From the IMG/VR virus record IMGVR_UViG_3300030406_002399, positions 1 to 32,764 of that record: a stretch of DNA of 32,764 bases; one strand, 5' to 3'. How positions within the stretch are numbered: the first letter of the stretch is position 1; every line of letters starts with the position of its first letter. Below are positions 1 through 32,764 of the stretch, piece after piece. The notes under the pieces are model-generated. The model was not told the DNA's origin. It saw only the letters and a program-made list of their open reading frames with translations, and searched no databases. This DNA comes from a virus. The position numbers and the translations under genes are program-made.

Positions 1-55
1 TATTTTTATCACAAACATGTTATGTGTGTTAAAACAAAGACAAGGGAGTCAGTAA

Positions 56-502
56 ATGGACATACAAAAACTGCGACAAGAAATAGAGGCAGACGAGGGA
101 AACGTAAATGAAATCTATTTGGATCACCTCGGTTTGCCTACTTTTGGGATTGGTCATCTGGTCCGTGATACTGACCCAGAATATGGACAAGATGTAGGAA
201 CTCCTGTAAGTGAAGAGCGTGTAAATAGTTGTTTTGACAGTGATATACAAGGAACTATAACAGACTGTAAGAATTTATTTAATAATTTTGATGATCTGCC
301 AGAAGAGGCACAATTAATTTTATGTAATATGATGTACAATTTGGGGTACACAAGGCTATCAAAATTTAGTAAACTTAGAGCAAGTCTATCTATAATGGAT
401 TTTACTGAGTGTGCAAATCAAATGTATGACTCGAAATGGAGAACACAAGTGCCAAATAGAGCAGAGCGTTTAATTAATAGAATGAAAGCACTAGGAGCGT
501 AA
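56..502 (+). CDS. T4-type phage lysozyme (endolysin)
   Basis: Muramidase that cleaves the glycan strand of peptidoglycan to release progeny. The 148 residues match the length and layout of the T4 lysozyme (glycoside hydrolase 24) family. The N-terminal motif DEG is followed by YLD and TFGIGHL, giving Glu14, Asp23 and Thr29 with the 9- and 6-residue spacing of the T4 catalytic triad Glu11/Asp20/Thr26. The C-terminal stretch QVPNRAERLINRM matches the conserved QTPNRAKRVI region of T4 lysozyme. No signal peptide is visible, so release probably needs a holin, which is not obvious nearby. Start chosen because AGGGAG lies 7 bases before the ATG. It is the first gene seen, one base before the virion-protein genes. 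A second, unrelated wall hydrolase lies at 20907-21356. Confidence 0.93.
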   Translation: MDIQKLRQEIEADEGNVNEIYLDHLGLPTFGIGHLVRDTDPEYGQDVGTPVSEERVNSCFDSDIQGTITDCKNLFNNFDDLPEEAQLILCNMMYNLGYTRLSKFSKLRASLSIMDFTECANQMYDSKWRTQVPNRAERLINRMKALGA

Positions 503-503
503 T

Positions 504-1538
504 ATGTTATCAGCAATACTTAGTTTAGCAGCACCGGCAATATTAGGACCTATAGGTGTAACAAGTCCTATGATAGCAAGTGCCATAGGTGGTGGGATAG
601 GTAAATTACTTGAAGGTGGAAGTCAACAAGATGCTTTACAAGCTGCTGCTTTAGGTGGTCTTGGTGGATTTTTAGGTGGAAAATTGGGTGGCTCTTCTGC
701 TTTTGGAGGAAACCCAACAAATCCAATGGCAGGTACAACTGCAGATGTTACAACACAATTATCTCCATTTGGCCCGGGTATGGATTCTGCTTTACACACT
801 CAATTACCACCAAATATAGCAGGAACTGAGACATTAATGAGTAAGTTAACAAGGCCAGAAGCTATAGGGGCTGGCATAGGTGCATCTTTGGCTCCTCCTC
901 CTATGATGAAGCCAAAAGAAGAAGAAGAAATAGAAGTTCCAAGAGGTATGCCAATTAAAAATACATCTATATTTCCTGAAATGGGTTATGATGCTGGTAA
1001 AATGGGTGAATTTAATTATAGGATACCTAGAAACTTTGCAGAAGGCGGCGAAGTAGAAAGTGATATTATGCCTATGGATGCAGGTATTGGTGGCATGATA
1101 GATGATGGCATGAATGATAAAGAATTAATAAGTAGCGCAATTGACGTTATACAAGGTGAAATTAATGACCCTGACCAACAAAAAGTTATTTTATCTCAGT
1201 TTGTTGCTGAGTTTGGTCAAGAGGCTTTGCAGGATTTAGTACAAAAGGTACAAGGTGGTGAAATTCCATCTATTCCAAAAGAGGGTGATGGCATGGTTAA
1301 AGGTGCTGGAGATGGTATGGCTGATATGATTCCTGCAAATATGGAGGGAGATCAAGATGTATTACTTTCTGATGGTGAGTTTGTTGTGCCTGCTGACGTT
1401 GTTAGTGGCCTCGGTAACGGCTCCTCAGATGCAGGTGCTGATAAATTAGAAGATATGATGGATAGAGTTAGAGAATTAAGAACTGGTGGTAAAACGCAAC
1501 CACCTGCTATACCTGATGAGATGATGTTGCCTGCATGA
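504..1538 (+). CDS. Gly-rich structural/internal virion protein
   Basis: 344 residues, unknown fold. The N-terminal third is hydrophobic and glycine-rich (residues 1-70 contain repeated GG pairs such as GGLGGFLGGKLGG), followed by an EEEEIEVPRG acidic linker, a FAEGG motif near residue 179, and an acidic C-terminal part with LSDGEFVVPADVVSGLG. This combination is common in internal virion or tail-assembly proteins of marine podovirus-like phages; that is family-level recognition, not a firm assignment. The same (F/Y)AEGG motif occurs in the protein encoded at 2891-3967. Its stop overlaps the next start in ATGA, so the two are probably translationally coupled. No Shine-Dalgarno stands out; ATG lies just after the lysozyme stop. 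Confidence 0.6.
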   Translation: MLSAILSLAAPAILGPIGVTSPMIASAIGGGIGKLLEGGSQQDALQAAALGGLGGFLGGKLGGSSAFGGNPTNPMAGTTADVTTQLSPFGPGMDSALHTQLPPNIAGTETLMSKLTRPEAIGAGIGASLAPPPMMKPKEEEEIEVPRGMPIKNTSIFPEMGYDAGKMGEFNYRIPRNFAEGGEVESDIMPMDAGIGGMIDDGMNDKELISSAIDVIQGEINDPDQQKVILSQFVAEFGQEALQDLVQKVQGGEIPSIPKEGDGMVKGAGDGMADMIPANMEGDQDVLLSDGEFVVPADVVSGLGNGSSDAGADKLEDMMDRVRELRTGGKTQPPAIPDEMMLPA

Positions 1539-1963
1539 TATGCACGGCAGTGCCTCGTGAGGCAATAGATATAGTTTGGGGTGATGTTAGCAGTATGCTT
1601 AACAAAGCGATAGCCACAAGCGCAGGTAAATATCATATTGATGATATTTATCATGAACTAACTAAAGGTTATTATAATCTTTGGTTAATAGTAGATAATA
1701 AAGACGGAGAGAAAGTTATAGCTGCTATTACAACTAGAATAATTTGGTATCCAAACAGAAAAGCAATGGCTATGGATTGGATTGGTGGCAAAAGAATGAT
1801 GGAATGGTTACCAATGGCAATGGAAAAACTTACAGACTTTGCAAAGGATTGTGGCTGTAGTCATTTAGAAGGCTACGGCAGAAAAGCATGGTCTAAAGTT
1901 TTAAAAAAATATAATTGGAAACCAGAATATATAGCTTATAGAATGGAGATTAATAATGGGTAA
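1535..1963 (+). CDS. GNAT-like small protein in the internal virion cassette
   Basis: 142 residues. A central beta-rich part (LWLIVDNKDGEKVIAAITTR) leads to the pattern WIGGKRMMEWLP and then SHLEGYGRKAWSKVLKKYNW, which resembles the core and C-terminal half of GNAT-type acetyltransferase folds found beside phage internal virion genes. A clear acetyl-CoA-binding R/Q-x-x-G-x-G/A loop is not visible, so enzymatic activity is doubtful and a structural role is possible. Position (just before two mid-sized virion proteins and one giant ejection protein) recalls T7 genes 13 to 16, with this one in the place of gp13; that is inference from order, not from sequence identity. It overlaps both neighbours by 4 and 8 bases. 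Confidence 0.6.
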   Translation: MICTAVPREAIDIVWGDVSSMLNKAIATSAGKYHIDDIYHELTKGYYNLWLIVDNKDGEKVIAAITTRIIWYPNRKAMAMDWIGGKRMMEWLPMAMEKLTDFAKDCGCSHLEGYGRKAWSKVLKKYNWKPEYIAYRMEINNG

Positions 1964-2894
1964 AGGCGGATCAAGACCACAACAGCCAACAGAACAAAAT
2001 ATAGTACAAAGCTCATTACCTAAATACTTTGAGCCATATGCTATAGATATGATTAAAAGAGCAGAAGCAGAGTCTAAAAGAGAGTATGCTCCATATGAGG
2101 GTCAAAGACTAGCAGATGAAAATACTGACACTGCAAGGTCTAGAGAAATAGCGAGATCTGTAGCGGAGGGTGGTATACCGGGGCTTGGTCAAGCAACCGC
2201 AGGTACTACAGCTGGTATGGGAAGGGCTATAGAAGGTCTTGGCTTTCAATCACAGGATTTTGGTACAGCGCAGGCTCAACAATATATGTCTCCATATTTA
2301 CAAAACGTATTAGATGTACAGAAAAGGCAAGCTATACTAGATTTTAACAGACAACAGGCAGGCAGAGATGCCGATGCTGTTCAAGCTGGTGCATTTGGTG
2401 GGTCAAGGCAAGCTGTCGCTCAAGCGCTTGCTGGAGAGGGCCTGCAAAGACAATTAGGTGAAATACAGGCAGTCGGTCAACAGAAAGCATTTGAGCAGGC
2501 GCAACAACAGTTTGAGAGAGATAGAGCAGCACAACTGGCTGCTGAAAGGCAGGGCTTATCTGCTGCAGAGAGCTTGTCTGGTCAATCAGCGCAGCTTGCT
2601 GCACTAGGTGAAAAAGCAAGAGCTGGTGATATAGAGTCTGCGCAGTTGTTAGAAAAGATTGCTAAAGATAGACAAGCAAGAGAACAGGCTGGATTAGACT
2701 TGGCATACGAAGATTTTGTTAGACAAAGAGATATGCCAAGAGAAGATCTTACATTCTTGTCATCTATTCTTCGTGGTGTTCCTGTACAGCCATCAACAGA
2801 AACTACTAAATTTCAACAATACAATCCTGTGAAAGACTTATTAGGTACAGGTATAGCTGGATTAGGATTATACAGAGGGTTAACAGGCGGATGA
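1956..2894 (+). CDS. Gln/Ala-rich internal virion protein
   Basis: 312 residues. The middle (about residues 105-235) is a long, strongly helical, Gln/Ala/Glu-rich region with YMSPYLQNVLDVQKRQA, then QAGAFGGSRQAVAQAL, followed by coiled-coil-like QQFERDRAAQLAAERQG. This block is a recognisable signature of an internal/ejection or head-tail protein widespread in marine podovirus-like phages; its biochemical role is unknown. Both ends are more extended: an N-terminal GKGGSRPQQPTEQN tail and a C-terminal glycine-rich LGTGIAGLGLYRGLTGG. The start codon lies within the end of the preceding gene, and its stop overlaps the next gene in ATGATGA, so the cassette is co-translated. Confidence 0.7.
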   Translation: MGKGGSRPQQPTEQNIVQSSLPKYFEPYAIDMIKRAEAESKREYAPYEGQRLADENTDTARSREIARSVAEGGIPGLGQATAGTTAGMGRAIEGLGFQSQDFGTAQAQQYMSPYLQNVLDVQKRQAILDFNRQQAGRDADAVQAGAFGGSRQAVAQALAGEGLQRQLGEIQAVGQQKAFEQAQQQFERDRAAQLAAERQGLSAAESLSGQSAQLAALGEKARAGDIESAQLLEKIAKDRQAREQAGLDLAYEDFVRQRDMPREDLTFLSSILRGVPVQPSTETTKFQQYNPVKDLLGTGIAGLGLYRGLTGG

Positions 2895-3967
2895 TGAATG
2901 TTTTACAAATACAAGATGATTTAAAAAACTTTTCAGAAGATCAGTTAATAAGAGAGATGCAACAGCCAAGTGGCTCTGCCCCTCAGTTTTTAATATTATC
3001 AGAGTTAAATAGACGTAAAAGAGTAAAAGGTGAGTTTGCTGCTAGACAGGCGCAAAATGCCCCTACAGTGGCTGAAGAAGTTGTAGCGGCTGCTGGTGTG
3101 CCACAATCAGGTATGATGGGTATGTCAGAGGCTATGGCTCCTGCAAGCGTGGAATCTGGTGGTATTGGCTCTATGATGCCTAAAACCATGAAAATGGGTG
3201 GTGAAATAGATTCTTATGCAGAAGGTGGCGTTATTAAAGCGCAAGACGGATTGCCTGATGAAGAATCTTATTTAAGTAAGTTCTTCGGTGCATTAAACCC
3301 AGATAAAGAAACAGTAGAAAAAAGAATAGCAGAATCTAATCCTCTTGGTTTTGGCCCTGTTTTAAGAAGCCCCGCTACTGACGCAACTCTTGCTAAATTA
3401 GAAGAAGAAGAAAAGCCTACTAAAGCTACTACTGAGGAAAAAAAAGAAGATACAGACGCAATTATTGATTCTGGAGCTGATACACCAACAACACCTAAGC
3501 CTTTAACTATACAAGAAGAATTATTAAAAAGACAGGCTGGTTTAAAAAAAGACAGAGACTTTGATAGGTATATGGCATTAGCACAAGCTGGATTAGGAAT
3601 ACTTGCATCTGATAAGCCTACTTTAGCAGGTGCTGTAGGAGAGGGCGGTATGAAAGGCCTTGATGCTTTTAGAGAGGCTAATAAAAGATACGAAGAGGGC
3701 TTAACAGATATATTAAATGCTAGAGTAAAACTAGCATCTAAAAACACAGGTCTTTCACAAAAAGATGCAATCTCTGCTATTGGTGTAATAGATAGAACAA
3801 TATCTAATTTGAGAAAAGAAGCAGAAAAATCATTTGATGAAACAGCTTTAGCCAAGATAGAAAGAGATATAGCACAATTAAGATTCCAAAAAAGATCGTT
3901 AATGCCTAGAGCAGGGTTCGGATATTTAGATATAGATGTAAGTGATAGCACAGCTTCTAAAGGTTAA
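2891..3967 (+). CDS. Internal virion/structural protein with AEGG motif
   Basis: 358 residues. The N terminus (IQDDLKNFSEDQLIREMQQ, then PQFLILSELNRRKRVK) is a helical module seen at the start of many marine phage internal virion proteins. A YAEGGVIKAQDG motif near residue 110, an acidic Lys/Glu/Thr linker (about residues 165-200), and a C-terminal helical domain with RQAGLKKDRDFDRYMALAQ and a coiled-coil stretch follow. The helical C-terminal part, followed immediately by the giant protein gene, suggests a role in the ejected core or in scaffolding it, comparable in position to T7 gp15. No enzymatic motif is visible. It overlaps the previous gene by 4 bases. Confidence 0.6.
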   Translation: MMNVLQIQDDLKNFSEDQLIREMQQPSGSAPQFLILSELNRRKRVKGEFAARQAQNAPTVAEEVVAAAGVPQSGMMGMSEAMAPASVESGGIGSMMPKTMKMGGEIDSYAEGGVIKAQDGLPDEESYLSKFFGALNPDKETVEKRIAESNPLGFGPVLRSPATDATLAKLEEEEKPTKATTEEKKEDTDAIIDSGADTPTTPKPLTIQEELLKRQAGLKKDRDFDRYMALAQAGLGILASDKPTLAGAVGEGGMKGLDAFREANKRYEEGLTDILNARVKLASKNTGLSQKDAISAIGVIDRTISNLRKEAEKSFDETALAKIERDIAQLRFQKRSLMPRAGFGYLDIDVSDSTASKG

Positions 3968-3974
3968 GGTTAAC
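3963..3974 (+). promoter_or_regulatory. Dyad motif GTTAAGGTTAAC before giant gene
   Basis: Member of the dispersed GTTAA-n-TTAAC family. It covers the stop codon of the upstream gene and ends two bases before the ATG at 3977. The AAGG inside the dyad is also the only Shine-Dalgarno-like sequence for the giant gene. Confidence 0.45.
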
Positions 3975-3976
3975 AA

Positions 3977-6900
3977 ATGGGAACATATAACGCTTTTAGC
4001 AGAGTTACTGGTAGAGATTATCCATTTAAGATTGACGGAGACACTCCTACACAAACCGAAATGGCTAGAATCAATAAGATACTGGCACAAGAAGAAGGTT
4101 TATCTACAGAAGCCATAGAAAAAGATGATGGCAATTTATTTACCAAAAATATAGGAAGAGGTATTGATACTATACAGCAGGCTTATGGCTCTGCTATTGA
4201 AGGTATTGGTGAGTCTACAGGTCTTGATTTTCTTAAAAACTATGGTGCGTCTGTAGTAGAGGAAAATAGAAAAGAGCTAGAAGCAAGCCAAGATGCCGCA
4301 AGACAATTAGATGATATAAACAATGTAGGTAGTTTTTTTGATTACGCAGGTGCTACATTAGGGTCACAGGTTCCTCAACTTGGTAGCACACTTGCTGGTT
4401 CTGCGGCAGGTTTCTTAGTTGGTGGTCCTGCAGGAGCGGTTGTCGGTGGATTAGCTGCTAATTTACCTTTTTTCTATGGATCAAACAGAGAAGCGCAAAA
4501 AGAAGAAGTAGCGAAGGGTAATAGAATAGAGGTATCTGAGGGCGCTGCTGCGTTAGCTGCGCTACCACAATCGGTGTTAGATTTAATAGCTGATAGATTT
4601 TTAATAGGTGGATTTACTGGTAAGCTAGTTGGTGGCGGAGGTCTTTTTACTAAGGGCGTAAAAGCAGGAATAAAAGAAATAGGTAGGCGTGGCGCAATTG
4701 GGGCCACAAAAGGTGTGGTGACAGAAGTTCCTACAGAGATAGGACAACAAGTTTTAGAAAGATTGCAGGCTGGTAAAAGCCTAACAAACAAAGAAGCAAT
4801 AGATGAATATAAAGAAGTAGCTGCAGCTGCTGCATTAATTGGTGGTACAGTTCGTTCAACAGGGTCCATAGTTGCAGGAAGTAGAGAAAAAAAGTTAACA
4901 AAAGATGAAGAGTTAAATAGAGATCAAGCTAACGAAGCATTACAAACAGAACAACAAATTAAAAATGCAGAGAATTTTTTAGATAATAAAGCATTGCCTG
5001 CCCCTACAACTTCAACTGCAGAAGTACAAGATGATACAGGTGTTGCAGACTTAGAAACAGAAGACAATAAAGTTATAGATAGAGAAAAGATATCTGCGGC
5101 TGAGTTACCATTTTTCCAAAAATACACCAAAGCATTAGACGCTGTTAAAAAGGCAGGCAAGGTAAACCCTACAATAGTTAGAAATGCTATTAGAGAAGAA
5201 GGCAGAAAGATACCTAAAGTTGAGGTTGATGGCATCATAGAAGAAATGTCAAAGCGTGGTGAGATAAAACCTGTTGGCAAAAATAAATTTGAAGTTATGC
5301 AAGATGACCTAGATACCTATAAAGCTAGAGCATCAGCATTAAAGAAAAAAGCAGATCAAATAATAGATGAAAAGAAAGATATACAAAAATCTATTGACGA
5401 AGCCCCTCCCATACCTGCAGTAGATGCAGATCCCGTTACATTAGAAACAAACAGACAAAGGCTTGAGCAGAAGAATCTTGAGTATGATAATGTTGTTAAA
5501 CAGGCATTATTATTAGAAAGAGAGGCGGCTAAGTATATAAAAGAAAGATATGGCACCACCGATGTTAAGGGGACCACAGACCAAAGGGTTGATGTAGAAA
5601 ATCCTGCAAAAGCTAGTTCTATAATTCAAGATCTTACAGCTAAAAGAAGTTTTGATGTAGCAGATAAAAGAAGACTTACAGATAACTACATGAGCAAAAG
5701 GGATGTAGTTATGAAGAAGCTATCTGATAGAATGAAAGCTATTGGATTAGATGACGTTGTTTTACGTCAAGAAAATATAATAACAGGCAATCCAAATGAG
5801 TCCCCTAAAGAAGCAGTGCAGAAAGGTCAGATTTACGAAGGATACTTTCAAACAGAAGAAGGCAAGCCTACTATAGCTTTAGCTATGGAGATTTATGACC
5901 CTAATCTTACTGACGCAGAGTTAGAGTCAAAGATTGGTTCTGTTTTAAACCATGAGGTTATACATGCTATAAAGCGTATGGGTTTATTCACAGCTGAAGA
6001 GTATCAAACACTTACTAATGCTGTTTCTAAAAGAAAATATGTAATTATGGAAGATGGAAAACCATCTACTAGACAATATACATACTTAGACAGAGCTATA
6101 AGAATGAACCCTGATCTTACATCTGAAGGCCAGATAGAAGAAGCTATTGCCGAGATGTACAGAGCATACGCTGATGGCAAGATAATTGTTGCTGGTCAGC
6201 CTAAGACCCTACTACAAAAAATTACTAAGTTTATTAAGTCAATATTTGGCGCTCATGAAGATGCTGGATTTACAGATGTAGATCAAATATTTGAGAATAT
6301 AGGCACTACAGATCAAGAAAAACAAATAGGCAGAAGAAAAAGAGACCCAGAAAGTGTTATGGAAAGGCAAAATAGCCTTCTTAATACACAAGCAAGTCTA
6401 TCAGATCAGCTTACTGGTGATGTTAAGCCTAAAGTTAGACCAAGCAGAACCATACCCCAAAGGGTTAAGACAGCTTATAAGTTATTTGTACAAAGAGCAG
6501 ATGGGCAATTATTACCATTATTTGTTAATGCAGCAGATCCTATACCTGTTGGTCAGTTTATAGAGGCTGATTTTCCTACTGCTACATTTAGGGGCAGACC
6601 AATTACTGGTAAGGGTCCAAATAAAAAACTTGGTACAGAATCTTTTTATGTGCCAACAAAAGGAGCAGAGAGAACTAAAGGCGAAGCTAAAAGAGATACT
6701 GGCACAATGGTATCTATATCTTCAGAACAAGAAAGACAAAAACTTATTGCAGAGGGTTATATAACTGAAAAAACAGGAAGAACTGAACTTAATCCGTATG
6801 GTCAAGTTAGGGCGGTTGCTGCACGACCCGGGTTCCACGCAAGCGTTAAAGCGTATGCGCTGCATTTAGGCCCAGAAGATCTGCAAGTTACAAAAGAAGA

Positions 6901-9900
6901 AGCAAAAATATTAACTGATTTAGGTATGGTTATTAAGCCTAAAGAGGGAAAACTTTTTGTAAAGCGTAGAGCGGAAGATCAGGTGTTTGCCAAAGTGTCA
7001 ATGGCTGATGATGTAGATTATCAAGAGCAAATAAAAGATTCAGGCAGAACAGACATAAATGACAGAGTACCATTAGGTGGTAGCTATGTTTATACAGATG
7101 GACAAGCTAATCAAGATTGGTTAGTTGGCGGTGACATGCGTATTGATAGAGTTTTATCAAGGCAAGAAGCGCAAGCCATAGCACAAAGTCAAGGCGTAAG
7201 AGATTTACCGTACAAGGCAGAAGTAGAAGAGATATTAGGCAGAAAACTATCTAGTGAGTTGCCTGCTGATACAAAGTTTTCTGTTAAAAAGGCAGTTACC
7301 GATGATGTTGCAACAGATGATTTATTAATTGTTACGCACAATATTAAACCTGAAGCATTAGTTAGGGCAGATAAACTGGGTGGTATACCTATGCCATCAA
7401 TAGCAATAACTAAAGCAAGTTTAGGCTTTGAAGGATTTGGTGATATTTCTTTGATTGGTAATGCTAAAATGGCAACACCAAGTAGCGTGGATCAAATTTA
7501 TAAAAGAGATGCTTACACTACAAGGGCGCCAAGGCCCGAAATGGAAGCAACAGATGATGCACTAAAATATATAGAAAATTTAAGAGATAAATTAGAAAGT
7601 GAGTTAATTCAAAAGTATGATTTAGAACCAGTTGGTGAAACAAAAGATGCTTTGATTAATGCATTTGGAAGAAATAAACCACCAAGAGCTAGTTTATCAG
7701 ATTATAGAGAAGAATTAACTGAAGATATTATGTCATTAAATCAAGACTATGATCCCTTTACTTTTGCCGAAATATATTTAGATCAAATGACCCCAATATT
7801 AAGATTAAAATATCTTAATGATGTTGGGGCTATAGATAAAGTATTTCAAGAAGAATTTAAGTCACCATCTTTTCTTCCTGAAGAAGGAAATGAACTTATA
7901 GGCAGAATATTAAATGCAGCAACTGGGTTTGGATTTGATTTAAGAAATGAAATGCAATTTGAGTATGATGAAAAATCTTTAAGAGATTGGCTTTTAACAG
8001 AAAGAGAAAATGCTATAGAAGCTGTTAACAAGCCATATGCAAATAAAAAGATTCCTTTAGTTTTGGAGCGTGTTGCAGATTTTGAAACAGGTGTGAGAAA
8101 AACAGCTACATTAGATAATATTGTATCAATAATGAGAAAAAGGCGAGGCCCAGCACAAGAGAAAGGTTTTGAGCTTGCACTTACATTAGGTCCATTAGCA
8201 GCTAGGGTAACTCCTAGATTTAAAACATTACAAGAAATAAAAAATAGTAGAGATAGAATAAACTATAAAGAGTTCGATAAAGCGAAGGGTGATGTACAAA
8301 GAGCGGCCACTGTATCAGAAGAAGCCTTATATAATTTTCTTAATAATGATCTTATGTTACAGCGAATAGTTAGAAATAATCCTGATGGATATACTGTTGA
8401 TGATGTTGTTAATATTAATGGTATACCTAAAAAAATGCTTGCTAACATATTAGAAAAAAAATCAGACTTTAGATATTCTATTTCACAAGTAATTACAGAT
8501 GAAAGAAAGCAAAAATTTATTCAGAGATTAGAAGAAATACAAAGAGGAGCTATTCCTAAGCCTATTATAGATTTAATAAATGAAACTGGCAGAAGAATAA
8601 AAGCTATGCCAACAGAATATTTTGAAATTAAACCTTTAAGGGCGGTAAAATTAAATGAATTTGTTGGAGCTTTGATACCTGAAGAAACATCTGCACAAGT
8701 TAGACAATTATTAAAAAGAAATATGCCTGATGGTAAGATAGTTGAGTATGGAGAAAGCAGAACAGAAAAATTGATGGAGTTTAAAGATGTTATGTTTTCA
8801 AGAAAACAACTTGATCCTAAGTTGCTTAACCAAAGTATAATTAAAAATTATAAGACTGATGATAATGGTAACATATTAACAAAAGCACAATTAGGTGATG
8901 AAAATCCATTTGTTAGATCAGCACCTGCAGGTACAGTGAAGCTAGAAGATGCATTACAAAAGCTACAAGATGAAAGAGGTGGTGCTGTCTATGATATTAA
9001 TAATGCAGAGGATAGAGAGGCTGTATCACAAATAATTGCTGAAGAAGCTAGGGTTGCTATGGAGCGTGATGATAGCGCAATAGGATGGTATGACCGTACA
9101 CTTAAACTAGCTAAGAAAGTTATAGGTGTTGCACACCCAGAGGTTGATAAATCTAATCCTGCATATAACCCAGATAATGAAGCTGCGTTTGATTTTGCAT
9201 TATCCATAACATCTAACGGATTAGCTATTATTCCTAACTTTAAATTAGCTACAGAGCAATACGAGCATTGGGTTGAGAACGGCACATTTAAAGAAGAGGG
9301 TAAAGATGCTGGTATGAGAAAGGCTTTCTTTGCTTACAATACTATGAAAGAAACTATGTCTGATGCAGAGATAACAGAGTTTCTTAACTCAGACTTCACA
9401 ATGGGTGAACTTAAAGCATTACCAATAATAAAAGAACTTGGAATTACTGTATCTTCAACAGAGACAGTTAACACAATTGTTAAGGGTTCACAAATATTTG
9501 GATCTAAAATAGGTGGTGCGTTCTATCAAAATGTTAGAGGCAACTATGATGCATTGACTATGGATAGATGGTTTATGAGATTCTTTAATAGAATAACAGG
9601 CAATCCATTTAAGGTTATAGGCGAGAATGTATTAAGTGATAATAAAGCTAGATTGTTAAGGGCTGTACAAACAGCAGAAGCACAAAGAAATAATTTTCTT
9701 ATCAATGCTATAGAAGATGCAAAAGATGAAGCAAACTTGGATATTATTAATGATGCTACAGCTATTGAACTAGCTGCTGCTTTAGACAGGCAATATCAAG
9801 TAGCATTTTCTAAAACACCTGTAGAGTTAAGAGAACAAAAAACAGAGCTTGATTTAGCCGCTCAATCTTTGAACAGAAACGCAAATACACAAGTTGTAGA

Positions 9901-12900
9901 GACGCCTCGTAGTGGAGGGGACCGTGCAATGATGCGTCTCGTGATTAATAGAGCGAGACAAATATTAGCTGAGAACGGTATAAATATTAGTAATGCAGAT
10001 ATACAGGCATTGTTATGGTATGCAGAAAAAGATTTATTGGATGCATATGGTGTTAGAAAAGGTCAGGGACTAAAGAATGACTATGTAGATGGCGCTATAG
10101 CAGTATTAAGAGAGAGAGGTATAGAAAATGAAACGATCACAGAAGCACTCCCCCAGTCAGAGAGAAACAGACTCGATAGTGACACAAATACCGAGAGAAA
10201 GATTGAAGGAGTTTATAACCCAAATGATATCGTTACAGAAGAAAAAGCAGACACAGAACAAGAAGTAGAAGAATATGATGTATCTGAGGGTTTAACAGAA
10301 CAAGAGAAATTAGAACAACAAAAACTACAAGATGAGTTTGATAAGTTTAACAGGGTTATGTCTGCAGCTGTTAATCCAAACAAGTTAATTAACGTACCTT
10401 TAGCAGATCCAACTGAAAGTATATTTGGCAATAGATATTTTTACGGCACTGTTAAAGGCCCGCAGGGAAGAATGACCAATGTGGTTTTAACAGAGGGGTT
10501 TCACGAATATAAAGGAACAGATCAGGCAGGCAACCCCATTTATAGTGGTGAGGGATTAGCACATATTCTAGGTGAGCGCGGTAGAAAACCAAGCAGAAGA
10601 GATGAGTTATTAGTTCCCACAGAAGAAGGTAATTGGATAAAATATAAAGATGTTGAAACAGCTATATACGAAACATTAAAAGCATATAAGTATAAGAATG
10701 GTGTAAGGCAAAAATTTGACGGTAAATCAACTGATCTTGTTTTGTTATGGGATAAAGCAAGAATAGCTGGTAAAAACAAAGCTAATAAAACATTAGCACT
10801 AGTTTTAAAATATAAAAAAGATACATATTCACAACCAGTTTATGTAGTCAATACAACATTTTTAGAAGAATCTGATAGGCGTTTAGGAACGCAGCGTGTT
10901 AACTCAGTGGCCACCATGCCAACTTCGGATACGACACCACAATCAAATCAAATAGTTGAAGATATAGAAAAGAAAAGACTTAATATTCAATATAATAACT
11001 TAGCACCAGTTTTAGGTAGGATTGTATCTAAGGTTACATTTGGAAAAATAGAAAAAGAAAAAGCACAAAAAGAAGCAGAAAAAATATTAATTAAGTTTCA
11101 AGATGCTTTATTACCTGTAGGCGCTATGTTGGATGAGCTAAAGAAGAAGGGTTTTACAATAGCTGATGCTTTAGATACATATATGCAGGAAGAGTTATTT
11201 CATGGTGTAGCAGGAGCTAAAGTTGAGAAAATACAAAAAGAATTATTTGAACCATTAGCTGACACTATAAAAACTATAAATATATCAGAGCCTAAATTAA
11301 ATGAACTTAAAGGTATTAGTAACTTTTATATTAGGGCATCAGAGAGATATATCGATAAAAGATTGGCAGTTGCAGATGCCATCCTGTATGCAAGGCATGC
11401 CAAAGAAAGAAACGACTACATAAATAAAAATAAAGCTGGTGACAAGACAAAAGGCTCTGGTATGGCGAATAGTGAAGCTGATGCCATAATAAAATGGCTA
11501 TCCACGCTTGATTCTACTGAAGGTGGCAAGTTAGCTAAGATAGAGAATATATCTAGACAGATAATACAAAGCACTAACAGGCAAAGATTAGATAGTGGTT
11601 TGATATCAAAAGACTTATTAGATAATAACTTTAATTCTAAAGTATATAAATATTATGTGCCACTTAGAGGTGACATCGAATCTGAAGTTGAAACACAAGA
11701 AGATTTGATGGGCAAAACAAGAATGACCACCAATTTGTTTGGCGCAGCGGGTAAGGAAGACCGGTCCGCATTAGGACAAACCGATTATGCAGAAAATATA
11801 ATTGCATCTATGATGGCACAAAACCAAAGATCAATTGATCGTGGTGAGCGTAATAAAGTTGGTAGATCATTTTTAAATTTAATGAGAGGCATGGAGGAGC
11901 AACCTGATGGCACTTTTGCTATTAACGATCAATTAAGAGAACATATGAGTAAGATAGCTGTTTTCTTAGATGATATGCCTAAACAAGCAAGAGATGCACT
12001 AGATCCAAATACAATATTAACGCTAAAAGAAAATGGTGCAGAAGTTAAGGTTCACTTTAAAGATCAAAGAATAGGTCGTGCAATGAAGGGTCACATGACT
12101 CCAGAAAGCATGGGCAAGTTTACTAAAGCGCTTGGTAAAATGAATAAGTATTTATCTAGTATTAATACAACATATAACCCATCATTTGTTATTCCAAACT
12201 TCGCCAGAGACTTGCAAGCAGCTGGTGTGAACATGCAACAGTACGATCAAAAAGGGATGACGAAAGAAGTATTAACCAGTGCGTTACCAGCAGTAAAAGG
12301 AATAGTTGCTGTATTAAGAGGTGGTCAAGAAACCTTTTGGTCTAAAGAATATAATAAGTTTGTTGAAGCTGGTGGTAAAAATGCCACAAATCAGATGGGC
12401 GATCTTCAGGATCAGATTAATAATATTGGAGATATATTAGGAGATATATCTGATACAGGAATAAAGAAGAAGCTAGGTTTAAATAAAAATGGATTTACAA
12501 GAAACTTATTAAAAATATTAGATGACTATAACACAGCAGTTGAGAATGGTGTCAGAGTTGCAACATTCACTTCGTTAGTTAAGCGTGGCGTTACACCGGC
12601 CCGGGCTGCACAAGCGGCAAGGAACGTAACCGTGAACTTTGCGAAGGGTGGAGAAAATAAGACCCTAATGAACTCTTGGTATTTATTTTATAATGCATCA
12701 CTTCAGGGTTCAATGGCGCTTATTAATGCTGCCGCGAAGTCAAAGAAGGTGAGAAAAGTTTGGGGTGGTTTGGTTATCTACGGCATCATGCAAGATCAGA
12801 TCAATTCACTATTATCTGGCGATGAAGATGAAGATGGAATTAAAGATTATGATGAATTACCTAGATACGTTTTAGAGCATAATTTAATACTACCTACCTT

Positions 12901-13810
12901 TGGACTGGCAGATGATAAGTTTATAATGATACCTTTATCTTATGGTCTTAACTTGGCAGTTAACTTTGGTAGATCATTAAGTAGATCAGCTAGGGGAGAA
13001 TACACTGCAGGAGAAGCCAGTAGGTCTATCTTCGGCACTGCGTTTGAGAGTATTAGTCCGTTTGGTGGATTTGATAACATTTACAACCTTACAGCACCTA
13101 CAGTACTTGATCCTTTTGTCAGTTTGGCTATCAACGAGGATTATAAGGGAGATCCTATATACAAAGAAAGTCCTACATTCTCATCACGACCAACACCTGA
13201 TAGTCAAGCATACTGGTCTAATACTAGTTCCATAGCAAAAGGAATTGCAGACTCAATAAACAGTATTACTGGTGGAGATGCAGTAGAGAGTGGTTATATA
13301 GACTTTAGCCCTAATACATTAGAGTTCTGGTTTGATTACTTCGCTGGTGGCACGGGAGCTTTTGTACAAAGATCTTTTGAAGCTCCTGTCGCTATTTACG
13401 ATGCTTTGCAAGGGGACTTTGAAGGCGATATAATGAGAGCAGTTCCACTAGTTAGAAAGGTAGTAATAAGTCCTAGTGAAAGAGAAGATGTAGGAAACTA
13501 TTTAGAGAACAGACAAGACCTGTACACGATACTAGCTAGAATAGACCTAGCAAAGAAGTCAGGAGATGGATCAACTGTTAGAAGCCTATTCACAGAGTAC
13601 AGAGATCAGTTAAGGATAGCTGGAAGAATAAAGGCTATTGATAATGCAAGGAATAGATTATTACGGCAGATTAAAGAGATAGAAGCTAACCCACGAATAC
13701 CAGAAAAAACAAAGTTAAACCTAAAGAGAATCAGAAGACAAAAGATAAATGATCTGATGAAGCAAGGTCTTATATTAATGAGATCGGCAGGTTTTAAAAA
13801 GGCAGGATAA
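3977..13810 (+). CDS. Giant polyvalent ejection-type protein with zinc-peptidase motif
   Basis: 3277 residues, about 30% of the window and without a stop. Visible parts: a helical Gly/Ala-rich, membrane-active-looking region (about 115-300); HEVIH at residues 659-663 followed some 50 residues on by EEAIAEMYRAYADG, the HExxH...E layout of the metallopeptidase domain of phage/plasmid polyvalent proteins; a region from GFHASVKAYALHLG (about 952) to VGGDMRIDRVL; a region from VTHNIKPEALVRADKLGG (about 1119) that recurs in large polyvalent proteins; a helical domain around WFMRFFN (about 1865); a GLAHILGERG segment (about 2194) reminiscent of the nuclease-like domains at the ends of MuF-type proteins; and a conserved C-terminal block after about 2950. 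By position and size it probably is ejected with the DNA, as T7 gp16 or N4 virion RNA polymerase are. No RNA polymerase or lytic transglycosylase motif was recognised. Start follows the AAGG within the dyad at 3963-3974. Confidence 0.85.
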   Translation: MGTYNAFSRVTGRDYPFKIDGDTPTQTEMARINKILAQEEGLSTEAIEKDDGNLFTKNIGRGIDTIQQAYGSAIEGIGESTGLDFLKNYGASVVEENRKELEASQDAARQLDDINNVGSFFDYAGATLGSQVPQLGSTLAGSAAGFLVGGPAGAVVGGLAANLPFFYGSNREAQKEEVAKGNRIEVSEGAAALAALPQSVLDLIADRFLIGGFTGKLVGGGGLFTKGVKAGIKEIGRRGAIGATKGVVTEVPTEIGQQVLERLQAGKSLTNKEAIDEYKEVAAAAALIGGTVRSTGSIVAGSREKKLTKDEELNRDQANEALQTEQQIKNAENFLDNKALPAPTTSTAEVQDDTGVADLETEDNKVIDREKISAAELPFFQKYTKALDAVKKAGKVNPTIVRNAIREEGRKIPKVEVDGIIEEMSKRGEIKPVGKNKFEVMQDDLDTYKARASALKKKADQIIDEKKDIQKSIDEAPPIPAVDADPVTLETNRQRLEQKNLEYDNVVKQALLLEREAAKYIKERYGTTDVKGTTDQRVDVENPAKASSIIQDLTAKRSFDVADKRRLTDNYMSKRDVVMKKLSDRMKAIGLDDVVLRQENIITGNPNESPKEAVQKGQIYEGYFQTEEGKPTIALAMEIYDPNLTDAELESKIGSVLNHEVIHAIKRMGLFTAEEYQTLTNAVSKRKYVIMEDGKPSTRQYTYLDRAIRMNPDLTSEGQIEEAIAEMYRAYADGKIIVAGQPKTLLQKITKFIKSIFGAHEDAGFTDVDQIFENIGTTDQEKQIGRRKRDPESVMERQNSLLNTQASLSDQLTGDVKPKVRPSRTIPQRVKTAYKLFVQRADGQLLPLFVNAADPIPVGQFIEADFPTATFRGRPITGKGPNKKLGTESFYVPTKGAERTKGEAKRDTGTMVSISSEQERQKLIAEGYITEKTGRTELNPYGQVRAVAARPGFHASVKAYALHLGPEDLQVTKEEAKILTDLGMVIKPKEGKLFVKRRAEDQVFAKVSMADDVDYQEQIKDSGRTDINDRVPLGGSYVYTDGQANQDWLVGGDMRIDRVLSRQEAQAIAQSQGVRDLPYKAEVEEILGRKLSSELPADTKFSVKKAVTDDVATDDLLIVTHNIKPEALVRADKLGGIPMPSIAITKASLGFEGFGDISLIGNAKMATPSSVDQIYKRDAYTTRAPRPEMEATDDALKYIENLRDKLESELIQKYDLEPVGETKDALINAFGRNKPPRASLSDYREELTEDIMSLNQDYDPFTFAEIYLDQMTPILRLKYLNDVGAIDKVFQEEFKSPSFLPEEGNELIGRILNAATGFGFDLRNEMQFEYDEKSLRDWLLTERENAIEAVNKPYANKKIPLVLERVADFETGVRKTATLDNIVSIMRKRRGPAQEKGFELALTLGPLAARVTPRFKTLQEIKNSRDRINYKEFDKAKGDVQRAATVSEEALYNFLNNDLMLQRIVRNNPDGYTVDDVVNINGIPKKMLANILEKKSDFRYSISQVITDERKQKFIQRLEEIQRGAIPKPIIDLINETGRRIKAMPTEYFEIKPLRAVKLNEFVGALIPEETSAQVRQLLKRNMPDGKIVEYGESRTEKLMEFKDVMFSRKQLDPKLLNQSIIKNYKTDDNGNILTKAQLGDENPFVRSAPAGTVKLEDALQKLQDERGGAVYDINNAEDREAVSQIIAEEARVAMERDDSAIGWYDRTLKLAKKVIGVAHPEVDKSNPAYNPDNEAAFDFALSITSNGLAIIPNFKLATEQYEHWVENGTFKEEGKDAGMRKAFFAYNTMKETMSDAEITEFLNSDFTMGELKALPIIKELGITVSSTETVNTIVKGSQIFGSKIGGAFYQNVRGNYDALTMDRWFMRFFNRITGNPFKVIGENVLSDNKARLLRAVQTAEAQRNNFLINAIEDAKDEANLDIINDATAIELAAALDRQYQVAFSKTPVELREQKTELDLAAQSLNRNANTQVVETPRSGGDRAMMRLVINRARQILAENGINISNADIQALLWYAEKDLLDAYGVRKGQGLKNDYVDGAIAVLRERGIENETITEALPQSERNRLDSDTNTERKIEGVYNPNDIVTEEKADTEQEVEEYDVSEGLTEQEKLEQQKLQDEFDKFNRVMSAAVNPNKLINVPLADPTESIFGNRYFYGTVKGPQGRMTNVVLTEGFHEYKGTDQAGNPIYSGEGLAHILGERGRKPSRRDELLVPTEEGNWIKYKDVETAIYETLKAYKYKNGVRQKFDGKSTDLVLLWDKARIAGKNKANKTLALVLKYKKDTYSQPVYVVNTTFLEESDRRLGTQRVNSVATMPTSDTTPQSNQIVEDIEKKRLNIQYNNLAPVLGRIVSKVTFGKIEKEKAQKEAEKILIKFQDALLPVGAMLDELKKKGFTIADALDTYMQEELFHGVAGAKVEKIQKELFEPLADTIKTINISEPKLNELKGISNFYIRASERYIDKRLAVADAILYARHAKERNDYINKNKAGDKTKGSGMANSEADAIIKWLSTLDSTEGGKLAKIENISRQIIQSTNRQRLDSGLISKDLLDNNFNSKVYKYYVPLRGDIESEVETQEDLMGKTRMTTNLFGAAGKEDRSALGQTDYAENIIASMMAQNQRSIDRGERNKVGRSFLNLMRGMEEQPDGTFAINDQLREHMSKIAVFLDDMPKQARDALDPNTILTLKENGAEVKVHFKDQRIGRAMKGHMTPESMGKFTKALGKMNKYLSSINTTYNPSFVIPNFARDLQAAGVNMQQYDQKGMTKEVLTSALPAVKGIVAVLRGGQETFWSKEYNKFVEAGGKNATNQMGDLQDQINNIGDILGDISDTGIKKKLGLNKNGFTRNLLKILDDYNTAVENGVRVATFTSLVKRGVTPARAAQAARNVTVNFAKGGENKTLMNSWYLFYNASLQGSMALINAAAKSKKVRKVWGGLVIYGIMQDQINSLLSGDEDEDGIKDYDELPRYVLEHNLILPTFGLADDKFIMIPLSYGLNLAVNFGRSLSRSARGEYTAGEASRSIFGTAFESISPFGGFDNIYNLTAPTVLDPFVSLAINEDYKGDPIYKESPTFSSRPTPDSQAYWSNTSSIAKGIADSINSITGGDAVESGYIDFSPNTLEFWFDYFAGGTGAFVQRSFEAPVAIYDALQGDFEGDIMRAVPLVRKVVISPSEREDVGNYLENRQDLYTILARIDLAKKSGDGSTVRSLFTEYRDQLRIAGRIKAIDNARNRLLRQIKEIEANPRIPEKTKLNLKRIRRQKINDLMKQGLILMRSAGFKKAG

Positions 13811-13812
13811 AA

Positions 13813-13823
13813 GTTAACGTTAA
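13813..13823. promoter_or_regulatory. Dyad motif GTTAACGTTAA after giant gene
   Basis: Same repeat family. It sits two bases after the giant gene's TAA, between convergent transcription units. Read leftward it keeps the TTAACTTTTA tail of the minus-strand leaders but no start codon follows, so here it cannot be a translation leader. Confidence 0.4.
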
Positions 13824-13862
13824 TTTATAGCTAAAAGTTAGCGATATAACTGGTCATATGAA

Positions 13863-13923
13863 TGGCAGCGAATCGAGAAACCAGAACAGTTGACTAACCG
13901 AAGGCTTGTTTGACTGGCTGCCA
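13863..13923. other. Structured intergenic element with 7-bp terminal stem
   Basis: TGGCAGC at 13863-13869 pairs with GCTGCCA at 13917-13923, enclosing 47 bases that contain further short complementary segments (CCAG with CTGG, CAGT with ACTG). It lies between the convergent giant gene and the DUF3310 gene. At 61 nt and without a T-arm it does not fit a normal tRNA. It may terminate or stabilise the long late transcript; no T-run follows directly on either strand, so an ordinary intrinsic terminator is not clear. Confidence 0.35.
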
Positions 13924-13932
13924 CAAAACAAG

Positions 13933-14160
13933 TCATTGTTTCTTTTTTATATTCTTGATAAGTTCTTTTAGATACCATTGTGCTTTTTCTAAGTCTTCCA
14001 ATGGATTATTGCTGTTTTTATGCTCGTATCTCCATAAATATTTAAAGATACTGCCTTGTAGGTAATGTCTGTAACCATCTCCAAGTGCCGATTTGATTGC
14101 GTCTATGCACTCCACTCTGCCTTTACGATAGTGTTCTGGTCTATTTACTTTATCACTCAT
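13933..14160 (-). CDS. DUF3310 (SaV-like) protein
   Basis: 75 residues fully covering the DUF3310 family: VNRPEHYRKGRVECIDAI, then GYRHYLQGSIFKYLWRYEHK and DLEKAQWYLKELI. The HYxxG, ECIDAI and KYLWRY motifs are intact. The family is common in phage early regions; the C-terminal part of the T7 gp1.7 nucleotide kinase resembles it, but a small stand-alone copy like this has no proven activity. It is the last gene of a leftward cassette and its ATG overlaps the stop of the HNH gene (ATGA), which argues for coupled translation. Confidence 0.88.
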   Translation of the reverse strand: MSDKVNRPEHYRKGRVECIDAIKSALGDGYRHYLQGSIFKYLWRYEHKNSNNPLEDLEKAQWYLKELIKNIKKKQ

Positions 14161-14690
14161 TTTATTTTATGCTCCTTATGATGACAAGTAATGCAAAGCA
14201 AATCACATTTATCTATTTCTTGTTTTATCTTTTCCATAGAATGATTTTTACCTAGCATTCTTGATATGTTGTTAATTTTAGTGGTTGGGTCTTTGTGGTG
14301 AAAGTGCAAAATATCTGGGTTATCTTTATACCCACAAGAAGAGCAACCAACCTCCTTCTTGTATGCACGAATTTGTAACCTTTTTTCTGCTTTTCTTCTG
14401 GCATTTAATCTATTTGTAGCTTTGTCTTTTAACAGATCATCTGCTTCTTTTTTAATTTCAGGATCAATAAACCCCATAGATATAAAGTTCTTATCTCTAA
14501 AACTTTGTAGATACTCATTGAAGCCAGTTTCCTTTTCAAGCAACTCTGCTTTTTGTATAAGTTTTTTTGCAAAGTCTCTTAAACCTTTTGCTAAAGTGTT
14601 ATATCTGATTTGTTTGTCTATTTGTTTATTATTATATTTTTCTGGCTCTATTATGTAGCCACCATTATCGCACTTCATTACTATCTTCAT
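14157..14690 (-). CDS. HNH endonuclease-like protein
   Basis: 177 residues. The C-terminal 65 residues carry CSSCG (C116, C119), ILHFHHKDP (H129, H131, H132), a conserved Asn pair near 140, and CITCHHKEH (C166, C169, H170, H174). This is the zinc-stabilised HNH layout (CxxC...H-x-HH...N...CxxCH..H). The N-terminal half is helical and lysine-rich and may bind DNA. It could be a free-standing homing endonuclease, a nuclease helping packaging, or an early host-DNA nuclease; context (replication/recombination cassette, far from terminase) does not decide. Start: AGGA five to six bases before the ATG, within the end of the upstream gene. Confidence 0.78.
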   Translation of the reverse strand: MKIVMKCDNGGYIIEPEKYNNKQIDKQIRYNTLAKGLRDFAKKLIQKAELLEKETGFNEYLQSFRDKNFISMGFIDPEIKKEADDLLKDKATNRLNARRKAEKRLQIRAYKKEVGCSSCGYKDNPDILHFHHKDPTTKINNISRMLGKNHSMEKIKQEIDKCDLLCITCHHKEHKIK

Positions 14691-15109
14691 TTTATTCCTA
14701 TACCCTTAAAATCTTTTAAATCAAAGTGGCACATAGGTTCTTGGTCTTGCCAGTCATTTCTGTCAGATCGACCACCATGTTTAATCTGGTGATGACTAAA
14801 AAAATCAAGATAACCAGTTTTGTCTGTCCACGATACTATTAGTATTGATTTAGTATTTGTTTCTCTGGCAAGTCTTCTGGCTTCCATGACCTTTGCTAGA
14901 GATATTATATATGTTGGAAATGTCCCAAAAGTGTGCGTTCTAACTTTTACTTCTGCGAAGCCCACTGGGCTTTCGTCACGATACATCACATAATCTATTT
15001 TGTAGGACATTGGTAATTTGTAGGAAGCTACGTTCCAACAATCTGAAACGTAGCTTATAAGATTTTGTTCTGACCTTAGGTCGTTTGCATTTTCATACAT
15101 AGGTCGCAT
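14687..15109 (-). CDS. PD-(D/E)XK nuclease-like protein
   Basis: 140 residues. The core YKIDYVMYRDESPVGFAEVKVR gives Asp39, Glu53 and Lys55 with the spacing and hydrophobic beta-strands of a PD-(D/E)XK active site, and Glu14 in the first helix could complete it. A helix-strand tail with TKSILIVSW follows. In this cassette a role as a resolvase or repair nuclease in phage recombination is plausible, but substrate is unknown. The start is uncertain: ATG at 15109 has no Shine-Dalgarno and lies two bases after a dyad motif; a second in-frame ATG is at 15100. It overlaps the HNH gene by 4 bases. Confidence 0.65.
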   Translation of the reverse strand: MRPMYENANDLRSEQNLISYVSDCWNVASYKLPMSYKIDYVMYRDESPVGFAEVKVRTHTFGTFPTYIISLAKVMEARRLARETNTKSILIVSWTDKTGYLDFFSHHQIKHGGRSDRNDWQDQEPMCHFDLKDFKGIGIK

Positions 15110-15111
15110 AA

Positions 15112-15123
15112 GTTAACATTAAC
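15112..15123 (-). promoter_or_regulatory. Dyad motif GTTAATGTTAAC (minus strand)
   Basis: Member of the GTTAA-n-TTAAC family, overlapping the stop codon of the HTH gene and ending two bases before the start of the nuclease-like gene. Unlike the 15-17 bp distance at other starts, no Shine-Dalgarno lies between, so it may be an operator or a new leaderless start. Confidence 0.4.
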
Positions 15124-15343
15124 CTTTTTTGCTTTCTACCCAAGCGATTATATCTTCCTTTTTGTATAGAGTTTTAGTTTTGTTTTTTGATTTAATTATG
15201 CCATAACCTTTTGGGAAATTCTCCTCTGGGTTTTTTGCTAACTTTAAAACCATTTGCTTACTTATTGAAAGATATCTAGCAACACCATCTACAGTCAAAA
15301 AATCAGAAGAAATATCTGCATTATTTGTTGACTTCGTTGACAT
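15119..15343 (-). CDS. Small helix-turn-helix (MerR/excisionase-like) protein
   Basis: About 74 residues from the ATG at 15343, preceded by AGGAG at a good distance; an upstream in-frame start at 15376 would run deeper into the previous gene and lacks such a site. The sequence DFLTVDGVARYLSISKQMV, then a LYKKEDIIAWVESKK C terminus, matches the helix-turn-helix module of AlpA/Xis-type DNA-binding proteins (HTH_17-like). It could be a regulator of the cassette, or of the dyad motifs nearby. No integrase is present, so an excisionase role is unsupported. Confidence 0.75.
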   Translation of the reverse strand: MSTKSTNNADISSDFLTVDGVARYLSISKQMVLKLAKNPEENFPKGYGIIKSKNKTKTLYKKEDIIAWVESKKG

Positions 15344-15548
15344 TCTCACTCCTATCGTCTGGTGTACCATCTTCATTTAACTTAACCATGACAACCATAT
15401 ACCTTGACCCAACCCAGTCTTTGTGTAGATCTTGAGGTACATCATTTGGGTGTATTGTTAGCTTTATGTTAGTTCCATTCTTGTCTTGCATCATAGATGT
15501 TTTAACTGCTTCAAAACTAACACCCTCAATTTTCTTTTCTTCTTCCAT
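15321..15548 (-). CDS. Conserved phage protein of unknown function
   Basis: 75 residues. The central motif IKLTIHPNDVPQDLHKDWVG followed by SRYMVVMVKLNEDG looks like a small beta-rich domain that I associate with short proteins in phage replication/recombination cassettes; no activity can be assigned. The C terminus is acidic and Asn-rich. AGGAG precedes the ATG. It overlaps the HTH gene by 23 bases and follows the SSB-like gene, so is probably part of the same leftward transcript. Confidence 0.65.
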   Translation of the reverse strand: MEEEKKIEGVSFEAVKTSMMQDKNGTNIKLTIHPNDVPQDLHKDWVGSRYMVVMVKLNEDGTPDDRSENVNEVNK

Positions 15549-15559
15549 TTATCTCTCCT

Positions 15560-15880
15560 TTAGAATGGTATTGGATCGTCTATTTCATCATCAGATTTAT
15601 CTTCAGTAGTCTTTTGCTCTACCTTTTCTTTCTGATTATCTTTTCTTTCTTTTTCCATGTTGGCTATTATTCTCAAATAAGCATTGCCAGACTTGGCTAC
15701 TTTTTTCCAACCAACAAGATTAACTTTAGGTTGTTCTATTCCCTCTTGCTTTTGAGCTATGAGGTCATCAACAACTTCCATATCCAGTTCTAATATTCCA
15801 TTATAATCTGGACTTCTGTCACTTCTCTTTTGCTTTGCAACAAACAAAGCTCCAGTCGCACCATAGTTGTTTTCTTCCAT
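15560..15880 (-). CDS. SSB-like protein with acidic IPF tail
   Basis: 106 residues. The N-terminal region GALFVAKQKRSDRSPDYNG followed by a short beta-rich part (NLVGWKKVAKSGNAYLRII) resembles DUF736-like and other small OB-fold proteins. A charged linker (about residues 76-96) leads to the extreme C terminus DDEIDDPIPF, the acidic tip ending in IPF that single-stranded DNA-binding proteins use to recruit partners. I therefore infer ssDNA binding in replication or recombination. Its ATG overlaps the stop of the upstream annealing-protein candidate by one base (TAATG), coupling the two, which fits an SSB-annealase pair. Confidence 0.72.
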   Translation of the reverse strand: MEENNYGATGALFVAKQKRSDRSPDYNGILELDMEVVDDLIAQKQEGIEQPKVNLVGWKKVAKSGNAYLRIIANMEKERKDNQKEKVEQKTTEDKSDDEIDDPIPF

Positions 15881-16536
15881 TAATTTTCTCCTTGTTTAAT
15901 TTCTTTTGCTCTTTCTCTGAAAGCATCTTCTACTTCTTGATGTGCAATCTCAGACATTGCTTTCAGTTGTCGTAATGGCTCTGGATTATTTTTCCAATAT
16001 GCCACCAAATCCTCTCTGGTTTTTTGCACCTTTAAAAATGTCAAAAACATTTCTTTAATCATGGCAATCATCTTAGGATCTGGTTTATCACTTGTGCCTT
16101 TGTTAGGGTTGTCTGCTTCATCTATTTCAGCTTGAGAATAGAAGTCCCCATGAACACCAAGTAATTTTAATATGACACGATCTATAGCTCTCTTTTCTGC
16201 CATAGCAAATGGGTAAGTGCTTTGCTTTGCATAAGTCTTATAATTTTCTGGACTTACCTCTCCAATAGACCATGCAGTATTCTTTCCCTTGCCATCATCT
16301 ATATAGCCTTGAACAACCAAAGACACTATTTTCTTCTCAGTATCACTTTCAATAATCTTTGGTGGGTCAAACCACATACCAAGATGGGCAGATATTTTTT
16401 CTAATGCTTTGTGCTTAACAATCAAAACATTTTGATTTTGTGGCAACGACCAAACTGCACTAGATCTGTCTTTTAAATCAACAACCTCTCCCACTTCCTT
16501 GAGAAGTTTACTTAACTTTTCGTTTATTTCTGCCAT
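15880..16536 (-). CDS. Rad52/Sak-like ssDNA-annealing protein candidate
   Basis: About 218 residues. Conserved core AMAEKRAIDRVILKLLG around residues 111-127 followed by HGDFYSQAE matches a phage family often found with exonuclease and SSB genes; the helix AEKRAIDRVILK recalls the AxTDAxKRA helix of Rad52/Sak annealases. The N-terminal half (about 40-100) is beta-rich, also compatible. Assignment rests on that motif and on context: directly upstream of an SSB-like gene and downstream of a Cas4/RecB-like exonuclease. Start set at the ATG at 16536, which forms TAATG with the previous stop; a GTG five codons earlier (16551) is possible but poorly placed relative to the ribosome-binding sequence. 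Confidence 0.6.
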   Translation of the reverse strand: MAEINEKLSKLLKEVGEVVDLKDRSSAVWSLPQNQNVLIVKHKALEKISAHLGMWFDPPKIIESDTEKKIVSLVVQGYIDDGKGKNTAWSIGEVSPENYKTYAKQSTYPFAMAEKRAIDRVILKLLGVHGDFYSQAEIDEADNPNKGTSDKPDPKMIAMIKEMFLTFLKVQKTREDLVAYWKNNPEPLRQLKAMSEIAHQEVEDAFRERAKEIKQGEN

Positions 16537-16769
16537 TACAACTTCTTCCACTCCCTAATCTTATCTCTTATTTTTATAAATAATCTGATTAAGAAAAATG
16601 GTTTTTCGACTTTACCCTTACCAGTAGCTTCAGCTATATGCTCTGCAATAAGAGATCTGTCTTTTGGTCTTGTTGCAATTATCTTTGGTTTTAACTTTAC
16701 CAAACCACTTTTCTTGACTTTTCTTGTAACTTTTTTTGGACTAGCTTTGTCCGTTTTTTTATCAACCAT
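16536..16769 (-). CDS. Small lysine-rich basic protein
   Basis: About 77 residues from ATG at 16769, which has AGGA six bases upstream; a longer start at 16844 would overlap the exonuclease gene by over 80 bases. Very rich in Lys/Arg (KKVTRKVKKSGLVKLKPK), with an RPKDRSLIAEHIAEATGKG centre and a C-terminal aromatic-basic helix. No family recognised. The charge suggests nucleic-acid binding. It is wedged between the exonuclease and annealase genes with overlaps at both ends, so it probably belongs to the same recombination module. Confidence 0.6.
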   Translation of the reverse strand: MVDKKTDKASPKKVTRKVKKSGLVKLKPKIIATRPKDRSLIAEHIAEATGKGKVEKPFFLIRLFIKIRDKIREWKKL

Positions 16770-17673
16770 TATTAATCCTTTCTTGATATTGGTTACAAAA
16801 ATCAGCAACTGAACAATAGTTGCCACAACGAGTATGTTCTCCAACTCGAAACTCTATTTCTAAACTTGTTTTGTTAGTGTAGGCTCTGTCAGTTTCTTTA
16901 TGCCACTCCATGTATTTTATGGCTTCTTCCTCGCTATCTAAAACTCTGATAGCTCTCTTCTGACCTTTTTTCTTTACTGCCCAAGTGTCATTCTTTTTCC
17001 ATGTGTCTTCGTCTGAACACAATGGGTAACTCTGGTAAACGTCAAAATTTATCTGGGAATCTTGATGCAATGCCATTCTCTTTTTGACATATGCCAATCT
17101 ATCCTCGTAACTCCACAATGGTATGTCTACAAACACGATAGGTGCTTTTGGATAGTTTTCTTTTTTCTCACTATCTCTTCTATTCCAATCTCTCAGTATG
17201 GCACATATTTTAAGGCTAGTTACGTTGCTTTTAGAAAAAGCATTTTTGTCATCTACCAGATAGGCATAGCAGTTAAGTTGGTTTTCCCATTCTGGCTTCC
17301 CATATATTACAGACCAGACTGACGTAACCTTGTAATCAACTATAGTTATCTGGTTGTTTTTTATTTCTTGTCGATCAACTGCACCAGATAAAACCCAACC
17401 ATCAACATCAGAATACAATCTTTCTTCTGTTATACTATCGTCTGTTTGCTTTGAATTTTCTAGAACTGAATGAACTGCAGTACCAAATAATGCCCAGATC
17501 ATATCTACTGCATCAACTTCTATGTCTTCGTCATACTGCTCTTTCATAATCCTTATTCTAGGACTATCGATCAATGATGTTACTGATATATCAGCTTTGC
17601 CTTTACTGTATTTATCGTTTATGGCAAAATCCACGAATGGTTTAGGCATACCAAACTTGTTTGTAATTTTCAT
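16762..17673 (-). CDS. Cas4/RecB-like PD-(D/E)XK exonuclease
   Basis: 303 residues. Motifs in order: GTAVH (His68), LSGAVDR (Asp100), IVDYK (Asp113, Lys115) and QLNCYAYL (Gln132), the full RecB/Cas4-type nuclease signature. Cysteines C219, C283, C287 and C293 (the last three in RCGNYCSVADFC) resemble the four-cysteine iron-sulphur clamp of Cas4/AddB nucleases, with CxxxC in place of the usual CxxC. Likely role: 5' end resection giving single strands for the annealing protein encoded downstream. It is the first gene of the leftward cassette, with AGGAG eight bases from the ATG and a promoter candidate just upstream. No CRISPR array is present, so it is not an adaptation nuclease. Confidence 0.85.
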   Translation of the reverse strand: MKITNKFGMPKPFVDFAINDKYSKGKADISVTSLIDSPRIRIMKEQYDEDIEVDAVDMIWALFGTAVHSVLENSKQTDDSITEERLYSDVDGWVLSGAVDRQEIKNNQITIVDYKVTSVWSVIYGKPEWENQLNCYAYLVDDKNAFSKSNVTSLKICAILRDWNRRDSEKKENYPKAPIVFVDIPLWSYEDRLAYVKKRMALHQDSQINFDVYQSYPLCSDEDTWKKNDTWAVKKKGQKRAIRVLDSEEEAIKYMEWHKETDRAYTNKTSLEIEFRVGEHTRCGNYCSVADFCNQYQERINNG

Positions 17674-17698
17674 GTGTCTTCTCCTACGCTATTTTGAA

Positions 17699-17725
17699 AC
17701 TATAATGGATCACTATGTATGTCAA
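17699..17725 (-). promoter_or_regulatory. Candidate leftward sigma-70-type promoter
   Basis: Read on the minus strand, a perfect TTGACA (17725-17720) is followed after 15 bases by TATAGT (17704-17699). The spacing is a little short. Transcription would begin about 20 bases before the exonuclease ATG and include its AGGAG. It overlaps the start of the divergent RusA-like gene. Confidence 0.4.
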
Positions 17726-18111
17726 TAACAAATAATAACAAAACTCAATTTATTATCGAGGGAGAGCCAGCGAGTAAAGGAAACTCTAGAAAAATAGTTA
17801 ATTTTGGAAAGAGAATGGCACTAATAAAATCTCAAAAAGCTAGAGATTATGAAAAATTATTTACTGACCAATGTCCAATTTTAGAAAATCTTATTGAAAC
17901 AGATGTAAAAGTGGAGTTAATTATATACTACGCATCAAGAAGACCAGACTTGGACGAAAGTGTGGTGCTAGATTGTATGCAAGGGAAAATTTATGTTAAT
18001 GACAGACAAGTCAAGCAAAAACATATATATTGGGGACTGGATAGAGAAAGACCAAGAACTCATGTCAGAGTGTCGCCTTTGGAAACATGTAGTGTGCCAA
18101 GCGATCTCTGA
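17719..18111 (+). CDS. RusA-like Holliday junction resolvase
   Basis: 130 residues. EGEPASKGNSRKI at the N terminus (the conserved strand-turn of RusA), SRRPDLDES with Asp77 and Asp79, and GKIYVNDRQVK with Asp95 reproduce the three catalytic acidic residues of the RusA family. The usual N after the PDLDN motif is Glu here, a mild deviation. It would resolve branched recombination intermediates before packaging. It diverges from the exonuclease gene; the space between the two starts is 45 bases. Shine-Dalgarno is weak (a GGA about ten bases upstream), and a TATAAT at 17701-17706 would give an almost leaderless message. The gene overlaps the following small gene by 119 bases. Confidence 0.78.
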   Translation: MSITNNNKTQFIIEGEPASKGNSRKIVNFGKRMALIKSQKARDYEKLFTDQCPILENLIETDVKVELIIYYASRRPDLDESVVLDCMQGKIYVNDRQVKQKHIYWGLDRERPRTHVRVSPLETCSVPSDL

Positions 18112-18319
18112 TAGTTATTTAGGAAGTCCCAAAGAAAAAGTTAGGGTTGGCGAATGGCTAATGTCTGACGATTACATAACAGTCTGCGACATGGCAGAAT
18201 TACACCCAGAAAATTTATTTAAGTTAATTAAAGAGATATTAATTAGTAAACCAGTAGTTGCTAGATATCTTGGGGAGAGATTAAGAAAAGTAATTCAAGA
18301 TAGGGGTCATCTCTACTAG
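17993..18319 (+). CDS. Small conserved phage protein overlapping the resolvase gene
   Basis: Up to 108 residues in the +1 frame relative to the RusA-like gene. The part after residue 25 looks real: ECRLWKHVVCQAISDSYLG, then VGEWLMSDDYITVCDMAELH and a helical C terminus. The pattern LW..V..QAI.D, W..S.D...VC..A.. recurs in small phage proteins of unknown function. Start is ambiguous: ATG at 17993 has AAGGGA six bases upstream, but those bases also encode conserved RusA residues; ATG at 18062 would shorten it to 85 residues and start just before the conserved part. The stop codon lies inside the first ACTAGT repeat. Confidence 0.62.
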   Translation: MLMTDKSSKNIYIGDWIEKDQELMSECRLWKHVVCQAISDSYLGSPKEKVRVGEWLMSDDYITVCDMAELHPENLFKLIKEILISKPVVARYLGERLRKVIQDRGHLY

Positions 18320-18380
18320 TTATAACATACTAGTTATAACTAGTAATAATATATATATATATATACTAGTTATAACTAGT
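18315..18380. repeat. Palindrome cluster 1 (ACTAGTTATAACTAGT)
   Basis: A 12-base partial copy (18315-18326), a full 16 bp palindrome at 18329-18344, an alternating AT spacer, and another full copy at 18365-18380. The cluster is intergenic, upstream of the primase-helicase gene. A second cluster at 29321-29396 has the same partial-full-full arrangement in reverse orientation. Likely a protein-binding array (operator, origin or partition-like). Confidence 0.85.
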
Positions 18381-18384
18381 AGAT

Positions 18385-18396
18385 GTTAAGGTTAAC
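18385..18396 (+). promoter_or_regulatory. Dyad motif GTTAAGGTTAAC
   Basis: Member of the GTTAA-n-TTAAC family, five bases after palindrome cluster 1 and about 135 bases before the primase-helicase start. It is the only copy directly adjoining the ACTAGT repeats. Confidence 0.4.
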
Positions 18397-18479
18397 ATTT
18401 AAAACAGTTTCCCAAAATACAGGCGTTCCTCCCACTCTCATCTAATTTGTAAACTTATAAAATTGGTTAAATTTTTTTG

Positions 18480-18508
18480 TTGACGAAGATTTTTTATCTG
18501 ATTATCTT
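18480..18508 (+). promoter_or_regulatory. Sigma-70-type promoter for primase-helicase
   Basis: TTGACG at 18480-18485, 17-base spacer, TATCTT at 18503-18508. Predicted start about 18515, followed by TAGGAGA (18521-18527) and the ATG at 18533. Good match to a host sigma-70 promoter in an AT-rich leader. Confidence 0.55.
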
Positions 18509-18532
18509 TTCTGTCATGCGTAGGAGATATCA

Positions 18533-20353
18533 ATGGAATTAAAACAAAATATTAGGGCAAATGCCCTCAAGTTGGGTAGTGGGCAACACAAGGTAAACTG
18601 TCCATTTTGCTCAAGTCAAAGAAAGAAAAAAGACCAGAAAACATTATCACTAAAAGTAGATGCCAAAGTAGTTTATTATAATTGTTGGCATTGCAATGAG
18701 AATGGGTTTATCAAGTTTGAGGATAGCAATTTTAGATTAATAAGGAGAGAGAATGTGATTCATGCTGTTGATGATAATAGGTGGAGAGATTTAACAGTAG
18801 AGAATGGCAGTATTAATTATTTGAAAAGTCGTGGCATCTCAGAAGATACGGCAAAAAAGGTAGGTATAAAGTTTAAACATCACTACATTGCATCAGAAAA
18901 AAAAGAGATGCCTTGCATAGTTTTCCCATACAGAAACAATGGCAGTACAGAATTTGCCAAGCTAAGATCGTTCCCACAAAAGGGTTTTTCATCTCAAGGA
19001 TCAGCAGTAAATTTTTTTAACATAGACAACGTAAATGATAATGAGTTTATGATTATTTGTGAGGGGGAGATGGACTGCTTGTCATTCATGGAGATAGGTT
19101 ACAAGTCAGTTGTTTCTATACCTCATGGGGCAGTAATGAAAGTTGTTGATGGCAAAATAGATGCCCACGAAGATAATAAATTTAAGTTTATTTGGAATGC
19201 AAAAAAGAAACTTGATGAATGCCAGAAAGTTGTTATTGCAATGGATAGCGATAAATCTGGTCAAGCAATGGCAGAAGAGTTAGCCAGAAGAATAGGTAAA
19301 GATAAGTGTTTTAAAATAGAATACCCAGAGGATTGCAAAGATGCCAACGAAGTTCTGGTTAAGCATGGTGCAGAAGAATTAGATAAAATAACTGCAAATC
19401 CAATACCATATCCAGTTTCGGGATTGTATGATGCTTCACATTTTTATGAAGAAGTTGATGACATTTATGAAAAAGGTATAGGGTCTGGGGTTTCTACTGG
19501 CTATCAAGAGGTAGATGAACTTTACACGATTGTCGAGGGTCAGCTAACAGTTGTAACTGGACACCCATCATCTGGTAAATCAGAGTTTGTAGATCAGATC
19601 ATGGTAAATATTGCCAGAGATAAAGGTTGGAAGTTTGGGATATGTAGCTTTGAGAATGAGCCTAGAATACATATTGCTAAATTAATTAGTAAATATGTTG
19701 GCAAACCTTTCTTTGATGGCATAACTCCAAGAGTTACAAAAGAAGATTTAGCTACTGGAAAAAAGTTCGTGCAAGATCATTTTTCTTTTTTGTATCAAGC
19801 TGATGGATCGCTATCTACGTTGGATAGCATTATTGAGAGAATGAAAGTTGCAGTTATGCGACATGGAATTAGAGGTGTGGTTATAGATCCATATAATTAT
19901 ATCTCAAAAGAAAATATAAATTCTGAAACTGATTGGATTTCAGATATGCTAACTACGTTACGAGTGTTTGCTCAAGCTCATGGAATACATATTTGGTTTG
20001 TTGCCCACCCAACAAAAATGATGCGAAAAGATGATGGGACTGTCCCACCACCAAAAGGTTATGACATATCTGGTAGTGCATCATGGTTTGCAAAAGCTGA
20101 TCTGGGATTGACAGTCCATAGACCAAATCCATCAACGTCTAGCCTTAGTCAAGTTATGATTTGGAAGTGTAGATTTTCTTGGGTTGGATCTGTTGGGGAT
20201 TGTGTGCTATCGTTTGACAAAGCGACATCAAGATATATTAGTACAGATGAAATGGAAACTGCTGAAGATATGTTAGCTCCTAAAAAGACGAAGCCACGAA
20301 AACCACCAGTAAAAAGTTATTATGAAAAAGATGACGAAGACGTACCCTTTTAA
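18533..20353 (+). CDS. T7 gp4-like primase-helicase
   Basis: 606 residues. N-terminal zinc-binding domain with CPFC (C23, C26) and CWHC (C51, C54); TOPRIM primase core with CEGEMD (Glu177) and MDSDKSG (Asp238, Asp240); then a DnaB/RecA-type helicase with Walker A GHPSSGKS (343-350), Walker B VVIDPYN (Asp452) and WFVAHPTKM (the H4-like region). Length and domain order match bifunctional phage gp4 and mitochondrial Twinkle. It should prime and unwind at the phage fork; the DNA polymerase must be outside this window. The C-terminal tail is Lys/Pro-rich then acidic (YEKDDEDVPF), like tails used by gp4 to bind polymerase. AGGAG and a sigma-70 promoter precede it. Confidence 0.95.
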   Translation: MELKQNIRANALKLGSGQHKVNCPFCSSQRKKKDQKTLSLKVDAKVVYYNCWHCNENGFIKFEDSNFRLIRRENVIHAVDDNRWRDLTVENGSINYLKSRGISEDTAKKVGIKFKHHYIASEKKEMPCIVFPYRNNGSTEFAKLRSFPQKGFSSQGSAVNFFNIDNVNDNEFMIICEGEMDCLSFMEIGYKSVVSIPHGAVMKVVDGKIDAHEDNKFKFIWNAKKKLDECQKVVIAMDSDKSGQAMAEELARRIGKDKCFKIEYPEDCKDANEVLVKHGAEELDKITANPIPYPVSGLYDASHFYEEVDDIYEKGIGSGVSTGYQEVDELYTIVEGQLTVVTGHPSSGKSEFVDQIMVNIARDKGWKFGICSFENEPRIHIAKLISKYVGKPFFDGITPRVTKEDLATGKKFVQDHFSFLYQADGSLSTLDSIIERMKVAVMRHGIRGVVIDPYNYISKENINSETDWISDMLTTLRVFAQAHGIHIWFVAHPTKMMRKDDGTVPPPKGYDISGSASWFAKADLGLTVHRPNPSTSSLSQVMIWKCRFSWVGSVGDCVLSFDKATSRYISTDEMETAEDMLAPKKTKPRKPPVKSYYEKDDEDVPF

Positions 20354-20780
20354 AAACAAAAAGGTTAAGCCAGAGTTTGTTGGTAACACTAACAAAGTTA
20401 GAATGAGGATAGTTGACCAAACTTGCCTAGATACGTTACTCACGAATGATAGTATATCATTAAATAATTATAAAATATTAGATAGGTTAGCATCAGATTA
20501 TAATAAGTCTGGTATGGTTGGTGTAAAAGCCAGTAATTATAACCCTAGAATTTCAGCTAACTACGACACAAATAGCGACAGTCATAGTATTTTAAAAAGA
20601 AAAGTTTACGAATGTCTGGCTTTTGTAAAATCGGCAGGTGGTACTAGTTGCTACAATGCACTAATGAAATTGTTAACTGATAGAGTTTTGACTAGGATAG
20701 ATATTGAATTTATTGAAAATAATATTGGGGAAATTGTTAAGCCAGTAAAAGAATATTACGAAAACTGGAGTTCGTCTTGA
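20322..20780 (+). CDS. Unknown protein downstream of primase-helicase
   Basis: 152 residues, no family recognised. The N terminus is basic (KTYPFKNKKVKPEF); the centre is helical with DSHSILKRKVYECLAFVK, and the end is acidic and aromatic. It overlaps the primase-helicase gene by 32 bases in another frame, implying coupled translation and a likely replication-linked role. No Shine-Dalgarno is apparent; ATG at 20331 is an alternative start. It is followed by a strong terminator shared with the convergent SleB-type gene. Confidence 0.65.
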   Translation: MKKMTKTYPFKNKKVKPEFVGNTNKVRMRIVDQTCLDTLLTNDSISLNNYKILDRLASDYNKSGMVGVKASNYNPRISANYDTNSDSHSILKRKVYECLAFVKSAGGTSCYNALMKLLTDRVLTRIDIEFIENNIGEIVKPVKEYYENWSSS

Positions 20781-20851
20781 CTTAACTTATAGGTGGGGAT
20801 ATGTTGTGTATAAGTGTGTAACCTCATTACTCACTTCTTACTACGCTAAAA

Positions 20852-20878
20852 GAGGGCAGTACTTCTCATACTGCCCTC
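20852..20878. terminator. Bidirectional intrinsic terminator
   Basis: GAGGGCAGTA (20852-20861) and TACTGCCCTC (20869-20878) form a perfect 10-bp stem with a 7-base loop. A T-rich run follows rightward (ATTCTTTTCT) and TCTTTTAG follows leftward, so it can end both the plus-strand primase-helicase unit and the minus-strand SleB unit. Confidence 0.88.
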
Positions 20879-20892
20879 ATTCTTTTCTAAAA

Positions 20893-20903
20893 GTTAATGT
20901 TAA
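20893..20903. promoter_or_regulatory. Dyad motif GTTAATGTTAA between convergent genes
   Basis: Same family, keeping the TTAACTTTTAG tail when read leftward, but it lies between the SleB gene's stop and the terminator with no gene start behind it. Shows that the motif is not tied only to translation starts. Confidence 0.4.
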
Positions 20904-20906
20904 TTT

Positions 20907-21356
20907 TTAATCATACAAGTAATCGTTATTGGGTTTAGTTTCCCACCTATAAAATATGTGGTCATCTATTCTTGTAATAAATGTTTTTGTTTCTGCCCAA
21001 CTAGGATTTACATAGTCAGCATGATAATGTGTTGCACCCTCGACAAGCTCACTTAAATGTTGATTATAAACACCATTGGCAACATGCATGGCATCTTCCC
21101 ATGCTTCGGTTTCTATGGGTTTATCGCTTTTGCCATCACAATACCAACTGAATTGACATTTATTTTTTATAGGAAGTGATGGTTTCCATTTGTAGGTTTG
21201 ACCTTGTTTTACAACCTCACAAACTGTATTAGGATATCTTTCATCTTTTACCCTATTCATAACAACTTGTGCGACTGCCACTTGCCCTAAGAAACTTTGA
21301 TTTTTAGCTTCATGATAAACGTTAAGTGCAAGGCATACTAATGATGCAGTAAGCAT
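20907..21356 (-). CDS. SleB-type cell wall hydrolase
   Basis: 149 residues, full-length Hydrolase_2 (SleB/CwlJ) domain: ALNVYHEAKNQ with the catalytic-type Glu16, GQVAVAQVVMNRV, RYPNTVCEVV, CQFSWYCDGK and ATHYHADYVNPSW are all intact. The family cuts peptidoglycan as a lytic transglycosylase or amidase. The N terminus MLTASLVCLALN is hydrophobic but too short for a clear signal peptide. It is encoded with the early/middle minus-strand genes rather than next to the T4-type lysozyme at 56-502, so it may be a second lysis enzyme or act at entry. It starts 17 bases after a GTTAACGTTAAC-TTTTAGGAG leader. Confidence 0.92.
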   Translation of the reverse strand: MLTASLVCLALNVYHEAKNQSFLGQVAVAQVVMNRVKDERYPNTVCEVVKQGQTYKWKPSLPIKNKCQFSWYCDGKSDKPIETEAWEDAMHVANGVYNQHLSELVEGATHYHADYVNPSWAETKTFITRIDDHIFYRWETKPNNDYLYD

Positions 21357-21373
21357 TATAAAATCTCCTAAAA

Positions 21374-21385
21374 GTTAACGTTAAC
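21374..21385 (-). promoter_or_regulatory. Dyad leader GTTAACGTTAAC before SleB gene
   Basis: Perfect 12-bp palindrome followed on the minus strand by TTTTAGGAG and the SleB ATG; 17 bases separate motif and start. It covers the stop codon of the upstream small gene. Identical leader core at 23060-23071. Confidence 0.6.
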
Positions 21386-21632
21386 AGTTTTCTTCAAAAG
21401 AACTGCCATTTCGCCTATGTTGTATCGTTGATGTAGGCACTCTATTTACTTTTCCATATTTATCTTTATCTGACAGTCTGGTTGGTACATCTTCAAACCT
21501 TTCATCAGCTCCTAATTCTTTTGGAGTTTTTTTGGCATTTCTTTTCCAGAGATCCCTCTGGAGATCAACTATCGAGTTTCTATATCGATAACCCTTAGAT
21601 CTGCCCTTTAATTTACTGTAAGATGTTGTCAT
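21381..21632 (-). CDS. Small basic hypothetical protein
   Basis: 83 residues, highly basic and hydrophilic, no family recognised. It begins MTTSYSKLKGRSKGYRYRN, continues with DLQRDLWKRNAKKTPKELG and ends with HRRNGSSFEENC. A GGGAG about nine bases before the ATG supports it as a real gene. The composition suggests nucleic-acid or virion-interior binding. It is upstream of the SleB-type gene, separated from it by the dyad leader. Confidence 0.55.
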   Translation of the reverse strand: MTTSYSKLKGRSKGYRYRNSIVDLQRDLWKRNAKKTPKELGADERFEDVPTRLSDKDKYGKVNRVPTSTIQHRRNGSSFEENC

Positions 21633-21931
21633 TATATCGATCTCCCTTTTAATCAGCGAATACTCTTGCTACAGAGCATTTAGGTTGTTTTGCTAGTATT
21701 CGTACAGAGAGGTCTGCAACCCTCTCTGTACAAGCCTTAAATCAGCTTTTTTTATGAGTTTCCATACCTTAAACCTCTCTTGAATTACAAAGTCCCAGTT
21801 TTACCCTCTGATACTTGCCAATAAAATAAAATAGAGGAAGCAAGTAGAAAGGGAGGTATAGCATTTAGGTTAGTCTGTTTCATAACTAGGCACTCATACG
21901 ACCCACCATCAATGGAGTGGACTTTAACCTC
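21633..21931. other. Noncoding stretch with inverted and direct repeats
   Basis: No convincing gene on either strand. It contains an 8-bp inverted repeat (CGAATACT at 21657-21664 and AGTATTCG at 21695-21702), an 11-bp hairpin right after it, a T-run at about 21746-21752, and a 12-base direct repeat AGCATTTAGGTT at 21675-21686 and 21860-21871. Could be an untranslated leader, a terminator region or a small RNA. Confidence 0.5.
21702..21731. terminator. Strong 11-bp hairpin
   Basis: GTACAGAGAGG (21702-21712) pairs perfectly with CCTCTCTGTAC (21721-21731) around an 8-base loop. No T-run follows immediately on either strand (a T7 run lies 14 bases further right), so function as an intrinsic terminator is uncertain; it may be part of a structured RNA. 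Confidence 0.45.
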
Positions 21932-22117
21932 TTATTCTTTAAAAAAGATACTGTAAAAACTTACTAGTATCATTGTAAAACCAACTGTTCCTATAAAACA
22001 AGTGAAAAGTATACCCTCAACACTTTGAGTATAGTAACCATCTGGATCAGCTAGTATAACAAAAGACATAACCATAATGCATATGCCTAATAAACATAAT
22101 AATATTCTTTCAATCAT
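21932..22117 (-). CDS. Small two-TM membrane protein
   Basis: 61 residues. Two hydrophobic segments: RILLCLLGICIMVMSFVIL (about 4-22) and LFTCFIGTVGFTMILVSFYS (about 37-56), joined by a short acidic loop DPDGYYTQSVEG. GGAG lies about ten bases before the ATG, which overlaps the previous gene. Size and topology would suit a class II holin, an anti-host or superinfection-exclusion membrane protein; its place in an accessory operon rather than beside a lysozyme leaves this open. Confidence 0.6.
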   Translation of the reverse strand: MIERILLCLLGICIMVMSFVILADPDGYYTQSVEGILFTCFIGTVGFTMILVSFYSIFFKE

Positions 22118-22313
22118 AATATTTTTTCTCCAACTGTTTTATATAAGTTATTAAACCTCTGGCACATTCGTATCTGCCATCTAATATGCCAAGCTCTCTG
22201 CTATCAACATCATCATCATGAGGGTTAGCATGAACATCAGATATTTCTTTTTTTAACCATATCTTAATCTCATGAATAATTTGATTTGATATATCGTCTG
22301 GATTATTTCTCAT
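22110..22313 (-). CDS. Small hypothetical protein
   Basis: 67 residues, unrecognised. Mostly helical, acidic centre (HANPHDDDVDSRELG) followed by ILDGRYECARGLITYIKQLE, a pattern like small phage helical-bundle proteins. GGAG precedes the ATG. It overlaps both neighbours (8 and 11 bases), so it is co-transcribed with the small genes around it. Confidence 0.6.
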   Translation of the reverse strand: MRNNPDDISNQIIHEIKIWLKKEISDVHANPHDDDVDSRELGILDGRYECARGLITYIKQLEKKYYD

Positions 22314-22554
22314 TTCTTTCTCTCCAAAATTTTTTTAAATCTTCTTTTTCTTTTTCAAGTTGGCAAGTAGTTTTAAATGATATAATGGCATCATTTATGC
22401 TATCAAACTCTAATATGCCAAGACCAATAAGTTTAGGATCAAGACAAGTAGTTATATCTATTGTCATTTCACACTCATATGGATCAGTAAAATGATACTT
22501 TTTATAACCTTTCCTTATCTCTTTCATATTTTTAATAAATTCTTTTACTTTCAT
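22303..22554 (-). CDS. Small hypothetical protein
   Basis: 83 residues, no recognised family. Basic N-terminal helix (KEFIKNMKEIRKGYKKYHF), a central part with YECEMTIDITTCLD and GLGILEFDSINDAI, and a charged C-terminal helix. The ATG forms TAATG with the upstream stop, so translation is coupled, and AGAGG lies upstream. Confidence 0.6.
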   Translation of the reverse strand: MKVKEFIKNMKEIRKGYKKYHFTDPYECEMTIDITTCLDPKLIGLGILEFDSINDAIISFKTTCQLEKEKEDLKKFWRERNEK

Positions 22555-22796
22555 TATACACCTCTCTTAATTGTTTCTAATGATTGTCTTAAATAATCTG
22601 CCAGATAGTATTGCTCATTCTTTTTTAGTCTGGAGATCTCTTCCCAAACTAAACCCTCAATTTCTAACATGGCATTTCCCCAACTAACTTTCCCAGACTT
22701 TGCATCTGGGTGGTTTCTGGGTAATTTTTCCCAGTATGCTTTTTTTCTTTCTGTATACCATTTTTTTGATTTTTCTTTATGATCTATTTTGCTCAT
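22554..22796 (-). CDS. Small hypothetical protein
   Basis: 80 residues, unrecognised. Basic N terminus (DHKEKSKKWYTERKKAYWEK), then GNAMLEIEGLVWEEISRLKK and a helical C terminus with ADYLRQSLETIKRG. Linked to both neighbours by one-base TAATG overlaps, with AAGGA before the ATG. Confidence 0.6.
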   Translation of the reverse strand: MSKIDHKEKSKKWYTERKKAYWEKLPRNHPDAKSGKVSWGNAMLEIEGLVWEEISRLKKNEQYYLADYLRQSLETIKRGV

Positions 22797-23044
22797 TACT
22801 CTTCCTTTCCATAGTTTTTAAACATTTCTCTTATCCAGAGTTCTTTTTTTATTTCAATCATAATAATATAATTGGCTTCTTTTACTGGTAAGCATTTATT
22901 GATATTGTCTAAAATATACTCTCCAACATCATCAAATTGCTTCTCTAACAATTCATCAGATACATCATGGATAAATTCTCCATACTTATCTTTATAGGCA
23001 TCTAAGCCAAACATTTTATATAATTTTGCATCAGATATCTTCAA
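22796..23044 (-). CDS. Small hypothetical protein, TTG start
   Basis: 82 residues, unrecognised. Sequence begins MKISDAKLYKMFGLDAYKD and has a KEANYIIMIEIKKELWIREM helix. The start is a TTG at 23044, chosen because AGGAG sits six bases upstream within the dyad leader; the first in-frame ATG is ten codons further in and has no such site. It opens a run of five overlapping small genes reaching to 21932. Confidence 0.6.
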   Translation of the reverse strand: MKISDAKLYKMFGLDAYKDKYGEFIHDVSDELLEKQFDDVGEYILDNINKCLPVKEANYIIMIEIKKELWIREMFKNYGKEE

Positions 23045-23059
23045 TCTAATCTCCTAAAA

Positions 23060-23071
23060 GTTAACGTTAAC
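23060..23071 (-). promoter_or_regulatory. Dyad leader GTTAACGTTAAC before small-gene operon
   Basis: Same perfect palindrome as at 21374-21385, followed on the minus strand by TTTTAGGAG and, 15 bases from the motif, the TTG start at 23044. Confidence 0.6.
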
Positions 23072-23089
23072 AATGGTTGTTGATTTCAA

Positions 23090-23118
23090 GGGGTCAAAGC
23101 ACATAGTGAAATGACCCC
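23090..23118 (-). terminator. Hairpin after the 274-residue gene
   Basis: GGGGTCA (23090-23096) pairs with TGACCCC (23112-23118); directly next to it CATGAT and ATCATG (23118-23135) form a second small stem overlapping the stop of the upstream minus-strand gene. No clear T-run, so terminator or leader structure is a guess. Confidence 0.4.
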
Positions 23119-23130
23119 ATGATAGTAGTA

Positions 23131-23955
23131 TCATGAGATTAGGCTACCAATAACGTTTCTGCCTATTCTCTGGGATAATCCTACCTCAGCTCTTTTAAGC
23201 TCTGGACTAACTGAAGTTACTCTTTCAGATGGTTTAATGACTTTACCCTCAGAGTTTACTGTGTAGTCCATTTGTTTAAATGATGCCAAGTACATGTCAT
23301 CAATCATGGTAATATCTCCACCGTGAGAATGTAATATAGTTGCTTTGTGAACATCTATATCATCTTGTTGCAATCGTCTTACTGGGTAAGGCTCGACTTT
23401 CATAACAAAACAAGGTCTGCCTTTGTAAACTACATCATGCAGTCCATGTTTAAAAACTTTGTGATACCACAATGGGGATAGAAATATGCCAGTAGACGAG
23501 TAATGAGATTGCCCTTTCTCTATATCATTCTGTCTGTCTGTTTGACATTTGATATCAACATAAGTTCTAGGGTTTCTATCTCTCCACCATATGGTAGCAG
23601 TTTCTACTGTATTCGCTGATAGCTTTTCAAAGATATCAAACTTTTTCATAAAGCCATCAGTACCTACAGATCCCTTAACAGTCTTGGATCTATATTCTTT
23701 TATGCCATGAATAAGTTGACCAATATGATCCATTGCTTGAGCATTGTAATAATTAAGATTGTCCTTAACTCTTTGTACTTCTTTTTTCATCTCTGGGTCT
23801 TGTGGAAACCCACCACCAATAGCATAAGTATTAGATGCAAAATATTTAAAGTCCATACCCATTGACTTTGCTAATACTGGTAGTGATTTTTTAGCTTGTA
23901 AATAAAACTGGTGTTCTATTTGAGCTTTAGTTTTAAGATTTTTATATACGTTCAT
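23131..23955 (-). CDS. Unknown protein next to the MoxR/VWA pair
   Basis: 274 residues, no family recognised. It starts with a helical part (KTKAQIEHQFYLQAKKSLPV), followed by GGGFPQDPEMKKEVQRVKDN and a beta-rich centre (TATIWWRDRNPRTYVDIKC, SPLWYHKVFKHGLHDVVYKG). The C terminus contains SPELKRAEVGLSQRIGRNVI. No signal peptide or TM segment. GGAG stands eight bases before the ATG. It lies 72 bases downstream of the VWA-peptidase gene in the same direction, with a strong hairpin between; it may be a substrate or partner of that pair, but nothing in the sequence shows this. Confidence 0.7.
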   Translation of the reverse strand: MNVYKNLKTKAQIEHQFYLQAKKSLPVLAKSMGMDFKYFASNTYAIGGGFPQDPEMKKEVQRVKDNLNYYNAQAMDHIGQLIHGIKEYRSKTVKGSVGTDGFMKKFDIFEKLSANTVETATIWWRDRNPRTYVDIKCQTDRQNDIEKGQSHYSSTGIFLSPLWYHKVFKHGLHDVVYKGRPCFVMKVEPYPVRRLQQDDIDVHKATILHSHGGDITMIDDMYLASFKQMDYTVNSEGKVIKPSERVTSVSPELKRAEVGLSQRIGRNVIGSLIS

Positions 23956-23983
23956 TAAAGATCTCCATAAGTTAATGAATTAG

Positions 23984-24007
23984 TCGCACCCTTTTTCGAG
24001 GGTGCGA
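23984..24007 (-). terminator. 9-bp GC-rich hairpin between VWA and downstream gene
   Basis: TCGCACCCT (23984-23992) and AGGGTGCGA (23999-24007) form a perfect stem with a 6-base loop, between two minus-strand genes. There is no T-run after it on the minus strand, so it might be an attenuator or processing site rather than a full terminator. Confidence 0.5.
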
Positions 24008-24027
24008 ATTGATTAGGTTGTGAATGA

Positions 24028-25158
24028 TTAAGCAACTTTTAGATAAGTGGTATTTCCAATAGGTGCTTCATCTTGGTTAACGTCAGTCGATACCCAGAGT
24101 AAAGGGAAGTCAACTTGCTTTGGATAATCCCAGATACCCAGATCAGTAAAGTAGATCATGCTATCCACATTAAGATTATTCAATCTGATATAATCAAATA
24201 CTGGCATGACACATGTACCACCACGACCATTGCACTTGATATCCTCAATAATATCTCCATGCTCATACCTCTTTACAGTTTGTATTATGGCATCACATGT
24301 AATGACTGTTATTGAGTTAGGCTTGATCTCCTCAGACAATGCATTCAGCTCTCCTAGAAAATGTTTAAGCTCTTTATTGCTAACACTCCCAGAGCTATCA
24401 ACACCTATGACAATATCTCCAACACCAACTTTATTTGATACTGGAGTTATCACTCTATTGATATCCCATTGTCTTTTGTTGGGTCTACGATAAGAATAAC
24501 CCTCTGGCTGATCTCCAACAACATGTCTTCTTAAAACGTCAGTCCAGTCAACTTGAGATCTCTTCATCTCATTGATTATCTGCTTTACACTTGATGGTAA
24601 TTTGCCAATAGCTTTTGCAGTATTGACTGCCATAACTGTTTCAGCATTAATCTTTGCGACCTCTTGTTTTATCTGGTCTTCAGACATGCCCTCTTGAGGA
24701 ATAACCATACCCCATGACTGAGGTTTAGGTTTCTCTTCAGCTTTTGAGTTCAAGATATCATATATCTTTTCAGCTCTCATGCCCTTGTATTGCTTATCTA
24801 ATAAACCACCTTTAGGCATCTGGGTTAATCCACTTTCTACAAGAGAATAATTAATGGCATAATCACAAGCTATATTCCATAGCTCTGCATCTCTTTTGCC
24901 ATGTCTTAAATGGTGCAGTAAAACTCTATGCAAACACTCATGACATAAAACAAAGTCAAGCTCTGCTTCAGATAAATTATCTGTAAACTCTTCATTGTAG
25001 AAAATGTTAGTCCCATCAGTTGCCATTGTAGGTATATCATTCTTAACAACTAAAGGCATTTTATAGAGGACTGAAGCATAAAACCCCAGTCCATTCTTAT
25101 CTTTATCGACCATAAGTCTAACCTTAGATCTAACCAATTTACGTTGTAAATCGTGCAT
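24028..25158 (-). CDS. DUF2201-type metallopeptidase-like / VWA protein
   Basis: 376 residues in two recognisable parts. N-terminal (about 1-135): a zinc-peptidase-like domain with CHECLHRVLLHH (His73, Glu74, His77 as HExxH) and LWNIACDYAIN, whose Asp99 is a likely third ligand. C-terminal (about 235-376): a von Willebrand A fold with a complete metal-ion-dependent adhesion site, DSSGS (Asp254, Ser256, Ser258), Thr315 in GRGGT and Asp339 in YFTDLG. The architecture matches DUF2201/COG3864 proteins encoded beside MoxR ATPases. Here the MoxR gene is immediately upstream and co-oriented. Probable joint role: ATP-driven, metal-dependent remodelling or maturation of a target. The start is preceded by TTAACTTTTAGAGGAG. 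Confidence 0.88.
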   Translation of the reverse strand: MHDLQRKLVRSKVRLMVDKDKNGLGFYASVLYKMPLVVKNDIPTMATDGTNIFYNEEFTDNLSEAELDFVLCHECLHRVLLHHLRHGKRDAELWNIACDYAINYSLVESGLTQMPKGGLLDKQYKGMRAEKIYDILNSKAEEKPKPQSWGMVIPQEGMSEDQIKQEVAKINAETVMAVNTAKAIGKLPSSVKQIINEMKRSQVDWTDVLRRHVVGDQPEGYSYRRPNKRQWDINRVITPVSNKVGVGDIVIGVDSSGSVSNKELKHFLGELNALSEEIKPNSITVITCDAIIQTVKRYEHGDIIEDIKCNGRGGTCVMPVFDYIRLNNLNVDSMIYFTDLGIWDYPKQVDFPLLWVSTDVNQDEAPIGNTTYLKVA

Positions 25159-25174
25159 CTCAACTCCTCTAAAA

Positions 25175-25187
25175 GTTAAGGTGTAAC
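25175..25187 (-). promoter_or_regulatory. Degenerate dyad leader before VWA-peptidase gene
   Basis: GTTAAGGTGTAAC, read on the minus strand as TTAACTTTTAGAGGAG before the ATG 16 bases on. One half-site is merged with a hairpin (25180-25201). Fits the 15-17 bp spacing of the other minus-strand leaders. Confidence 0.5.
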
Positions 25188-25201
25188 ATTTAAGTTACAC
25201 C
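25180..25201 (-). terminator. Hairpin over the MoxR stop codon
   Basis: GGTGTAAC (25180-25187) and GTTACACC (25194-25201) form a perfect 8-bp stem with a 6-base loop that spans the MoxR stop codon. On the minus strand it is followed by TTAACTTTT, so partial termination between MoxR and the VWA gene is possible and could set their ratio. Confidence 0.45.
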
Positions 25202-26253
25202 AAATATTTTCCATTGCCAGACTTACCAGCCCATAAACGAACATCTTTATTTTGTTTAAGGCTTTCATCTCTGCTCAATGCATCTTTAAGAAAGTATGCT
25301 TGAAATTCCTCGTTAGGTAATCTCTGAACATACTGCAATATGTTACCCATATTCTTATCAGTAGCTCTCATTGATAGAGCTGAACATAAAGCAAACATGA
25401 TTGGTGGATCTTCAACTACTGGAGTGTTCATTGGATCAGCAATCAACTTGTCTATGTCTGGACATTTTTCGTGAATGTCCATATGGGTTTTAAGATTGGC
25501 ATATGCACTAGCTCCAATTTGTCCAGAGATAGCTTCAGCCATTGCTTCTTCGTCTAGCTCCCATTTAAGCATAGTTGCCACCCTCTCATGAGATCTAGGA
25601 GTAGGATAAGAATTTACACCTTTTTGGAATTGATGCAAAAACTCTGGTTGGAAACGTAACCAAGAGATGATCCTATGATCTACACCAGTCTTAGCAAAAT
25701 AAGAACAAGTGTCATCTAGGTTAGCTTCAATCTCTAGGAATGAAAGTCTATCAACTAAATGACTTGGCATGGCATTAGTTCCTGCCTTGTCAGATAATTT
25801 GTTACCACATGACATTATGTAACAATGTGATCTATCAATGTGGTATTCTCCAACTCTATATTCATCACATATTTGAGCATAGATATTCATGTTAAGAACT
25901 GGAGCTTGAGGGAGTTCATCAAATACATATAAGATGCCCTTATATCCCTGAGCTTTCAGCTCTTGCCATTCTTCGTCAGTAACAATCCAGTCTGGTCTAA
26001 GCACTTTCATACTGTCCCCATCTGGCATTCTTAAACCACCAATGTCAGTAGGCTCAAATTGTGCCAGAGAAACAATAACTAAATGTAGTTTCATTTCTTC
26101 TGCAACTTGCCTACACAATGCAGTTTTTCCTATACCCATAGAGCCTTCAAGGTGTAGGGATATAGGCTTTTTAGATTTGTCGTTCTCATAGTCAAAATTA
26201 AAACTATGATTGATTGCTTCGATAAATATTTTTTTTGCTATAGATAATCTCAT
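25195..26253 (-). CDS. MoxR-type AAA+ ATPase
   Basis: 352 residues. Walker A GSMGIGKT (Lys43, Thr44), GGL loop after FEPTDIGG, Walker B LYVFDE (Asp112, Glu113), sensor-1 Asn151 in SCGN, and an arginine-finger region HLVDRL (Arg169) place it in the MoxR/AAA_5-like group. MoxR ATPases form hexamers that, with VWA-domain partners, load metals or remodel protein complexes (as NorQ-NorD, CoxD-CoxE, RavA-ViaA). The VWA partner is the next gene downstream, 36 bases away. AGGAG is about ten bases before the ATG. What a phage does with the pair is unknown. Confidence 0.9.
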   Translation of the reverse strand: MRLSIAKKIFIEAINHSFNFDYENDKSKKPISLHLEGSMGIGKTALCRQVAEEMKLHLVIVSLAQFEPTDIGGLRMPDGDSMKVLRPDWIVTDEEWQELKAQGYKGILYVFDELPQAPVLNMNIYAQICDEYRVGEYHIDRSHCYIMSCGNKLSDKAGTNAMPSHLVDRLSFLEIEANLDDTCSYFAKTGVDHRIISWLRFQPEFLHQFQKGVNSYPTPRSHERVATMLKWELDEEAMAEAISGQIGASAYANLKTHMDIHEKCPDIDKLIADPMNTPVVEDPPIMFALCSALSMRATDKNMGNILQYVQRLPNEEFQAYFLKDALSRDESLKQNKDVRLWAGKSGNGKYLV

Positions 26254-26256
26254 TTT

Positions 26257-26529
26257 CTATGCACTCCTTGTTTTAAATGTTATGCCACTTTTTTTATTGT
26301 AGCTGAAAAGTTTATTGCCAGATTTTAATCTTATACTGCCTTGATCCAGTCTAAATCTTCTGTATTGCTTCTTTTGAAAATCATAGACTGTGATTAAGTC
26401 TGGTGTATCTCTGGCTTCAAATTTTAATACACCATGAAAGTATCTCTTATCTTTAGTAGACATTTTAAAAAAATGTCCACTAACAATTCTGCCCTTAAAA
26501 AAGGTAATGATTTCTTTTTGTTTATTCAT
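26257..26529 (-). CDS. Small basic hypothetical protein
   Basis: 90 residues, unrecognised, rich in Lys, Arg, Phe and Tyr. Alternating beta-like segments (KRYFHGVLKFEARDTPDLIT, VYDFQKKQYRRFRLDQGSI) suggest a small SH3- or OB-like barrel, perhaps binding nucleic acid. It sits three bases upstream of the MoxR ATPase gene and carries that gene's Shine-Dalgarno in its end, so it is in the same message. Confidence 0.6.
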   Translation of the reverse strand: MNKQKEIITFFKGRIVSGHFFKMSTKDKRYFHGVLKFEARDTPDLITVYDFQKKQYRRFRLDQGSIRLKSGNKLFSYNKKSGITFKTRSA

Positions 26530-26531
26530 AA

Positions 26532-26804
26532 TTACTCCTCTGATAAACAGTCGTTACACCCACAATATTCTGATTGCAGATCGTCTTGTAGTTGATACCA
26601 AACACTTTCCCAAATTGTTTTCATTTTTGGTCTAGCTTCAAGCTCCCCCATTGTATCTAAATAAGTGCTATGAACACCTATTAAGGGAAACCAATGCTTG
26701 TCTTTTGTTGGGTAAATACAGATCTGATATCCATCATCTCCAATGTGAATGTCATACCAAACACCCAACTCTTTCATTTTATTTTCGCATTTAGTTTTAT
26801 TCAT
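26532..26804 (-). CDS. Small hypothetical protein with C-terminal Cys motif
   Basis: 90 residues, unrecognised. Aromatic-rich (GVWYDIHIGDDGYQICIYPT, KDKHWFPLIGVHSTYLDTMG), with a C-terminal CGCNDC that could bind a metal. It overlaps the gene upstream by 8 bases and is spaced two bases from the gene downstream, so it belongs to the accessory operon that leads to MoxR. Confidence 0.6.
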   Translation of the reverse strand: MNKTKCENKMKELGVWYDIHIGDDGYQICIYPTKDKHWFPLIGVHSTYLDTMGELEARPKMKTIWESVWYQLQDDLQSEYCGCNDCLSEE

Positions 26805-26976
26805 TATCGATTATATCCTCGATATCTATTTGCTGACTATGAAGTTCAGCTTGGTTAAATTGTTTAGCAATCTTTTGCTTTTCGATTTCAAGATTGTTGG
26901 CTATATCTAACAATCCATCTTTAACTAGATCAGAAATAATCTGATCTAGTTTTTGAATAATCTCTAATTCATTCAT
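26797..26976 (-). CDS. Small acidic helical protein
   Basis: 59 residues from the ATG at 26976, which lies in the end of the previous gene; a longer version starting at 27006 would overlap it by 38 bases. Heptad-like pattern (IIQKLDQIISDLVKDGLLDI, NLEIEKQKIAKQFNQ) suggests a coiled coil, followed by an acidic end (DIEDIIDNE). No Shine-Dalgarno is clear, so translation is probably coupled to the upstream gene. Confidence 0.55.
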   Translation of the reverse strand: MNELEIIQKLDQIISDLVKDGLLDIANNLEIEKQKIAKQFNQAELHSQQIDIEDIIDNE

Positions 26977-27175
26977 TAGGCATATTCTCATGGTTTTGAA
27001 TTTCAACCATTACGTCAAGTAATGATCTAAGAAACTTATTTTGATTTGATGTAAGCTCCTCTTCATGGATCATCATAAATTGTTCAATGTCCAAGTTATT
27101 TGGGTTATTACCTATGGTGTACTTAATCCAGTCATCATAGATTTTATTAAGGTTATTTGTGTGTAAATTTTTCAT
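26969..27175 (-). CDS. Small acidic hypothetical protein
   Basis: 68 residues, unrecognised, mostly helical: LNKIYDDWIKYTIGNNPNNL then TSNQNKFLRSLLDVMVEIQ. GGAG lies just before the ATG. It opens the group of four small genes that ends at MoxR, and follows two short hairpins downstream of the 243-residue gene. Confidence 0.58.
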   Translation of the reverse strand: MKNLHTNNLNKIYDDWIKYTIGNNPNNLDIEQFMMIHEEELTSNQNKFLRSLLDVMVEIQNHENMPNE

Positions 27176-27203
27176 AAGTTCTCCATTTTAAATTTACAGT
27201 TAC

Positions 27204-27242
27204 AGTCCAAGTGGACTAGCATAGACACAACCAGAGGTTGTG
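27204..27242 (-). terminator. Two adjacent small hairpins
   Basis: AGTCCA/TGGACT (27204-27209 and 27212-27217) and CACAACC/GGTTGTG (27226-27232 and 27236-27242, 3-base loop) lie in the 86-base gap after the 243-residue gene. No T-run follows; they may weakly terminate or protect message ends. Confidence 0.4.
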
Positions 27243-27261
27243 CCTAAATTAGTCAACTTGA

Positions 27262-27993
27262 TTAGATACCCAGAGCTTTAAATGTATCTTTAACTTGCTG
27301 ATTGTCTTCAGACTGATCCTTAGAGCTTTCTTTATTAGCTTTCTCTACTGCTTCCCACATACGTTTAGCATCAGCCAAAGTTTCTTCAATGATCTTGATA
27401 TCATCAGCAGTTAGATCAGTTTGTACAAACTTATCTTCAGCTACACCCTCAGTATTTTTAACACTCTTCATCTTGCCATAAATCATTCTGGCAATTTTAT
27501 CTCCAAGCATAATATCGTCTTGAGGGTTTACTGCTTGTTTAAGTTTGGTCTGGGAAGTGATGCCATTATCTGACATTATTTCTCTTATCATCTCTGGTGT
27601 AGCTTGAGATGGTACATCAAACTTAACTACAAACTTAACTGAATTATCTTTTAGTAACTTAGCATTCGCTTTACTCATGTTACATTCGTTAACTAAGTCC
27701 TCACTAATTGCCCTCGTATCAGCTTTAGTAAGGTTACCAGAAGCAGAAAGTTTTAATGGTGCTATATGGGTTATTAAACCTACATACTGGTCAATCTTCA
27801 GCTCATTAACTAGCTTAGTATTTTCAGAGTTTGTAGATTTTAAACCAGAAATTTCAGCTTCACTACCTCTGATCTGGTCAACAAGTTCATTAGTAAATCT
27901 TGGGTCTTTTTGAGTTTCTTTGTTCAATTTCTTATCCTCTTTTATGATTGGTGTTACGTTGTCGAATACGACTTTTTGATTAGCTTTAGCCAT
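27262..27993 (-). CDS. Unknown protein heading the accessory operon
   Basis: 243 residues, no family recognised. A charged N-terminal segment with coiled-coil character (about 30-65: ETQKDPRFTNELVDQIRGSE), a compact middle (YVGLITHIAPLKLSASGNLT ... VKFVVKFDVPS) and an acidic C-terminal helix and tail ending KDTFKALGI. No TM or signal peptide. It is the first gene after the dyad leader at 28010-28022 and lies upstream of the small genes and MoxR/VWA pair, so it could be a substrate or scaffold for them; this is inference from order only. Confidence 0.68.
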   Translation of the reverse strand: MAKANQKVVFDNVTPIIKEDKKLNKETQKDPRFTNELVDQIRGSEAEISGLKSTNSENTKLVNELKIDQYVGLITHIAPLKLSASGNLTKADTRAISEDLVNECNMSKANAKLLKDNSVKFVVKFDVPSQATPEMIREIMSDNGITSQTKLKQAVNPQDDIMLGDKIARMIYGKMKSVKNTEGVAEDKFVQTDLTADDIKIIEETLADAKRMWEAVEKANKESSKDQSEDNQQVKDTFKALGI

Positions 27994-28009
27994 TTCAAAT
28001 GCTCCAAAA

Positions 28010-28022
28010 GTTAAGGGTTAAC
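28010..28022 (-). promoter_or_regulatory. Dyad leader GTTAAGGGTTAAC before 243-residue gene
   Basis: 5-bp dyad arms around GGG. On the minus strand TTAACTTTTGGAG follows, with the ATG 16 bases from the motif. An enclosing inverted repeat (AACTGTTT at 28020-28027, AAACAGTT at 28065-28072) begins at its edge. Confidence 0.55.
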
Positions 28023-28072
28023 TGTTTCACTCTTTTGAGATCATCAGTAGGAATGCACATTCCTAAACAGTT
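28020..28072 (-). other. Nested inverted repeat in accessory-operon leader
   Basis: Outer arms AACTGTTT (28020-28027) and AAACAGTT (28065-28072) enclose an inner palindrome TAGGAATG-CA-CATTCCTA (28048-28065). Together with the next hairpin (28073-28096) it makes a folded leader of about 80 nt upstream of the 243-residue gene. Confidence 0.5.
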
Positions 28073-28096
28073 AGAGGACAATAAAAACTGTCCTCT
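28073..28096 (-). terminator. Hairpin AGAGGACA/TGTCCTCT
   Basis: 8-bp perfect stem with an 8-base loop (28073-28080, 28089-28096), directly after the TAA of the broken reading frame on the minus strand. It resembles a termination hairpin for that RNA, though a T-run is lacking on the minus strand. Confidence 0.45.
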
Positions 28097-28341
28097 TAAA
28101 AAATTATTTTAGACTTACGATAAGACCCAAAACCCATTGCAAAGAGTGGATCATGTGTTGCACCTTTGGTCTGGTAGTCTTACTGCTTTGGTAGGTGTAT
28201 CTCCTATTGATCCTCTCTATTCATTGTGGGGTTCGTCTACTCTGCTTTTGGCAGTTCAGACCTTGCTTCGCTTTGGTCTTAGATCATTAAGTTCCCCTTT
28301 GGATCTTTGGGTTGCTAACCCTTTGTCTTTCTAGCTTCTAG
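28096..28341 (-). pseudogene. Broken gene or untranslated RNA behind an intact leader
   Basis: On the minus strand a leader like the others (TTTAACTTTTTTTAGAGGAG, 28342-28361) is not followed by any ATG, GTG or TTG at the right distance. The next 240 nt, purine-rich and distinctly more GC-rich than the flanks, can be read as a discontinuous protein: KDKGLATQRSKGELNDLRPK..., interrupted by an in-frame TGA and TAG, then RGSIGDTPTKAVRLPDQRC, then a one-base shift into DPLFAMGFGSYRKSKIIF and TAA. Two explanations fit: a decayed gene whose start and frame were lost, or a structured RNA whose frame is fortuitous. The opposite strand is open for 65 codons but looks like a shadow. Confidence 0.32.
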
Positions 28342-28369
28342 CTCCTCTAAAAAAAGTTAAAAAAATAAC
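28342..28369 (-). promoter_or_regulatory. Orphan leader with Shine-Dalgarno but no start codon
   Basis: Minus-strand GTTATTTTTTTAAC followed by TTTTTTTAGAGGAG. It is a degenerate copy of the dyad leaders at 21374, 23060, 25175 and 28010, with the ribosome-binding sequence intact but no translation start after it. Confidence 0.4.
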
Positions 28370-28651
28370 TTCCTCTTAACTACTACGAATAAACATATAT
28401 GTCAAACCTATAATGTAATATTATTTAATACTATGTAATTCAATGTAATAAAACCTTTCATACTACTAATACGATTGGGAGCAAACTTTTCTTGGAAAAA
28501 AACAAAAAAAATTTAAACCCTATATTTACTAGACGATTGAGAAGCTAAAATTATTCAAAAATAATCATGTTTTGTTCTCATGTTTACAGTAATGGTTTTA
28601 GTGTGATATTAATTGTTAAGGGTTAATTTATTGAAAGTTAGAAGATAAATC
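28370..28651. other. AT-rich divergent intergenic region
   Basis: No gene seen. Very AT-rich with three copies of ATGTAAT (28413-28419, 28433-28439, 28443-28449) and poly-A tracts (28497-28511). It lies between the divergent accessory operon and packaging genes, so must hold promoters for one or both; I see no clear consensus pair. Confidence 0.45.
28615..28626 (+). promoter_or_regulatory. Dyad motif GTTAAGGGTTAA before terminase small subunit
   Basis: Near-identical to the motif at 28010-28022 but 25 bases before a plus-strand start (28652). Not followed by TTTTAGGAG. Confidence 0.4.
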
Positions 28652-29176
28652 ATGAGCAAAAAAGATAAGAATAAAAAACCAGATTTAAAATTAGTTTCAG
28701 ATAAAGTTAAAATTACAAAAATACCAAAAGCAAAAGAACAACCTTTAACAGCTAAACAGCTTGAATTTGCTGAGTTGATCGCATCTGGATTTACTAAGGC
28801 AGAAGCATTCAGAAAGGCATATGATGTTTCTCCAGATACAAAAGATAAATCAGTTCATGAGATGGCATCTAAAACTTTTGCTAATACCAAGGTTATATCA
28901 AGAATAAAAGCTATTCAGCACCAAAAAGCAGAAGATCAACGCATGTTGGGGATCAAACAAGCTGAATTCATAATGAAACAACTGGAAAAAGAAGCAATGA
29001 ACATGGACAACAATTCAGCTTCAAGAATTAGAGCTTTAGAGCTGATGGGTAAAACTCATATGGTTGGACTATTTGCAGATAAGCTAGAAATAAAATCAGA
29101 AAATATAAATATGACTGCTGACGAATTAGAAGATCAGCTAAAAGACAAGTTACAAAAATTACTAGGTAACAATTAG
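28652..29176 (+). CDS. Terminase small subunit
   Basis: 174 residues. LTAKQLEFAELIASGFTKAEAFRKAYDVS is the helix-turn-helix of phage small terminases of the Terminase_2-like family, followed by KTFANTKVISRIKAI and a coiled-coil to C-terminal segment with NMDNNSASRIRALELMGK and an acidic tail. It recognises the packaging site and feeds DNA to the large subunit encoded at 29638. Shine-Dalgarno is weak (AGAAG). N-terminal 35 residues are lysine-rich, a probable DNA-binding extension. Confidence 0.85.
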   Translation: MSKKDKNKKPDLKLVSDKVKITKIPKAKEQPLTAKQLEFAELIASGFTKAEAFRKAYDVSPDTKDKSVHEMASKTFANTKVISRIKAIQHQKAEDQRMLGIKQAEFIMKQLEKEAMNMDNNSASRIRALELMGKTHMVGLFADKLEIKSENINMTADELEDQLKDKLQKLLGNN

Positions 29177-29320
29177 CCTAGTTTCGCTATTTTCGTTAGT
29201 CTTGTTACCCCACCTACCCCTACCCACCCGTGTAGCTGTAGCCCTGTCCACACGTACTACAGTTGATTTTACTCATAAAAATTCATATTTTTTTCAAAAA
29301 AAATAAAAAGGGGCTTGTCT
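29177..29320. other. C-rich stretch after terminase small subunit
   Basis: No gene. The plus strand carries a C-rich run of ACC/ACCC units (29206-29230) and a 6-bp inverted repeat CTGTAG/CTACAG (29236-29241, 29257-29262), strikingly GC-rich in this AT-rich phage. Being between the two terminase genes, it is a candidate packaging (pac or cos) site; nothing more direct is visible. Confidence 0.35.
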
Positions 29321-29396
29321 ACTAGTTATAACTAGTATATATATTTAGTTATACTAGTATAAATAACTAGTTATAACTAGTAATGTTATAACTAGT
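29321..29396. repeat. Palindrome cluster 2 (ACTAGTTATAACTAGT)
   Basis: Full copies at 29321-29336 and 29366-29381 separated by AT-rich sequence with a degenerate ACTAGT copy, then a partial GTTATAACTAGT at 29385-29396. Read on the minus strand the order is partial, full, full, as in cluster 1 at 18315-18380. It ends 12 bases before the TTG start of the next gene. Confidence 0.85.
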
Positions 29397-29408
29397 AGGG
29401 AAAACGGA

Positions 29409-29651
29409 TTGTCAAAAAACGTAATAGAACTAGATAAACACAGAAAACTTAAACAGCCAGATTATCTACCTGAGTATGAAGTGCCAGAGTTGTATAATGA
29501 GATTAAAATTGGTTGGGTTTATGATGAAGACGGCAACAAGTCTTTGCATATTGTTTCTGAAGTAGATACCGATGAATGTTTGTGGATGATTGACTTGGCA
29601 CAAAAGATAGTTGATAGTCGACCTGCAACAACATTGAATGAAAATGAGTGA
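29409..29651 (+). CDS. Small hypothetical protein between terminase genes, TTG start
   Basis: 80 residues, unrecognised: SKNVIELDKHRKLKQPDYLP, YNEIKIGWVYDEDGNKSLHI, then ECLWMIDLAQKIVD. The start is TTG at 29409, with AGGG eight bases upstream at the edge of palindrome cluster 2; no in-frame ATG is near the N terminus. It overlaps the terminase large subunit gene by 14 bases, so it is likely to be translated with it. Confidence 0.6.
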   Translation: MSKNVIELDKHRKLKQPDYLPEYEVPELYNEIKIGWVYDEDGNKSLHIVSEVDTDECLWMIDLAQKIVDSRPATTLNENE

Positions 29652-31164
29652 TCTAGCAAAATTATTAGGTGATGCCTATCAAAACTTAGATAGCTTTCCT
29701 TTGGATAAGCAAAAAGAAATACTTGATCTAGTAGAAAGGATCTCTGAAACCAGAGATAAAGAAAAAGCTAGAAAAGAGTTTCTTCCTTTTGTTCGTGCTA
29801 TGTGGCCTTCTTTTATACATGGGAGGCATCATGAAACTATGGCCGAGGCTTTTGAGCGAGTGGCCCGTGGTGAACTAAAAAGATTGATTATCAACATGCC
29901 ACCCCGTCATACCAAGTCAGAATTTGCAAGCTATTTATTTCCTGCATGGTTTCTTGGAATGTATCCTGATAAAAAAGTTATACAAACTGCACACACTGCA
30001 GAATTATCTGTTGGCTTTGGTCGTAAAGTTCGTAACTTAATACAGAACGAAGACTTCCAAAACATATTTCCCGGTATAGAATTATCCACAGACTCCAAGG
30101 CAGCAGGAAGATGGAACACAAATAAGCGTGGTGACTACTTCGCTATAGGTGTTGGTGGTGCCGTGACAGGTAAGGGTGCTGATATTTTGATAATTGACGA
30201 CCCCCACTCCGAGCAAGACGCCACTATGGGAGAGTATAATCCCGAAGTTTACAACAAAGTTTACGATTGGTACACATCTGGGCCTCGTCAGAGACTTCAA
30301 CCGGGTGGTGCAATCATAATTGTTATGACAAGATGGTCAAAAAGAGACTTAACAGGACAAATTATCAACAAATCTATCGAAAGAGAGGGTTCAAATGACT
30401 GGGAAGTCATAGAATTACCTGCAATTATGCCTTCAGGCAAGCCATTATGGCCTGAATTTTGGGGACAGGCGGAATTAGACGCGCTAAAAGCCGAACTGCC
30501 AGTGTCAAAATGGAATGCACAGTATCAACAAGACCCTACATCAGAAGAAGGGGCTTTAATCAAGCGAGAATGGTGGCGTGAGTGGGAAAGAGCAGATTTA
30601 CCACCTTGTGATGCCATAATTCAATCATGGGACACAGCCTTCTTAAAAACGCAAAGAGCAGACTATAGTGCATGCACCACATGGGGAGTGTTTTATCACC
30701 CAGATGATGAGGGTAATGAAATACCAAATCTAATATTAATTGATGCATTCAAAGAAAAATTAGAATTTCCTGAATTAAAAAGAGCAGCCTATGATAAATA
30801 CTGGGAATTTGAGCCAGATCAAATGATTGTGGAGGCTAAAGCGGCAGGATCACCACTTATTTTTGAACTTAGATCTATGGGAATACCAGTTACGGAGTTT
30901 ACACCGAGCCGTGGACAGGATAAGATAGCAAGAGTTAACAGTGTTACAGATTTATTTGCTAGTGGAATAATCTGGTGTCCAAATACAAGATGGGCTGAAG
31001 AGGTTATTGAAGAATGTGCAGCATTTCCATCAGGCGACCATGATGACTTGGTTGACTCGACTACACAGGCGCTGTTAAGATTCAGACAAGGTGGTTGGAT
31101 AAGAACCACTATGGATGAATGGGATGACGAACCCAAGTACAGGCGACCCGTGGAGTATTATTAA
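29638..31164 (+). CDS. Terminase large subunit
   Basis: 508 residues. ATPase: Walker A-like PPRHTKS (88-94), Walker B ILIIDDPH (Asp187/188), coupling motif VMTRW (229-233). RNase H-like nuclease: SWDTAF (Asp332), VEAKAAG (Glu399) and HDDLVDS (Asp469-Asp473). Complete motor-nuclease of the terminase large subunit (Terminase_6-like) group that cuts concatemers and pumps DNA into the procapsid. Start is ATG at 29638, or two codons later at 29644; neither has a strong Shine-Dalgarno. The stop shares a base with the next ATG (TAATGG). Confidence 0.96.
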   Translation: MKMSDLAKLLGDAYQNLDSFPLDKQKEILDLVERISETRDKEKARKEFLPFVRAMWPSFIHGRHHETMAEAFERVARGELKRLIINMPPRHTKSEFASYLFPAWFLGMYPDKKVIQTAHTAELSVGFGRKVRNLIQNEDFQNIFPGIELSTDSKAAGRWNTNKRGDYFAIGVGGAVTGKGADILIIDDPHSEQDATMGEYNPEVYNKVYDWYTSGPRQRLQPGGAIIIVMTRWSKRDLTGQIINKSIEREGSNDWEVIELPAIMPSGKPLWPEFWGQAELDALKAELPVSKWNAQYQQDPTSEEGALIKREWWREWERADLPPCDAIIQSWDTAFLKTQRADYSACTTWGVFYHPDDEGNEIPNLILIDAFKEKLEFPELKRAAYDKYWEFEPDQMIVEAKAAGSPLIFELRSMGIPVTEFTPSRGQDKIARVNSVTDLFASGIIWCPNTRWAEEVIEECAAFPSGDHDDLVDSTTQALLRFRQGGWIRTTMDEWDDEPKYRRPVEYY

Positions 31165-31370
31165 TGGATATGGTGCATATAATTGATGGCTTGATGGGTA
31201 TTATTGTTTTAGGTGGAGGATGGTTCTTGGCAACACAATCGAGAGAAGTTAAAAGAATTGATATATTGTTAAATAAAACTAGAGAAGATTACGCAAAGCG
31301 TGATGATGTTACTGTTGCAATAAATAGATTAGAAGAAAAAATAGATAGAATCTTAGAGAGAATGAAATAG
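31164..31370 (+). CDS. Single-TM coiled-coil protein between terminase and portal
   Basis: 68 residues. One TM segment (about 5-24: HIIDGLMGIIVLGGGWFLAT) followed by a charged coiled coil (SREVKRIDILLNKTREDY, INRLEEKIDRILERM). This N-in, single-TM plus coiled-coil layout occurs in small phage proteins, some suspected of being holins or spanin-like; no test can be made here. Its place between terminase and portal is unusual for a lysis gene. Overlap with the terminase stop shows tight coupling. Confidence 0.7.
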   Translation: MDMVHIIDGLMGIIVLGGGWFLATQSREVKRIDILLNKTREDYAKRDDVTVAINRLEEKIDRILERMK

Positions 31371-31379
31371 GAGAATCCA

Positions 31380-32764
31380 ATGGCTGTAGAAAAAATCATG
31401 ACACCAAGGGACTTAGCCAAAGCAGAGACCACAGAAGAAGAGGTTACTGTTGAGGTTTTAAATCCAGAAGCTGTTTCAGTGGAAACTGAAGATGGTGGAA
31501 TGATTATAGATTTTACAGGAGAGCAAGTCGAAGAAATTATGTCTGGCGGATTTGACGCAAACCTTGCAGAAGAAATAGAAGAAGGCGATCTGCAGTCTAT
31601 GGCTAGTGAATTAATATCTAGTTTTAATTCTGACAGACAATCCAGAAGTGAATGGGCCAAAAGTTATGTAAAGGGATTAGATCTTCTGGGAATGAAGATA
31701 GAGGAAAGACAACAGCCTTGGGCAGGATCATCTGGTGTTTTTCATCCCATACTTACTGAGTCAATAGTTAGGTTTCAGGCACAGGCAATGGGAGAGATAT
31801 TCCCTGCATCTGGACCAGTAAGAACTAAGATAGTTGGCAAGATGTCTGTTGAAAAAACAGAACAAGCTGCCCGTGTAGAAAATGAAATGAATTATTTGCT
31901 CACAGAACAGATGACAGAGTATCGTGACGAAACAGAGCAAATGCTTTTCAAGTTACCCTTAGCAGGATCTGCATTTAAAAAGGTTTACTATGATCCAATC
32001 ATGGAAAGACCATGTGCTATGTTTGTACCAGCGGAAGACTTTGTCGTCTCTTATGGTGCTTCTGATCTTATGACATGTGAGAGATATACTCATGTTATGA
32101 AAAAATCAGCAAACGACATAGCAAAACTGCAAGATAATGGATTTTATAGAGACATAGAGCTGCCTGAGCCTGAGCCAGATATGTCAGACATACAAGAAAA
32201 GTATGATGAGCTTGATGGTGAGTCAGCAACAATAGAAGATGACGATAGGCACACTCTACTAGAAATGCATGTAGAGATGGAAATGCCAGAACCATTTAAT
32301 GAAGAAGATGGTATAGCTAGGCCATACGTTATCACGATAGATAAATCTTCAAGAACTATTTTGTCTATCAGGAGAAATTATTATGAAGACGATAAAAAGA
32401 AAAGAAAGAGACAATACTTTGTCCACTATAGGTACCTCCCCGGGTTGGGCTTTTACGGTACAGGACTTATACACCTCATCGGAGGACTCGCAAAAAGTGC
32501 AACATCAATCCTCAGACAGCTTATCGATGCAGGAACGCTCTCGAACTTACCAGCCGGTCTTAAGGCTAGGGGTCTTCGTATCAAAGGTGATGATTCGCCT
32601 CTCATGCCGGGTGAGTTCCGTGACGTTGATGTCCCGGGTGGTGCGATACGTGACGCTATTACTTTTATTCCTTACAAAGAACCAAGCTCGGTCTTGTACC
32701 AGTTGCTCGGAAATATTGTTGACGAGGGGAGAAGGATTGGCTCCGTTGCGGATATACAAGTTGG
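31380..32764 (+). CDS. Portal protein (partial, runs off the right edge)
   Basis: First 461 codons, open to the window edge; the usual size of the family is roughly 650-750 residues, so the C terminus is missing. AGGAG seven bases before the ATG at 31380. After an acidic 60-residue N terminus come QQPWAGSSGVFHPILTESIV and RFQAQAMGEIFPASGPVRTK, then KLPLAGSAFKKVYYDP and FVPAEDFVVSYGASDL, strong signatures of the P22/HMO-2011-type portal of marine podovirus-like phages. The portal dodecamer is the DNA entry channel and docks the terminase encoded just upstream. From about 32430 codon use shifts to CGT, CTC and CCG. Confidence 0.92.
   Translation, partial: MAVEKIMTPRDLAKAETTEEEVTVEVLNPEAVSVETEDGGMIIDFTGEQVEEIMSGGFDANLAEEIEEGDLQSMASELISSFNSDRQSRSEWAKSYVKGLDLLGMKIEERQQPWAGSSGVFHPILTESIVRFQAQAMGEIFPASGPVRTKIVGKMSVEKTEQAARVENEMNYLLTEQMTEYRDETEQMLFKLPLAGSAFKKVYYDPIMERPCAMFVPAEDFVVSYGASDLMTCERYTHVMKKSANDIAKLQDNGFYRDIELPEPEPDMSDIQEKYDELDGESATIEDDDRHTLLEMHVEMEMPEPFNEEDGIARPYVITIDKSSRTILSIRRNYYEDDKKKRKRQYFVHYRYLPGLGFYGTGLIHLIGGLAKSATSILRQLIDAGTLSNLPAGLKARGLRIKGDDSPLMPGEFRDVDVPGGAIRDAITFIPYKEPSSVLYQLLGNIVDEGRRIGSVADIQV

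What the first reader, a model, noticed from the sequence alone, without database searches (positions are those of the whole stretch)
3977..13810. 3277-residue multidomain protein with a zinc-peptidase motif
Without a recognised polymerase, a protein of this size next to internal virion proteins is probably ejected into the host. It combines HEVIH (659-663) with a later Glu-rich helix, several regions found in polyvalent proteins, a membrane-active-looking N-terminal part and a conserved C-terminal block. Such proteins can carry many anti-host activities at once. Most of its length has no assigned function.
Basis: partly seen in the sequence, partly recalled or inferred. Interest (0 to 1): 0.7.

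Follow-up and report, generated by a model that had tools for sequence, protein, structure and literature searches.

The report
Phage-carried giant protein with swappable cargo
A marine phage makes one giant protein, probably carried in the virus particle and pushed into the host cell, built from a fixed frame with a zinc protease plus interchangeable effector modules separated by a recurring three-residue signature that may mark where the protein cuts itself apart.

Summary
The ORF is real (3977-13810, 3277 aa) and HEVIH lies at 659-663. The protein is a phage-type polyvalent protein (LPD38; PBECR5 nuclease-like module; zincin-fold metallopeptidase), the last gene of a virion/ejection cassette. 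All 72 relatives with enough upstream DNA have the same ejection gene before it, and a giant of the related Bcep22-like group was found in virions of phage JC1 by mass spectrometry (paper). New here: relatives share a fixed frame (N-terminal part, peptidase, LPD38 C-terminus) around a variable cargo stretch. In one close relative the PBECR5 module is missing almost exactly between two junction sites. Junctions carry a recurrent tripeptide, [KR][FY]S: 6.3-fold denser outside than inside shared domains, 72% of distinct sites within 10 aa of a module edge (null 48%), replicated in held-out loci, conserved at protein rather than codon level. I propose it marks self-processing sites; cleavage is untested. 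A glycosylase-like fold and a second BECR-like nuclease are tentative. The class is known (Iyer 2017); this is a new variant with a testable processing signal.

The parts
3977..13810 (+). Giant polyvalent protein gene, 3277 aa
   Evidence: ORF; LPD38 and PBECR5
4106..4945 (+). N-terminal virion-associated part, aa 44-323, with glycine-rich hydrophobic stretch aa 143-161
   Evidence: phrog_6958 E 1.1e-22; hydropathy; found in 44 family ORFs
5117..5290 (+). Possible winged helix, aa 381-438 (below curated cut-off)
   Evidence: MCM_C 22.9 bits against a cut-off of 27
5654..6376 (+). Zincin-like metallopeptidase, aa 560-800
5951..5965 (+). HEVIH, aa 659-663
6137..6154 (+). EEAIAE, aa 721-726, putative third zinc ligand in the second helix
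   Evidence: E722 and E726 kept in 57 of 57 aligned peptidase rows
6455..7261 (+). Variable stretch, module A, aa 827-1095; contains phrog_30118 match 995-1083
   Evidence: present in 11 family ORFs
7274..7285 (+). Junction signature KFSV, aa 1100-1103, in a low-confidence (probably disordered) linker
7271..7594 (+). PBECR5 nuclease-like match, aa 1099-1206 (partial); the whole module aa ~1100-1605 is missing in L003
   Evidence: deletion
8792..8803 (+). Junction signature MFSR, aa 1606-1609, at the edge of a low-confidence linker
8945..10180 (+). core1, aa 1657-2068: helical domain, possible DNA-glycosylase-like (DUF2419/PUGT) fold
10349..10900 (+). Possible second BECR-like nuclease domain, aa 2125-2308, invariant H2196 and T2293
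11069..12826 (+). Conserved C-terminal block (core2), aa 2365-2950
12842..13393 (+). LPD38, aa 2956-3139
   Evidence: 11 of 11 members of A6
1956..2894 (+). DNA ejection protein homologue upstream, kept in 72 of 72 loci
   Evidence: phrog_4287 E 8.9e-13
2891..3967 (+). Gene directly upstream of the giant, no family match, homologue in 72 of 72 loci
56..502 (+). Phage lysozyme-like gene at the start of the cassette

Best explanation
This is a phage polyvalent protein used as a delivery frame. A fixed N-terminal virion part, a zincin metallopeptidase and a fixed LPD38-containing C-terminus are packaged in the virion and ejected with the DNA; between them lie exchangeable modules (in this phage module A, a PBECR5 nuclease-like module, core1 and a probable second BECR-like domain). 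I propose that the peptidase cuts the chain at the linkers marked by [KR][FY]S (looser [KR][FYLM]S), in the virion or after entry, and frees the modules to act on the host or its defences. Shown here: ORF, architecture, conservation of the catalytic residues, synteny, non-random placement of the tripeptide. Inferred: packaging and ejection (about 0.8), an active zinc peptidase (about 0.85), self-processing (about 0.45), the tripeptide as the recognised site (about 0.35).
For: Architecture with fixed ends and variable middle. Peptidase residues kept in 57 of 57 aligned rows and 39 of 39 in relatives found without the peptidase pattern; zincin structures among the best PDB matches: lethal factor/Certhrax Z 6.2-7.0, acel_2062 Z 6.0, PPEP-3 Z 5.8, SPRTN Z 5.8, ArdC Z 5.2. 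Ejection gene upstream in 72 of 72 loci; JC1 gp69 in virions (PMC9144972). Tripeptide in 38 non-redundant proteins: 102 against 57.6 +- 6.8 shuffled; 87 outside and 15 inside shared domains; 58 distinct sites, 72% within 10 aa of a module edge against 48% +- 6, 0 of 300 nulls; held-out 33 loci: 77 outside, 13 inside, edge 0.79 against 0.48; held-out 15 loci: 40 outside, 2 inside. 42 distinct 9-mers encode 87 sites, all six Ser codons used. L003 lacks PBECR5 between KFSV and MFSR; two further junction-to-junction losses, none for four permuted patterns. In the window both junction sites lie in or beside low-pLDDT linkers. In the divergent L196 with the same frame: 4 against 1.0 expected, one just after the peptidase.
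Against: No cleavage has been seen. The tripeptide was first noticed by eye in a few family members, so the test on all 38 is partly post hoc (the held-out runs are the guard, but held-out loci are homologous). Its overall density (0.91 per 1000) equals that in other ORFs of the same loci (0.92): only the location is special. 27 of 38 proteins have no strict form within 60 aa after the peptidase. RYSI at 1499 in the window lies in an ordered loop and is not kept in L002, L013 or L014: a chance match. Relatives that share only the distant peptidase (L198, L199, L201) show no excess (0-1 against about 1); all seven genome loci together 6 against 7.5. Zincin Z values are under 8, which the tool calls middling. 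P1 DdrB, a processed relative in concept, has no clear site at the expected size.
Confidence: 0.5

Rival explanations
1. The peptidase is itself an effector that cuts host proteins; the giant protein stays whole, and the tripeptide is only a structural start of each module or a feature of its linkers.
For: Iyer et al. list this as an alternative and state that N4 virion RNA polymerase, which has such a peptidase, is packaged unprocessed (PMC5512222, passages). The tripeptide often travels with the downstream module: several downstream clusters have many upstream partners.
Against: 87 sites fall into 36 unrelated downstream and 46 unrelated upstream clusters, so one shared domain start cannot explain them; in L066 the tripeptide stays when the downstream module differs.
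Confidence: 0.22
2. The junctions are cut, but by another protease (a phage prohead protease or a host protease).
For: Prohead proteases process internal head proteins, for example P1 DarA is believed to be processed (PMC9024508, passages). No dependence on the cis peptidase has been shown here.
Against: The excess is absent in relatives with the same C-terminus but without this peptidase: 3 against 7.6 in 8 IMG/VR proteins, 8 against 6.9 in 5 cultured phages. This set is small and differs in lineage too.
Confidence: 0.15
3. The giant is mainly an ejection-machine component in the position of the last internal virion protein; enzymatic modules are incidental or decayed.
For: Its place after ejection genes; in Pelagibacter phage Lederberg a 1254-aa protein with the C-terminal homology sits between internal virion protein genes and the tail fibre gene. 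core2 and LPD38 are the invariant part.
Against: Peptidase, core1 and second BECR-like catalytic-type residues are invariant where the domains occur, so they are under selection.
Confidence: 0.1
4. The tripeptide is a footprint of DNA-level recombination that shuffles modules.
For: Modules are exchanged at these places.
Against: 42 different 9-mers at 87 sites, with both TCN and AGY serine codons.
Confidence: 0.03

Closest known systems
Phage-type polyvalent proteins (Iyer et al. 2017, PMC5512222; passages read)
   Same: Zincin peptidase, PBECR nuclease, LPD38 (named there as phage-only), disparate domains in one chain, virion gene context; the authors already propose self-processing by the peptidase.
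   Different: Here one fixed frame with a variable middle is followed across 38 non-redundant relatives, and a recurrent junction tripeptide is found. In the passages I read and in term searches of that paper ('cleavage site', 'linker', 'glycosylase') no processing motif is given.
Giant DarB-like proteins of Bcep22-like phages (JC1 gp69, BcepMigl gp69)
   Same: C-terminal block homologous (BcepMigl 23.5% over 80% of the 917-aa query, E 6e-39); late position; JC1 gp69 virion-associated.
   Different: No recognisable copy of this peptidase was looked for by profile; HEAFH at 3601 lies elsewhere; different other domains.
P1 DdrB
   Same: Possible metallopeptidase (record note), HExxH at 872, virion protein (PMC9024508), said to be processed to 76 kDa (PMC5512222).
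   Different: 995 aa, peptidase at the C-terminus, no clear junction tripeptide at the expected size.
N4 virion RNA polymerase
   Same: Giant ejected protein with a peptidase domain next to a HExxH (PMC5512222).
   Different: Carries an RNA polymerase and is packaged whole; no polymerase match here.

Membership tests
Polyvalent proteins (phage type) | Two or more domains of disparate activity in one chain | tested here: met
   PBECR5 and LPD38 above curated cut-offs, zincin-like peptidase
Polyvalent proteins (phage type) | Encoded with virion/packaging genes | tested here: met
Polyvalent proteins (phage type) | Transferred into the host with the DNA | not testable with these tools
   Only context and the JC1 virion result of a related giant
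Zincin-like metallopeptidases | HExxH helix followed by a helix with a Glu ligand | tested here: met
   H659 E660 H663 E722 E726 in 57 of 57 aligned peptidase rows; helices in the model
Zincin-like metallopeptidases | Fold | tested here: inconclusive
   Several zincin families lead the list but at Z 5.2-7.0; no sequence match in PDB
PBECR5 | Profile match over the whole domain | tested here: inconclusive
   E 3.6e-20, but profile positions 2-107 of 239 only; catalytic residues not assigned
Second BECR-like nuclease (aa 2125-2308) | BECR fold with N-terminal-helix His and C-terminal Thr/Ser | tested here: inconclusive
   BrnT 3u97 Z 4.3, rmsd 3.2, 77 of 77 aligned; H2196 33 of 33 and T2293 32 of 32 ungapped rows; no Pfam match
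DNA-glycosylase / DUF2419 superfamily (core1) | Fold and catalytic Asp | tested here: inconclusive
   DUF2419 Z 8.4 (rmsd 4.1, 213 aligned) and 8.3, PUGT Z 7.0; D1863 47 of 47 ungapped rows; no sequence match in PDB; likeness of the GPKIG...TMDRW stretch to the HhH-GPD motif is recalled, not computed
N4-type virion RNA polymerase | RNA polymerase domain | tested here: not met
   No polymerase family in Pfam or PHROGs at E up to 1

The most novel reading that the evidence does not exclude
The tripeptide [KR][FY]S is the shared self-processing signal of a family of virion-delivered polyproteins: any module flanked by it is released by the cis metallopeptidase, so that phages can exchange effectors by swapping signal-to-signal cassettes.
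Probability: 0.33. Interest if true: 0.75.

Novelty: new variant of a known kind. Interest (0 to 1): 0.52.

Why it matters
Self-processing of polyvalent proteins was proposed in 2017 without a recognised cut site that I could find in the passages read or in my searches. A candidate site makes the idea directly testable, gives domain borders for a large set of unannotated marine phage proteins, and offers a way to cut them into testable effector modules. If wrong, the module map itself still helps annotation.

Tried and rejected
Megablast of 22 kb of the window against cultured phages: no match. Pfam on the stretch 2144-2361: none. PDB sequence profiles of the peptidase (A2), the C-terminus (A6) and core1 (A7): no meaningful match. 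Foldseek alone on both models: nothing at E up to 0.001. PBECR5-module scan of viral contigs found only the two nearest relatives. P1 DdrB as an outside test of the tripeptide: inconclusive, sites at 574 and 756 against an expected ~700 aa. PADLOC on 37 variable stretches: one weak match. A profile comparison of core1 with the SPQxDW domain of L125-like relatives found no homology (E 0.28); by eye both hold a K-I-x-x-F-Y-x-N...T-x-D pattern, which I do not count. RYSI at 1499: rejected as a junction.

Rows left out: structure alignment A4 used 59 of the 60 rows listed (L121 dropped), A5 52 of 54 (L121, L184 dropped); A8 37 of 38 (L102 has no core2 match). 'Shared domains' are N, peptidase, core1, second BECR-like, core2 and LPD38, without core1 spans over 520 aa (L068). 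The 72 loci are not de-replicated. In one search, 58 rows cover the site; L009, which does not contain the peptidase, is the one that fails.

Full report
What is there. The ORF at 3977-13810 encodes 3277 aa with a single HExxH, HEVIH at 659-663. Pfam finds PBECR5 (1099-1206) and LPD38 (2956-3139), and a weak winged helix at 381-438 below its cut-off; PHROGs finds a virion structural family at 44-323 and three families of unknown function over 2362-3252. The window is a virus record of 32,764 bases, possibly a fragment. Around it lie a lysozyme-like gene, a DNA-ejection-protein homologue, primase-helicase, exonuclease, terminase and portal genes. The terminase is nearest to Pelagibacter phage HTVC027P (54%), which hints at a SAR11-type host but does not show it.

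Relatives. A scan with the C-terminal 917 aa gave 44 viral-contig loci; scans with core1 plus second BECR-like (A1) and with the peptidase (A2) confirmed 293 and 199 candidate stretches, of which 80 each were kept. In cultured phages the C-terminal block is found in 131 records, all under 60% identity: Vibrio 101, Burkholderia 8, Escherichia 7, Stx 6, Bacteroides 3 and others.

Architecture. BLAST and profile searches show fixed ends and a variable middle: N-terminal part, peptidase, then 77 to over 1000 aa that differ between relatives, then core1 and/or a second BECR-like domain in many, then core2 and LPD38 (118 ORFs with LPD38). L003 matches the window at 1-1107 and 1573-3277 only: its PBECR5 module is gone, with SSDLPIDEKSVDRKGIAFSRKQL where the window has SSELPADTKFSV...MFSRKQL. 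Over 37 relatives the stretch between peptidase and core2 matches DUF7178 (12), Phage_L5_gp82 (6), PBECR5 (2), zeta-toxin-type kinase (2), ART-PolyVal (1) and a ParB-like family (1); most of it matches nothing. Another relative, L044, has ART-PolyVal and a different HExxH region.

Peptidase. In the 59-row alignment, H659, E660, H663, E722 and E726 are kept in all 57 rows that contain the peptidase. One scan used an HExxH-bearing pattern, so I also counted the 42 complete ORFs over 2000 aa from scans that did not: 39 have this peptidase, all 39 with HExxH; L052, L044 and L110 lack it but have another HExxH. The model of aa 499-1620 has mean pLDDT 62.3, but the peptidase core is above 85. The best PDB matches are zincins of several kinds, at Z 5.2-7.0. 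I take it as a zincin; substrate unknown.

Other domains. The model of aa 1641-2365 has mean pLDDT 84.6. Its first part matches the queuine salvage enzymes DUF2419 (Z 8.4, rmsd 4.1, 213 aligned; Z 8.3) and phage PaMx11 PUGT (Z 7.0); DUF2419 is described as similar to DNA glycosylases (PMC9406330, passages). Its second part matches the RNase toxin BrnT over its whole length (Z 4.3, rmsd 3.2, 77 of 77), with invariant H2196 and T2293, as Iyer et al. describe for BECR RNases (His in the N-terminal helix, C-terminal Thr/Ser). All these are tentative.

The junction tripeptide. Reading junctions in the window and in L019, L022, L034 and L040, I noticed [KR][FY]S, and then tested it. In 38 non-redundant proteins (111,969 aa) it occurs 102 times against 57.6 +- 6.8 in shuffles (58.2 +- 7.8). 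87 sites lie outside and 15 inside the shared domains, a 6.3-fold difference in density; eleven control patterns range from 0.67 to 1.8, except S[FY][KR] at 4.06, which is largely one homologous QSFKDV site. The 87 sites fall into 36 downstream and 46 upstream similarity clusters, 58 distinct pairs. 72% of the 58 lie within 10 aa of a module edge (end of a BLAST match between relatives), against 48% +- 6 for random positions in the same regions, 0 of 300 nulls reaching it; among the controls, [KR]LS (3 of 300) and the overlapping [FY]S[KR] (9 of 300) also lean to edges. In the 33 loci from later scans: 77 outside, 13 inside, edge 0.79 against 0.48; in the 15 found by the peptidase scan: 40 outside, 2 inside. 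A weak wider pattern is x-[KR]-[FY]-S-x-[RVLI]-[PSQ]-[ILV]-x-P. Codons at the sites are mixed (42 distinct 9-mers), so selection acts on the protein. Junction-to-junction module losses: L066 against L054/L019, L176 against L150, and L003 against the window with the looser form; none for four permuted patterns.

Results against it. Overall density equals that in 175 other ORFs of the same loci (0.91 and 0.92 per 1000); only 11 of 38 proteins have the strict form within 60 aa after the peptidase, though looser forms are common there; relatives with only a distant peptidase show none. Proteins with the C-terminus but without this peptidase show no excess: 3 against 7.6 in 8 viral-contig proteins, 8 against 6.9 in 5 cultured phages. 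That fits a link to this peptidase but also a simple difference of lineage.

Delivery. The ejection-protein homologue and the next gene lie upstream in 72 of 72 loci. JC1 gp69, a giant of the Bcep22-like group whose member BcepMigl gp69 is a C-terminal homologue, was found in virions (PMC9144972, passages). Ejection itself is inferred.

Mechanism proposed. Packaged and ejected as one chain; the peptidase cuts at tripeptide linkers and frees modules. Iyer et al. proposed such processing in general, and point to P1 DdrB and to N4 virion RNA polymerase as processed and unprocessed examples (PMC5512222, passages). What I add is the frame-and-cargo map and a candidate site. My searches for a published motif (and terms in PMC5512222) found none; the library lacks most subscription journals.

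Noticed in passing
window 24028-25158 (-) and 25195-26253 (-): A DUF2201 metallopeptidase plus VWA-like protein next to an AAA-type ATPase, like a MoxR/VWA pair (pair name recalled), in a phage early region.
   Followed up: no
L141 5129-9301 and 9542-13717: The giant is split into two ORFs, one with the peptidase and one with core2 plus LPD38: natural split or assembly error.
   Followed up: no
L034 6119-7771: A cargo stretch that looks by eye like a RelA/SpoT-type domain; Pfam gives no match.
   Followed up: partly
L193 6775-10539 (Pelagibacter phage Lederberg): A 1254-aa protein with homology to the C-terminal block sits between internal virion protein genes and the tail fibre gene, hinting that the C-terminal block is an ejection component.
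   Followed up: partly
L125, L157, L144, L181, L158: Relatives without core1 have another domain (SPQxDW, DUF7178-like by count) in the same region, with a K-I-x-x-F-Y-x-N...T-x-D pattern like that of core1 by eye; profile comparison did not join them.
   Followed up: partly
L196: A contig filed under a Peregrinibacteria MAG codes for a divergent member of the family with four junction tripeptides.
   Followed up: partly

Follow-up and report, generated by a model that had tools for sequence, protein, structure and literature searches.

Gene organisation and a shared start box

The DNA analysed here (the window) is a 32,764-base IMG/VR virus record, apparently a genome fragment, for which no nucleotide-level match was found among known phages. 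On its minus strand, a gene for a MoxR-type AAA+ ATPase of 352 aa (positions 25195–26253) lies 36 nt upstream of a DUF2201-type gene for a putative metallopeptidase-VWA cochaperone of 376 aa (24028–25158), hereafter the VWA protein. A preliminary description of the same DNA had read a MoxR gene directly upstream of a DUF2201-type gene, and both open reading frames are found at these positions and on this strand. A 22-nt perfect hairpin (25180–25201, minus strand) spans the MoxR stop codon and the gap between the two genes.

The pair is flanked by two mid-sized genes on the same strand: P274 (274 aa, 23131–23955), with a predicted helical N-terminus and beta-rich C-terminus (AF2 mean pLDDT 79), and, upstream of MoxR, P243 (243 aa, 27262–27993), predicted to be mostly helical (AF2 mean pLDDT 79.5). 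Four small minus-strand ORFs separate P243 from MoxR. Directly upstream of MoxR is a 90-aa protein (26257–26529; found by profile at 21 loci) with a weak WYL_2/Sm-like match that stays below the cut-off (Pfam WYL_2, E 0.0048). It is preceded by a poorly conserved 90-aa ORF (26532–26804) that the profile finds in the window's own record only, a 69-aa ORF with a TTG start (26797–27006; 17 loci) and a 68-aa ORF (26969–27175; 5 loci), the last two shifting in place among operons. The preliminary description, which counted three partners in its title and two mid-sized plus four small ones in its text, was right in the latter count: the 274-aa, the 243-aa and the four small ORFs (26257–27175) all exist, and relatives conserve the two mid-sized ones at the protein level.

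The pair sits in a leftward, non-structural operon from which the packaging genes diverge. A cell-wall-hydrolase-like protein of 149 aa with a PHROG endolysin match (20907–21356, minus strand) lies at the end of the same gene block. On the plus strand, a giant protein of 3277 aa (3977–13810) matches LPD38 (3.4e-33) and PBECR5, a barnase/EndoU-like nuclease domain (3.6e-20), and with these two domains it looks like a polyvalent protein. Its PHROG matches are phrog_14770, 616 and 10691 and not phrog_2206; it does not belong to the N4 virion RNA polymerase family, and the window lacks this mark of the Schitoviridae. Nested perfect inverted repeats, ACTAGTTATAACTAGT, occur at 29319–29398, upstream of the terminase large-subunit gene.

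A box, TTAACTTTTAGGAG, of the form TTAACTTTT(N)GGAG, is found in five copies 20–22 nt before gene starts, all of them in the leftward operon and on its strand. Before the VWA gene it reads TTAACTTTTAGAGG (25166–25179, 21 nt before the start); the same box precedes P243 (28002–28014, 21 nt), P274 (23963–23975, 20 nt) and an 82-aa ORF downstream of P274 (S82; 23051–23064, 20 nt), and a TTAACTTTTAGGAG copy precedes the 149-aa hydrolase (21365–21378). Five boxes before starts compare with 0.4 expected, and none of 200 random sequences had as many. In a sister contig, the structural genes contain a single imperfect copy, inside the giant gene, and in relatives (for example L004, L005, L011, L017 and L020) boxes precede the VWA gene and other genes of the same region. 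The box is possibly a phage promoter or translation signal; since part of it is the ribosome-binding site (Shine-Dalgarno), it may be translational only. By this box, VWA, P243 and P274 form a set apart from the structural genes.

The MoxR–VWA core and its distribution

Pfam assigns the N-terminal part of the VWA protein to DUF2201_N, a putative metallopeptidase (1.7e-34), and its VWA-like part to DUF2201 (2.1e-21); the ATPase matches AAA (2.8e-4). An HExxH motif (HECLH, from residue 73) is fused in this way to a VWA domain with a complete MIDAS, which includes a DSSGS stretch from residue 254. The intact HECLH and the MIDAS (D254, S256, S258, T315, D339) noted in the preliminary description withstand comparison: H73, E74, H77, H82, D99 and the five MIDAS residues are invariant in 87 of 87 full-length viral homologues, which reach down to about 27% identity, so that neither zinc nor MIDAS residues vary at all in this set. 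The ATPase has Walker A and B motifs together with sensor and arginine residues, and the Walker A lysine K43, N151 and R220 are invariant in 84/84 ATPases. The strictly kept HExxH suggests cleavage besides remodelling; the zinc domain could also serve binding only. Among solved structures, none matches the ATPase by sequence, and the VWA partner matches general VWA proteins only.

The label 'HNH endonuclease' is attached to the metallopeptidase-VWA family in phrog_1314, in the RefSeq entry for N4 gp25 and in many phage records, and in Vibrio phage SBP1 a gene annotated as an HNH endonuclease lies between MoxR and VWA. We rejected this label for the VWA protein of the window, in which Pfam gives just DUF2201_N, DUF2201 and weak zincin matches, with no HNH nuclease domain. 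As a library label it currently hides the family in phage annotations.

Of 50,697 phage records searched by tblastn, 593 gave a match to the VWA protein and 521 to the ATPase, every match being below 60% identity. Carriers of the pair include Escherichia phage N4 (gp25 and gp24) and other Schitoviridae, jumbo phages, phage G, cyanophages and a Thermus phage, and the two genes share a strand at 84 of 85 loci, with a gap that ranges from an overlap to several kilobases. We are confident that the window's ATPase (phrog_1297) and VWA protein (phrog_1314) belong to the N4 gp24/gp25 family. In N4-like phages, gp24 and gp25 are middle transcripts and count among 14 core genes; a 2014 comparison of 25 N4-like phages found them in every one, listed gp25 as a vWFA domain and gave the function of both as unknown (PMC4193335). 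The preliminary description had called the pair an accessory investment, a term that does not fit a family belonging to the core genes of N4-like phages. No statement on gp24/gp25 was found in the main text of a CRISPRi-ART paper that has N4 in its phage list. The same combination of MoxR and metallopeptidase-vWA was described in jumbo phages by Iyer et al. in 2021 (PMC7824862). The core pair itself is thus already known, and what is new here is the P243 and P274 families as its neighbours.

Bacterial relatives keep HExxH in 78/80 cases and have a MoxR gene at most 300 bases away in 61/80. In a tree of 75 VWA proteins, phage and cell rows are intermixed, and the strongly supported branches force at least 5 changes between them; because the bootstrap had not settled, we read this mixing only as repeated exchange. 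A PHROG tally of 81 neighbour families gave replication, packaging and unknown functions mixed together and was not decisive.

Clade-specific third components

Profile searches found P274 at 27 loci and P243 at 31. Within the window's clade, both are present wherever a locus has sufficient flanking sequence, and the gene order is P243, small genes, MoxR, VWA, P274. Neither partner gave a match in direct tblastn against phage records. In a comparison with VMAP-type MoxR-vWA ternary conflict systems, which are characterised by a VMAP component and effector domains, the general models of Pfam and PADLOC gave no match to P243 or P274 either. P274 diverges fastest among the proteins compared: relatives share about 30–36% identity in P274, 60–65% in VWA, 69–72% in MoxR and 88–91% in TerL. 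At the loci L028, L029, L030, L031, L037, L038 and L053, VWA is immediately followed by a 146-aa phrog_3754-like gene, which precedes P274 on contigs long enough to include the latter; P243 at these loci ends in LDNNPF, which recalls an SSB-type tail.

Fold searches with P274 gave no match in the PDB and one significant viral match, to a protein of 321 aa (E 3.7e-8). Roseobacter phage CRP-7 gp16 is also 321 aa long and is encoded directly after the CRP-7 VWA gene; in an hhalign comparison of P274 with 208 candidates it scored best (23% versus 2.5% for the next). Judging from the equal length and the separate hhalign result, the BFVD entry A0A646QWM3 would be CRP-7 gp16, a probable distant relative of P274. 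P243 likewise has one significant viral fold match, which is uncharacterised. We take P274 and P243 to be genuine families, conserved and of no known fold. In Planktothrix phage Pra-JY27, the gene before MoxR resembles P243 (E 1e-4) but was not counted, given its biased composition and a second match elsewhere in that genome.

Outside the window's clade the flanks differ. By profile, P243 and P274 are absent from N4, SBP1, S-TIM5, phage G, phiFa, the jumbo phages and the phages that share the window's head module; these carry DUF3150, an Nmad5-like protein or no detectable third component. Since viral records are mostly fragments, absence is claimed here for complete or near-complete genomes only. 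The expectation that the two partners always accompany the pair is borne out in all clade members with sufficiently long sequence, and the strict module fails elsewhere.

Neighbour clustering identified a family of ~290 aa, with genes that adjoin MoxR and VWA or lie between them, in 24 phage loci and also in 15/80 bacterial loci; 11 of 23 members match DUF3150 in Pfam (best 1.7e-9), and DUF3150 adjoins MoxR/VWA in 13/75 bacterial loci. Ten loci make up a third group and encode a 225-aa protein (c5 family) whose C-terminus matches Nmad5 (1e-6). In the L034–L047 group and in G031, such an Nmad5-like C-terminal segment is found in the gene that separates MoxR from VWA; in Dhillonvirus, Tmn-escape mutations arise in an Nmad5 gene. 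The 85 viral loci with both core genes divide without overlap into 32 with P243/P274, 23 with DUF3150, 10 with the Nmad5-like protein and 20 with none detected. This exclusivity is a pattern and not an independent test, because the sets follow phylogeny. The window and the records of its clade contain no DUF3150 gene and are not members of the MoxR-DUF3150-VWA cassette, and hhalign of P274 and P243 against the DUF3150 or Nmad5-like family gave a probability below 1%.

To us these data suggest a remodelling/protease core that is conserved and a third component that is specific to the clade. A broader reading, to which we give some credence but less than even weight, is that MoxR and the metallopeptidase-VWA protein are a core engine of bacteria and phages with interchangeable third subunits (DUF3150, Nmad5-like, P243/P274), the client adaptor being particular to each phage lineage and P274 serving this marine lineage as a rapidly evolving reader of clients.

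Proposed function and relation to known systems

The mechanism that we propose is modelled on NorQ/NorD (PMC9976466). As in other members of its family, MoxR would form an ATP-driven hexamer on which the DUF2201 protein docks, the MIDAS metal gripping an acidic residue of the client as suggested by NorD, and ATP hydrolysis by the ring would remodel the client, by homology to NorQ/NorD (PMC9976466). The invariant zinc-site residues point to the N-terminal HExxH domain as the part that would then cleave the remodelled client. P243/P274, DUF3150 or the Nmad5-like protein are most likely client adaptors or the clients themselves. Because of the start box, the timing (N4 gp24/gp25 are middle transcripts) and the head-related phages that lack the pair, the machine most likely acts early or in the middle of infection, and its client, of phage or host origin, most likely lies outside the conserved head assembly line. 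Taken as a whole, a MoxR-VWA remodelling/protease machine with a clade-specific third component and an early/middle, non-head client is the reading that we favour, with moderate confidence.

The head-related phages also bear on a role in virion assembly, in which the pair would fold and trim structural proteins as the particle is built. A sister contig of the window's clade (L020; L096, L097) has the portal and the MCP (62–68% identical) in common with HTVC027P, 023Pt_psg01 and DSL-LC04, to whose TerL that of the window is 54–57% identical. MoxR and VWA are absent from these three phages, with no DUF2201_N in their whole records, and the pair is absent by profile from HTVC023P, which has related TerL and MCP; all four are complete and are related by head or packaging genes. 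Five other near-complete contigs of the head clade carry the pair with DUF3150 instead of P243/P274, and two have neither. Since head-related phages lack it, the pair appears dispensable for this head type. N4 gp24/25 being middle genes, and the place of the window's pair in a non-structural operon divergent from the packaging genes, also speak against assembly. Nevertheless, virion assembly with proteolysis is what Iyer et al. favoured for the same domain architecture in jumbo phages (PMC7824862); p618/p892 of Acidianus two-tailed virus (ATV) are a cited precedent, roseophage RPP1 encodes four virion proteins near its gp24/gp25 homologues, and the S-TIM5 pair adjoins Hsp20 and a virion gene. 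We regard an assembly role as unlikely, though worth serious consideration.

The differing partner sets, the rapid divergence of P274 (about 30–36% identity, against 60–65% for VWA and about 90% for TerL), the link of one group to an Nmad5-like protein and the early/middle context would also suit host takeover or counter-defence, in which the machine dismantles a host protein and P274/P243 act as target adaptors. However, core status in N4-like phages of many hosts favours a phage-internal job, and PADLOC returned no defence or counter-defence family beyond weak AAA matches, all to the ATPase, which goes against the anti-defence role offered in the preliminary description. Host takeover thus seems rather improbable to us.

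That description had further suggested that the pair activates the giant protein. Maturation or unfolding of this giant (3977–13810), a probably ejected polyvalent protein with LPD38 and PBECR5 domains, accords with the presence of a giant ORF of >1800 aa in 6/7 pair-positive versus 2/6 pair-negative head-clade genomes, but at a Fisher p of about 0.10 the suggestion finds weak support. Two genomes have a giant but no pair and one has the pair but no giant, LPD38 is missing from most pair-bearing genomes, and a tracking of the LPD38 giant by the pair, not significant among head-clade genomes, was rejected; we consider this role doubtful. Metal loading without proteolysis would recall the need for NorQ/NorD in iron insertion, and the MoxR of cyanophage S-CREM1 groups with the CGN subfamily, but the strictly invariant HExxH argues for catalysis and no metalloenzyme client was recognised near the pair, which makes this reading very improbable.

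If the core of the favoured remodelling/protease machine is an unfoldase-protease with exchangeable adaptors, it would represent a new regulated-proteolysis system in phages. The differing third components (DUF3150, P243, P274 and the N4 neighbours) are concrete baits for a client search, and the absence of the pair from head-related phages shows where the client need not be sought.

Among known systems, NorQ/NorD and CbbQ/CbbO resemble the window in combining a MoxR AAA+ ring with a VWA adaptor that has a MIDAS. Unlike the window pair, they have known metalloenzyme clients, and to our knowledge their VWA proteins have no HExxH metallopeptidase domain. The bacterial MoxR-DUF3150-DUF2201 cassette of Acidobacteriota, Cloacimonadota and others has the same core pair with HExxH and MIDAS motif intact, but its third gene is DUF3150 and not P243/P274. 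The jumbo-phage pair shares the two-protein architecture with an N-terminal metallopeptidase fused to vWA (PMC7824862); the jumbo-phage relatives examined here differ from the window in their separated genes and lack of P243/P274, and their virion role is a proposal. N4 gp24/gp25, core genes of the Schitoviridae, agree with the window in homologous MoxR and DUF2201 proteins, order and strand, whereas the gap is wider, the neighbours are a dCTP deaminase and other genes, and no P243, P274 or DUF3150 was found. CRP-7 (gp07, gp15 and gp16) is the nearest isolate by MoxR (31%); unlike the window it has seven small genes between MoxR and VWA and no P243 by profile, but its gp16, the probable P274 relative, lies directly after VWA, as P274 does in the window.
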